The position numbers were made by a program, and so were the translations under genes. This document shows positions 1-39,901 of a stretch of 39,901 bases of DNA, piece by piece. The notes beneath the pieces are model-generated. The model searched no databases, had not been told where the DNA came from, and worked only from the letters and a program-made list of their open reading frames with translations. This stretch comes from a virus. The DNA is taken from IMG/VR virus record IMGVR_UViG_3300035183_000110, positions 1 to 39,901 of that record; one strand, given 5' to 3'. Each line of letters begins with the position of its first letter. The first letter of the stretch is position 1.

Positions 1-127
1 TTCTAATCGTAACCCACCAACCGGTAGCGCCCTCGCCTGGATTCGGTAGCGTGGTCGTGTAAGGTCGCGAAGCTATTAACGGAACGTTAGCGTCATTGAA
101 TCCAACGACAACCCATGTTTGAGTACC
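1..127. repeat. Left copy of the 127-bp contig-end repeat
   Basis: Bases 1-127 are identical to 39775-39901. The repeat lies inside a tail gene and joining the two ends restores one uninterrupted reading frame. The contig is therefore a circle of about 39,774 bp written with an overlap. A length of exactly 127 is a common maximum assembly k-mer, so I read it as an assembly overlap and not as a biological terminal repeat. Confidence 0.95.
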
Positions 128-1051
128 ACCAAGCTCGTTGTATTGACTCAACGGCGGCTCAATGTATACGCGCTCCCGCGCCACTTCTGAAATATCCACA
201 AAGACATAGGAATATGTGTAAATGTAGTCGACTTTATCATCATCTAACCACACGACTTCTGGCTCAGAGTCTTCTAAGAGAATGGCGTCGATATTCCGCT
301 CGGCATCTTGCGTGACAGTGTTTCGACGTCGCATGTACAGAATTTTTGAAGCATGGTCTATGTAGAATTCCGCGTTGTACCTTATTTGGAACGCCTTCAG
401 CAAGTCGGCAAGGCTCATTGCAGGGTCAAGCTCAACGATTCGCCCCTCATTGCCCGTCGGGGGATTGCATGCCGCGCCCGGCCTGACGCCTCTAATTTTA
501 CGCGTTGCGTACGTGGTTAAGTCGAAAGATTGATAAATCGTTCCGCCCATCGAAAGGTTTAGCGTGTTCGTCAGAACGTTGAACACACCCGACAAAGGAA
601 TATACCCGTCCGCGCCTTCGTATTGGAACCAATACTGCTGTTGTGCAGGGTCAAACACTTTCTTTATGTCCGCCGCTCGTTCCCAAAAGATTTTTGTCTT
701 AGCAAATGCGTCAAACTCGCACCAGAGCGAGTCGAGTTTGAACGTTGTCGAGGAAAGTTTGACTTCTCCGCGCCATGCAATGCGCCACTCCAATGTATCG
801 GGATTGATAACGTAAACTCGCACTTCCCACCGTGTTGTTGCCGTACTGTTTGCAAAGATGTTCGAGAACGTGCCATCTATGTTTGAGAGTCTTAGCCTCA
901 AGTCTCCATGCTTCCGCTCGAAAGCTTTCCGCTCTAAAAGTTCCGTGACTTCAATGTGAGAGCGTGCGTCCAAGTATTTTTCGAGTCCGGTATAGACTTG
1001 GTTTGGGTCTGCCAAGTTCTCAAGGTGTAGGCCTAAGTCGTACCGTTTCAC
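1..1051 (-). CDS. Tail hub / baseplate-type protein, N-terminal 350 residues (gene crosses the contig join)
   Basis: This frame starts with GTG at 1051, overlapping the tape-measure stop in GTGA, and stays open to base 1. Joined through the 127-bp overlap it continues in frame to a TAA at 39188, giving one 545-residue protein. I see no catalytic motif. Its place directly after the tape measure, its length and the beta-rich segments fit the distal-tail/hub proteins that close the tail tube and carry the fibres. The overlapping GTGA suggests translational coupling to the tape measure. The gene call is firm; the exact hub role is inferred from gene order. It could instead be a tail-associated protein with a different role at the tip. 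Confidence 0.85.
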   Translation of the reverse strand, partial: MKRYDLGLHLENLADPNQVYTGLEKYLDARSHIEVTELLERKAFERKHGDLRLRLSNIDGTFSNIFANSTATTRWEVRVYVINPDTLEWRIAWRGEVKLSSTTFKLDSLWCEFDAFAKTKIFWERAADIKKVFDPAQQQYWFQYEGADGYIPLSGVFNVLTNTLNLSMGGTIYQSFDLTTYATRKIRGVRPGAACNPPTGNEGRIVELDPAMSLADLLKAFQIRYNAEFYIDHASKILYMRRRNTVTQDAERNIDAILLEDSEPEVVWLDDDKVDYIYTYSYVFVDISEVARERVYIEPPLSQYNELGGTQTWVVVGFNDANVPLIASRPYTTTLPNPGEGATGWWVTIR

Positions 1052-4017
1052 GAGCTTCGCTCCCGTTCAAATTCCAAAGCCTCCGGTAGTTCCTTGCGCA
1101 GGAACATCTTCCCGTCGATGAATTCAACCTCGCCGCGCAATGGCTTGGCCACTTCCTGCCGAACCATTGCCGTTTCTTCGGCTACGGCTTGCACCCTTTC
1201 GTTAAGTTCCTGTATGCGGTCAGCTATTGCATTGAGAACGTCGAGCGTCCTGTCTCCCGTTACCATGCGCCGCACCTCGGCAACGAATTCCGCTGTGAGG
1301 GGAAGAGGAGAGCCGCCTGCATTCTTGAATTCTCTGAACGTTGCAACAAGTCCGCCGATGGAACCGCCGCCCGCTCGAAATGTTAATTTCCCTTCGTTTA
1401 TTGCCTTACCAAGAAAGGCGTATCTCGGAGCCACAACCCGCTCGCCTGGAGCTAAGAGTGCCACCCCGTCCGTTCCCCGAATTCTGAACGGTACGGAGTC
1501 GCGGCCCGGAATGCCGCCGGACACTTCCATTGCGCCAACCGAATCGAGAATATCCGCATGCCGTCGTGATTGCTCGGCATTTACCACGTAGGAACCGCCT
1601 GCAATCTCACCGCCTTCCTCGAATAGTCCGAGAATCGGTAGGAACGATGCAATCACACTCAGGGGGTCACCGCCTTCAAGTCCGAGATTGGCTCGCTCCA
1701 ATGTTTGCGCTATTTGAACGGCAATTTGCAACATGCGTGCGAATTTGGAAATGCCATCATCTCCAAGTGCACTCAAAGCCGAAGCAATCCGGTTTATTCC
1801 TTCGGCTGCAATCCCGTTCAAATAGAATTGCACCTCCTCCTCTTTGCGTTTCCTGAGTTCAGCTATCACAATAGCTCGCTCTTGTTCATTCGCGAACGTT
1901 TCCGTTGCCCGCTGTTCAAGTAGCCGATACCGCTCCTCTATCCGCGCAATTGCGGCATCTTGCTCCGTGCCGATGGCAGCAAGTTTTATTTCGTTCATTG
2001 CTTCAATGCGTCGTTTCTCAACGTCCTGCAAGTTCCTTTCATGCGCAAGGCGTAGATTCGCAAGCGTCTCAATGTCTCGCTTCCGTTGTTCCTGTTGTTC
2101 TTCATCTAATGCCCCAACGAAAGCAAGTCGTTCTTGCAGTTCCCTCGTCTCATCTGCAAAACGTCGTTCTTCAAGTGCCTTCTCGCGGTCAAACCGATTG
2201 GTGATAAGGTTGACACGGGACTCCTCAAGGCGTTTGATACGTTCGAGATTTTGTTGCCGGAATTTCTCCGCTTGCGCCGTCAGTTCATCCGTTTGTGCCT
2301 TCAGAATCGAGCGTATCTTTTCCTCAATTTGCAAGCGCTCCAGTCTTGTCGGAGCGGATGCCTTTGCCGCATTCAAGCTATTGAGAAGTTCTTGCGTGGT
2401 TATCACGCCAAGCGAATGCTCAAGCTCCAGAAGCGTGAGCTTATCGCGAATGGCTTGGCTTGTGAGTTTTTGCAGGTCGAGTTGCGTTTGTAGGACTTCG
2501 GTTTCGTCTTTTTGTTTCGTGGCTATTTCAAGGCGTTTCTCCAACGCGGCCCGGACTTGTGCCTCGGTACCTTTGCCAAGTTCAAGTTTCTTTTGTGCAA
2601 TCTCCACATCCGCCTTCGCCATGTCGAGAGACGACTTTGTCCTTGCCGCTCGCTCCCGTTCGATTCGCTCACGCTCATCAATCAACGCGGTGATTTGCGT
2701 TTGCGTCAACATTTCGTCAGTCAACAAGTCGCGGTTGCGTTTCAACGATTCTGTGATGAACAACAATCGCGCCTCTTGTTTGACGTACTCATCCGAAGAA
2801 GATGCAAGACTCCGGACAATGAGCCGGCTCGTAGCCACCGACTCGCTTTCGGCGTCAACTTTTTTCTTCAGCTTGTCCAAGACAAGCCCCAGCTTGTCAC
2901 TTTGTTCCTGAATGCTTTTCAGTTGCAATTCGTTGAACGTCGTGATGGCCGTATTGTCGGTCACGGCCTGAGCGGTCAGTGCGCGGTTTGCGTCAAGCGC
3001 ATCATTATTCGCTTCAAGTGCGCCGTGTGTTGCCGAAATAGTTTGCAACAAGGAAGTGTTTGCGCTCTCGCTCTGGCGTTCAAGGTCGAGCTTCTTCGCG
3101 AGTTGTTCGTTCAACGCGCCGATTGTTTTTACCGCCTGCTCAGGTGCTTCGGCCTTGAACGTTGCGTTGAGCGTCAAAATCTTTTCAGGATTCACCGATG
3201 CAAGCGCTCTGTCAAGGTCGGATTTCAGCCCTTCGACGTCAACGAGTAGCTTGACGCGTTGCTCCTCGTTCAATCGTTCCAACAGGTTGTCGAGTTTTGC
3301 AAGTCCCTCCGTCACCGCCGCGTTCGCCTCGTCATTCGTTTCCCGAAGCATAGAGATGAAGAACACACCCGCCGCAACGGCAATACTAATCGGGGTAGCC
3401 AACGACCCCAAAGTCGCGGCAAGCCGGCTCATGGCTCCGGTCGTTCGATTTGCAAGGTTGCCGATACTGAACAAAAGAAACTCCACCCCTTGCATGGTAC
3501 CGATGCCTTGCAGCATCGCCACGTTCAAGTTGTTCGTTTCCCCAGCCTGCTGCGCGGTTCCTGCCGCAAGAAACGACATGCCGCTCGCGAGCGCCATGAT
3601 ACTTTGCCGTCCCTCTCCTATTATTCGGTCTTGTAGCCGTTGCTCCCTGAAAAATTGTCGGTACCTCTGCGAGAGATTATCAACACTTTCCCCGTGCGCC
3701 GCAAACGTTTGCCCCGTTGCGTCGAATTCCTTTCGCACGTCGGCAAGCCCTTGACGTACGCCTTGCCTGAATCCTTCACCGAACGATTGACTCGCCTTTG
3801 TTGCCGTGAGGCCAAAGTCTTGCAGTTTTGCCGTGCCTGCCTCCAGCTTCCGTTCGATGTCCGCCATGTCCGGAGCTTTCAGCTTGACGTTTGTCAAGTC
3901 CCCGATTTTCTTCGTTGAGACTTGTGCCGTTTGCACCGCCTGCGAGAATGCCGCGCGAAACTCCTTGTCTTCAAGTAGAAGTCGGAAAATCGCTTGCCCA
4001 AAGGTATTGTCAGCCAC
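1048..4017 (-). CDS. Tape measure protein
   Basis: A 989-residue protein that sets tail length and is ejected with the DNA. It has long charged, Glu/Arg/Gln-rich helices with coiled-coil character from about residue 230 to 720, a hydrophobic stretch at about 200-224, and a Gly-rich C-terminal part with the GRDSVPF...LLAPGERVV pattern common near tape-measure C-termini. The start is GTG at 4017, with AAGGG upstream; the GT frameshift product ends 8 bp inside this gene. It is followed by the hub gene with a GTGA overlap. From the usual ~0.15 nm per residue, the tail would be roughly 150 nm long (inference). No lysozyme or peptidase motif was recognised inside it. Confidence 0.93.
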   Translation of the reverse strand: MADNTFGQAIFRLLLEDKEFRAAFSQAVQTAQVSTKKIGDLTNVKLKAPDMADIERKLEAGTAKLQDFGLTATKASQSFGEGFRQGVRQGLADVRKEFDATGQTFAAHGESVDNLSQRYRQFFREQRLQDRIIGEGRQSIMALASGMSFLAAGTAQQAGETNNLNVAMLQGIGTMQGVEFLLFSIGNLANRTTGAMSRLAATLGSLATPISIAVAAGVFFISMLRETNDEANAAVTEGLAKLDNLLERLNEEQRVKLLVDVEGLKSDLDRALASVNPEKILTLNATFKAEAPEQAVKTIGALNEQLAKKLDLERQSESANTSLLQTISATHGALEANNDALDANRALTAQAVTDNTAITTFNELQLKSIQEQSDKLGLVLDKLKKKVDAESESVATSRLIVRSLASSSDEYVKQEARLLFITESLKRNRDLLTDEMLTQTQITALIDERERIERERAARTKSSLDMAKADVEIAQKKLELGKGTEAQVRAALEKRLEIATKQKDETEVLQTQLDLQKLTSQAIRDKLTLLELEHSLGVITTQELLNSLNAAKASAPTRLERLQIEEKIRSILKAQTDELTAQAEKFRQQNLERIKRLEESRVNLITNRFDREKALEERRFADETRELQERLAFVGALDEEQQEQRKRDIETLANLRLAHERNLQDVEKRRIEAMNEIKLAAIGTEQDAAIARIEERYRLLEQRATETFANEQERAIVIAELRKRKEEEVQFYLNGIAAEGINRIASALSALGDDGISKFARMLQIAVQIAQTLERANLGLEGGDPLSVIASFLPILGLFEEGGEIAGGSYVVNAEQSRRHADILDSVGAMEVSGGIPGRDSVPFRIRGTDGVALLAPGERVVAPRYAFLGKAINEGKLTFRAGGGSIGGLVATFREFKNAGGSPLPLTAEFVAEVRRMVTGDRTLDVLNAIADRIQELNERVQAVAEETAMVRQEVAKPLRGEVEFIDGKMFLRKELPEALEFERERSS

Positions 4018-4231
4018 CGTGTGTCGCCCTTATGTTCTTTGTCATTAAGAGAATCCAATGAAGCGCCTCACCTCGCGTCAGTTTTAGGATTTCCTTGTAC
4101 CTTGACGCGTCACCCTTTGACAGAAGATAGACAAAGTCTTCAGTTTTCAGTCGTTCCTTGCCATCTCCATACTTCAGCCCATTTTGGAATATGTATCGTT
4201 TGACTCCTGCGTCAAGCTGAAGTTCATCAGA
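4010..4231 (-). CDS. GT extension: -1 frameshift C-terminal part of the tail assembly chaperone
   Basis: In the -1 frame relative to the 148-residue gene upstream, the sequence is fully open from the slippery run at 4231-4241 to a TGA at 4010-4012. It encodes 73 residues (starting SDELQLDAGVK, ending NIRATHGG) with no good start codon of its own. A -1 slip would fuse it to the first 130 codons of the upstream gene, making a 203-residue protein. This is the G/GT arrangement of long-tailed phages, where GT binds the tape measure and recruits tube subunits. The stop lies just inside the tape-measure start, as expected for the family. Confidence 0.82.
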   Translation of the reverse strand, partial: SDELQLDAGVKRYIFQNGLKYGDGKERLKTEDFVYLLSKGDASRYKEILKLTRGEALHWILLMTKNIRATHGG

Positions 4232-4620
4232 AAAAAATTTTGCAACACACCCGCCGCCTGGCCTCTCGTCATACGTTTGAGTATGTCCCGCTTTTTTTCG
4301 CGCCGAAGAGCCATCCGGATTTTCCTCGCGAGTTTGTGCAGCACGGTTCGGTCGTCGAACTCAAGAAGTAATTCCATCACGTCGAGAACAACATCCCGTT
4401 CCTCAAGCATGTCGAAATAGGACACGATGGAGTGCTCAGAGAAGTTTTGAGCATCGTTGAGTCCAAGCCGATTGATAACCTCAAACAATGGGTCAGTCTC
4501 GGCAAGGGTATATTCCGATGATGGCTTTTGAATAAAAACAAAATTATCAACGACAATCTTTCGCAGTGGCACCTTCTCGGCGCCGATGATGGGTTGGCTT
4601 TCCACGTCACTCACCTGCAA
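4174..4620 (-). CDS. Tail assembly chaperone (G-like)
   Basis: A 148-residue acidic/helical protein between the tail tube cluster and the tape measure, the invariant position of the gpG-type chaperone. It begins at 4620, inside the 3' end of the 73-residue gene before it (14-bp overlap). Near its end are codons CAA AAT TTT TTT CTG, holding two overlapping slippery heptamers. Terminating in frame gives this short form; slipping gives GT. I recognise no domain by sequence, so the assignment rests on position, size and the frameshift extension. Confidence 0.82.
   Translation of the reverse strand: MQVSDVESQPIIGAEKVPLRKIVVDNFVFIQKPSSEYTLAETDPLFEVINRLGLNDAQNFSEHSIVSYFDMLEERDVVLDVMELLLEFDDRTVLHKLARKIRMALRREKKRDILKRMTRGQAAGVLQNFFLMNFSLTQESNDTYSKMG
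4231..4240 (-). promoter_or_regulatory. Programmed -1 ribosomal frameshift site
   Basis: On the minus strand the in-frame codons AAT TTT TTT are preceded by A. This gives the heptamers A AAT TTT (4240-4234) and T TTT TTT (4237-4231), both of the canonical X XXY YYZ form. The zero frame stops 57 nt later (4174) and the -1 frame stays open to 4010. Confidence 0.8.
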
Positions 4621-4828
4621 GATATTCGCTCACCTTCTTGCCATTTATTTCCGAGTCGATACCGTTGGCAAAGAATTTCCGGAGCGCTTCGGCTCCGCAC
4701 TTCTGCATTGCGTATGCGACTCCTTTCCGTGTCACGATGAAGTCGAACCCGTTGATTTTCTTGTCCATGTACGGAACGGCTTCTTCTGGAATAGCCGCCT
4801 CGCCCAAGATTTTGACGTTTGTGTCCAT
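4607..4828 (-). CDS. Small tail-cluster protein, unknown function
   Basis: A 73-residue protein with a good ribosome binding site (GAAAGG) before ATG at 4828. It lies between the tail tube protein and the chaperone and overlaps the chaperone start by 14 bp. The sequence is mixed helical, with a segment reading FDFIVTRKGVAYAMQKCGAE; no domain was recognised. Its position and coupling suggest a tail morphogenesis accessory. Size and position alone do not separate a minor tube component from a third chaperone. Confidence 0.75.
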   Translation of the reverse strand: MDTNVKILGEAAIPEEAVPYMDKKINGFDFIVTRKGVAYAMQKCGAEALRKFFANGIDSEINGKKVSEYLAGE

Positions 4829-4865
4829 TGCTCAACCTTTCACGAAAATGAGTTGATAGAGAGGG

Positions 4866-4915
4866 GGAGCCGCGCGGGCATGCAATTCTGCAAGCCCGCT
4901 GTTCGGTCAGGCTCC
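4866..4915 (-). other. Nested RNA hairpin between tail tube gene and next gene
   Basis: GGAGCC (4866-4871) pairs with GGCTCC (4910-4915). Inside, GCGGGC (4874-4879) pairs with GCCCGC (4894-4899), and TGCA/TGCA closes the tip. No U-run follows on the minus strand. It may be a processing, stability or partial termination element that lets the tube gene be expressed above the genes after it. Confidence 0.5.
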
Positions 4916-4921
4916 ACGTTG

Positions 4922-5476
4922 TCAGGTTTCGGCACGGCTCCAATACTTGCCCGCCGGAATGTCCATTGCCGATGCCGTTTTCTTCTCGCTCGGCAAGGTG
5001 TTGTTCGGAACGCTAATCAACGACTCGTTCTTGAGTACGTCGATTTCGACAGGAACAACGGTAACCTGTCCTTCTTGATATTTCAGGTCGATTTTCGGCA
5101 AGATTTGGCAAATGCCGAAGACTTTCTCCACGACTTTGCCGCCCGCCATCGGGCTTTCCTGAATGTAGACGCGGTAGTATTTCCCCGCGACTTCATCTGC
5201 AAGCATGTCGAGGATTGCCTTGCCCCGTTGCAAAAGCTCGGCCTTTATCGTGATGGTTCGCTTGTCGAGAAGCGAAGCCACAAGGTCACCGTTCTCAGCG
5301 TGTACGAGAATTTTTTGACGGTCGTCAAGAATCTCGTGCCCTCGCACGTGGCCAAGCGAGTGGTTTGTGTCGGGAGTGCCCAAGTCCGCACCGGACTCCT
5401 GCACTTCGCGGATATAGATGATGTTCCCACCACCTGCTCCGACTTCCGCCTTGTTCTTTGTTGTCGTGATAGGCAT
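4922..5476 (-). CDS. Major tail (tube) protein
   Basis: A 184-residue beta-rich protein preceded by a very strong ribosome binding site (GGGAGGG). Its place after the tail-completion genes and before the chaperones is that of the tube subunit that polymerises around the tape measure. The N-terminal Gly-rich segment and the Val/Ile-alternating strands in the middle (around residues 70-150) fit a tube fold. It is the only tail gene with spacing on both sides (39 bp before, 93 bp with a hairpin after), consistent with high independent expression. The family is inferred from position and composition. Confidence 0.75.
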   Translation of the reverse strand: MPITTTKNKAEVGAGGGNIIYIREVQESGADLGTPDTNHSLGHVRGHEILDDRQKILVHAENGDLVASLLDKRTITIKAELLQRGKAILDMLADEVAGKYYRVYIQESPMAGGKVVEKVFGICQILPKIDLKYQEGQVTVVPVEIDVLKNESLISVPNNTLPSEKKTASAMDIPAGKYWSRAET

Positions 5477-5515
5477 AGGTTAATGCCCTCCCTGTGTGTG
5501 ATTGTTGAAGTGAGT

Positions 5516-5998
5516 TTATTGTTGCAGCTTCAAGGTCATGTCAGCCCGATGGCAAAGAACGTCGCCGAACATGAACAAGCCGGAGCTTACAACCTGAATC
5601 GGCCACGACTTCGTTACCGTTCCGCTCATGCCTAAGAAGTCTTCAAACCGAAACTTCTCTTGAATCCGGTCGAGAAGTTCCTGAAAATCGTACTCGCTTG
5701 GTTGCTCCTCATCATCATCGTAGCCGTAAATGAGCGTGATGTTCCATGTCTCAATCCGGTCAACCGAAGTGAGTTCAGAGTTTTCGCTCCGCCCACCAAG
5801 CGGACTTTCTTGTTCCTGCGAAGCGTAACGAGAGAAGAACACTACCGAGATGATTGCCTTGTCGTTCACCTTCACCTTGAAGCGGTCAAGGTACGTCTTC
5901 CAATCCGCCGAATAACGCGGAAAGTTGTACACTTTGCCAATTCCCTGCACATTCGACAAAAGCGTGTAAATCCTGTCACGTATCAAGGCATAGTTCAT
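5516..5998 (-). CDS. Tail terminator / tail completion protein
   Basis: A 160-residue protein with a good AAGGAG site upstream, overlapping the previous stop in ATGA at 5995-5998. It begins with a helix (MNYALIRDRIYTLLSNV) followed by alternating strands, typical of the small proteins that cap the tail tube and mate it to the head. It sits between the HK97-gp10-like gene and the tube gene, where the terminator is normally found. No sequence motif is diagnostic. Confidence 0.68.
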   Translation of the reverse strand: MNYALIRDRIYTLLSNVQGIGKVYNFPRYSADWKTYLDRFKVKVNDKAIISVVFFSRYASQEQESPLGGRSENSELTSVDRIETWNITLIYGYDDDEEQPSEYDFQELLDRIQEKFRFEDFLGMSGTVTKSWPIQVVSSGLFMFGDVLCHRADMTLKLQQ

Positions 5999-6612
5999 GC
6001 AAGCCGCTCCTTGACTTTCGCCCAGAAGTCGCTTCGTTTTGCAAGCGTTTCGAGCGTGTCAACGTTGTAGATGAAGTCCCTGAGTTGATACTCCAGTCCA
6101 AGTGACTGCAAGGCGTCCCGCACAAAGTGACGTGGCCGCATGCCCGTTTGTGCAATCGAAAATTGAACCGCCCGCGCGATTTTCGTGATAGCTCTGTCCC
6201 GTGCGTCAAGGTTCCGAATGCGTGTAAATTGCCGCGTTGCCTTGCCCGTCGGTTTCGCCTTGCCGCCTTCAAACGTGACGCCAACGGCAATCACGTTCAA
6301 TTTATTCTCTACCCATCGCTTGATAGGTTCGAGAGGGGGGAAGTGCGGCCGCGTGCCGAATTCCAAATAGTCGCCGTGTTCAACCGGAGTGCCAACCCGA
6401 ACCATTATCTCATTCGATTGGTTAGGCACCTGCGAGACGGCGTACGAACCCGCCATTTGCCCCGTAGTGATAGCCCCGATTTCACGTATGCGCGATTTGA
6501 TTCTCCCCTCAAGTTCCGCAGCCGCCGCAAGGATTTCCTCAGTCAATAGCTCGCGGACAATTTCCGGAACCCGCTCGATTTTGTCAGGCTTGATTTGAGT
6601 TTGTACCGGCAT
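5995..6612 (-). CDS. HK97 gp10-like head-tail joining / tail component
   Basis: A 205-residue protein with the hallmark EHGDYLEFGTRPHFPP segment around residues 78-93, typical of HK97 gp10-like neck/tail-completion proteins, plus a basic helical C-terminal half. The ATG at 6612 has AAGGA close upstream and lies inside the preceding 82-residue gene. The order gp10-like, tail terminator, tube is standard for siphoviruses. It should act at the neck during head-tail joining. Confidence 0.8.
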   Translation of the reverse strand: MPVQTQIKPDKIERVPEIVRELLTEEILAAAAELEGRIKSRIREIGAITTGQMAGSYAVSQVPNQSNEIMVRVGTPVEHGDYLEFGTRPHFPPLEPIKRWVENKLNVIAVGVTFEGGKAKPTGKATRQFTRIRNLDARDRAITKIARAVQFSIAQTGMRPRHFVRDALQSLGLEYQLRDFIYNVDTLETLAKRSDFWAKVKERLA

Positions 6613-6832
6613 CTTGTTCCTTCATGCGCGAGGCGATATAGTCCTTTATCAACAGTATGTTCGTTGGAATAGTCGCCATCATCAGCTTGAACACCGACTC
6701 TGGCATTTCTTCTTTGAAAACGGCGAATTTCATTAGTAAAGCGCAGTTTGTAAACGTCAACGTGAGCACGATAATTGCCCGAACCGTTCCCGATGGCAGC
6801 CCCAAAGGTTGCTCGCTATTCCAAAAGCTCAT
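6584..6832 (-). CDS. Small membrane-associated protein, unknown
   Basis: An 82-residue protein with one hydrophobic segment (GTVRAIIVLTLTFTNCALL, about residues 15-33) and a second moderately hydrophobic region near residues 47-60. It overlaps its neighbours at both ends (ATGA at 6829-6832). A small transmembrane protein amid neck genes is unusual but recurs in phages. It could be a structural accessory or an additional holin-like protein. Function not assigned. Confidence 0.65.
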   Translation of the reverse strand: MSFWNSEQPLGLPSGTVRAIIVLTLTFTNCALLMKFAVFKEEMPESVFKLMMATIPTNILLIKDYIASRMKEQDAGTNSNQA

Positions 6833-7938
6833 AGAGTTACCCTCCGCCTCGGATGAAAAAGAAAATCCCGCCCATCCAGAGTAGTGTCCACGTCCACGTC
6901 AACGATTGCCGCCGCCACCTGCGTGGTAGGCTCCTCGGAACCGAACACCATTTGCGTGTACCGCTTCAAATAGTTGCGTGCAAGTTCCGAGTATTTCCGG
7001 CTTTTGTCTTGGTAGTTCACCACGTCGGCGTTTATCGTTGCGTCGCTCGACGGAGCGTACGCAGCCGCGAGAGTAAGGCAGCAATTCGCCGCCGCCAAGT
7101 TTGTGATGTTCGCGAAGTGTTCCGCAGTGTCCGGAAAGTTTTGATACTTGCCACTTACTGCCTTCTCGAAAATTCTCGGCTGGTAGGTGAATTCGACGTT
7201 GATATATTCAGAGCTTCGAGCTATCCTCCCAACAAGTTGCAATACAAGATTCGAGCCGTCTTGCGCCGTTCCATCATCGACAATTTGCCACTCGGTCGGT
7301 TCGAGCGTGAAAAGACTTCCAGTCCCCCAAGGTGCGTGCACACTCACAACACGCGAAAAGCCGATTTCGTACAAGTCACCTAAGAGTGTGAGCGGATAGA
7401 TTGACGTGTCGTTGCCCTGCAATCGTTTGAACACCTTGAAAGGTTTTTCTTTGCCGTATTGTGTGACGGCAGCATGTAAAGCGCTAACGATTGCCTCGTG
7501 TGATAGCTTGCCCGCATCATCCGATACCTTTAGCTTCACCTCGTCAACGTAATTGAGAAACGTCCGACCTGTTGGCGTTGCTTTATATCGGCTCAAGTTT
7601 TCAACGTCAACGAGGAACACCTCCTTGCCCGTTTTGCCGACTGCGTACGTCCACTCGACAATCAGTACATGCGGCTCTACGCCGATGATAGTTCCGTCGA
7701 TTATCACGTTGTCGTTTGCCGAAAGGTGGAGCTTGAAATTTCCCGCCGCGTCCACCTCTCCCCCGTTGGCATTCTTAATCGTTTGAGCGTTCCGCCCGTT
7801 GATAATTGCGCCGGAAGTCTTGTCGTATAGCGTCGCCGTGAGCGTGTCAACATCGGCAAGTCCGAGGGGTGCGCCGTTTTCATCCTTCAGCACTCCGGTC
7901 ACAAGTGCCGACGACTTTTCCTTTACGTTCATTCGCAT
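6829..7938 (-). CDS. Neck/structural protein with N-terminal Ig-like part and C-terminal connector-like helices
   Basis: A 369-residue protein one base after the preceding stop; ATG at 7938 or 7932. The first ~120 residues (VTGVLKDENGAPLG..., ending VFLVDVENL) resemble the beta-sandwich N-terminal domains of phage proteins describing attached polymers or baseplate parts. The rest contains helices such as YSELARNYLKRYTQMVF, typical of head-tail connector proteins. Position between the capsid-side decoration genes and the gp10-like gene supports a neck or adaptor role. This is inference from layout; a fused decoration/connector protein is also possible. Confidence 0.7.
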   Translation of the reverse strand: MRMNVKEKSSALVTGVLKDENGAPLGLADVDTLTATLYDKTSGAIINGRNAQTIKNANGGEVDAAGNFKLHLSANDNVIIDGTIIGVEPHVLIVEWTYAVGKTGKEVFLVDVENLSRYKATPTGRTFLNYVDEVKLKVSDDAGKLSHEAIVSALHAAVTQYGKEKPFKVFKRLQGNDTSIYPLTLLGDLYEIGFSRVVSVHAPWGTGSLFTLEPTEWQIVDDGTAQDGSNLVLQLVGRIARSSEYINVEFTYQPRIFEKAVSGKYQNFPDTAEHFANITNLAAANCCLTLAAAYAPSSDATINADVVNYQDKSRKYSELARNYLKRYTQMVFGSEEPTTQVAAAIVDVDVDTTLDGRDFLFHPRRRVTL

Positions 7939-7939
7939 G

Positions 7940-10309
7940 TCAGTTCATCACTTTCGTGTTTGAGAGTTTCGATTGACGCATTCGCCCGTGCATTCCACTT
8001 TCAGAGAACGCCGCGCCGCTCAAGATTCCCGTTCGTTCAAGCGCTTCAAGTTCCGACTTCGTGATGTTCCCGTTTCTGAGTTTTGCCTGCAAGATTTTTT
8101 CATCTTGCAGTGTCACAAGAGAAAGCGAGATAACGCCCAACGATACACTTTTCCCGTCAAAAATGAAGTGCCCAAGTCCAGCCTGCAAAAGCCGAGCAAC
8201 GAACAACTCTGCATCGTGTTCCGACAAGTCGAATGTCCCAAGCCCCGGCACGATAACGCGATTTGCGCGCAGGAATGCGCCCAATCCAGCAAGCGTCATG
8301 GTTCCCGTGCCCGTCAGAAGTTGGCGCCCAGCAATAAGGCTCAACGGTACACCTGCAAGGTCAAACTCACCTCGAACGGTAGGCATACGCCTTGCAACGT
8401 ACAGGCCGCCGTTTGGTGCAGTCAGAACAAAACTGCCTGCGAGAGCGTCGAGCTTCAGCCCTTGTCTGCCGATGAACAACGAAGCGTCGTATGCCGTCAG
8501 TAGGAACGTCCCCGATACCGCTCGGCACAGTCGGTCAGCCTGTACGTTGACGGATTGACCCGTCAGCACATAGCTTCCGACAAGCGCCTCGACTCTCCGC
8601 CGTGCCATCACCTCTGCCGATTGCCCTGTCAGTGTGTAGCTCCCCGCTTGTGTACCAAGCGAACGGGAAGCGCTCAGGCCTGCCGCCATGCCTGTGATGA
8701 TATAGCTCCCCACTTGCGTGCCAAGCAAACGGACAAGACTCAAGCCTGCCGCCGTGCCTGCGAGCGTGTACGCCTCCGCCCCGGCACCAAGCCTGCGGAA
8801 CGCCCTCAATCCTGCCGTTTTCCCTTCCAACGTATAGCTTCGCACCTGCGCACCAAGCGAACGGGAAGCGGTTAGACCTACCGTCAGGCCTGTCAGGGTA
8901 TAGGTTACGGAGATAGCTTGAACATAACGCGAAACTCTTAACCCCAAGCCTTGCCCTGTCAGTGTGTAGCTTCCGACCTGCGCACCAAGACGTCGGGAAG
9001 CACTTAGACCTGTACTTTTCCCCGTTACGGCATAGGAACCACTCCCCGCCGTGAGTGTATAGCCCGCCGTCGGCGGTTTGAGTTCAAAGCCGATGGCCAC
9101 ACACGCGCTAAAGTCAAAGGTCGCGTCGATTGTTTGGTCAGCGGACTTCGTTTCAATGCGGCAGCGGATTTTATCCCATGAGGAACCTACTGCGAGCGCC
9201 GTAACTTGCGCAAAACCCGAACCAAGTTCCGGCATCCATTTAGTATTGAACGCCCCAATCACCGTCCCCGTCGGTTCGGTCGGCAGGGTGACGGTCAACG
9301 AGCCATTGCCAGAAGTTACGGCAGTGGCAAATTGCTTTATAGGGTCACCCTTGTCAACGTTGTCAATCTCTAACGCTATGCCTGCCGCACGATAGGGTGC
9401 CGTGCCAAAGGAAACAGTCACGACCCCCGTCGATGGCGTCCCTGTCCCCTTGAAAAGTGCAACGGCCTGCTGGTCGGTCTCCGTTTCAATCGACTCCGCT
9501 ACTTTTGTCCATGTCAAACCGCAGCCACTGAGTGCCACGTTCGGCGTCGCTCCGGCATGGAACCAAAACACGACAACAAGCTGCGCTTTCTGAGCGTCGG
9601 GAGTGCGTGACGGAAAGGTGTAGCTTGATTGTGACGCGTCCGTTTCAAACTTGCTTGTCACCCAAGCATGAGGAACAACCTGAGAACGCAGCTCGATTTG
9701 CCACATAACCCAAGCCGCGCTCGCTCCAGTGACGGAAATGTTTCCAGATGAAGTCCCCGCCGCCGACATTGACTTTGACCCGTTAGCGTTCGACGTCGCT
9801 TCGGTGTCAGAACCATTATCAACTTCTTCAGTCCAACCCGTCGGCGTTGCAAGTTCAGTGTTGGCCGCCGCCGCGTCAATATAAATCACGAGCGAATTGT
9901 CAGCGGTCGTGACTATTCCATTGCAGCTATGCGTCGAACTTGTACCCGCGTTGACGTTCACCTCGCCGCCGAGTAAATCCGTTGGGTCAAATGTTCCGCT
10001 ATATTGAATCACTTGAGCAAAACAGGCTACGGATGAAGTGCCAACCGTGATAGCCGGAGCGGTCTCCGACCCGTCCACTCCGCCCTGCGTGCGTCGATAC
10101 ACCCAGAGCGAAACAGTCCAAGCCGTGCCGCTATTTTGTTGCGCAAATTTTGTCCAACCTGCCGTCGCGCAGGTATGAGCAAAGTTATTCTTTGAGCCGG
10201 CTACGGCAATAAGTAGGTTTCCGCTTGTGCGTGACGCTGGCAAAGCCGGAGTAAGTGACGTTGCTCCGCTGCTGTTTGCGCGCGTCCCCGCGTTAACGTA
10301 GCTCGGCAT
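7940..10309 (-). CDS. Large structural protein with C-terminal tandem beta repeats
   Basis: A 789-residue protein whose ATG directly abuts the previous stop (TAAATG). The N-terminal ~420 residues hold two related beta-sandwich-like parts (motifs such as SGNLLIAVAGSKN, QLVVVFWFHAG). From about residue 425 to 710 there are roughly a dozen copies of a ~24-residue unit with the pattern GSYTLTGxxxGLxxxRxLxA, diverging toward the end. Such repeats are common in phage virion surface proteins. The last ~50 residues are non-repetitive and helical. It follows the decoration protein and probably decorates the capsid or neck. The repeat number may vary by recombination. Confidence 0.8.
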   Translation of the reverse strand: MPSYVNAGTRANSSGATSLTPALPASRTSGNLLIAVAGSKNNFAHTCATAGWTKFAQQNSGTAWTVSLWVYRRTQGGVDGSETAPAITVGTSSVACFAQVIQYSGTFDPTDLLGGEVNVNAGTSSTHSCNGIVTTADNSLVIYIDAAAANTELATPTGWTEEVDNGSDTEATSNANGSKSMSAAGTSSGNISVTGASAAWVMWQIELRSQVVPHAWVTSKFETDASQSSYTFPSRTPDAQKAQLVVVFWFHAGATPNVALSGCGLTWTKVAESIETETDQQAVALFKGTGTPSTGVVTVSFGTAPYRAAGIALEIDNVDKGDPIKQFATAVTSGNGSLTVTLPTEPTGTVIGAFNTKWMPELGSGFAQVTALAVGSSWDKIRCRIETKSADQTIDATFDFSACVAIGFELKPPTAGYTLTAGSGSYAVTGKSTGLSASRRLGAQVGSYTLTGQGLGLRVSRYVQAISVTYTLTGLTVGLTASRSLGAQVRSYTLEGKTAGLRAFRRLGAGAEAYTLAGTAAGLSLVRLLGTQVGSYIITGMAAGLSASRSLGTQAGSYTLTGQSAEVMARRRVEALVGSYVLTGQSVNVQADRLCRAVSGTFLLTAYDASLFIGRQGLKLDALAGSFVLTAPNGGLYVARRMPTVRGEFDLAGVPLSLIAGRQLLTGTGTMTLAGLGAFLRANRVIVPGLGTFDLSEHDAELFVARLLQAGLGHFIFDGKSVSLGVISLSLVTLQDEKILQAKLRNGNITKSELEALERTGILSGAAFSESGMHGRMRQSKLSNTKVMN

Positions 10310-10735
10310 TTACTGTATCGTGAAGACTCCGTTTGTGCCGTCAAAGTCTATCGTGAACGTCTCGCCATCGTTCAAGGTGATTGCGCTTCCGTAGTCGTAC
10401 CATCCGATGAGCTCCTTGTTTGCCGCTGTATCGTTGTAGAGTATAACATAACGGAACGCCCCGATGGAACCACCCGATGCCGTGATTGTCACGTCCGTGA
10501 GTACGAGCTTGTAGATTCCACCCGTTTGTGCGGAAGACACTTGTGCAGTTTGCACTCCGCCCGCAGGGTAGCCATGTCCTGCGGCTATTTCCGTTATGTC
10601 AGCCTTCACGGTGTTCGTTGCGCTCGGTGCGGTGTTCGACAACATCACCTTGAGCGTGTCCGCCTCAAGGTTGTGTTTTTTTTCCGCTACGGCTTCAACG
10701 AACGAATTGAACTTATTGAAAGATGCAGATGGCAT
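10310..10735 (-). CDS. Virion structural / capsid-decoration-type protein
   Basis: A 141-residue protein of a family I recognise from many siphophages, usually just after the major capsid gene. Its marks are an N-terminal FNKFNSFVEAVAEKKHNL helix, then LKVMLSNTAPSATN, an ITEIAAGHGY segment and a C-terminal beta domain ending ETFTIDFDGTNGVFTI. It lies 92 bp after the capsid gene, across a hairpin, and abuts the 789-residue gene. A decoration or head-stabilising role is likely, though some members are annotated only as hypothetical structural proteins. Confidence 0.75.
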   Translation of the reverse strand: MPSASFNKFNSFVEAVAEKKHNLEADTLKVMLSNTAPSATNTVKADITEIAAGHGYPAGGVQTAQVSSAQTGGIYKLVLTDVTITASGGSIGAFRYVILYNDTAANKELIGWYDYGSAITLNDGETFTIDFDGTNGVFTIQ

Positions 10736-10783
10736 TTGCGCGTGCCCTTCTCAGTGTGATGGAATGAAAGAAAGGAACAAAGT

Positions 10784-10812
10784 GCGGCAACCGTTTTCAG
10801 TCAGGTTGCCGC
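10784..10812 (-). terminator. Hairpin after the capsid gene (partial terminator)
   Basis: Perfect 9-bp inverted repeat GCGGCAACC / GGTTGCCGC with an 11-nt loop, 16 bp after the capsid stop. On the minus strand it is followed by ACTTTGTTCC, which is only weakly U-rich. It is probably a leaky terminator or mRNA stabiliser that sets high capsid and lower downstream expression. On the plus strand it is followed by TTTTGTCTTG. Confidence 0.5.
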
Positions 10813-10827
10813 TTTTGTCTTGTCGCT

Positions 10828-13065
10828 TTAGGCAACGATGGAACCGTCGAACGCTCGGAAGTCGATGATATTGCCGCCGTACTCGTGACGGATTTTGTAC
10901 GTCAGTTTGTCGTTTGTAAACCACGAACCGACGTTGGCAACGTCGCTAACGAAGAGCTCGGGGGTTTCCTGTCCGTTGATAAAGCCGATTTCGATGCCGA
11001 CAACATCCTCCGGTCGTGCCACCAACACCCAGTCATTGCTGTCAGTCCAATAGTCAACGACTATCGGAGCCATGTTCTGCTTTTGCAAGAACGTGGGCAC
11101 GTTGTTGTATTGTCCCGCCGCCGGAGTCAGCAACGTGTCAGCTACCGCCTCAAGGTCAGAAGGTACCACCAAGTAGCCGGCACGGATGCCAAGCCGCTTG
11201 TTGTTGTCCTTCATCGTTTGCTTTTTCATGCGCAACCGTGCCGCAGCCAATGAAGTTGCATCGAGCGCCGCAGTACCCATATTCGCATGCGTAGCGTGAT
11301 ACAGTGCGAGCGTGTCGTATATGGTCGGATTGACGGCAGGCCTGATGAAGTCGAATACAAACTCGTGCAGAGTTTGCGCCGCCGCTCGCGCAAGGCGTGT
11401 CGGAATCTTCTGTATGGCGCCCACGTCGTCATTCAAGATGAGCTCGCGCGTAATATCTTCCGTCCCGCCACGAGTTGCCGGCACGTAGGTCGCCTCCTCA
11501 TCGGTCGGACTCGTCAAAGATTGATAAGGCTGCGCCTCCGGCCTGATGGGTAAATTCGGATAGCCGCCATATCGAATCCGGTGTTGCGTTTTGAAGTCTC
11601 GCAGTGGTACCACGTCAACGAACGTCCGCCATGCGTCAAGCCCCATTTGGGTATAATCCCGAACGAGCCTCTTGTTCATGGCGTCGGCCACGACCTGCGC
11701 CCAATCCCCCGTCGCGAGAGATTCGGTCATGCGTGTCGATTTCGCTTTCAGCCCCGTCACGTCAACGTCACCTGTGAATTGAATATATGCCTCCTTGAAC
11801 GAACGGAACGGCGGAACGCCATGCAAAAGCGTTTTGCGCTCCTCAGCGGTCAGCGGTGCAATGCGCGAACCTTCCAAGAAAAAGCCATCAATTCCAAGTT
11901 TGATTTTGTCGATTTCGTCATGCCCCATGCGAATGTCAAGCCCGCCGGAGTTCGGAATCGTTGCAACGAATTTCGAGTAAGTCTCCCTCACCCGCTTGAT
12001 AGCGGCATCGAGTTCCGACTCTTCAAAGACTCGAAGTGTATTGCCTTCTTTGAATTGCGCACGCACCTCTTCCTGCAAAGGAATCGGCAAGCGACTTTCC
12101 TGCAATTTTGCATTCAGCAATGCCGCGCAGGCTTGCCGCTTCATTGCCGCAAGCTCGGCATTCATTCTGTCCAACGATTCACGAAACTTTGAGTCATTCG
12201 GTTCCGGAGTCGGCGCCGGATTGGGCTTCGATTTGCCAAGTAGTGCGTCCACTCTCCGCAATGCCGCGTCTAAAGCGTCCTGCGTTCCGGCGGTTAACGC
12301 GGCACGGAATTCTTTGAGCTTCGTGTCAACAAGGTCTTCCGTCAGTTGCGCTCCATCGGGGAGATTCAAACGCGGTTGTGCCTTGTCCGCTTCGAGCAAA
12401 TGAGTGAAAAGCTCATTTTCGTCAATTGCGCTAAGGTCGAGTTTCTTGCTCTCAAGGAATTGCGGATACAGAAGCAAGAAAAGCGTTGCGAGTTTTGTTT
12501 TCAACATGGTGTCTCCTGTTTGTGTGTGTTGAGATGCAGCCATTTTTACGATACGTCCGCCCGCCGCTCCACGTTCCACAATATCAACGTCGAATCGGTC
12601 AAAGCGTTCAGCTATCGGAAGCGTTTCACCCTCATAGCTTCCTTGATACGCCTTTCCTATTGCGTCAATTGATAGCTCGTACGGCAACGGCAAGTTGTTT
12701 TGAAACGTATGCAATAAGTTCTCTCTAAGCCATGCGCCCGACGGCAAGATATTGAGCGTGGCTTTCAACTCTGTTTCCGTCACGACGGGGTCTGTCAGAA
12801 CGCCAACAATATCACGCGTCACCTTTTCGTTCGGGTTCCGTTTGTGCCCTCCAAGGTCACTCGTAGAGTTTGCGTATACGCGCGCTCCGTTGATTTTGTC
12901 CATCGACTTGAGCGCCGCTTCCTTCGTATAGACAAAATGCGGTGCAACCTGCGATTTGCCGAAGCGAAAAACAACGACCTCCCACTTCCAGCCTGGCTCC
13001 TTCCCTTCTTGAACGATTGGGCTCAGAGAAGACGCCGCCAAGAATTGTATTGCTTTCGTCTTCAT
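10828..13065 (-). CDS. Fused prohead protease, scaffold and major capsid protein
   Basis: A 745-residue protein starting with ATG at 13065, two bases after the preceding gene. Residues ~30-180 look like a prohead protease, with a conserved His (H74, in GGHKRNP) and a serine in an ELSIDAIGK context (S132). Residues ~190-400 are charged, helical and Pro-rich (KSKPNPAPTPEPND), as in an internal scaffold. Residues ~400-745 resemble the Mu gpT-like branch of HK97-fold capsid proteins, with ALYHATHANMG, ARLRMKKQTMKDN, YLVVPSDLE and a VGIEIGFINGQETPELF strand near the end. No separate protease, scaffold or capsid gene exists elsewhere, which supports a natural fusion that self-cleaves during assembly. 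Confidence 0.85.
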   Translation of the reverse strand: MKTKAIQFLAASSLSPIVQEGKEPGWKWEVVVFRFGKSQVAPHFVYTKEAALKSMDKINGARVYANSTSDLGGHKRNPNEKVTRDIVGVLTDPVVTETELKATLNILPSGAWLRENLLHTFQNNLPLPYELSIDAIGKAYQGSYEGETLPIAERFDRFDVDIVERGAAGGRIVKMAASQHTQTGDTMLKTKLATLFLLLYPQFLESKKLDLSAIDENELFTHLLEADKAQPRLNLPDGAQLTEDLVDTKLKEFRAALTAGTQDALDAALRRVDALLGKSKPNPAPTPEPNDSKFRESLDRMNAELAAMKRQACAALLNAKLQESRLPIPLQEEVRAQFKEGNTLRVFEESELDAAIKRVRETYSKFVATIPNSGGLDIRMGHDEIDKIKLGIDGFFLEGSRIAPLTAEERKTLLHGVPPFRSFKEAYIQFTGDVDVTGLKAKSTRMTESLATGDWAQVVADAMNKRLVRDYTQMGLDAWRTFVDVVPLRDFKTQHRIRYGGYPNLPIRPEAQPYQSLTSPTDEEATYVPATRGGTEDITRELILNDDVGAIQKIPTRLARAAAQTLHEFVFDFIRPAVNPTIYDTLALYHATHANMGTAALDATSLAAARLRMKKQTMKDNNKRLGIRAGYLVVPSDLEAVADTLLTPAAGQYNNVPTFLQKQNMAPIVVDYWTDSNDWVLVARPEDVVGIEIGFINGQETPELFVSDVANVGSWFTNDKLTYKIRHEYGGNIIDFRAFDGSIVA

Positions 13066-13067
13066 GT

Positions 13068-13295
13068 TCAGAGCGTGACCTTTCGCAGTCCGGACTTTTC
13101 GCCGTGTACGAGAACAACCTTGCCCTTGACAGTTACCACTTTGAAAGTGTCGCTCAGTTTCGGAAACTGAGCCGCAAGAGCGTCCTGCAAGGCTTTCGCC
13201 GGAACATCTTTCAATTCGCCCACAAGTTTCACCTCTCCATCTTTTTTGTCCGGCTTGGTCTCTTCGGTGTCGGCCTTCTTCGTTGCGTCCGCCAT
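13068..13295 (-). CDS. Small charged protein before the capsid gene
   Basis: A 75-residue protein, very Lys/Glu/Asp-rich for the first 20 residues, then a compact part ending KVVLVHGEKSGLRKVTL. I chose ATG 13295 because AAAGGA precedes it; an upstream in-frame start would read back through the U-run of the leader. It lies 2 bp before the capsid fusion gene. Function unknown; a minor head component or assembly cofactor is possible. Confidence 0.72.
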   Translation of the reverse strand: MADATKKADTEETKPDKKDGEVKLVGELKDVPAKALQDALAAQFPKLSDTFKVVTVKGKVVLVHGEKSGLRKVTL

Positions 13296-13328
13296 GTTCG
13301 TGCGTCCTTTCTTTTGTTGTTTGAAAAA

Positions 13329-13399
13329 AAACGAGGGGAATGAGCGAACCAAAGGCTAAAGACGGGCAGGCCATTTGCCTTGAACGCTATTCCCCTCAG
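13329..13399 (-). promoter_or_regulatory. Structured, U-tailed leader RNA in front of the capsid operon
   Basis: On the minus strand GAGGGGAAT-AGCG pairs with CGCT-C-ATTCCCCTC, a ~13-bp stem with one bulge, enclosing an AAGGC/GCCTT inner stem and followed at once by a run of Us ahead of the ribosome binding site of the next gene. This has the form of an intrinsic terminator or attenuator lying between the promoter at 13458-13486 and the capsid operon. Confidence 0.6.
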
Positions 13400-13457
13400 T
13401 ATTGCCCTCATGATGTTGAGAGAGGGTCACGTACTTGGGTGTCCATTAGACACGGAT

Positions 13458-13486
13458 AATATACTTCGCGCATTTTCTCTTTGCAA
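13458..13486 (-). promoter_or_regulatory. Sigma-70-like promoter for the capsid operon
   Basis: TTGCAA, 17-bp spacer, TATATT on the minus strand, beginning 3 bp after the minor head gene. The -10 is the same hexamer as in the strong early promoter at 33337-33365. The predicted transcript begins near 13450 with a small GTGTC/GACAC hairpin and then the structured leader. Confidence 0.55.
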
Positions 13487-13488
13487 GG

Positions 13489-14319
13489 TTAAGATTTTGC
13501 AAACCTACCCACGACGGGGATGGCTTGGCACCTGCAATTGACAACCTCGCGCGCGGGAAGTATCGGGTCATGGGGTGCGAAAATCTTATAGATGCGCCCA
13601 TCCTCTCCCTTCAGTTCAAACCTGCCGTTCGAGTCCACTTGTGTCCCGTCAAGTGCAAGGTGATTCGGTCGCGGTGCGCCTTGGTGCGAGTGCATCCATT
13701 GTTTCTTCAAGTCCGGTACTATTTGCGCGACTTGTTTGATTCGCTGCGCCGCCGAAATGTTTTGAACGCGGTTGACTTCCGTTCGGAAAATCGTCTCCGC
13801 TCTGCGTGCAATAGTTCGGAAGATACTTGGGTCTTTTAAGTTTTGCCCGATTGCACGAACAACGTCGAGTTGCCGCTTTTGCCCCAAGACGGCAAGGTCA
13901 AGTTCCTGAGTAATGCGGCTCCGGATTTCTTCGGTTATATTCGTTATGAGCGTTGCGCTGTACGATTGCACTTGTGCAAGCGTTTGCTCGGAAAGATAAG
14001 GAACCGCAACGCGCAAGTCCGCCCCGCTCACCGCGTTGTCAACGATTTGGATGCCCTTAATAAAAAGCCGCCGCTCATTTGCTGAAAGGTGTTCCGCAAA
14101 GCGTTTCTCGTACTCTTTGAGAATGAATGCAAGCCGTTGCTTTACGGCATCCGCCGTCCGCTTGTCGAGTTCGCCAGCTTCGATGATGGCAAGGACAATT
14201 TCCTGCCGGAGCTTGTTGACAAGCGCAACGAATTCCTTTGCGCCCGCATTCTCCGTCGCCGTCGCGGCCTTGAGCGTCGCGGAGATTTGCGCGTCAATTT
14301 TCCTGCGAGCGTGCCCCAC
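13489..14319 (-). CDS. Mu F-like minor head (head morphogenesis) protein
   Basis: A 276-residue, largely helical protein with the C-terminal signature of the Mu F-like head morphogenesis family: FRTEVNRVQN, then WMHSHQGAPRPNHLALDG, and the closing ILPAREVVNCRCQAIPVV. It starts with GTG at 14319, 4 bp after the portal stop, with no clear Shine-Dalgarno, so coupling to portal translation is likely. These proteins sit near the portal and take part in head assembly or are ejected with the DNA. The portal, F-like, protease/capsid order is standard. Confidence 0.87.
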   Translation of the reverse strand: MGHARRKIDAQISATLKAATATENAGAKEFVALVNKLRQEIVLAIIEAGELDKRTADAVKQRLAFILKEYEKRFAEHLSANERRLFIKGIQIVDNAVSGADLRVAVPYLSEQTLAQVQSYSATLITNITEEIRSRITQELDLAVLGQKRQLDVVRAIGQNLKDPSIFRTIARRAETIFRTEVNRVQNISAAQRIKQVAQIVPDLKKQWMHSHQGAPRPNHLALDGTQVDSNGRFELKGEDGRIYKIFAPHDPILPAREVVNCRCQAIPVVGRFAKS

Positions 14320-14323
14320 GTCG

Positions 14324-15802
14324 TCAGTTCGCTACTATGTTCGCAGGTGGAGTTTGTGAATAAATCGCCTCGGCATCTCCCTTTGCAAGTTCGTCAAGGT
14401 TGCCGTCTATTGTTTCATTCGGGTCAACCTCGACTCCGAATTTGCGCAACATCCAACCGTCAACAAGTTTTTTTGCCGTTTCCTCACTCACCCATCCCTT
14501 ATCGACGGCGTAGGTCAATCCGGTGACAAGTTCACGGAATGCAACCGTGACTTCCGACTCGTCCTGTTGGGTCAAGTCCACCATCGACACCTCGCAGTCA
14601 ATATACTCATCTTCGGCAAGTTTCAATTGCCCTGCGAGTACGGCTTGGTCGGTGACAAAGTACGCCAACGTCTTGACTATTTTTCTCACATTGGTCTGCA
14701 TGCGTTGAAGCATCCGGAGCGTCGGCTTGGCCATTTCCGATGCCGTTGCCTTGTTCGTGTCGCCTCCATGCCCAAACCACATGAGAGGAAAGCCTTTGCT
14801 CCCAACGATAAAGGTCATAAATGTCAGCATGCCCTTCTCAATATCCTGCGTCTTCAAGTCTGGAGAGTGCACTTGATAGCGTGCATTTTCGTTGTGAATT
14901 CTTATACTGCCGTTTCGCGGTGGGGTGATTTCCTGCGCCTTCGCCTTGAGTTGTTCCTCATTCAGTCCCTTCAGTTCAAGGTCGTAGAAAAACGAATTGC
15001 GCAACCTCACTCCCTCGAGGGAATCGAACAAAAACTGGTCGAACGCGTCGAGCCAATCCAACAGGTCAACGATGATGCCATGCCCGCGCGTTTGATTCAC
15101 GACTCGGTTTATGCGAAAGTAGAACACCTCGCCCACTCGTTTTTGATAGGTGCGGCTATTCGGGTCAAGGTCTATGTTCACGACCTTCAGCGGAGTCAAT
15201 TGCGTCGAGCTCAATCCCTGCACTTTCACTATTTCGATAAGGCGAACATTCCCCGCCGCCGGAACGACTTCCTTTACGTTCAAAGGGTCTATGTAGCCGA
15301 TTCTCACACTCCCGTCTCCGGTGTACGTGCCGTCCGCGTTTTCTACGAGATTTACCTTGACGGGTAAGACAAGCTCGCCGTTCAAAAACAGGTCTTGAAT
15401 AAATTGAGGCATGTCCTCTCGCAAATTGTTGACAGGGTCAGCCTCGAAGTCTTCCCATAATTTTTGCGCGTCGAGCCGCTTCGTGTCTATGTCCTGCCCT
15501 GCGTTTGTTCGCTTCTTGATTTTCACCTTGACCGCGAACTCGTCTCCGAGGCAAAAATCAACGAAGATTTCGATGAGCTTTTTTGCAATCGGGTTGCGTT
15601 TCCACATTTCAAACGACAGAAGCATTGCTCTATCGAACGCCAAGGGTGGCAGGTCGCGCTTCGCTCCGGTTAGGCGCCTGTACTCGTCTGCACGCGGGTC
15701 ATTATCGAACGCGGTTGCGCCTGCCATGAAGTGAGAACGAACGGCACCGCGAGAAACGCGGTCGAGTAGGTTAGCGAAGAATCTCACAAGTTTGTCGTTC
15801 AT
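14324..15802 (-). CDS. Portal protein
   Basis: A 492-residue portal, the dodecameric ring at the packaging vertex. ATG 15802 is chosen because AAAGGA precedes it; an upstream in-frame start would overlap the terminase gene. It has a conserved early helix (LSFEMWKRNPIAKKLIEIFV), a beta-rich wing (VRIGYIDPLNVKEV), and the long clip/stem region with MLTFMTFIVGSKGFPLMWFG and helices rich in Met/Gln. The acidic C-terminal tail faces the head interior in the family. It is 13 bp downstream of the large terminase. Confidence 0.88.
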   Translation of the reverse strand: MNDKLVRFFANLLDRVSRGAVRSHFMAGATAFDNDPRADEYRRLTGAKRDLPPLAFDRAMLLSFEMWKRNPIAKKLIEIFVDFCLGDEFAVKVKIKKRTNAGQDIDTKRLDAQKLWEDFEADPVNNLREDMPQFIQDLFLNGELVLPVKVNLVENADGTYTGDGSVRIGYIDPLNVKEVVPAAGNVRLIEIVKVQGLSSTQLTPLKVVNIDLDPNSRTYQKRVGEVFYFRINRVVNQTRGHGIIVDLLDWLDAFDQFLFDSLEGVRLRNSFFYDLELKGLNEEQLKAKAQEITPPRNGSIRIHNENARYQVHSPDLKTQDIEKGMLTFMTFIVGSKGFPLMWFGHGGDTNKATASEMAKPTLRMLQRMQTNVRKIVKTLAYFVTDQAVLAGQLKLAEDEYIDCEVSMVDLTQQDESEVTVAFRELVTGLTYAVDKGWVSEETAKKLVDGWMLRKFGVEVDPNETIDGNLDELAKGDAEAIYSQTPPANIVAN

Positions 15803-15815
15803 CGTTGCGTTCCTT

Positions 15816-17378
15816 TCACCATGTTCGTTTCCGTTGCGCCTTGTACGCGTCCGCCATGTCAAAGCGTTCTGCATTCATCTTTGTCTCCGACACGGCAACA
15901 CCTACGCCGCCGCGTGTGTTTCTTACCCAATTCCAATACACTGCCGCGTCCCCTTTGTTCGGTGAGCGTCCAAGCCGTTTCTTGAGTTCTTCTTTCTTCT
16001 CGATAGTGATTTTGCCGTTCCTTACAAACCACTGAGGCGTTACAAGGTCGGCATACAGTTCTTCATCATCCGGCAAACATATTCGCCCCGCCTGCAAGTC
16101 CATGCGCATTTGCCACCACATTTGCGCTCGCAGGTTTGCATAGCGTTCTTCTTGCATATTGCCGTGTTCATCGTACGTCGGCTCGGCAGGTTCCGCCGAT
16201 AAAAGATTCGTGACAAAGCTCCCGTCTTCCTTGAGAGCGTTGACGGTTCCTGCTCCGACTCCGATGCCATCTATGCCGACTCGTGTCGGGTCTATTCTCT
16301 CGGCAATGATGCGCGCGTGTATCTTGTGTCCGAGTTGGTTAGCGTCAGGACATTGGAAGTCCTCAACGCGTTCAAGGACTCTGCCCGTACCTTCTGCAAT
16401 AGCCGCCTTGTCTCCGGACTCCGAATTCGCCACGTCAACACCTAACGCCTTGCCGCCTTCGTACATTTCCTCAGTACGAACGCGATCCCTCGCCTCATAA
16501 CACCACTCAAGTCGTATGAGCGAATTGACCGACTGCTCCGGTGAAATGCCTCGCGCTCGTGACATATACAGGGGATTCGTCTCGTCTCGGTATCGTTCTT
16601 TGAGCGTTTGAAGCCCAAGACGTGATTGCGCGCCTGCCACGAATTCCGGATTGTCAAGCACGACGTTCGGATGGTCAAAGCCCGAAATGCGTACATGTTC
16701 GACACGCGGCAATTTGCAAAACTCGTGGAGTTGGTCTTTTGCATGGTCGGGGTTGCCAAGCGCAAGGATAAGGTTGTGTGGAGCGGTACACGTGTTTTGG
16801 AATGCGCGCATTACGGCAGGTGCAATGCCAGGGGTCTCCTCGCAAATGATTAGCATATCCTTCGCGTGAAAGCCCTGAGCTTTCGTTGCCGATGCCTCAG
16901 CTTCTTCCGATTTCACTCCTGCCACAAAGCCCACGATTATCCATTGCTCCTTCATCGGAATCATTCGCAGCTTCAGGTTTGAAAGGTCGCCGATGCCTAA
17001 CTTCGGATGCAGTCTCCCTATTTCCTTCCAAACATGGAGCGAAAGCTGCTCAGCTTTCGGCGCAATGGTCACTACAACCGAATCGGGGAAGCACTCCCAA
17101 AACCACAAAGCGATGCACGCGGCAAGGAACGTCTTGCCGCAACCGACTCCACTCTCAACACCTACCCATTTGCCTGCCGCTATTGCGGCAAGAATTTTTT
17201 TCAGTGGGTTCGGGGTGCCGTCCCATTTATGAGTTCGATATTCCTTCAACATCGCCCAATCAATTGTCTCCGGCCTCACGCCCAAGCGCTCTGTGATATA
17301 CCGGAACGGGTCACGTTGCCATTCCGCTCGCCTTGCTAACGCGAGAAGTTCCTCAACGTCAGTCGCCCTCGGAACCAT
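15816..17378 (-). CDS. terL: Terminase large subunit
   Basis: A 520-residue packaging ATPase/nuclease. Walker A is GVGCGKT (residues ~77-83) and Walker B plus catalytic acid LIICEE (~176-181). The C-terminal RNase H-like nuclease shows GVDVANSESGD (D315) and RVGIDGIGVG (D370), with a late DAAVYWNW motif. I took ATG 17378, which overlaps the small terminase by 20 bp; an alternative ATG at 17453 would add 25 basic residues entirely inside the small-terminase frame. Neither start has a clear Shine-Dalgarno. The gene order small terminase, large terminase, portal is canonical. Confidence 0.92.
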   Translation of the reverse strand: MVPRATDVEELLALARRAEWQRDPFRYITERLGVRPETIDWAMLKEYRTHKWDGTPNPLKKILAAIAAGKWVGVESGVGCGKTFLAACIALWFWECFPDSVVVTIAPKAEQLSLHVWKEIGRLHPKLGIGDLSNLKLRMIPMKEQWIIVGFVAGVKSEEAEASATKAQGFHAKDMLIICEETPGIAPAVMRAFQNTCTAPHNLILALGNPDHAKDQLHEFCKLPRVEHVRISGFDHPNVVLDNPEFVAGAQSRLGLQTLKERYRDETNPLYMSRARGISPEQSVNSLIRLEWCYEARDRVRTEEMYEGGKALGVDVANSESGDKAAIAEGTGRVLERVEDFQCPDANQLGHKIHARIIAERIDPTRVGIDGIGVGAGTVNALKEDGSFVTNLLSAEPAEPTYDEHGNMQEERYANLRAQMWWQMRMDLQAGRICLPDDEELYADLVTPQWFVRNGKITIEKKEELKKRLGRSPNKGDAAVYWNWVRNTRGGVGVAVSETKMNAERFDMADAYKAQRKRTW

Positions 17379-17787
17379 TTGCCGCAACCGTGACGCCAAG
17401 GCGTTCGAGGCGTTCGGCAAGCTCTTCGTACGGGTCTTTTGTCGTGTGCTCATGTTTGACGGTGCCGGAGTGTTCGATTTTCGTTTTGTCAGTCCAGCCC
17501 AATTGTTTGAGTGAGAAGATTGCCATGCTTGCGTTGAATTTTCCACGAAGCGCTCCCATCTCCAGAATGTACTCCTTCTTGGCCATTAGCCTTTTTATAG
17601 CGTCGGAAAATTCGGGGTGAGCGTATAGGTCTTGACGGTTTACGCGCTCGCGAAAAGCAAACTCCGCCAGAACGGGAAGCGTTGTCGTTTCGATGTAGTC
17701 TTCGAGCTTAGCCAAAAGCTCCGCCTTTCGTTCGGGTGTCCAGACACGAACGGGTGCGCCGCGTTTTTTTGGTGGGTGTTCCTGCAT
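17359..17787 (-). CDS. terS: Terminase small subunit
   Basis: A 142-residue DNA-recognition subunit of the packaging motor. It has the family layout: a helical N-terminal part with a helix-turn-helix-like DYIETTTLPVLAEFAFRE and VNRQDLYAHPEF, then AIKRLMAKKEYILEMGALRG and the typical NASMAIFSLKQLGWTDKT, then a charged tail. It starts at ATG 17787 with no evident Shine-Dalgarno after a 126-bp gap holding a terminator, so this is the first gene of the late block. It overlaps terL by 20 bp. A pac/cos site is expected near here but I cannot point to one. Confidence 0.87.
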   Translation of the reverse strand: MQEHPPKKRGAPVRVWTPERKAELLAKLEDYIETTTLPVLAEFAFRERVNRQDLYAHPEFSDAIKRLMAKKEYILEMGALRGKFNASMAIFSLKQLGWTDKTKIEHSGTVKHEHTTKDPYEELAERLERLGVTVAANGSEGD

Positions 17788-17861
17788 GATGCAACAATAC
17801 GAAAATCACGCGGCTCGTTGTAGGTTAAGGTTTCACCTTCTGCGGTTCGGCTGTTGGAGAG

Positions 17862-17890
17862 AAAAAAAAGCCGCTCATTCCTGAGCGGCT
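17862..17890 (-). terminator. Intrinsic terminator between accessory and late blocks
   Basis: Perfect 9-bp stem AGCCGCTCA / TGAGCGGCT with a 4-nt loop, followed on the minus strand by a run of Us (complement of A's 17862-17869). It lies 24 bp after the DUF1874 gene stop and separates the accessory transcripts from the terminase genes. Confidence 0.88.
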
Positions 17891-17913
17891 TCTCACGCCA
17901 TCGACTCATACGT

Positions 17914-18249
17914 TCATTCGTCTCGCTTCAATAGTCCGATTTCGATGTGTCCAGCAATAACGGCTTCGCCAATGCGTCCCTTGTCCATTGGGTTAATGCG
18001 AGGAGAGCCAGGAGCAAAAGCTAAGCGAATAACAAGCGCCTCGTCCCCGACCTGCATTTTGACCGTGCGCCTGTCGATTGTGACAGGCCTTCCGAGTATT
18101 TTCGCGGCTACGGCTGCCGTTTCGGGATAACCAATAGTTGACACGAATTCTCCATCTTCCGCCCAAGCATGCGCCTCGTCAGGTGTCAAAAGAGAATAGG
18201 TGTACCGGCCTGGCGCCGTCACTACCGCAGAATTCAAAATATATCTCAT
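17914..18249 (-). CDS. DUF1874 / STIV B116-like protein (AcrIII-1 ring-nuclease family)
   Basis: A 111-residue protein starting MRYILNSAVV with a GAGGGA ribosome binding site; ATG 18249. It aligns along its length with the B116/SIRV1 gp29 family: an N-terminal strand with LNSA, a FVSTIGYPETAA turn and helix (35-46), DRRTVKMQVGDEALVIRL (59-76) and a C-terminal GLLKR strand. Archaeal viral members (AcrIII-1) cleave cyclic tetra-adenylate and so block type III CRISPR signalling. The catalytic His of that enzyme lies in an IGH motif; here the matching residue is Tyr41, so binding without the same chemistry, or another ligand, is possible. It is the last gene before the terminator and late block. 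Confidence 0.8.
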   Translation of the reverse strand: MRYILNSAVVTAPGRYTYSLLTPDEAHAWAEDGEFVSTIGYPETAAVAAKILGRPVTIDRRTVKMQVGDEALVIRLAFAPGSPRINPMDKGRIGEAVIAGHIEIGLLKRDE

Positions 18250-18266
18250 GGCAGAATGTCCCTCGC

Positions 18267-18503
18267 TTACTTTTTCTTTTTGTCGGGAATACACACCGCG
18301 AATGCGTAATTGTACCGGCCTTGCCCGTAGCCGATTTGGATTCTCGTTTGCTTGTTGACGTACCGGATGCTTCCGACTCCGCCGCTTCCCATCGGTAGCC
18401 ACTCGACTTTGTATCCCATTTTTTCGAGCTCTTTCTTGCGGTCGGCCACCTTCCAGTGTGAATTCACGACTTTCATTATTCGGTTCAGGTCTCGCTTTGT
18501 CAT
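18267..18503 (-). CDS. Small basic protein, unknown
   Basis: A 78-residue protein starting MTKRDLNRIMKVV, with GAGGT upstream. It is basic overall, with a Gly-rich middle (PMGSGGVGSIRYV), a YGQGRYNYAFAV strand and a Lys-rich end. It lies 17 bp before the DUF1874 gene, so the two are probably cotranscribed. No domain recognised; small basic proteins in such a place may bind nucleic acid (weak inference). Confidence 0.75.
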   Translation of the reverse strand: MTKRDLNRIMKVVNSHWKVADRKKELEKMGYKVEWLPMGSGGVGSIRYVNKQTRIQIGYGQGRYNYAFAVCIPDKKKK

Positions 18504-18556
18504 GTTGTACCTCGTTTTGTTTTGTGAGTGTGTAGTTTTCTCGGCACTGTTCACGT

Positions 18557-18685
18557 TTATGGCTGACTTCCCAAGGCAGATTCATCATCGACGTTGCGGT
18601 AGCTCGCTCCGTCGATTTCTCTTTTACCATAGGCATCTCGTTCGAGATTTTCTCGAATCAGTTGCATTGCGTCTCTGTGTGTCAT
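18557..18685 (-). CDS. Small 42-residue protein
   Basis: A short frame with an unusually strong ribosome binding site (GGAGGG, 7 nt before ATG 18685) running to TAA at 18557. The product begins MTHRDAMQLIRENLERD and is acidic and helical. It lies in what would otherwise be an empty stretch between two genes of the same strand. Conservation is not testable here, but the site strength argues for a real gene. Confidence 0.6.
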   Translation of the reverse strand: MTHRDAMQLIRENLERDAYGKREIDGASYRNVDDESALGSQP

Positions 18686-18781
18686 TGGTAGTACCCTCCT
18701 TTTTTTTCGCCGCCACTCGTGCGCGGGCGGTGGGCGCTTGTGTTTTTACTTTTCGATTTCGATGCGCAGCTTGCCGCCGAA

Positions 18782-18991
18782 CTATAACCCACAAAATTCG
18801 CAGGCATATTCGATAAGTTCGTCTTCTTCCTCCGGTGTGAGTTTGTCAACAATTTCCTCGCTGGTCTCTTTGTCAAAGACAGATACTAAGTCGATGAACT
18901 CGTGTGGTGGGTAGTAATCGTAGAGTGCGACAACACGCACTTCGCGCTTGTCGAGGATGATTGCGTCAAAACTGTGCTTAATGGTTCTCAT
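18782..18991 (-). CDS. Small acidic protein, unknown
   Basis: A 69-residue protein from ATG 18991 (AGGGAA upstream); an in-frame ATG at 19021 overlapping the previous stop is also possible. The C-terminal third is strongly acidic (LTPEEEDELIEYACEFCGL). It ends in TAG, and the same frame continues 11 codons to TAA at 18746 encoding FGGKLRIEIEK, which looks like a natural protein end. Function unknown; small acidic early phage proteins are often inhibitors or DNA mimics, but nothing specific supports that here. Confidence 0.72.
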   Translation of the reverse strand: MRTIKHSFDAIILDKREVRVVALYDYYPPHEFIDLVSVFDKETSEEIVDKLTPEEEDELIEYACEFCGL

Positions 18992-19017
18992 TGCGTTGTT
19001 CCCTATTTCTTGCCGCC

Positions 19018-19488
19018 TCATTGGTTAGTCGCCGGCTCGACGTTCATTGACGCAAGTATGTTTTCAATTTCCTGAAGTCGCGCAAGTAGTCGCGCGCGTT
19101 CTTCGAGCAATTCTTTTTCCGGTGCGTTCGCGTTTGCAAACTGTTTTTGAGCGTCGAAAACGCTGTCGCTGTCGTCGAATAGGTCAAACGTGATACGTTC
19201 AGCGTTCTTTTCCGTGACAAGAGCATAAAGCCTGCGCGGTGATTTATTGCCGCCGCTTGTGTAGTAGTCCGCGCCGAATTCCACTGCATCTCCGACCTTC
19301 AAGTCCGTGACAAAGTAGTAGAATTTGCCACGTGCTTTTTGCACAAAGTTCCGGCTCAATCCCGACGGCGACTTCGGGTCTATCTCTATAACTGCAAGCC
19401 AATTGCGTCCGCGTGAATGTGTTTCGTAAATCGGCACTTCAGTCATTGCGTCCTGTTCGAGTTTCGACGTGAAAGTTTTCTTTTCCAT
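19018..19488 (-). CDS. Accessory protein with C-terminal coiled coil, unknown
   Basis: A 156-residue protein with AGAGGCG before ATG 19488. The first ~110 residues are mixed strands (GRNWLAVIEID, GKFYYFVTDLKVGDAVEFG, RRLYALVTEKNAERITF). The last ~35 residues (ELLEERARLLARLQEIENIL) form a heptad-like helix suggesting oligomerisation. The GDAVEFGADYY segment gives a small-barrel impression but I do not recognise a family. It is expressed from its own leader after a palindromic hairpin at 19531-19555. Confidence 0.78.
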   Translation of the reverse strand: MEKKTFTSKLEQDAMTEVPIYETHSRGRNWLAVIEIDPKSPSGLSRNFVQKARGKFYYFVTDLKVGDAVEFGADYYTSGGNKSPRRLYALVTEKNAERITFDLFDDSDSVFDAQKQFANANAPEKELLEERARLLARLQEIENILASMNVEPATNQ

Positions 19489-19530
19489 TTTGCGCCTCTT
19501 TGTGTTTGGTGAATGATTGGTTTGAGTGAT

Positions 19531-19555
19531 AGGCCGCTCATTATCTGAGCGGCCT
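19531..19555 (-). terminator. 10-bp hairpin downstream of the 70-residue gene
   Basis: Perfect inverted repeat AGGCCGCTCA / TGAGCGGCCT with a 5-nt loop, 9 bp after the stop at 19564. On the minus strand it is followed by ATCACTC, so termination would be weak; on the plus strand by TTGCTTTTTC. Its GCCGCTCA arm also occurs in the strong terminator at 17862-17890. Confidence 0.5.
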
Positions 19556-19563
19556 TTGCTTTT

Positions 19564-19776
19564 TCAGTAGTAGTGGTCTTCGATTGTCCCATCAGGAAAA
19601 ACCACTTCGTCAGCCGGATATGTGTACATTTGCTGCTGTCTATAATCCACGACTTGCGGTTCGTAGCCACTACCATATAGGGGTCTACGGATGAACACGT
19701 ATTGCCTTTCTCCTGTCATTTTTGCCCGCTGCTTTGCAATCCGAATGCCTTCTCGTCTCGCCTGCTCAAATGTCAT
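19564..19776 (-). CDS. Small accessory protein, paralogue of the gene at 21688-21903
   Basis: A 70-residue protein starting MTFEQARREGIRIAKQRAK. It shares the EGIRIA-Q-AK helix, a central strand with EPQVVDYRQQQMYTYPAD and the ending VFPDGTIEDHYY with the 71-residue protein at 21688-21903, so the two are paralogues. It lies directly behind repeat cassette A, with AAAGAGGCAC-type leader sequence nearly identical to that of its paralogue. No known domain. The shared cassette suggests the promoter and gene were duplicated together. Confidence 0.78.
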   Translation of the reverse strand: MTFEQARREGIRIAKQRAKMTGERQYVFIRRPLYGSGYEPQVVDYRQQQMYTYPADEVVFPDGTIEDHYY

Positions 19777-19963
19777 GTTGTGCCTCTTTTTGTTGGTGAA
19801 TGATTCAGTGAATTGCTGTACTTAACTTAATACATGAACGCGCCCATTGCAAGAGAAAAATTGGCAGTCAAAACTCAATTCCAACTTGGAATCGCCTTCC
19901 GTGAGTGTGTCAGAGATGCAGGCACAAGACTTTGATTTTCCATCGGTTAAGTTCTCGGCACTC
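19777..19963 (-). repeat. Promoter/operator repeat cassette A
   Basis: One of four related intergenic cassettes (others at 21904, 23610 and 25669). It runs from the leader of the 70-residue gene to CGGCACTC. It contains the 19-bp palindrome in slightly degenerate form (one mismatch). Its far end encodes the last residues and stop of the DUF4942 gene, so this copy overlaps coding DNA. Confidence 0.92.
19876..19894. promoter_or_regulatory. Palindromic operator A (degenerate)
   Basis: CAATTCCAA-C-TTGGAATCG: 9-bp arms around one central base, with one mismatch relative to the three other copies. It looks like a binding site for a dimeric repressor or activator. Confidence 0.65.
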
Positions 19964-20756
19964 CTTCTGGTCTCAAGTTCATGCCTCCCGCTAAGGCGTT
20001 CAATCGTTGCCGTAAATCATCTCGCTTTATCGTAAGGTGCAAGTGGCCGTTGCGGAAGCAAGCAAAACGAAAGTAGGTCGTTTCGCCTCGGCCTGTTTCG
20101 GAACATTCGATTGCTTCGTACAGTTCGCCATAATGCGTCGGCACCGCTCCTCGTCCGTCAAGCAGGTGAAACACATTGTCGAGCGCTCGGACTTCCGCTC
20201 GAAAGTTATACCGAATCCGATAGCCTGAGCGCATGAATTTCCGCTCAACCACTCCCGTCAGGATAACTCTCCGGCCTATCTCGAAGCGGTCGTTTGTTTT
20301 GTATTGCGTGCCCCTCGGCCTTAGCCAATCGAACACCTCTTTGACCGCGTCGCTCATAAACGCATCAACATTCGTTGCAAACGATTTCATCATGTCGATG
20401 ATGCGCTCCTCGGTCACATCTGGAAGTGCGGAACCGTCCGGCATGTTCCCCGTCTCGAGCGCATGGTCTAATTCTCGCGCCCGCCTCACACTCAAGAGTT
20501 TCCGCAACTCCATTCTATCAATCAATGCAGCCCACGCCTCTGCCTTCATCCGGTCGATGATTGAATCGGGTTCATCCGTTCTGAGCTTGTCGCTCGAAAC
20601 AGAAAAGCGGTACGTATCACGAAACGCTGTACGAAGTTCCTTCTCGGCCTGATTGAGTAAAGCGCAAGCCTCAAGAATTCGTTTCTTGTTCCGTTGCCAC
20701 GTTGCCGCAAGCTCCGCAAGCGTTTCCGGCTTTATCAATTCCGTGTTCGTGTACAT
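19947..20756 (-). CDS. DUF4942-like protein
   Basis: A 269-residue protein from ATG 20756 (GGGGAAACC upstream; an ATG 15 nt earlier contains that site and is less likely). Helical in the first half (WAALIDRMELRKLLSVRRA, DAVKEVFDWLRPRG) and basic beta/alpha in the second (KFMRSGYRIRYNFRAEVRAL, YFRFACFRNGHLHLTIKR). The WAALIDRMELRKLL...LDHALETG and VKEVFDWL segments match what I know of DUF4942, a family of phage and mobile-element proteins of unknown function. Its last codons lie inside repeat cassette A. It begins 11 bp after the RarA-like gene, so they form one operon. Confidence 0.75.
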   Translation of the reverse strand: MYTNTELIKPETLAELAATWQRNKKRILEACALLNQAEKELRTAFRDTYRFSVSSDKLRTDEPDSIIDRMKAEAWAALIDRMELRKLLSVRRARELDHALETGNMPDGSALPDVTEERIIDMMKSFATNVDAFMSDAVKEVFDWLRPRGTQYKTNDRFEIGRRVILTGVVERKFMRSGYRIRYNFRAEVRALDNVFHLLDGRGAVPTHYGELYEAIECSETGRGETTYFRFACFRNGHLHLTIKRDDLRQRLNALAGGMNLRPEGVPRT

Positions 20757-20767
20757 GGTTTCCCCGT

Positions 20768-21349
20768 TCATTCAAATAGCTCGGATTGCATTTCATCGGT
20801 TCCGCCGCGTTCTTTGCGCAATAGCGTTTCCTTTGCGCGTTCTTCGTACGCGTCGGCAATTTCAGGTTCGGGGTGTAGTTTGATTCCATCCGCAAAAAAG
20901 TGTTCTACACCTCGACCCATGCGTCGCCCCTCAAGGGTGTGTTTGTCCAGAGCGAACTCCGGAATGTCACGTCGTTCGTGATTTTCAAAGAACGTAATGA
21001 GTGCATGGTCAACGATTCGCGACTTCTTTGCCCTACAAAGTAGAATGATTGCATGCACAAAGTAGAGTCGTTCCGGAGCGTGCTTTTCGTCTTTCTTCTT
21101 CCTCTGGTCAAGCCAATTGTCGTACAGTGCGCGAATCGTTGCTGGTAGGTAGGGTTCAGCAATTCCAATATCTTCGCTTGTGATGATTCTTAGACGTTTC
21201 CAAGCGTACTCCGCGAAATTGGATTGATAAAGCTCTACTCCCCAATGTAATGCGTCTTCTTCAAGGCCGCGTCGTATAGATTTTTGAAACGCACTTGCCA
21301 CGTGTGCAAGGTCGTGGCCTGCAAGTGTTGTCGCTTTGTAGTATGCCAT
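20768..21349 (-). CDS. Stand-alone RarA/MgsA C-terminal-like protein
   Basis: A 193-residue protein from ATG 21349 (AAAGGG upstream). The segment DLAHVASAFQKSIRRGLEED, then AWKRLRIITSEDIGIAEP, corresponds to the C-terminal helical part of the RarA/MgsA/WRNIP1 AAA+ family (HDLISAFHKSIRGSD and RIASEDIGLADP type motifs). There is no Walker A or B, so this is only the oligomerisation/clamp-loader-like part without the ATPase. In the host, RarA acts at stalled forks. A free domain could act as a partner, decoy or inhibitor (inference). It ends in MQSELFE, typical of a flexible tail, and sits in the accessory operon with DUF4942. Confidence 0.75.
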   Translation of the reverse strand: MAYYKATTLAGHDLAHVASAFQKSIRRGLEEDALHWGVELYQSNFAEYAWKRLRIITSEDIGIAEPYLPATIRALYDNWLDQRKKKDEKHAPERLYFVHAIILLCRAKKSRIVDHALITFFENHERRDIPEFALDKHTLEGRRMGRGVEHFFADGIKLHPEPEIADAYEERAKETLLRKERGGTDEMQSELFE

Positions 21350-21360
21350 CGGTTTCCCTT

Positions 21361-21609
21361 TCACTTGTTGTTTTCGTTGAAGCGTTTGACCCTATATCGT
21401 TCCCGAGCTTTCCAAATTGCCTCTTGAATAGTGCACCAACCGAACGCCGCCAAGCCAAACTCTACACCTCGCTCTTTCGCCGCCGATTTGACTTCCTTTA
21501 TCGTTCTCACGGTTATGGTTTCCTGAGGTTCAAACTCACGGAACACTCTGAAAATGCCGAACGTGCAAACATAGCCGCTATCTGTTTGTGTTACGTCGAT
21601 TACTCGCAT
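21361..21609 (-). CDS. Small accessory protein, unknown
   Basis: An 82-residue protein with leader CAGCAAGAGGAAAACAAA directly before ATG, identical to the leader of the RadC-like gene at 23591. The protein has an early YVCTFGIFRVF strand region and a helical, basic C-terminal half (TIQEAIWKARERYRVKRF). No family recognised. It follows the hairpin at 21654-21677 and precedes the RarA-like gene by 11 bp. Confidence 0.75.
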   Translation of the reverse strand: MRVIDVTQTDSGYVCTFGIFRVFREFEPQETITVRTIKEVKSAAKERGVEFGLAAFGWCTIQEAIWKARERYRVKRFNENNK

Positions 21610-21653
21610 TTTGTTTTCCTCTTGCTGTTTGTGGTGAATGATTCTGTGAATGA

Positions 21654-21677
21654 GCGGCCAATCCGTCGATTGGCCGC
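21654..21677 (-). terminator. 10-bp palindromic hairpin after the 71-residue gene
   Basis: Perfect GCGGCCAATC / GATTGGCCGC stem with a 4-nt loop, 10 bp after the stop at 21688. No U-run follows on the minus strand (TCATTCAC). It occupies the same place relative to its gene as the hairpin at 19531-19555 does for the paralogue, though the sequences differ. Confidence 0.5.
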
Positions 21678-21687
21678 CCTGTTTGTT

Positions 21688-21903
21688 TCATTTCAATCCG
21701 TGGTGGTACCGTTCGACTGTTCCGTCCGGATAAATAGCCGCGTCCGCGCGTGGTTCACACAATTGCAAGCGTTCCCAATCCATCACGCGGGGCTCCCACC
21801 ATTTCCCGACTCTCCATGCAATAAGAAACTGGACTTCGTTTTTCTGTTTTGCTTGTTGTCGTGCAATCCGAATTCCCTCGACAATTGCTTCGTGGTACGT
21901 CAT
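21688..21903 (-). CDS. Small accessory protein, paralogue of the gene at 19564-19776
   Basis: A 71-residue protein starting MTYHEAIVEGIRIARQQAK. It shares its helix, a central strand with EPRVMDWERLQLCEPRAD and the ending YPDGTVERYHHG with the 70-residue paralogue. It is preceded by AAAGAGGCACGAC and by repeat cassette B. Function unknown. Both paralogues have a two-part layout, a helix then a small beta domain, with aromatic and acidic residues near the end. As the first gene behind a shared cassette it should be among the most strongly controlled of this region. Confidence 0.78.
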   Translation of the reverse strand: MTYHEAIVEGIRIARQQAKQKNEVQFLIAWRVGKWWEPRVMDWERLQLCEPRADAAIYPDGTVERYHHGLK

Positions 21904-22090
21904 GTCGTGCCTCTTTTTGTTGGTGAATGATTCAGTGAATTGCTGTACTTAACTTAATACATGAATGCGCCCAATACAAGAGAAAAGTTGGCAGTCAAAA
22001 CTCAATTCCAACTTGGAATTGACTTCCGTGAATATGTCAGAGATGCAGGCACAAGACTTTGATTTTCCATCGGTTAAGTTCTCGGCACTC
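21904..22090 (-). repeat. Promoter/operator repeat cassette B
   Basis: Second copy of the intergenic cassette. It shares the leader GTTGGTGAATGATTCAGTG, the CTTAACTTAATACATGAA segment, the palindrome and the block from CAGAGATGCAGGCACAA to CTCGGCACTC with copies A and C. It separates the 183-residue gene from the 71-residue gene. Confidence 0.93.
22003..22021. promoter_or_regulatory. Palindromic operator B
   Basis: CAATTCCAA-C-TTGGAATTG: perfect 9-bp arms around a single central base, identical in cassettes B, C and D. Confidence 0.72.
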
Positions 22091-22092
22091 AA

Positions 22093-22644
22093 TTAGGTAT
22101 ATGAAAATAGTTCCATTTGGTTCGCTTCAATCTCCCGCTCGAACATCGTGCCTCGCAGTTGTTCGCTCGCCGGAATGTTTGACGTTTTCGCCCCTTGCCG
22201 TTTGAGTGTCCTTTGCGTGTGAATCAATACGCCTTGCATTCCCGCCTCCGTGTCAATCCAATGTTGCGCCTCGCCCGCCAGAGTTCGTGCGTTCGTTTCC
22301 GCATGGTCCGCGCTCGCTTCCGGCGTCGGCTTCGGTTCCGCATGGTCCGCGCTCGCTTCCGGCGTCGGCTTCGCTTCCGGTATCGGGTTCGGTTCCGGCG
22401 TCAACGTTCCGGCTGGAAGCAATTCCAAAATGTTCATGCGTACCGCTTGGGCTGCCATGTAGGTTATTCCGAAGCGTTCTGCATCGGGTTCGGCTCCGCC
22501 GTTCAAGGCAAAAGCAAGGTATGCGCGAGCGTAAAGGTGTTTGCCCGTGTGTCGAATCTTTTTCACGTAAAGTCGCGCAAGGTCAATTGAACGTTCTCGG
22601 CCTCGCCTTTCAAGTCGTGTCGTGTTTCCGTTTCTTCGTTTCAT
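22093..22644 (-). CDS. Accessory protein with 13-residue tandem repeat, unknown
   Basis: A 183-residue protein with GAGGCG before ATG 22644. The basic N-terminus (MKRRNGNTTRLERRGRER) is followed by a helical domain (YARAYLAFALNGGAEPDAER, ITYMAAQAVRMNILELL). Then comes a Pro/Glu linker holding two copies of a 13-residue unit (KPTPEASADHAEP), encoded by a 39-bp tandem DNA repeat at about 22297-22374. A helical C-terminal part ends QMELFSYT. The linker suggests two domains joined flexibly. No family recognised. Confidence 0.78.
   Translation of the reverse strand: MKRRNGNTTRLERRGRERSIDLARLYVKKIRHTGKHLYARAYLAFALNGGAEPDAERFGITYMAAQAVRMNILELLPAGTLTPEPNPIPEAKPTPEASADHAEPKPTPEASADHAETNARTLAGEAQHWIDTEAGMQGVLIHTQRTLKRQGAKTSNIPASEQLRGTMFEREIEANQMELFSYT
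22297..22374. repeat. 39-bp tandem repeat inside the 183-residue gene
   Basis: Two near-identical 39-bp units starting at 22297 and 22336, encoding the 13-residue Pro/Glu/Ala linker unit twice. The repeat keeps the reading frame, so copy number could change without breaking the gene. Confidence 0.85.
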
Positions 22645-22663
22645 GGTTCGCCTCTGTTTGTGG

Positions 22664-23101
22664 TTAAGGTTTATATTTTCTTTCCCATCGGTTCATTTCA
22701 GCAATGAGTTTTTGCCGCAAGTCGTTCCCATCTTCAAGGAAAAGCCAGGGCACTCCTTCGTTGACATGCAGGACAAGCGTGTCCCAGAGCGCCGGCTCAT
22801 CGTTGTCAACGTCGGGAATATCTCCGCCAAAGTAGAACAGTAGAGGAAATTCGTTCTCATCGTTCACTTGATACATTCGCGTTGGCGTCTCGCCAAGTTC
22901 CTCAACGCGTTGTTCCGTGACAACATCCGGTTCCGCTATCAAAACCGACCGCTCTCTTCGCGGTTCCTTCACTTTTCCAGAAAGGCGGAAAAACTCCGCC
23001 TTTGCCGTCAACGGGTTTGTTGCAATGATGATAACTTCTGGCTCCCGCAATCCACCTGCGAAAAAATAGGCTTTCAAGTTGACGTTCGTATTGGAGTTCA
23101 T
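22664..23101 (-). CDS. Accessory acidic protein, unknown
   Basis: A 145-residue protein with a strong AGGAGG site before ATG 23101, 10 bp after the RadC-like gene. It opens with strand-rich sequence (VNLKAYFFAGGLREPEVIII), has an acidic middle (GGDIPDVDNDEPALWDTLVLHV) and a charged helical end. No family recognised. It is cotranscribed with the RadC-like gene from cassette C. Confidence 0.78.
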   Translation of the reverse strand: MNSNTNVNLKAYFFAGGLREPEVIIIATNPLTAKAEFFRLSGKVKEPRRERSVLIAEPDVVTEQRVEELGETPTRMYQVNDENEFPLLFYFGGDIPDVDNDEPALWDTLVLHVNEGVPWLFLEDGNDLRQKLIAEMNRWERKYKP

Positions 23102-23111
23102 GGTCGGCCTC

Positions 23112-23591
23112 CTACATTAGGCCGCTTTCTGCCAAGGAAACGATTTCGTTTCCCGCAAAAATAACATGATCCAAAACGTCAATACCGAGAATTTTGCCGG
23201 CGTCAACAAGTTGTTTCGTGAGCCGGATGTCTTCCGCCGACGGCGTCGGGTTGCCGGATGGATGATTGTGTGCAATGATGATGGAAGCGGCTGCGCCAAG
23301 TATTGCCGTTCTGAACACTTCCCGCGCGTGAGCGAGTGAAGCGTTCAAGGTTCCCTCAGAAACTATATCGACAACCTGTACTGTGTTTGACGTTGACAAA
23401 ACGAAAACGACAAGCCGTTCGTGTATCAATCCGTCAAACAGGAAAGCGAATTGCTTCATGTCTTCGGGCCGCGAGATTTTTGTTCCCTTGCGGAATCCTT
23501 GCGGTACGTCCTGAACGTCTTGAAAACGCCACACAATTTGCTTCAACGCGACATTCCGGAATTTCACGGGTTTGAATGTTGAGGCTGGCAT
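23112..23591 (-). CDS. RadC-like JAMM-fold protein
   Basis: A 159-residue RadC/YeeS-type protein. The JAMM metal motif is complete: Glu58 (in HERL), HNHPSGNPTPSAED with His108, His110, Ser112 and Asp121. It lacks the N-terminal HhH part of chromosomal RadC, like mobile-element versions. AGAGGA precedes ATG 23591. It is the first gene behind cassette C. The family's activity is not settled; a metallopeptidase or nucleic-acid role is usually proposed, and copies on phages and near defence genes are common. Confidence 0.88.
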   Translation of the reverse strand: MPASTFKPVKFRNVALKQIVWRFQDVQDVPQGFRKGTKISRPEDMKQFAFLFDGLIHERLVVFVLSTSNTVQVVDIVSEGTLNASLAHAREVFRTAILGAAASIIIAHNHPSGNPTPSAEDIRLTKQLVDAGKILGIDVLDHVIFAGNEIVSLAESGLM

Positions 23592-23609
23592 TTTGTTTTC
23601 CTCTTGCTG

Positions 23610-23784
23610 TTTGTTGGTGAATGATTCAGTGAATTACTGTACTTAACTTAATACATGAACGCGCGCAATACAAGAGAAAAGTTGGCAGTCAAAACTCAAT
23701 TCCAACTTGGAATTGACTTCCGCGAATATGTCAGAGATGCAGGCACAACACTTTGATTTTCCATCGGTTAAGTTCTCGGCACTC
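23610..23784 (-). repeat. Promoter/operator repeat cassette C
   Basis: Third copy of the cassette, upstream of the RadC-like gene. It is nearly identical to B over its whole length (ACGCGCGCAATACAAG replaces ATGCGCCCAATACAAG) and shares AATCGAGAGAAAAAAA with D beyond the common end. Confidence 0.93.
23697..23715. promoter_or_regulatory. Palindromic operator C
   Basis: Perfect 19-bp palindrome CAATTCCAA-C-TTGGAATTG, the same as in cassettes B and D. Confidence 0.72.
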
Positions 23785-23793
23785 AATCGAGAG

Positions 23794-23827
23794 AAAAAAA
23801 AAACGCAGGCCGCCGGAACGGCCTGCG
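23794..23827 (-). terminator. Intrinsic terminator before cassette C
   Basis: Perfect 9-bp stem CGCAGGCCG / CGGCCTGCG with a 6-nt loop, then ten Us on the minus strand. It closes the DUF932/DUF6166-like transcript, 24 bp after the 75-residue gene, directly before the next cassette. Confidence 0.9.
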
Positions 23828-23850
23828 CTCAAGGATTACTCAGAAAGCGC

Positions 23851-24078
23851 TCATTTCACGCCATTGTCAAACCGACGCGTGTGTAACGTTGCTCGCTTCA
23901 TTGGCAACTCTAACCATAGCGAAGTTTTGTCTCTGTCAATTCTGCCCTCAGTCTTAATCGGTGCCTTGAGTCGTTTCCCTATCTCGAAGAGATACGCCGA
24001 CTCTTCTTGATTGTCCGACACCAACCGCAATAGACACTCGCGGTCATTCTCGTCAATTGCAAACCAAAGAATTTGCAT
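23851..24078 (-). CDS. Small accessory protein, unknown
   Basis: A 75-residue protein. I chose the second of two in-frame ATGs (24078) because AAAGGA lies 7 nt upstream and the start overlaps the preceding stop as TAATG. The sequence opens MQILWFAIDENDRECLLRLV and has a central ESAYLFEIGKRLKAPI segment and a basic end. No family recognised; it is translationally coupled to the DUF6166-like gene. Confidence 0.72.
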   Translation of the reverse strand: MQILWFAIDENDRECLLRLVSDNQEESAYLFEIGKRLKAPIKTEGRIDRDKTSLWLELPMKRATLHTRRFDNGVK

Positions 24079-24542
24079 TACCATTTCCTTTCTCTCGCGT
24101 GTACGTTGAATTGTCGAAAGATGCGCGCTCGAATATCTGCACTCGTATCGTTAGCGGAAGTCGGTGCCGTCATTTCCCAATGTCCGCAGGAACACCTCGC
24201 CCGCGCGTCGCGCAATGATGCAATCACAAGGCTGTGTTCAAATTCCTTGCTGTCTCGCGTTTTCCGTAAAACCCAACTCCGTGCATCGAACTCTATCTCA
24301 AACGAGTGTTGCGGAAGTGACGCAACAAACACAACCTTGAATTCCTGATATAGACGCAAGGCCGTTTCTTCATCGGTGACGTGCAGGAGTATTGCAAGCG
24401 CCGATTGAGCGCAGCCCGAACCCATGTACCCAAACGAAAAGCCGCTCGGTGAGTGATTACGGAGTTTCAACGACTCCGAGAGATTCACCTTCTCCCCGTC
24501 AATCGTGATTTCATGCTTCTCCGCATTGTAGCTTAGCTTCAT
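24078..24542 (-). CDS. DUF6166-like protein with C-terminal Cys pair
   Basis: A 154-residue protein. The region LSESLKLRNHSPSGFSFGY, GSGCAQSALAILLHV matches the DUF6166 type (SLKLRNHSPTGFEWGY followed by SGPAQLALALL). The C-terminal part, ending RFDARSWVLRKTRD-like and ARCSCGHWEM sequence, adds a CSCGHW motif that could bind metal. The ribosome binding site is weak (GAGACC). Function of the family is unknown; members are typical of plasmids and phages. Confidence 0.72.
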   Translation of the reverse strand: MKLSYNAEKHEITIDGEKVNLSESLKLRNHSPSGFSFGYMGSGCAQSALAILLHVTDEETALRLYQEFKVVFVASLPQHSFEIEFDARSWVLRKTRDSKEFEHSLVIASLRDARARCSCGHWEMTAPTSANDTSADIRARIFRQFNVHARERKW

Positions 24543-24573
24543 GGCGTGGTCTCTGTTTTGGTGAGTAGAAGAA

Positions 24574-24609
24574 CCGAAAGGCGAAAGCGTGCCGGCCTTC
24601 GCCTTTCGG
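24574..24609 (-). terminator. 12-bp hairpin after the DUF932 gene
   Basis: Perfect CCGAAAGGCGAA / TTCGCCTTTCGG stem with a 12-nt loop, followed on the minus strand by TTCTTCTACTC, moderately U-rich. It lies 13 bp after the DUF932 stop, before the next gene, and is probably a partial terminator. Confidence 0.6.
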
Positions 24610-24622
24610 GTTTGTTGGTTTG

Positions 24623-25594
24623 TCAGTTCAACATAGATACTGCAAGGTCAAACGCTCGCTCTTTGAAATTCGCTTTCGTGCCGAACCACATACTTTTGAG
24701 TTCTTCAGCTTCCTTGCGGTTCGTTCCGGCCACGTGGTCAGCGAATTCCGTTGCCGCGTTGTACGCTCCCCATAGAGTCCCCTTGGCAGAATCGAGATTT
24801 GCGCCAGCTCCTTGGTGTGCAAGCGCAACGATAAAGTCGATTTGATTTTCCTTGCGCGTTGACAGTTCCCTCTCGCCGTTTGCAACAAGTTTCGTTGCGT
24901 ACTCAATGAGTTCTGCATCACTCAAGCGCTTCAAGGTCATTTTGTTGAATATCGACTCAAGCTGTTCGTACAGTTGATTCGTCAACCCAAGGATTTTGTG
25001 CGCCTCGTGCAATTGTGAGAGAGTTGTCTCCCTGTGCAAGATGTTGACTTGCATCTCGCTCCCTTTGAGCGCAGCGTTCAATGTATTATTGCACACTACA
25101 CGGATTGGGGTCAGCTTCGCCTTGACGCAAGTTTTCCCGTCGTGCCCGTTAACGAGTAGAAGATACTTCTCGATAATATCTTCACCATTTAGTTTGATAT
25201 AGCCCGGAAGTTTCGCCAAAATCCAAATGCGCTCACCCTTCCCAAGCACTCCAGCCGTGTGATACATTGCTTCACCCTGGCCTACGAGAGAGTCAAAGAA
25301 TTTGAACGCGTCTCGATTTTGTAGTACTGTATATTTCCGACCTACAACCGCTAATGGCGTGTTCGTGTCCGTGCGTACTGTTGCAAAGTAGTTCTCGACG
25401 GGAATCGCTTGCCCAAGACTCGGGATTGCCTGCAAAGGCATTTTCACGACTTCATAATCCAAGCAAGCCGCCTCGATTGCTTCCTCTGCGGTCGCCGGAT
25501 TTTCTAATCGTTGCCCAAGGGCGTGCCAAGGTGTTTCGCCGTAGTAGAACATCGAAACCTTGCCGTTCGCGTTTGTGTGCAGGTTGTGTGCCAT
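24623..25594 (-). CDS. DUF932 (phage/plasmid-like TIGR03299) protein
   Basis: A 323-residue protein from ATG 25594, with GAGG 10 nt upstream. It shows the family marks: MFYYGETPWHALGQRLENPATAEEAI at the start, FATVRTDTNTPLAVVGRKYT, FFDSLVGQGEAMYHTAGVLGKGERIWILAKLP, PIRVVCNNTLNAAL and, near the end, GTLWGAYNAATEFADHV. These proteins are widespread on plasmids and phages and have no agreed function; they are often highly expressed early genes. It is the first gene behind repeat cassette D. Confidence 0.88.
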   Translation of the reverse strand: MAHNLHTNANGKVSMFYYGETPWHALGQRLENPATAEEAIEAACLDYEVVKMPLQAIPSLGQAIPVENYFATVRTDTNTPLAVVGRKYTVLQNRDAFKFFDSLVGQGEAMYHTAGVLGKGERIWILAKLPGYIKLNGEDIIEKYLLLVNGHDGKTCVKAKLTPIRVVCNNTLNAALKGSEMQVNILHRETTLSQLHEAHKILGLTNQLYEQLESIFNKMTLKRLSDAELIEYATKLVANGERELSTRKENQIDFIVALAHQGAGANLDSAKGTLWGAYNAATEFADHVAGTNRKEAEELKSMWFGTKANFKERAFDLAVSMLN

Positions 25595-25668
25595 AGTGTT
25601 TTGCCTCGTTTTTTTTGTGAGTGTATTAGTGAATTGCAATACTAAGATACAACACGAAGCTCGCGAAG

Positions 25669-25783
25669 ACAAGAGAAAAGTTGGCAGTCAAAACTCAATT
25701 CCAACTTGGAATTGACTTCCGTGAATATGCCAGAGATGCAGGCACAACACTTTGATTTTCCATCGGTTAAGTTCTCGGCACTC
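25669..25783 (-). repeat. Promoter/operator repeat cassette D (shorter copy)
   Basis: Fourth cassette. It shares ACAAGAGAAAAGTTGGCAGT, the palindrome and everything up to CGGCACTC with B and C, then AATCGAGAGAAAAAAA with C. The gene-proximal ~45 bp differ, so here the operator is joined to a different core (possibly TTGTCT-17-TATCTT) serving the DUF932 gene. Confidence 0.92.
25696..25714. promoter_or_regulatory. Palindromic operator D
   Basis: Perfect 19-bp palindrome CAATTCCAA-C-TTGGAATTG. It is retained here although the neighbouring gene-proximal sequence has been replaced, which argues that it is the functional core. Confidence 0.74.
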
Positions 25784-25801
25784 AATCGAGAGAAAAAAAA
25801 T

Positions 25802-26545
25802 TTAGAACGGCAGTTTGATAGAACGTTGGTACTCGTGTGAGGGTTTGCCGAAGTGGCTAAAGCCTCGGCCTCTCACTACATTTCCGAACATGCGTTTAAG
25901 AAACAAAAAGTCGTTCCGCTCGGTTTCTTTGTTCCGGAACTCCGCTTGTCCGCCAATGTTTTTGAACGTTGCAAGTTGCACCATGCCAAAACGCGTGTCG
26001 AAAAAAGCATAACGGTGATAAAACGCATTTATGAGCGAACCGAAGTAATCCTCTACGGCAATGGCTTCCTCATGGAAAAAGATATTTGAACCTTTCAACA
26101 GGCCGAACGCACACCCGTTGCAATAGCCCGTGAGCCGAAATGGCCTGTAAGGTTTGAAGCATCGCGCGTCGCTTACTGTCCCGAAGCCGAATAAGTACGC
26201 ACCAAGTTCTTTCGCCATGTTCGCAGTTACTTGGATTATGTCGTATGCAAGCGCAGGCTCGACAACGGTCGGCAAAAGCGAGTATGGCGGAATGTACAAG
26301 CGTTGCATGGCTTGTATATCATCGTCGAGCATCATTACGTCGCCAAATTTTCGATATATCCAATTCCGTTTTGCGGCCAAGCCCCTCACGGTGTCGGGGT
26401 GCGTCACAATTTCGATGTTCGGGTTGTGCTGTTTGTACTCTTTCAATTGCGACTCCGGCACGCAGAGAATGCAATTTGCAACAGCGTCCTTTGTTCTCAC
26501 CCTCGCTGCGCGTTTGTGTGACGGTATCACGACTTTGACTTCCAT
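25802..26545 (-). CDS. TET-associated-type (TAGT-like) glycosyltransferase
   Basis: A 247-residue GT-A-like protein with AAAGGGG before ATG 26545. It opens VKVVIPSHKRAARVRT, continues ILCVPESQLKEYKQHNPNIE and GLAAKRNWIYRKFGDV, and has MLDDDI (residues 72-77), the expected metal/nucleotide-sugar DxD-type motif. This layout matches the phage glycosyltransferases found with TET/JBP oxygenases, which sugar-modify hydroxymethylated bases. No oxygenase or hydroxymethyl-nucleotide enzyme is visible in this genome, so the acceptor is unknown. It follows the ParB-like gene by 17 bp, suggesting a common job. Confidence 0.68.
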   Translation of the reverse strand: MEVKVVIPSHKRAARVRTKDAVANCILCVPESQLKEYKQHNPNIEIVTHPDTVRGLAAKRNWIYRKFGDVMMLDDDIQAMQRLYIPPYSLLPTVVEPALAYDIIQVTANMAKELGAYLFGFGTVSDARCFKPYRPFRLTGYCNGCAFGLLKGSNIFFHEEAIAVEDYFGSLINAFYHRYAFFDTRFGMVQLATFKNIGGQAEFRNKETERNDFLFLKRMFGNVVRGRGFSHFGKPSHEYQRSIKLPF

Positions 26546-26562
26546 GATTGCCCCTTTCTGTT

Positions 26563-27249
26563 TTAGCCTTTATCTCGTGTGTTCCACAATTCCATGAAGC
26601 GGTCGTAAGGTATGACTCGCCCAAGTCCGAACATGGTCGACTTATATCCTTTCTCATGTCGGAGTTTCAACGTATCCGCCAAGTGTGTGAAGTCTATCTC
26701 GTTCTTGCAGAATATCAATACGTAGTCGTATCGTTCGCTGAATCTTGGCGTGATTGGATACTCTCCGAGTTCGTCTTTTGCAAATCCTTCATCTTCATCA
26801 TCGACGAGTTTTTTCTCATTGAACGTCAAGTTGATTTCATCCATGAGTTCGTCAACGTCCAAGTCGAACTCCGCCATGTAGTCCATGAAACCTGAGCGGT
26901 TCACGTCGGCGTATGCCGAAGAGTACAACAGAACGAGCTTGCTCGCTTCTTTCTTGTTTGCGCACTCGATAAATTCGGCAGGGAGTTTCGCAGGAACGTT
27001 GTAGCCTGCCGCCTCGAGCTCGCGGAGTATAAGGCAACGATGGTACCCATCGAGGCAGTAAATGTCCTTGCCGTTTTCCCACACCTTGAACGTTTCGAGG
27101 AAGTGGTTCCGGATGATACTTTCTCGCAGTCGTTTCTTCAGTTCCGGCGGAAACGTTTTGAATCGGTCACTCTGAAGGAATTTGAACTTGCGCCAATCGG
27201 TCGGTTCCGTTTTCACGACTCTGCTCTTGATTTCCATGTTGTCGTTCAT
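26563..27249 (-). CDS. ParB-like nuclease/DNA-binding domain protein
   Basis: A 228-residue protein from ATG 27249 (CAGGAG upstream). It has a ParB N-terminal-like core: KFKFLQSDRFKTFPPELKKR, then GKDIYCLDGYHRCLILRELE, the modified GxHR-type motif (GYHR). An acidic linker (KKLVDDEDEGFAKDE) leads to a C-terminal domain with RFSERYDYVLIFCKNEIDF and STMFGLGRVIP. Such phage ParB-like proteins commonly sit beside DNA-modification genes, as here beside the glycosyltransferase, and are not partition proteins as such; there is no ParA. A site-selecting or regulatory role for modification is plausible (inference). Confidence 0.82.
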   Translation of the reverse strand: MNDNMEIKSRVVKTEPTDWRKFKFLQSDRFKTFPPELKKRLRESIIRNHFLETFKVWENGKDIYCLDGYHRCLILRELEAAGYNVPAKLPAEFIECANKKEASKLVLLYSSAYADVNRSGFMDYMAEFDLDVDELMDEINLTFNEKKLVDDEDEGFAKDELGEYPITPRFSERYDYVLIFCKNEIDFTHLADTLKLRHEKGYKSTMFGLGRVIPYDRFMELWNTRDKG

Positions 27250-27430
27250 CGTTCTTCTCCTGTTTCTGTTTGTAAATCCCAAGTCGGTAGTAGTTTTGCC
27301 GGATTGTCTCGAAGCTCAAGAACATTTCCGCCGCGACTCGTTCCATTGCCGCCTCCAGCGGTAGCCGCTTCCTCAGTTCCTGAACCTTGCTGCGTATCGC
27401 TTCTTGACGTTTCTTTGTTGTTTCTTTCAT
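27167..27430 (-). CDS. Small helix-turn-helix protein overlapping the ParB-like gene
   Basis: An 87-residue protein from ATG 27430, with AAAGGGG upstream. MKETTKKRQEAIRSKVQELR is followed by LPLEAAMERVAAEMFLSFET and IRQNYYRLG, a clear helix-turn-helix-like region, then a Gln/Glu/Asn-rich tail. Its last 83 bp overlap the ParB-like gene in another frame. It could be the regulator of this region, though that is only suggested by its fold. Confidence 0.68.
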   Translation of the reverse strand: MKETTKKRQEAIRSKVQELRKRLPLEAAMERVAAEMFLSFETIRQNYYRLGIYKQKQEKNDERQHGNQEQSRENGTDRLAQVQIPSE

Positions 27431-27668
27431 GGTTTCCCCTTTCGTGATAGTCACGTGCGCGTTTTGATTTTGTCCACATTCCGTATCGAGCAACAGTCGC
27501 GAACAGTACAACAGAAGCGCCATCTCGTTCACGGTGTTTCGTATCTTCCGCCCTTTCTTTTGAGATTCCATAGCGCCTCATCACCTTGTCGAGAACAAGC
27601 GAACCGCTTGCGTAATAGCGCCCGTCCAGATTCCCCGAATTGTCGGGGTAGATTATCACTTTCTTCAA
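27246..27668 (-). CDS. Possible small protein with TTG start, overlapping frames downstream
   Basis: A 140-codon frame from TTG 27668 (AAAGGG upstream) to a TGA that overlaps the ParB-like ATG (ATGA). The first ~75 residues (KKVIIYPDNSGNLDGRYYAS, VMRRYGISKER, ASVVLFATVARYGMW) look like real protein. The remainder, rich in Gly/Glu/Thr/Arg, overlaps the helix-turn-helix gene and looks like a shadow of it. Real coding of the first half is likely; the true 3' extent is uncertain. Confidence 0.45.
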   Translation of the reverse strand: MKKVIIYPDNSGNLDGRYYASGSLVLDKVMRRYGISKERAEDTKHRERDGASVVLFATVARYGMWTKSKRARDYHERGNHERNNKETSRSDTQQGSGTEEAATAGGGNGTSRGGNVLELRDNPAKLLPTWDLQTETGEER

Positions 27669-27680
27669 TGTTTGTCCCTT

Positions 27681-27890
27681 TCAATTTTTGGCATCGAGAA
27701 GATTCAGCGCCCGCCGGATTGCGTCCGCCGTTTCTTCCGTTAATCGCATGGCCTGTATCGTTTTTCCCGTCCGGTCTTTCTCCGCGACTTCAACTGTGTG
27801 AAAGTCGCTCGGTGCATCGCTCGCTGCTTTTTGCTTCCGTGTCACTACAACGCGCTTGCCTTGTGACCTGAGCGGTATCGTGATTATCAT
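27681..27890 (-). CDS. Small protein, unknown
   Basis: A 69-residue protein coupled to the preceding gene by an ATGA overlap. The basic first half (IPLRSQGKRVVVTRKQ) is followed by VEVAEKDRTGKTIQAMRLTE and a short helix ending ALNLLDAKN. No family recognised. It belongs to the replication-region operon downstream of the initiator. Confidence 0.72.
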   Translation of the reverse strand: MIITIPLRSQGKRVVVTRKQKAASDAPSDFHTVEVAEKDRTGKTIQAMRLTEETADAIRRALNLLDAKN

Positions 27891-28159
27891 TTCTTGCCCT
27901 TTCTAAATGCCTCCGGATTCGTGCAAGTGGCATGATGGTCAACGTAGCCATATTCTCCCGCTCCGAATCCGCCTCTTCGTACGTGCCCGTCTTGCGTTAT
28001 CAACGTTAGGCCGTTCGCCTGTTTCTTGTCAATCATCTCTTGCGTGATAATCACGGGGTCTGGATTCACGACAAAGTATCGACTACTTATTGCTGAACGG
28101 ATGAACGCAATGGGAGCGGAACAGGCTCGGCATGGTCGTGTGTTGGTCAGCTTGATCAT
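27887..28159 (-). CDS. Small Cys-motif protein (probable zinc-binding)
   Basis: A 90-residue protein with an N-terminal CRACSAPIAFIRS pair of cysteines and a later HHATCTNPEAFRK motif; together CxxC and HxxC could bind zinc. I recognise the general type (short phage proteins starting ...C.AC.API.FI) next to replication genes. ATGA overlaps with both neighbours show tight coupling. Function unknown; nucleic-acid binding is a reasonable guess. Confidence 0.76.
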   Translation of the reverse strand: MIKLTNTRPCRACSAPIAFIRSAISSRYFVVNPDPVIITQEMIDKKQANGLTLITQDGHVRRGGFGAGEYGYVDHHATCTNPEAFRKGKK

Positions 28160-29190
28160 CGGTTCACTCCGATTTTTTTGATTAGCTCATCTATGGGTTT
28201 GCTCAAGTTTCCGTCACTCGCCGCCGATACAAGCTCGTTCGGGTGCTTCAATCGGTCAACGGTATAGGCGTAATGGTCGCGGACTGCGTTTTTCGCCGTC
28301 GCCCGTATCGTAGCCTTTATCCCAAGCGCCACGTAGTCCAGCCAATTGTATTTATACCTCAGAACGTTCAACGCGTTCGTCAATATCTTGATTTTCACAT
28401 CATCCTTGACCTTGTAACAAAGCAGCCGCAGGTCGGACTCAAGGCTCCCCGTGCGTGGTTTCCACTCGAACGGGTTTGCCCGCCTCGTGGCGTTCTCGGC
28501 TATTATCAAGCGTCGAATGGATTGAACGAACAACACAAACTCCCTTTCATCCGGCCTCAGGATGAAGTCCTTCGATAGCAATTCGTCCTCCGTCCTTGCG
28601 CTTTCCCTTTGCCTTTGATTTTCCTCAACGTGCGAATGCACGTGTAAACTAATCTTTTCTTGTTGGTCAGGTTGGTTAGGTTGGTTGGTTGGTTGGTTGG
28701 TGCGTCCGACAAAACGCGGACTTGTCGCGGACAGGTCGCGGACAAGTCCGTCGTTTGTCTCAGACTTGTCGCGGACAAGTCCATCGTTTGTCTCAGACTT
28801 GTCGCGGACAGTCTGCCCATTCAAGCCATACAACCGAAGCATCTCAAGGTATAGCTCCGGCCTGCGCTTGAACTTGTAGTTTTTCAAATATCGCCCTGCA
28901 TATTCCGGCCAATCGTGGACACGAAAAACGCCATCGCTCCGGTCAATCCATCCATTGCCTACCATAGCCTCAACAAAAGCATCCGCGTTCTCGTGGTCGA
29001 GGCCTACGCCTTCCGCCAATACCTTGGAGTTGAATTTGCGCAAGTCTCCAGTCGGTGCATAGTCCATCACGAAAAACCAGAACGCATGCAGCCTGCCAAC
29101 GGCCTCGTATTTATTCCATCCCATAGCTTGAGCGAGAAGTAACGTCTTTGGATGGTTAATCAACTCGTGGTGTGATTCAATCCAACTCAT
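28156..29190 (-). CDS. Replication initiator (phage replisome organiser type)
   Basis: A 344-residue protein. It opens MSWIESHHELINHPKT with a winged-helix-like domain through about residue 110 (GWIDRSDGVFRVHDW), typical of phage replisome-organiser/DnaD-like N-termini. The middle (128-180) is a low-complexity linker carrying two copies of an 11-residue unit (VRDKSETNDGL) and a run of Asn/Gln/Pro/Thr. The C-terminal half is helical and may contact the helicase. The linker DNA contains iterons, as in the lambda O gene. The start overlaps the winged-helix gene in ATGA. No helicase or polymerase gene is present, so host enzymes must be recruited. Confidence 0.78.
   Translation of the reverse strand: MSWIESHHELINHPKTLLLAQAMGWNKYEAVGRLHAFWFFVMDYAPTGDLRKFNSKVLAEGVGLDHENADAFVEAMVGNGWIDRSDGVFRVHDWPEYAGRYLKNYKFKRRPELYLEMLRLYGLNGQTVRDKSETNDGLVRDKSETNDGLVRDLSATSPRFVGRTNQPTNQPNQPDQQEKISLHVHSHVEENQRQRESARTEDELLSKDFILRPDEREFVLFVQSIRRLIIAENATRRANPFEWKPRTGSLESDLRLLCYKVKDDVKIKILTNALNVLRYKYNWLDYVALGIKATIRATAKNAVRDHYAYTVDRLKHPNELVSAASDGNLSKPIDELIKKIGVNR
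28666..28701. repeat. GGTT tetranucleotide tract
   Basis: Imperfect (GGTT)n tract, with five uninterrupted units at its right end, adjacent to the iterons inside the initiator gene. It encodes the Asn/Gln/Pro/Thr linker on the minus strand. The asymmetric composition could ease strand opening or cause slippage. Confidence 0.8.
28719..28810. repeat. Iteron cluster inside the initiator gene (probable origin of replication)
   Basis: Four copies of a 15-bp unit GACTTGTCGCGGACA (28719-28733, 28730-28744 with two changes, 28763-28777, 28796-28810). The last two lie in a 33-bp direct repeat (28741-28773 and 28774-28806) differing at one base. Iterons inside the initiator's linker region, with a GGTT tract alongside, match the lambda-type origin design. 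Confidence 0.7.
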
Positions 29191-29519
29191 GCCTCAGCCT
29201 CCCAAATGGTGGGTTGCGTTGTTGTCCAGTCCTGAAGCCGGCTCACTGCCAGCAAAATGTTGGTCGCCTCGTTCTTCAGGTGGAGAATCACTCCCTCAAG
29301 TTCTGAAGCGTCGCGGGCCATGAAATAGCCGCACGGTCTCGATTTCGATGAGCCTATCTTGTGCCCTTGCAGTCTTGCCTCCCGTACGATTTCCGCGACT
29401 TTCCGTTGCGTGATTCCGAACATCTCACCAACGGCCTCGCCCGTTATCGGGTTGTCCTTTGTATGCGAACCAATTACCCTGAGCACCGCGAGCGTCAACT
29501 TGACTTCGTCAATAGCCAT
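29187..29519 (-). CDS. Winged-helix DNA-binding protein
   Basis: A 110-residue protein from ATG 29519 (GAGGAAAC upstream). KLTLAVLRVIGSHTKDNPIT, then GEAVGEMFGITQRKVAEIV and REARLQGHKIGSSKSRPCGY form a textbook winged-helix: helix, recognition helix, then a beta-wing with KSRPCGYF. The C-terminal helix may dimerise. It is located immediately before the initiator and coupled to it; it may assist origin binding or regulate the early operon. Confidence 0.8.
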   Translation of the reverse strand: MAIDEVKLTLAVLRVIGSHTKDNPITGEAVGEMFGITQRKVAEIVREARLQGHKIGSSKSRPCGYFMARDASELEGVILHLKNEATNILLAVSRLQDWTTTQPTIWEAEA

Positions 29520-29802
29520 ATCGAAGTTTCCTCGCTTTCTTGTGAATGTCAACGTGAAGCGGTACGGACTCAAAGCCTTGTGCCGCCATCACTTTCTCGT
29601 AGATGCCGTCAACGTACGCCATTTGCTTCTGCGTTAGCTTCCGTCCGGAGCATGCAATCTTGAATAAGTCCGCCGCCGCCCTTTGGTGTTTCCCCGACTT
29701 GTCTTTGTACCGAAGAACGTGCAAGCGCTCAATGATGAACGCCAGCTTAGCCCTTGTCGAAGATTGGGCAATTTCATGTTCATCGTACTTTCGTTCCATC
29801 AT
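29509..29802 (-). CDS. Small helical protein, unknown
   Basis: A 97-residue, basic, all-helical protein from ATG 29802 (AAGGCGAAG upstream; a second ATG follows directly). Segments include KLAFIIERLHVLRYKDKSGK, LFKIACSGRKLTQKQMAYVD and GIYEKVM. It overlaps both neighbours. Early replication-region proteins of this size often bind DNA, but I see no specific family. Confidence 0.74.
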   Translation of the reverse strand: MMERKYDEHEIAQSSTRAKLAFIIERLHVLRYKDKSGKHQRAAADLFKIACSGRKLTQKQMAYVDGIYEKVMAAQGFESVPLHVDIHKKARKLRYGY

Positions 29803-30169
29803 CTTCGCCTTGTTGGAAGGGAATAACGACTCCGCCCCGCGTCGTGTCAAGCGCAAGCTCTTCTTGCAGTTCTTCGTCGCTCATCGGTTCCGTCAACACA
29901 ACCTCGTTCGTGTCCGTCCGGATGATACGCTTCATTCCAATCGTCGGGCTGTCAAGATGAACGACACACTCCACGTTGCGTAACTCATAGCCCTGGCTTA
30001 TTTTCTTGCTGAGTTCGAGAATTTCCTTGCGTAACGCAGGAATTTTCTTCCTCTCCGCTTCTATCTCGTCTATGGTCTCAACAAGGTCGGCGATATGCCG
30101 GCCTATCTCCGCGAGTTCCGAATCGTTCAGCTTGACGCTCAGTTCGAGCGCAATAGTCTTGGTTCCCAT
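29780..30169 (-). CDS. Coiled-coil protein, unknown
   Basis: A 129-residue protein from ATG 30169, chosen for AAGGGGAG upstream; an upstream in-frame start would read through the U-run region. Residues ~20-65 form a charged coiled coil (VETIDEIEAERKKIPALRKE), followed by strands and an acidic C-terminal part (PMSDEELQEELALD). Function unknown. It follows the structured RNA at 30209-30391. Confidence 0.75.
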   Translation of the reverse strand: MGTKTIALELSVKLNDSELAEIGRHIADLVETIDEIEAERKKIPALRKEILELSKKISQGYELRNVECVVHLDSPTIGMKRIIRTDTNEVVLTEPMSDEELQEELALDTTRGGVVIPFQQGEDDGTKVR

Positions 30170-30208
30170 TTTGGTGTGTCTCCCCTTGTGTGCGGTTTGG
30201 TGTGATAC

Positions 30209-30293
30209 AAAAAAGAATGGGAAGGATCGAGCCGTTACCACTTTTTACAGGAGTTCCGGCGTACCACCGCCGAAAAGACTCCCAACCTTCCCA
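30209..30293 (-). ncRNA. U-tailed multi-stem RNA element (terminator/attenuator)
   Basis: On the minus strand TGGGAAGG (30286-30293 side) pairs with CCTTCCCA (30218-30225 side) as an 8-bp outer stem. It encloses GGAGT/ACTCC (30250-30254 with 30278-30282) and a CGGCG/CGCCG tip (30257-30261 with 30268-30272). A run of six Us follows 3 nt after the outer stem. The form is a complex intrinsic terminator or attenuator ahead of the coiled-coil gene. Confidence 0.58.
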
Positions 30294-30310
30294 AAAAGTG
30301 TCGAGGCGCG

Positions 30311-30391
30311 GCAGCCGACTGTGTACCATGCAACGGGGAATCGGCTGCGGCTAACGCACGGCTCGCTCACGTATGTACCCTCCCCGTTGCA
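30311..30391 (-). ncRNA. Predicted H-type RNA pseudoknot at the end of the VRR-NUC gene
   Basis: Two perfect inverted repeats cross each other: 11 bp TGCAACGGGGA / TCCCCGTTGCA (30329-30339 with 30381-30391) and 8 bp GCAGCCGA / TCGGCTGC (30311-30318 with 30341-30348). On the minus strand this gives stem 1, a 32-nt loop, stem 2, a 1-nt junction and a 10-nt loop: an H-type pseudoknot, or two mutually exclusive hairpins. The first strand lies in the last codons of the VRR-NUC gene. Confidence 0.6.
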
Positions 30392-30750
30392 ATTTCTTTT
30401 TCCGATTTCAATGATTCCATCAGCAGGTTGTATCGAGTGAGGAATTCGTCAAAGTTCCTTACTACCCAATACAAGCCACCTGCGCGGTCAACTTTGAACG
30501 AACGCAAAACTTGAGCTTCGCTCAGTTTGTCCCTCCCCGTCTTGACCTCAATTTCAAGCCAAAGTCCGCCTTTGAAACAACAAAGAATGTCGCCGACTCC
30601 CTTTGACGCGGAAGCAACGCGCCTGAATGTTTTCTGCTTGGGGTCAAACACTCCGGTCGTGTGGTTCCGATGCGCCGCGTGCCCGTGTAGATTCAGAAAG
30701 TCAACGATTGCCGTTTGCAGCGCACTCGTCTCAGAGTTCGAGCGTGGCAT
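30367..30750 (-). CDS. VRR-NUC domain nuclease
   Basis: A 127-residue protein that is essentially a lone VRR-NUC domain. It has SALQTAIVDFLNLHGH, an RVASASKGVGDILCCFKGG segment with the catalytic Asp54, and WLEIEVKTGRDKLSEAQ with the E-x-K of the PD-(D/E)XK core (Glu68, Lys70), then a YWVVRNFDEFL end. GGGGAAA precedes ATG 30750, which overlaps the gene before. Phage members are thought to resolve branched DNA during replication or recombination; it sits with the RecA-like ATPase. Confidence 0.88.
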   Translation of the reverse strand: MPRSNSETSALQTAIVDFLNLHGHAAHRNHTTGVFDPKQKTFRRVASASKGVGDILCCFKGGLWLEIEVKTGRDKLSEAQVLRSFKVDRAGGLYWVVRNFDEFLTRYNLLMESLKSEKEIATGRVHT

Positions 30751-31039
30751 CAGCTTTCCCCGTTTTCGGATGATAGACTTGTACTACGTCCCAAAATACG
30801 CCTATGGTTCGGGGTCTTGTCACGCGCAGTTTCCATGCGTCGTATCGCGCAAGGTAGTAAGCCTCGCGCAATGAGAAACACACCCGCCAGCTTCGGATGA
30901 TGCGAACGTTGTTTTCGAGTGTTCCCGCCGTTGCAACAAAATGGCCGTCTTCATCATCGAATGGCATCTCATCTCGGTAGTCCTTCACAAGTCCGAGAAA
31001 GCCAATCAACCGAATGAAAAGAATTCTCAGCTTGTTCAT
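30731..31039 (-). CDS. Small protein, unknown
   Basis: A 102-residue protein coupled to the tiny gene before it by ATGA (31036-31039). It starts with a hydrophobic/basic helix (KLRILFIRLIGFLGLV), possibly membrane-associating, then an acidic turn and a beta-rich basic part (SWRVCFSLREAYYLARYDAW). No family recognised. It lies between the ATPase and the nuclease. Confidence 0.72.
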   Translation of the reverse strand: MNKLRILFIRLIGFLGLVKDYRDEMPFDDEDGHFVATAGTLENNVRIIRSWRVCFSLREAYYLARYDAWKLRVTRPRTIGVFWDVVQVYHPKTGKADATLEL

Positions 31040-31101
31040 GCGCCACCTCGGTGTTCAGAAAGATTGAACAACTTCTTGTAGTACACTTTTTGCGGTTGCA
31101 T
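31036..31101 (-). CDS. 21-residue microprotein, possibly a remnant
   Basis: A short frame with an excellent AAAGGAG site before ATG 31101. The product begins MQPQKVYYKKLFNLSEHRGG and stops in ATGA overlapping the next gene. The KVYYKKLFNLSE part resembles the first ~15 residues of larger phage proteins that open ...YEKLFNLGNYE. It may therefore be a truncated remnant kept for its strong ribosome binding site, which would drive the coupled gene. Confidence 0.55.
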   Translation of the reverse strand: MQPQKVYYKKLFNLSEHRGGA

Positions 31102-31105
31102 CGCT

Positions 31106-32326
31106 TCACTCCTTTGCTGTTTGTGATGGGTTAAGGATTTTCGCCAGCACCTTACCGTTTTTCCCCGCAGCGGACTCCTTCCCGTTCCCCGCAAAGGGGA
31201 GTTCGTCTTCCGTCTGCATCCACTCATCCGCACATTGCGCTACAAGGTCAGCCCAATGCTCGCGCTCGTTCGGTACCGCTTCGAGTTTCGCAATAACCTT
31301 CTCCAAGTTTTGCCGCTTCACGAATAGCGTCTCTGCGTCCATCTTCTCAAGTTCCGTCGATGAAGTCGTACCGATGCACTTTTCGTTGAGCAACACACGC
31401 AAGCGTTTGTCAGCCCCAGAGGAACCAAGCGCGAGACGGTCGAACAGTGCCTTGATTTTTTCGACTTCAATCTCACGCGCTTGCTTCCGGCGGTAGTAGT
31501 CGAAATTTTCAACGGGTGCTCCTGCATCATCGTTCGTCACGCCCGACACTTCACCCGTCGGAACGCCAAGGATAAACTTCACGACGGGCTGAAAGTCCTT
31601 GTACTTCGGATTTTTGAACACTTTCCCGTCAATCAATCCGCTCCGGTCTTTCAGTATTTGCGCCTCACGCCATACCTGAAGTCGATTCTTTGCACCAACC
31701 TCCTGCTTTTGTTCCATCCAAACATTCAGGTCGGGCTCGAAAGGTGTCTCACCAGCAAGCTTCAGTTTCACGCCGCTCTTAATGAATCCACCTTTGTGCT
31801 TCACTTTTCCGGTTTCCTCGTCGATTTCATCTTCTTCTTTTTCGTACTGAAAACCACCGCGTCCAGTGAAAACGAAATTGCCCGACAAGTCCACAAAGCG
31901 GTCAGAGAATTTTTCTTGCCACTCCGGAATGATTTTGCCCCAATCCTGCAAGGTCATAAAGCGCAAGCCGTTCTTTTTCAAGTAGTCCCTCACAAAATGA
32001 TAATATACTTTCGTGAGCGAATCAACAAACAGAAAGTCAATCTCCCCTTTCTGGAGAAAGTCCATCGCTTGCAATACGTCGTTCAACGAAACGGTATCTT
32101 TGACTAATACCGGAACGCCCGCAGTTTGGAAAATCTGAATGAGGAACCGCGATCCCTTCTCGTTGTCAATCAAAAGAACAGGCTTCTTGAGTTTCATGTC
32201 TTTATAGCAACCGATAACGAATTCAGTCGCTGTCCGCGTCTTGCCTGCTCCAGCGAAGCCTCCAAATGATGCCTTTACGAAGTGATTCTTCGCAACAAGG
32301 CTTTTCGCAAAATCGTTGAGATTCAT
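31106..32326 (-). CDS. RecA-like phage recombination ATPase (AAA_24 / Sak4-like)
   Basis: A 406-residue protein with GAGGGC before ATG 32326. Walker A is GFAGAGKT (residues 23-30) and Walker B FLFVDS (98-103), with the LLIDNEKGSR motif at about 51-60 in between, typical of phage AAA_24/Sak4-type RecA-fold ATPases that promote single-strand annealing. Residues 260-406 form a helical, charged extension. It is the first enzyme gene of the early operon, near the VRR-NUC nuclease. A companion single-strand-binding protein is expected nearby but was not identified. Confidence 0.85.
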   Translation of the reverse strand: MNLNDFAKSLVAKNHFVKASFGGFAGAGKTRTATEFVIGCYKDMKLKKPVLLIDNEKGSRFLIQIFQTAGVPVLVKDTVSLNDVLQAMDFLQKGEIDFLFVDSLTKVYYHFVRDYLKKNGLRFMTLQDWGKIIPEWQEKFSDRFVDLSGNFVFTGRGGFQYEKEEDEIDEETGKVKHKGGFIKSGVKLKLAGETPFEPDLNVWMEQKQEVGAKNRLQVWREAQILKDRSGLIDGKVFKNPKYKDFQPVVKFILGVPTGEVSGVTNDDAGAPVENFDYYRRKQAREIEVEKIKALFDRLALGSSGADKRLRVLLNEKCIGTTSSTELEKMDAETLFVKRQNLEKVIAKLEAVPNEREHWADLVAQCADEWMQTEDELPFAGNGKESAAGKNGKVLAKILNPSQTAKE

Positions 32327-32383
32327 GTTTGCCCTCGTTTGTTTGTTGTTGTTTTTGTTTGCCTGCCCGTGAGGGGTAGGTAG

Positions 32384-32827
32384 TCAAGAAACGTCTTCCG
32401 CAGAACGCCGGAATTTTCCCTCCGCCTTCATCTCACGCTCGAATTCTGCGATTGCTTCGTTGTAATGCCCGAACGCTTGATCCGCAAGTTCTTCCATGTC
32501 CTGTGGACTCAGCCAATTCGTAACGTCCTTATCGAACGCCAAGCGTTGCGTCACCTCGTTGACGTGAAACTCACCGGCTTCGTTGAATTCTCCGGACACG
32601 GCAACCGGAACGCTCAACACTACGTGCGTCGCGAAGCTATAAGGTATCTTCATCATGCACCTCTCTGTTTGTTTTGTCGCGTGAACATTTGCCACCGCCA
32701 CCTCTACCACTTCACGCCAGTGGTAGCCATCTTCACACTCGCCGAATTCGTGTGTGTACCACGTTACGGGCTTTGAACATTCCGTCGAATGCCTACTCCG
32801 TCGGGTCAGCGTCGCGAACGTTTCCAT
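32384..32827 (-). CDS. Early protein with alternative internal start, unknown
   Basis: A 147-codon frame starting at ATG 32827 (AAAGGA upstream), overlapping the end of the HTH gene by 35 bp. A second ATG pair at 32656/32653 has an even better site (AGAGAGG) and would give a 90-residue protein (MMKIPYSFATHVVLSVPVAV, ending AEGKFRRSAEDVS). The N-terminal part has Cys/His/Trp residues (WYTHEFGECEDGYHWREVV). Either both forms are made or only the shorter one is real. No family recognised. Confidence 0.65.
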   Translation of the reverse strand: METFATLTRRSRHSTECSKPVTWYTHEFGECEDGYHWREVVEVAVANVHATKQTERCMMKIPYSFATHVVLSVPVAVSGEFNEAGEFHVNEVTQRLAFDKDVTNWLSPQDMEELADQAFGHYNEAIAEFEREMKAEGKFRRSAEDVS

Positions 32828-33092
32828 CGTGTTTTCCTTTGATTGATACCCTCACAAGTTCAGCAAGCTGAAAATACGCCTGAGGGTAAAGGCATACGCG
32901 AAAGAAATTCAGTTGCTCATCATCATTGAAACCCGTCCGGAGTTTCCGATAGAAACTCGACCGCGCCATCCCCATTTCATCAGGAATGCCCTTCATGGGA
33001 TTCAAACTTGGATTGATTTCCTGCCAATTTTGAATTGCCCGCATGTACACTTTGAAAATCGCTTCCCTCTCCCCTGAGAAAGTTCTTTCCAT
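32793..33092 (-). CDS. Small HTH regulator, first early gene
   Basis: A 99-residue protein from ATG 33092. The core NPMKGIPDEMGMARSSFYRK is a helix-turn-helix, followed by LRTGFNDDEQLNFFRVCL and a helical end. The layout resembles Cro/CII-type phage regulators. It lies 40 nt downstream of a putative promoter (33132-33160) and beyond a terminator hairpin at 33211-33246. The same frame stays open upstream to an ATG at 33257, but that stretch is Cys-rich and reads through the hairpin, so I take 33092 as the start. Confidence 0.72.
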   Translation of the reverse strand: MERTFSGEREAIFKVYMRAIQNWQEINPSLNPMKGIPDEMGMARSSFYRKLRTGFNDDEQLNFFRVCLYPQAYFQLAELVRVSIKGKHDGNVRDADPTE

Positions 33093-33131
33093 TTTCGGAA
33101 TGCACCACCATTGCACTGAGAGAGAACACGG

Positions 33132-33160
33132 CTTATATTTTCCCCTGACTGTTGAATCAA
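33132..33160 (-). promoter_or_regulatory. Putative early promoter 2
   Basis: TTGATT, 17-bp spacer, TATAAG on the minus strand, located after the terminator hairpin and about 40 bp before the HTH gene start. It would allow transcription of the early operon independent of read-through from the stronger upstream promoter. Confidence 0.45.
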
Positions 33161-33204
33161 TTATCTGAGTCTGCCGATGCAAGAATTTGACGTCTCGAAC
33201 CGAC

Positions 33205-33330
33205 AAACAACAAAAAAGCCGCATGCCCAGAACGGGACATGCGGCTAAAACTTGCATATTGCCTACGCTTAACTTGACAGAAAAATCACCGAGTACATCT
33301 TATTTGCTGCCAAGTACGTTGCCCGTCTGT
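33205..33330 (-). ncRNA. Candidate ~125-nt small RNA or attenuated early leader
   Basis: Bounded by a near-consensus promoter (33337-33365) and an intrinsic terminator (33211-33246). If termination is efficient, the product is a discrete RNA of about 125 nt. It contains a possible leader peptide (MYSVIFLSS) and the ATG at 33257 that opens in frame with the HTH gene. Confidence 0.5.
33211..33246 (-). terminator. Intrinsic terminator in the early leader
   Basis: AGCCGCATG / CATGCGGCT 9-bp stem extended by CCC/GGG across a one-base bulge, followed by six Us on the minus strand. It lies between the strong early promoter and the first early gene, where an antitermination or attenuation control would act. 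Confidence 0.85.
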
Positions 33331-33336
33331 GGAATC

Positions 33337-33365
33337 AATATACTAAAATCATGCGGTCATGTCAA
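33337..33365 (-). promoter_or_regulatory. Strong sigma-70-like early promoter
   Basis: TTGACA (33360-33365), exactly 17 bp, TATATT (33337-33342) on the minus strand: full match at -35 and 5/6 at -10. It is the best promoter in the genome and points toward the early block. Confidence 0.82.
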
Positions 33366-33406
33366 GAGAAATTTTCAATTTCGCGCAAGTTTTTTTTCAG
33401 AAGTCA

Positions 33407-33420
33407 GTGAGCAATCTCAC
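33407..33420. promoter_or_regulatory. Inverted repeat, candidate operator for the divergent region
   Basis: GTGAG-CAAT-CTCAC, 5-bp arms, about 80 bp before the plus-strand operon and 40 bp beyond the strong minus promoter. Nearby TTGGTT-16-TAGATA (plus strand, about 33422-33449) is a weak candidate for the rightward promoter. The 404-bp gap 33093-33496 otherwise holds the two minus promoters and the terminator listed here. Confidence 0.4.
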
Positions 33421-33496
33421 TTGGTTTATTTTTGCCTATTCGTAGATAGTAGCTCAACCACAATTTCCATCCACTCCAAAACACCAGAGCCAGCTA

Positions 33497-33844
33497 ATGC
33501 CGCAAGATGATTTCAGGATTGACGTTGTCTTGAATTTCATTCACCGATTCGGCGAAGATGCTTTATTCTCCGTGCGTGATATGCTGAACGAGGGAAAGTC
33601 TCAGCAATTGATTGCAAGACTCACTATTGACAAAAACAACAAGCCCATCGATGCCACTCAATTGAGCCGCTTCATCAGAAACACATATCATTGTCTCTAT
33701 GTTGTCAAGCCCGACATTATTACAATCCTTCAAACCATTTACGAGGCACGAGATGAGCGTATCAAAGAAAATCTTGCCGACTTCACAGCCACGATTCTCA
33801 GTATCACCGACACAAGTTCTAAAGCGCTTAGAAAAAAAACTTGA
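33497..33844 (+). CDS. Putative HTH regulator (plus-strand operon)
   Basis: A 115-residue protein, first gene of the only plus-strand operon. The region QQLIARLTIDKNNKPIDATQ, LSRFIRNTYHCLYVV resembles a helix-turn-helix with a recognition helix around TQLSRFIRN, and helices lie on both sides. Its divergent position opposite the early promoters is that of a phage repressor. There is no peptidase-like C-terminal domain. The ribosome binding site is weak. Identity as repressor is inferred from layout. Confidence 0.65.
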   Translation: MPQDDFRIDVVLNFIHRFGEDALFSVRDMLNEGKSQQLIARLTIDKNNKPIDATQLSRFIRNTYHCLYVVKPDIITILQTIYEARDERIKENLADFTATILSITDTSSKALRKKT

Positions 33845-34085
33845 CCCTGCGGCTTTTTCTGTGTTACTTGCACAATTGGAAGATGAACGCTTCACGCCCT
33901 GGAAAATCGCTCGCATTTGGGGAAATGGTTTGCAGGCGTGGCACGTCGTTCTAATGCGCAAAGTGGCAACACACAAACGGCTGGAGCTTAATGAAGAATG
34001 GCAGCAATTGAAAGCAAAGACTCCGCTCATGTTAGTTCCAAAACCGGACAAGATGCAGGAACCGGAAGCGGACACCGGCACATAG
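33753..34085 (+). CDS. Second small regulator-like protein
   Basis: A 110-residue protein from ATG 33753, with GAGG 7 nt upstream. It overlaps the gene before by 92 bp in another frame. The sequence has QVLKRLEKKLDPAAFSVLLA, then ERFTPWKIARIWGNGLQAWH, a possible helix-turn-helix, and a basic helix (LMRKVATHKRLELNEEW). The C-terminus is Pro/Lys/Glu-rich. A role in immunity together with the first gene is possible. Confidence 0.6.
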   Translation: MSVSKKILPTSQPRFSVSPTQVLKRLEKKLDPAAFSVLLAQLEDERFTPWKIARIWGNGLQAWHVVLMRKVATHKRLELNEEWQQLKAKTPLMLVPKPDKMQEPEADTGT

Positions 34086-34198
34086 CCAACATTTGGCGGA
34101 TTATTCGCCGACTGGACAAGGTGACACTCAAAGATTTTGACGCCGACAATCGAATCGTTCGCCGCATTTACCCAACAATAGAGAAAGGTTTGCCATGA
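33998..34198 (+). CDS. Possible small protein overlapping the previous gene
   Basis: A 66-codon frame from ATG 33998 (GGAG 11 nt upstream) to TGA overlapping the lipoprotein ATG (ATGA at 34195-34198). The first half lies within the previous gene. The second half (HIANIWRIIRRLDKVTLKDF, DADNRIVRRIYPTIEKGLP) looks protein-like and fills the otherwise empty 109 bp. The start codon is uncertain. Confidence 0.42.
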   Translation: MAAIESKDSAHVSSKTGQDAGTGSGHRHIANIWRIIRRLDKVTLKDFDADNRIVRRIYPTIEKGLP

Positions 34199-34515
34199 AA
34201 CGATTTGCTTTTCTCCCGCTCGTTTTTTTCGTCGCGTGCACTCACCCTCAGAAAGGTGACACGTATGAGAACGAAGTGACGGGCCGCGTCGTGGTCGTGG
34301 AAGATATTGGACAAGGTGCCGAACTTCTCGCCTCCTACCGTGACGTTGAGAAGTTTCTCAATGCCTCCGGCGTTTACCTCTTCCAAGTCGTTTGTCGTGA
34401 TACGCTTCGTCTCAATGAGGAAAGCATCGCTTACAGTCTCAAGAATGAGCGGCTTGGTGTCACGTATTTCATCGTACCGCTCAAAGAATTCAAGCAACGT
34501 TTCCGCCGAAGATAA
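34195..34515 (+). CDS. Small lipoprotein, candidate superinfection-exclusion factor
   Basis: A 106-residue protein with GAAAGG before ATG 34195. MKRFAFLPLVFFVACTHPQK is a lipoprotein signal peptide: two basic residues, a hydrophobic core and a lipobox FVAC with Cys15. The mature part (~92 residues) is mixed alpha/beta and ends very basic (KQRFRRR). Lipoproteins expressed from immunity regions commonly block superinfection or alter the host surface. It ends 10 bp from the convergent lysis operon, with no terminator visible between them. Confidence 0.75.
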   Translation: MKRFAFLPLVFFVACTHPQKGDTYENEVTGRVVVVEDIGQGAELLASYRDVEKFLNASGVYLFQVVCRDTLRLNEESIAYSLKNERLGVTYFIVPLKEFKQRFRRR

Positions 34516-34525
34516 GTCCGACTCA

Positions 34526-34915
34526 CTATCGAGTAAGAACGAAAACGCCAGCCGTCAGTATCGCTCCAGCTACAAACCCAGGGATGAATCTATCAATCCA
34601 TGCAGGTCTCTGCGCTTCAAGTGATGATTCAAGAATTCTCACGCGTTCATCGTACGCCTCGACGGCTTGTTGCCTATCAGCAACAAGCCGCCTCAGGATA
34701 CCGACTTTGAGTTGTTCTGCCGTCAACATAGAGTCACATGCGTCGAGTGCAATGTTGACGCCGATGATATTCTTGAACTCGTCAACGTCAACGGCCACCG
34801 TCACGGAATCGAGAGCTCGGACTTGTGCGGAAGTGATAGTACAAACGAACAAGGCTATCAACGTTATGAGTGTTTTGAACGGCAGAAAGCCGCCGACTTG
34901 TTTCTTTTGCAACAT
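34526..34915 (-). CDS. Lysis-region membrane protein with signal peptide and C-terminal TM
   Basis: A 129-residue protein from ATG 34915 (AAAGGA upstream). An N-terminal hydrophobic signal (TLITLIALFVCTITSAQV) precedes a helical periplasmic part with coiled-coil tendency (RLVADRQQAVEAYDERVRIL), and a C-terminal TM helix (GFVAGAILTAGVFVLT). It overlaps the preceding gene by 128 bp in another frame, an arrangement typical of spanin pairs, though this one has two membrane segments and no clear lipobox. Spanin-like is the best guess. Confidence 0.68.
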   Translation of the reverse strand: MLQKKQVGGFLPFKTLITLIALFVCTITSAQVRALDSVTVAVDVDEFKNIIGVNIALDACDSMLTAEQLKVGILRRLVADRQQAVEAYDERVRILESSLEAQRPAWIDRFIPGFVAGAILTAGVFVLTR

Positions 34916-35123
34916 GCAAGACGTTCCTTTCAATTATCACGAGCGAATCTTTCCGCGCCGAAGCCATAGAATCGGCACGGGTCACGGTACGCATGAAAGC
35001 CTCGCGCGTCGCCTCAATTTGCGCACGACCTACGTTCTGGAGTTGGTGGATCAAGTACGCCAACCCTCCTACAAGAACCACCACCACCAGAACAACAAAA
35101 CCAATTGCCGTCTTCGTGTTCAC
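34788..35123 (-). CDS. Spanin-like single-TM protein
   Basis: A 111-residue protein starting with GTG 35123, overlapping the holin-like stop in GTGA. One strong N-terminal TM helix (AIGFVVLVVVVLVGGLAYLI) is followed by a charged helical periplasmic domain (QIEATREAFMRTVTRADSM, RRLSAVQNTHNVDSLVRLY). This is the topology of an inner-membrane spanin (Rz-like). Its 3' half overlaps the next gene in another frame, as in Rz/Rz1. Confidence 0.68.
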   Translation of the reverse strand: MNTKTAIGFVVLVVVVLVGGLAYLIHQLQNVGRAQIEATREAFMRTVTRADSMASARKDSLVIIERNVLHVAKETSRRLSAVQNTHNVDSLVRLYYHFRTSPSSRFRDGGR

Positions 35124-35509
35124 GATTTCGGCGTCCCCAAAAAGCCAACGGCCTTGCGTGTTCCTTCAACCGTTCGGGTCAAGCCTTGCTCAAGTTGTCG
35201 TTTGACTGTCGAGAGAATAGAAGTAACGTAACCAAGGACAACCTGCAAGATGAAGTCAACCCACATATTGCCCGTCAACGTCATCCCAAGGTAGTGGGTG
35301 CCAAGCCAAACCAAAACCCCTACCAACGGAACGACTACTCCCACGATAGTGATGCCCGGCACGTTGTCTCGAATCAATTTCAAGATTGACGCTATTACAG
35401 TCGGAGCGGTCAAGGATAGAAGAATAGTCCAGACCTGCTCCGGAGTGATGCCGCCCAGCAGTTGCGCAATGAGCGGAAAAGCGAAAAACGCCGCGAGTAG
35501 TAACTTCAT
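35120..35509 (-). CDS. Holin-like membrane protein
   Basis: A 129-residue protein with three predicted TM segments: residues 3-18 (LLLAAFFAFPLIAQLL), about 27-45 and 52-70 (GITIVGVVVPLVGVLVWLG), with a further amphipathic stretch, then a basic C-terminus (KRQLEQGLTRTVEGTRK). Size, topology and place among lysis genes fit a holin that opens the inner membrane for the M15 endolysin. ATGA overlaps on both sides. Confidence 0.72.
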   Translation of the reverse strand: MKLLLAAFFAFPLIAQLLGGITPEQVWTILLSLTAPTVIASILKLIRDNVPGITIVGVVVPLVGVLVWLGTHYLGMTLTGNMWVDFILQVVLGYVTSILSTVKRQLEQGLTRTVEGTRKAVGFLGTPKS

Positions 35510-35856
35510 GGCTTTAGTCCTTTATTGTTGTTGTTTGTGTGATTAGATACGGCTTCCCTCCGTATCGTTCCAATGCTCCGCTCCAGTCCGTCGAATCGAG
35601 TCTCAATATGTACGCTGTCAACGCGTCTCTGCCACTCTATGAGTTCAACGCGCCGTTTGGTTTCGCCATAATCCTGCAAGTGCACACTCAGAAGCGAATC
35701 GAGTTGCATTTGACGGACATGGTCTCGTACGATGATTCCTCGCCAATCCCAAAGTGAAAAAATAATCGGTACAGTGGCGAATATCAACGTTACGACGGCC
35801 TGCGAGACAAGACGCGCCGATACGTCGCGAAGCCATTGCTTGAACCTTGTTCCCAT
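35506..35856 (-). CDS. Membrane-anchored coiled-coil protein (spanin or holin accessory)
   Basis: A 116-residue protein with a basic N-terminus, a TM helix (LVSQAVVTLIFATVPIIFSL, about residues 16-35) and a helical outer part (VRQMQLDSLLSVHLQDYGET, RVELIEWQRRVDSVHIETRF) ending in Asn-rich sequence. It could be an inner-membrane spanin, or a protein like those paired with holins. It overlaps the holin-like gene in ATGA. Confidence 0.65.
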   Translation of the reverse strand: MGTRFKQWLRDVSARLVSQAVVTLIFATVPIIFSLWDWRGIIVRDHVRQMQLDSLLSVHLQDYGETKRRVELIEWQRRVDSVHIETRFDGLERSIGTIRREAVSNHTNNNNKGLKP

Positions 35857-35880
35857 ATTTTAGAGTTTTCCCCCCAATGA

Positions 35881-36369
35881 TTATTGAATTGTCCAAGTAC
35901 CGGAAGCAAGCCCAAGCGAGAACGCTGAAAATATCATTGCAAGAACGACCTTCCAAGTACCGCGTTTCATGTTTTCAATGGAGTGCCACGTTCTGCCCAC
36001 CCGCAAAACGACATTCGATACAGGTATTAGTGGAGCCGACTCGTCATGCGTGAAAACGTCAAGAACGGAGTGCGAAAAAAATGCCAAAGTGTACGGAACA
36101 AGCCACCGTTCTTGCAGGAACCACGACAAGAACAAGCCCATGATGCCGTACCAAATAGAATGCAAATGCCCGTTCAGTGAACGAATCCATGCCGGAAGCG
36201 TCTCCCACTCTTCCCAAATGTTCGTCACGAGCTTGTGACGTTTGACGGAAAGATAAGCCGCCGCTACGACTTGCCCAATGTCCGAAGCGTTCCCCAACAA
36301 GGCTCCGGCCAATGGCGCCGATGGCGTACAGGCTGCCCCTATCAGTCCATGCGTCAACGGTTCAGCCAT
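35881..36369 (-). CDS. YdjM-like membrane-bound metal-dependent hydrolase
   Basis: A 162-residue integral membrane protein. HGLIGAACTPSAPLAGALLG at the N-terminus, HLHSIWYGIMGLFLSWFL in the middle and FFSHSVLDVFTHDES provide the His/Asp pattern of the YdjM/DUF457 family of membrane metal-dependent hydrolases. Several hydrophobic helices follow. Its substrate is unknown; its place between endolysin and holin suggests a lysis or envelope role. It overlaps the endolysin gene by 8 bp. Confidence 0.72.
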   Translation of the reverse strand: MAEPLTHGLIGAACTPSAPLAGALLGNASDIGQVVAAAYLSVKRHKLVTNIWEEWETLPAWIRSLNGHLHSIWYGIMGLFLSWFLQERWLVPYTLAFFSHSVLDVFTHDESAPLIPVSNVVLRVGRTWHSIENMKRGTWKVVLAMIFSAFSLGLASGTWTIQ

Positions 36370-36808
36370 ACGGCGGCCTCCTTCCGTTCTTTAAGTCTTG
36401 AATCGACAAGCCAAAGGTATATTGAAAGTGCGGAGCGTCCCGTTTCTTTTCCTGCCAACGACCGCCCCACTCCAAGCCAAGCTCTTCGCCGATGCGCCCG
36501 ACTTCTTCCCAATCGCTCACACCGTTTGCGTTCACGTCGGCGTCATTTTCCCATCTTACTTTTCCGTCGCGGCCAATGATTGCCACGTCGAAAGCAAGCC
36601 CATAGTTATGGTACGACTCGCCTCCCCGTGCGTTCGTGACAACGCGGCCTGGTGCCGTCCGCCCTTGTGCGTAGAGTGCATCCTGCTCTTCTTTCGTGCG
36701 GTAGGTTTGAGTGATGATGATTGGCGTTCCGTTCTCCATCGCTCGCAGGATTAGCTTCTCGGCAAGTTTCCTCACCTTCGGGTGTAAATCGTTCAGGCTT
36801 CTACTCAT
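36362..36808 (-). CDS. Endolysin: M15-family L-alanyl-D-glutamate peptidase (VanY-like)
   Basis: A 148-residue peptidoglycan peptidase. The zinc ligands are visible in SYHNYGLAFDV (His67, Asp74) and in DAPHFQY (His127), with the YRTKEEQDALYAQGR segment of the family upstream. No signal peptide or cell-wall-binding domain, so it needs the holin for access. Several residues (ENDADVNANGVSDWEEVG) form an inserted loop typical of phage M15_4 members. It follows the fibre gene by 8 bp. Confidence 0.93.
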   Translation of the reverse strand: MSRSLNDLHPKVRKLAEKLILRAMENGTPIIITQTYRTKEEQDALYAQGRTAPGRVVTNARGGESYHNYGLAFDVAIIGRDGKVRWENDADVNANGVSDWEEVGRIGEELGLEWGGRWQEKKRDAPHFQYTFGLSIQDLKNGRRPPYG

Positions 36809-36816
36809 ATCGTGGC

Positions 36817-37662
36817 TCAGCTTTCAATAAGTCCGTGAGTTCTCAACCTGTTCGCAATTTCATCGACTTGTGCGCGAAGATTCTCCACGAAGTCCATGAA
36901 GTCCTGCATTTCATCTTCATTTTTGAACGCCGTTCCTGCATCAGTTGGCGTGAAATCAGGAAGGCTGCTCGGTACCGTTACCCCTGGCTGTCGAGATGCA
37001 ATCACCTGAATGCCGTTCACTTTGACTCCCGCCGATACGTCCGCCAAGCCGTCCGATTCCTCAACGAGAATTTTCCCCGTCTTGTCTTGTAGGTACTGCT
37101 TCCTGTTTGAGCTAACACTATCAGGTGCTTCAATCTCAACGTATTGTGAAACGTCTATGCAATAGTACCGCGTCAGGCCGTTCCGTAGATTCGGGAATCC
37201 GAAAATCGCCGACGGAACATCAATAAATTGTCCGTGCCCGTTCTCTCCCACTAACGTGTCCGTCGCACGAATCTTGCCTTGAACGGTCAAGCGTTCCGTC
37301 GGCGTCATGCCGATGCCGACTTTGCCCGTGTCGTCGATTACTATCGTGCCGCTCGGAGCAAGTGCGGCAATCGAAATAACTTCAGTGATTGCGTCAAGCT
37401 CCGTTTCGACGGTCTTCATCTTTGTTTGCAATTCCCCGACAAGGCTTGCAAGGGAATCTTGCTCTTTGTTGAGCACTTCCAACGTTTCGTCTTGCCACTC
37501 TTCTTTTCCTTCAAGCTGGAAAAGATGCCGCTCGACCTCTTGTAGGATATACGCAAACCTCAACGGCGATAGCGGTCTTTCATCGGTGACGCCCGCGTTG
37601 TACTCTTCGCGGGTCAGTGGCAATTGGAAGTCGTCTATTGCGTCGGGATATAGCGCTTTCAT
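36817..37662 (-). CDS. Tail fibre/appendage protein
   Basis: A 281-residue protein with an N-terminal helical part including a coiled coil (EVLNKEQDSLASLVGELQTK, about residues 62-95). A fibre-like signature GTIVIDDTGKVGIGMTPTER, LTVQGKIRATDTLV is typical of trimeric tail-fibre shafts, and a C-terminal helix ends EIANRLRTHGLIES. It lies between another fibre protein and the lysis genes. No enzymatic domain was seen. Confidence 0.75.
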   Translation of the reverse strand: MKALYPDAIDDFQLPLTREEYNAGVTDERPLSPLRFAYILQEVERHLFQLEGKEEWQDETLEVLNKEQDSLASLVGELQTKMKTVETELDAITEVISIAALAPSGTIVIDDTGKVGIGMTPTERLTVQGKIRATDTLVGENGHGQFIDVPSAIFGFPNLRNGLTRYYCIDVSQYVEIEAPDSVSSNRKQYLQDKTGKILVEESDGLADVSAGVKVNGIQVIASRQPGVTVPSSLPDFTPTDAGTAFKNEDEMQDFMDFVENLRAQVDEIANRLRTHGLIES

Positions 37663-37665
37663 TTT

Positions 37666-38457
37666 TCAGTACACCTGAATCAATAGCGAACCACCAGACA
37701 AAATATCATCACTCAGCGCACCAGCGCCATTGAACGAGTAAATGTCCACCGTATCACCGCCAGCAAGCCCGAATGCGAACCCAGCGCCTAAGCCCTTCGT
37801 AACGAAGACAATTGCGCTGTTTGTGCCAAATGCGCCCGCAAGAGTGCCTCGATAGTATCCTGTTCCCATGCGACTCCATACGACAGTTCCGCCAAGAGTA
37901 TTTGAGATGATTGCAACAGTTGGCGGTAACGTGCCGCTCTGCGAAATTTTTGCAACGAATTGTTTGAAAGCGAATTTTGACGGCGAGATTGCGCTGTCGG
38001 GGATTTTGTCATTCGTCACGGCGTTTGCTGCGAGTTTCGCATTCGTCACCGCCGCATTCGCGAGCTTGTTCGAGTCAACGGCACCGTTCGCAATCTTCGC
38101 GTTTGTGACTGCCGCCGTTGCAATCTTTGTTTCCGTCACCGCTCCAGTTGCAATCTTTTGTTCCGTGACGCCACCATCTTTCAATCGTAGCGACTTCGTG
38201 CCCGAACCCGCAGTCGTTTCTATTCCTACGCCATCCGCAACACTCGCCTTGAGTGCATTCCCGTCGATAAGGTCATCTTTCAGGACACCGTAATTTTGCA
38301 GGATTGATTTGAGCGCCTTCCAGAAACGAATCCAATTCCCATTTAGACCCGTCCCAGCCGCGCCAGTCTCGTCAAAGGATTGAGCGCCCGCCCCAGGGTC
38401 TTCTTCGTGTTCCCACGTTCCCGTATCGAGAAAATCGTTGCTACTTACTCGCGCCAT
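37666..38457 (-). CDS. Tail fibre protein with short tandem repeats
   Basis: A 263-residue protein. Residues ~95-160 carry seven to eight repeats of the type AVTNAKIANGAV (GAVTETKIATAAVTNAKI and variants), a known shaft element of phage fibres. The N-terminal third (DTGTWEHEEDPGAGAQSF, NWIRFWKAL) would attach to the tail, and the C-terminal ~100 residues, Gly-rich with GTGYYRGTLAGAFGTNS, form a possible tip. Host recognition is plausible but not shown. Confidence 0.8.
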   Translation of the reverse strand: MARVSSNDFLDTGTWEHEEDPGAGAQSFDETGAAGTGLNGNWIRFWKALKSILQNYGVLKDDLIDGNALKASVADGVGIETTAGSGTKSLRLKDGGVTEQKIATGAVTETKIATAAVTNAKIANGAVDSNKLANAAVTNAKLAANAVTNDKIPDSAISPSKFAFKQFVAKISQSGTLPPTVAIISNTLGGTVVWSRMGTGYYRGTLAGAFGTNSAIVFVTKGLGAGFAFGLAGGDTVDIYSFNGAGALSDDILSGGSLLIQVY

Positions 38458-38475
38458 GATGCCATTTCCTTTCGC

Positions 38476-39177
38476 TTAGAGTTGATTGCCGTAATTTGTA
38501 CCATATCGGTAGCCGTAACCTGCCGATGGAGTTGGGAAAACTACGTTTTCCTTGCCCCTGAATTTGAGAACGACTTTCTTGTGTCCGCGTTGAACATGCC
38601 GCGCAAGGTCGATTTGCCCGTCAAATATCACGTTGTACTGTCGGCCTGGCCTGTCGATGCGTGGAATGAGAATCAAGGTATCATCAGGCCGCGCATTCAG
38701 TGCCGGCCTGAGCTCGAGCAAGGTATTGGCCGGAATGAATTCTGCATAATTTAGCTCGACTTTGTACTCCCACCCGAAAAACAGTGACGCCTTCCGCGAA
38801 CGATACAAGTCGTGCGTCAGTTGGTCGGGAATAAACGTCTCCGTCAATTCTTGGCATGCAGGCAGGTCAATAACCCACCCGTCCCGATAGCATATCTGCC
38901 CATCGGTAGGCGTCCCGCCGTACCATGCGTCAACGAAAAGCCTGTGCGCGTCGATTGCCGTGACTTTGCCCCAGACTTTCCGGTCAGGCTGTCCATCTAT
39001 GAGTCGAAATGAATGAATACGCATGCCGACTTTCACACCGTAGTTTGTGCCGATGTTCGTTGCCACTACGATATTCGGCTGGTATTGTGTGCTGTTGTCG
39101 CTAATAGGCGTAGCCGTTGCGTGAACGACTATCAACCGAGGCTTACCACCTCCTGCGATGAATTGAATGTCTGCCAT
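38476..39177 (-). CDS. Tail-tip associated protein
   Basis: A 233-residue beta-rich protein between the hub and the fibres, with IVVHATATPISDNSTQYQPN at the start, GVKVGMRIHSFRLIDGQPDR and a basic central part, ending GYRYGTNYGNQL. I recognise no domain. Order suggests an adaptor between the tail hub and the fibres, or part of the baseplate. It begins 10 bp after the hub gene stop. Confidence 0.68.
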   Translation of the reverse strand: MADIQFIAGGGKPRLIVVHATATPISDNSTQYQPNIVVATNIGTNYGVKVGMRIHSFRLIDGQPDRKVWGKVTAIDAHRLFVDAWYGGTPTDGQICYRDGWVIDLPACQELTETFIPDQLTHDLYRSRKASLFFGWEYKVELNYAEFIPANTLLELRPALNARPDDTLILIPRIDRPGRQYNVIFDGQIDLARHVQRGHKKVVLKFRGKENVVFPTPSAGYGYRYGTNYGNQL

Positions 39178-39187
39178 GTGATTGATT

Positions 39188-39901
39188 TTAGAGGCTCAGC
39201 AATTCAAGGTTCGTTTTCCCACTCATCAGGTCAGAATCAAAGCGTTTTACAAGATACGAATTTCCGCCTCTAAGCGAGGCAGGGAAACGAGAGCTTGTCA
39301 CTCGTTGATTCAGTTTCAAGTCGATGTCAGAAACTTGGCACCGGATTTTGCGCTTAGTCAGGAACCAATCGCGCCAATCTTCTTTGAAAAGTTCGACATC
39401 AGTCTCCCGCCCGAAGAATGCCCAAACGTCAAACGGGTCTTCCTGCCGCACGTTCGGCAAGCCAATTTCCGTAAATCGAACTTGCGGCTTGAGTTCAAGG
39501 ATTCTGCCGTTCGGTCGTTGTCCTCCAACATCCACGATGTCGTTCTCCCATCGCCATATCGCCTCGTTGAAACGTCGATAGACGTTGAACGTGTTTCGTA
39601 CGCTTGGCATTTCTTCTCCTATTGATACGAAATAGACGCCGTAGCTGTCGCGGAAGTCCACGATGCCGTTATTATGCGGTATCGTGTGAATGCGTCGCAG
39701 GTTTGTCAAGTTGATAATCCTTGAATCCCAACGAAAAACGCGTCGATTCGTCACAATTGAGGGGAATTGCGGAATTCTAATCGTAACCCACCAACCGGTA
39801 GCGCCCTCGCCTGGATTCGGTAGCGTGGTCGTGTAAGGTCGCGAAGCTATTAACGGAACGTTAGCGTCATTGAATCCAACGACAACCCATGTTTGAGTAC
39901 C
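39188..39901 (-). CDS. Tail hub / baseplate-type protein, C-terminal part (gene crosses the contig join)
   Basis: The right-hand part of the 545-residue hub gene that begins at 1051. The last 127 bases repeat the left end, so codons there are counted once. The frame runs without a stop through VTNRRVFRWDSRIINLTNLR to a TAA at 39188. An internal GTG at 39754 could be mistaken for a start, but the upstream frame is open and coding. The end (SYLVKRFDSDLMSGKTNLEL) resembles the C-terminus of tail-hub proteins. It is followed after 10 bp by the tail-tip gene. Confidence 0.85.
   Translation of the reverse strand, partial: GTQTWVVVGFNDANVPLIASRPYTTTLPNPGEGATGWWVTIRIPQFPSIVTNRRVFRWDSRIINLTNLRRIHTIPHNNGIVDFRDSYGVYFVSIGEEMPSVRNTFNVYRRFNEAIWRWENDIVDVGGQRPNGRILELKPQVRFTEIGLPNVRQEDPFDVWAFFGRETDVELFKEDWRDWFLTKRKIRCQVSDIDLKLNQRVTSSRFPASLRGGNSYLVKRFDSDLMSGKTNLELLSL
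39775..39901. repeat. Right copy of the 127-bp contig-end repeat
   Basis: Identical to bases 1-127. See the left copy: together they show a circular or circularly permuted genome of about 39,774 bp. Confidence 0.95.

Follow-up and report, generated by a model that had tools for sequence, protein, structure and literature searches.

A conserved tyrosine-type branch of the AcrIII-1/Crn2 (DUF1874) fold in a phage accessory region

In AcrIII-1 ring nucleases, a conserved His acts as the general acid for the leaving group (PMC7371418, PMC12830947). Replacement of this residue in gp29 (H47A) leaves a protein that binds cA4 with a KD of ~25 nM (PMC7213978), the corresponding H495A variant of the Csx1-Crn2 fusion does not degrade cA4 (PMC7293037), and PDB entry 8y7g is this Csx1-Crn2 H495A mutant with cA4 bound. 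A mobile loop of AcrIII-1 moves upon binding of cA4 (PMC10018336), and the ring nuclease of Thermoanaerobacterium phage THSA-485A is active in vivo (PMC7371418). Within Csx15, a single ring nuclease family holds both sponges and slow nucleases (PMC13148439). The protein described here shares the AcrIII-1 fold and carries Tyr at the position of the catalytic His.

The gene and its family

The window (the whole stretch of DNA analyzed, 39,901 nucleotides of IMG/VR record IMGVR_UViG_3300035183_000110) encodes a terminase large subunit, which shows it to be a tailed-phage genome. The features in and around the gene, all on the minus strand, are:

17914–18249, minus strand: Tyr-type DUF1874 (PF08960) protein of 111 aa, identified by PF08960, PHROG 5063, and an AlphaFold2 model with Foldseek
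18127–18129, minus strand: codon of Tyr41 (TAT), at the AcrIII-1 catalytic His position by alignment (Tyr in 27/27 members of the Tyr branch, His in 38/38 His members)
17980–17982, minus strand: codon of Lys90 (AAG), invariant in the Tyr clade (27/27, against 0/38 His members)
18070–18072, minus strand: Arg60, invariant in both branches (27/27 and 38/38)
17865–17894, minus strand: hairpin and T run resembling an intrinsic terminator, just 3′ of the gene; the number of such sites does not exceed that in shuffled sequence
18267–18554, minus strand: gene directly upstream, separated by a 17-nt gap, no family match
17359–17787, minus strand: terminase small subunit, next gene downstream (phrog_309, E 4e-10)
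15816–17546, minus strand: terminase large subunit (phrog_2, E 9e-25)

The product begins MRYILNSAVVTAPGRYTYSLLTPDEAHAWAEDGEFVSTIGYPETAAVAAKILG, with an ATG start at 18249 and a stop codon that ends at 17914. A longer in-frame ORF reaching 18636 (240 aa) lacks support, and 18249 is taken as the natural start because all relatives begin MRYILNSAV. The initial annotation had assigned the protein to DUF1874 with Tyr in place of the AcrIII-1 catalytic His, and both parts stood: the PF08960 profile comparison that it proposed confirmed the family (STIV_B116-like, 45.9 bits against a curated cut-off of 26, E 6.5e-12), PHROG 5063 also matched (E 2.5e-7), and the AFV3-109 PDB chain matched (E 3.3e-5) with IGY at residues 39–41 aligned on the IGH of AFV3-109 and other His members. 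The alignment to the family from end to end, claimed in the same annotation, broke down beyond residue 77, as the PF08960 match covers residues 3–77 only, strong homology is confined to residues 1–77, and the C-terminal third is remodelled or divergent. The PADLOC model named Csx16 (PDLC01147) scored 50.6 bits on the window protein and 97–118 bits on three His-type DUF1874 proteins and, judged by these far better His-type scores, serves here as a DUF1874 model labelled Csx16. As a side observation, PADLOC may report relatives of AcrIII-1/Crn2 as Csx16, since this model matches DUF1874 proteins of that fold.

AlphaFold2 monomer models of the window protein (pLDDT 86.9) and of a relative from a CRISPR locus (L021, pLDDT 90.0) both matched, among PDB entries at E ≤ 0.001, DUF1874 structures only (2j6b, 6scf, 2j85, 2x4i and the Csx1-Crn2 entries 8y7f and 8y7g), each with a Foldseek probability of 1.00. 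Among the matches in BFVD were STIV B116 and a Thermoanaerobacterium phage THSA-485A protein. The low-confidence stretch in the window model, residues 81–94, would fit the mobile loop of AcrIII-1.

The gene was also described as the last of the accessory region, in agreement with the hairpin at 17894–17865, followed by the terminase genes; the hairpin itself is no more than suggestive of a terminator. Among five viral contigs with terminases 47–57% identical to that of the window (four short fragments and one of 42 kb), PF08960 was absent, which points to an accessory gene. Clues to the host of the window phage come from distant terminase matches only (~25% identity to actinophages), and tRNA genes were absent from the window. 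Elsewhere in the window, a TET-associated glycosyltransferase (25802–26545, minus strand; PF20691 TAGT, E 5.8e-15) suggests that hypermodified bases may be present in the phage DNA.

The Tyr clade and its conserved site

Tyr members were gathered by scanning viral contigs and species genomes, for a total of 28 with the window protein included. It should be noted that most Tyr loci were retrieved by patterns that can include IGY, such that the tallies do not represent the true Tyr:His ratio. Tyr members (L043 and L104), always with Lys, also came from N-terminal patterns and from profile searches that covered several phyla and returned mainly His members; no other Tyr outside the clade was found this way. 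The sources of the Tyr members are phage contigs and MAGs titled Nitrososphaeria, Desulfobacterales, Caldiserica, Latescibacterota, UBP16, Chloroflexi, Desulfobacteraceae, Nitrospira and Syntrophomonadaceae. At the site itself, 69 aligned members carry Tyr (27), His (38), Arg (3) or Asp (1). Beyond the alignment, L104 brings the Tyr members to 28 and five additional His members that were read bring the His members to 43; Tyr and Lys90 occur together in 28/28 Tyr-type members, while either residue occurs in 0/43 His-type relatives. A third kind of DUF1874 protein without the His was observed as closely similar copies in the phylum of genome G001 (L056, L057 and L058), where ER(QDTA) replaces GH and the NR and GD motifs are also missing.

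In a tree built without the Tyr column, the 27 Tyr rows fall on one side of a branch with support of 97/88, nested within the His members; next to this branch lies a His member from an archaeal phylum (L049), followed by one from Vibrio (L083). The Tyr codons (TAT 14, TAC 13) and the His codons (CAT 20, CAC 18) are a single transition apart, yet no reversal was seen, and dN/dS was 0.04–0.07 in three close pairs of Tyr members; the Tyr branch is under purifying selection. This proximity of the codons is what would favor a sequencing error or a decayed, inactive copy of AcrIII-1 as the source of the Tyr, an explanation that is refuted by the 27 additional Tyr members from other assemblies, their monophyly and the low dN/dS.

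The residues invariant in 27/27 Tyr rows include N6, S7, T11, G14, Y18, W29, S37, G40, Y41, T44, R60, D69, R75, K90, E103 and G105. Six of these (N6, S37, G40, T44, R60 and D69) are common to the Tyr rows and most His members, Y41 and K90 occur in 0/38 aligned His members, and W29, R75, E103 and G105 differ in kind between the branches. The loop that in His members mostly reads RLPEG or RLEEG is SPRINPMDKG in the window protein and mostly R-x-[DN]-P-x-x-K-G or R-x-x-D-P-x-x-K-G in the Tyr members. Compared with the features of AcrIII-1/Crn2, the window protein is virus-encoded, on a phage record with a terminase, and has the Arg of the NR motif (R60), while the catalytic His and the Glu of RLxEG are absent; the roles of AcrIII-1 residues apart from the His are presumed here, in part from later papers. 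Taken together, the Tyr, the invariant Lys and the loss of RLxEG indicate a site that is rebuilt rather than broken, and the Tyr marks a whole clade that is widespread and tightly conserved.

Genomic context of the relatives

The one Tyr member found in a CRISPR locus (L021, on a contig titled as a Nitrospira japonica MAG, for which the binning is uncertain and the Cas10 match of the genome is sub-threshold) leads an operon that spans 7764–11751. The Tyr gene (7764–8087) is followed after 4 nt by a CARF-sigma54-activator gene (CARF-AAA-HTH) and then by genes for a Card1-like CARF-PDDEXK protein and a further CARF protein, all on the same strand. The opposite strand carries Cas1, Cas2 and Cas6, a Csx1/Csm6-type gene lies farther away, and upstream is a protein of 1000 aa without a family match (370–3372). 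The nearest named His relative, a YddF-family protein on a Vibrio aerogenes plasmid (L083), opens a type III-B cmr/cas10 operon, and cas1-cas2 run divergently from it. These two contexts link the lineage that surrounds the Tyr clade to type III signalling. When Nitrospirota were searched for more Tyr members linked to CRISPR, the other matches were His-type. Strong Cas10 matches (≥115 bits) occur in 4/10 MAGs with Tyr members, but were set aside as evidence, as they lack comparison with a background rate and E. coli gives matches to the model too.

Among the phage contigs, one of 66 kb (L001) encodes a Tyr copy (49866–50090, plus strand) and a His copy with RLPEG (56146–56409, minus strand). 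This phage, with its Tyr and His DUF1874 genes ~6 kb apart, is also represented by locus L023 (IMGVR_UViG_3300031812_000001; 9861–10196, plus strand, in the coordinates of that locus). No neighbor gene that could serve as a clue to function is widely shared among the Tyr phage loci. Two of the loci carry features of separate interest: a fused beta/beta-prime RNA polymerase of 2138 aa (L018, 8399–14815) just downstream of the Tyr-type gene, in the vicinity of a ThiF-like gene and of a weak match of the desampylase type, and, on another contig with a Tyr-type gene, an intein that interrupts the terminase large subunit (L020, 12316–14592, minus strand).

Function and comparison with known systems

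Because loss of the His stops cleavage but spares binding and the shared residues are kept, a Tyr protein should be able to hold cyclic oligoadenylate without rapid cleavage of the AcrIII-1 type. The window protein is probably a phage accessory protein directed against type III CRISPR, which captures cyclic oligoadenylate or removes it without the His. It belongs to a Tyr subfamily that stands apart within the AcrIII-1/Crn2 (DUF1874) fold, and as a dimer it would most likely bind the type III cyclic oligoadenylate in the same pocket as AcrIII-1, with cA4 as the first candidate ligand. The catalytic elements would have been swapped, His47 for Tyr41 and the RLxEG motif of the mobile loop for a loop with the invariant Lys90, and the free signal would be lowered either by holding, as in a sponge, or by slow or altered cleavage via the Tyr and Lys, which would shield the phage from CARF effectors. 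This anti-type III role is favored by the fold, the family, the clade, the co-conservation of Tyr and Lys and the purifying selection, as well as by the one relative in a CRISPR operon, the type III-B operon of the nearest named His relative, the presence of both types in a single phage, the cA4 binding of gp29 H47A and the precedent of Csx15; the retained Asn6, Ser37, Gly40, Arg60 and Asp69 also speak for it. It is weakened by the single CRISPR locus with a Tyr member, which lies in a MAG of uncertain binning with a sub-threshold Cas10 match. Sponging is opposed by the large amount of signal that type III systems produce, which may render sponges ineffective (PMC13148439), and an invariant Tyr and Lys exceed what a mere sponge needs. 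The initial annotation had offered adaptation to another chemistry or ligand and a sponge as its two proposals; both remain live and are inseparable by sequence.

The strictness of the Tyr and the added invariant Lys suggest selection beyond passive binding, and hence lead to rivals with a new chemistry or a new ligand. A ring nuclease that still cleaves cyclic oligoadenylate by using Tyr41, Lys90 or both as general acid or leaving-group stabilizer is a rather unlikely outcome: joint invariance of two residues absent from the His members would be expected if a catalytic pair had been rebuilt and not if the site were dead, a Tyr member takes the position of Crn2 in one CRISPR operon (L021), and different residues serve other ring nuclease folds, but Tyr, with a pKa of about 10, makes a poor general acid and the RLxEG Glu has likewise disappeared or been swapped for Asp/Asn. 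It is unlikely that the pocket has instead been re-specialized to bind or degrade another defense nucleotide (cA3, cA5, cA6, SAM-AMP, or a CBASS or Thoeris signal). His and Tyr copies in one phage would fit two non-redundant ligands, and the positions at which the two branches carry residues of different kinds (W29, R75, E103 and G105) would suit such a change, but the Tyr member of L021 adjoins CARF-PDDEXK (Card1/Can2-like) and Csx1/Csm6-type effectors, which are mostly users of cA4. A departure from nucleotide signalling altogether, for example to a DNA-binding or host-takeover protein, is quite improbable; some records carry an older annotation of viral DUF1874 members as 'DNA binding protein' and the Tyr phage loci lack a conserved neighbor that links the gene to defense, but the residues shared with AcrIII-1 are retained and a Tyr member is found in a CRISPR operon. 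Looking beyond this protein, we tentatively consider it possible that the Tyr clade is a separate viral anti-defense class, in which the Tyr/Lys site cleaves or captures a cyclic nucleotide that the His types do not handle, and if so a phage may keep both types for that reason.

The Tyr branch is a real, conserved and apparently undescribed variant of the AcrIII-1/Crn2 fold, and no description of it was found in the portions of the DUF1874 literature available. A 2025 survey of ring nucleases removed matches without the absolutely conserved residues as false positives (PMC12409355), a filter that would drop the Tyr clade, which may consequently have been overlooked. Should the Tyr proteins bind without AcrIII-1 chemistry, they would provide a sponge version of the main type III anti-CRISPR of phages; should they cleave, a thoroughly studied fold would have acquired a new active site. 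The phage with both Tyr and His copies offers a natural comparison.

Several described systems provide points of reference. The phage sponges Tad1, Tad2 and Acb2 resemble the Tyr branch in a possible mode of sequestration, and neither their sequence nor their fold matched it in the searches run. Csx15 is a precedent for a family with members that sequester or slowly cleave cA4, but has a CARF-type fold, binds as filaments and is not homologous to the Tyr branch by the searches run. The paralogues with E-R for G-H (L056–L058) belong to the same fold family and also lack the His, but form a separate branch without the Tyr/Lys pair and with the NR and GD motifs lost. Crn2 and the Csx1-Crn2 fusion (8y7f and 8y7g; the Vibrio aerogenes cmr operon of L083) share the fold, and the Tyr member of L021 is similarly placed, leading an operon that runs divergently from cas1, whereas Crn2 members retain the His (H495 in Marinitoga). 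With AcrIII-1 itself (SIRV1 gp29, 6scf; AFV3-109, 2j6b; STIV B116, 2j85), the points in common are the fold (Foldseek probability 1.00, TM 0.7–0.8), membership in PF08960, the form of a small single-domain viral protein, and N6, S37-x-x-G40, R60 and the GD motif. Unlike AcrIII-1, the Tyr branch has an invariant Tyr for the catalytic His, a Lys loop for RLxEG, a conserved E-x-G in the last strand, and the additional W29 and R75.
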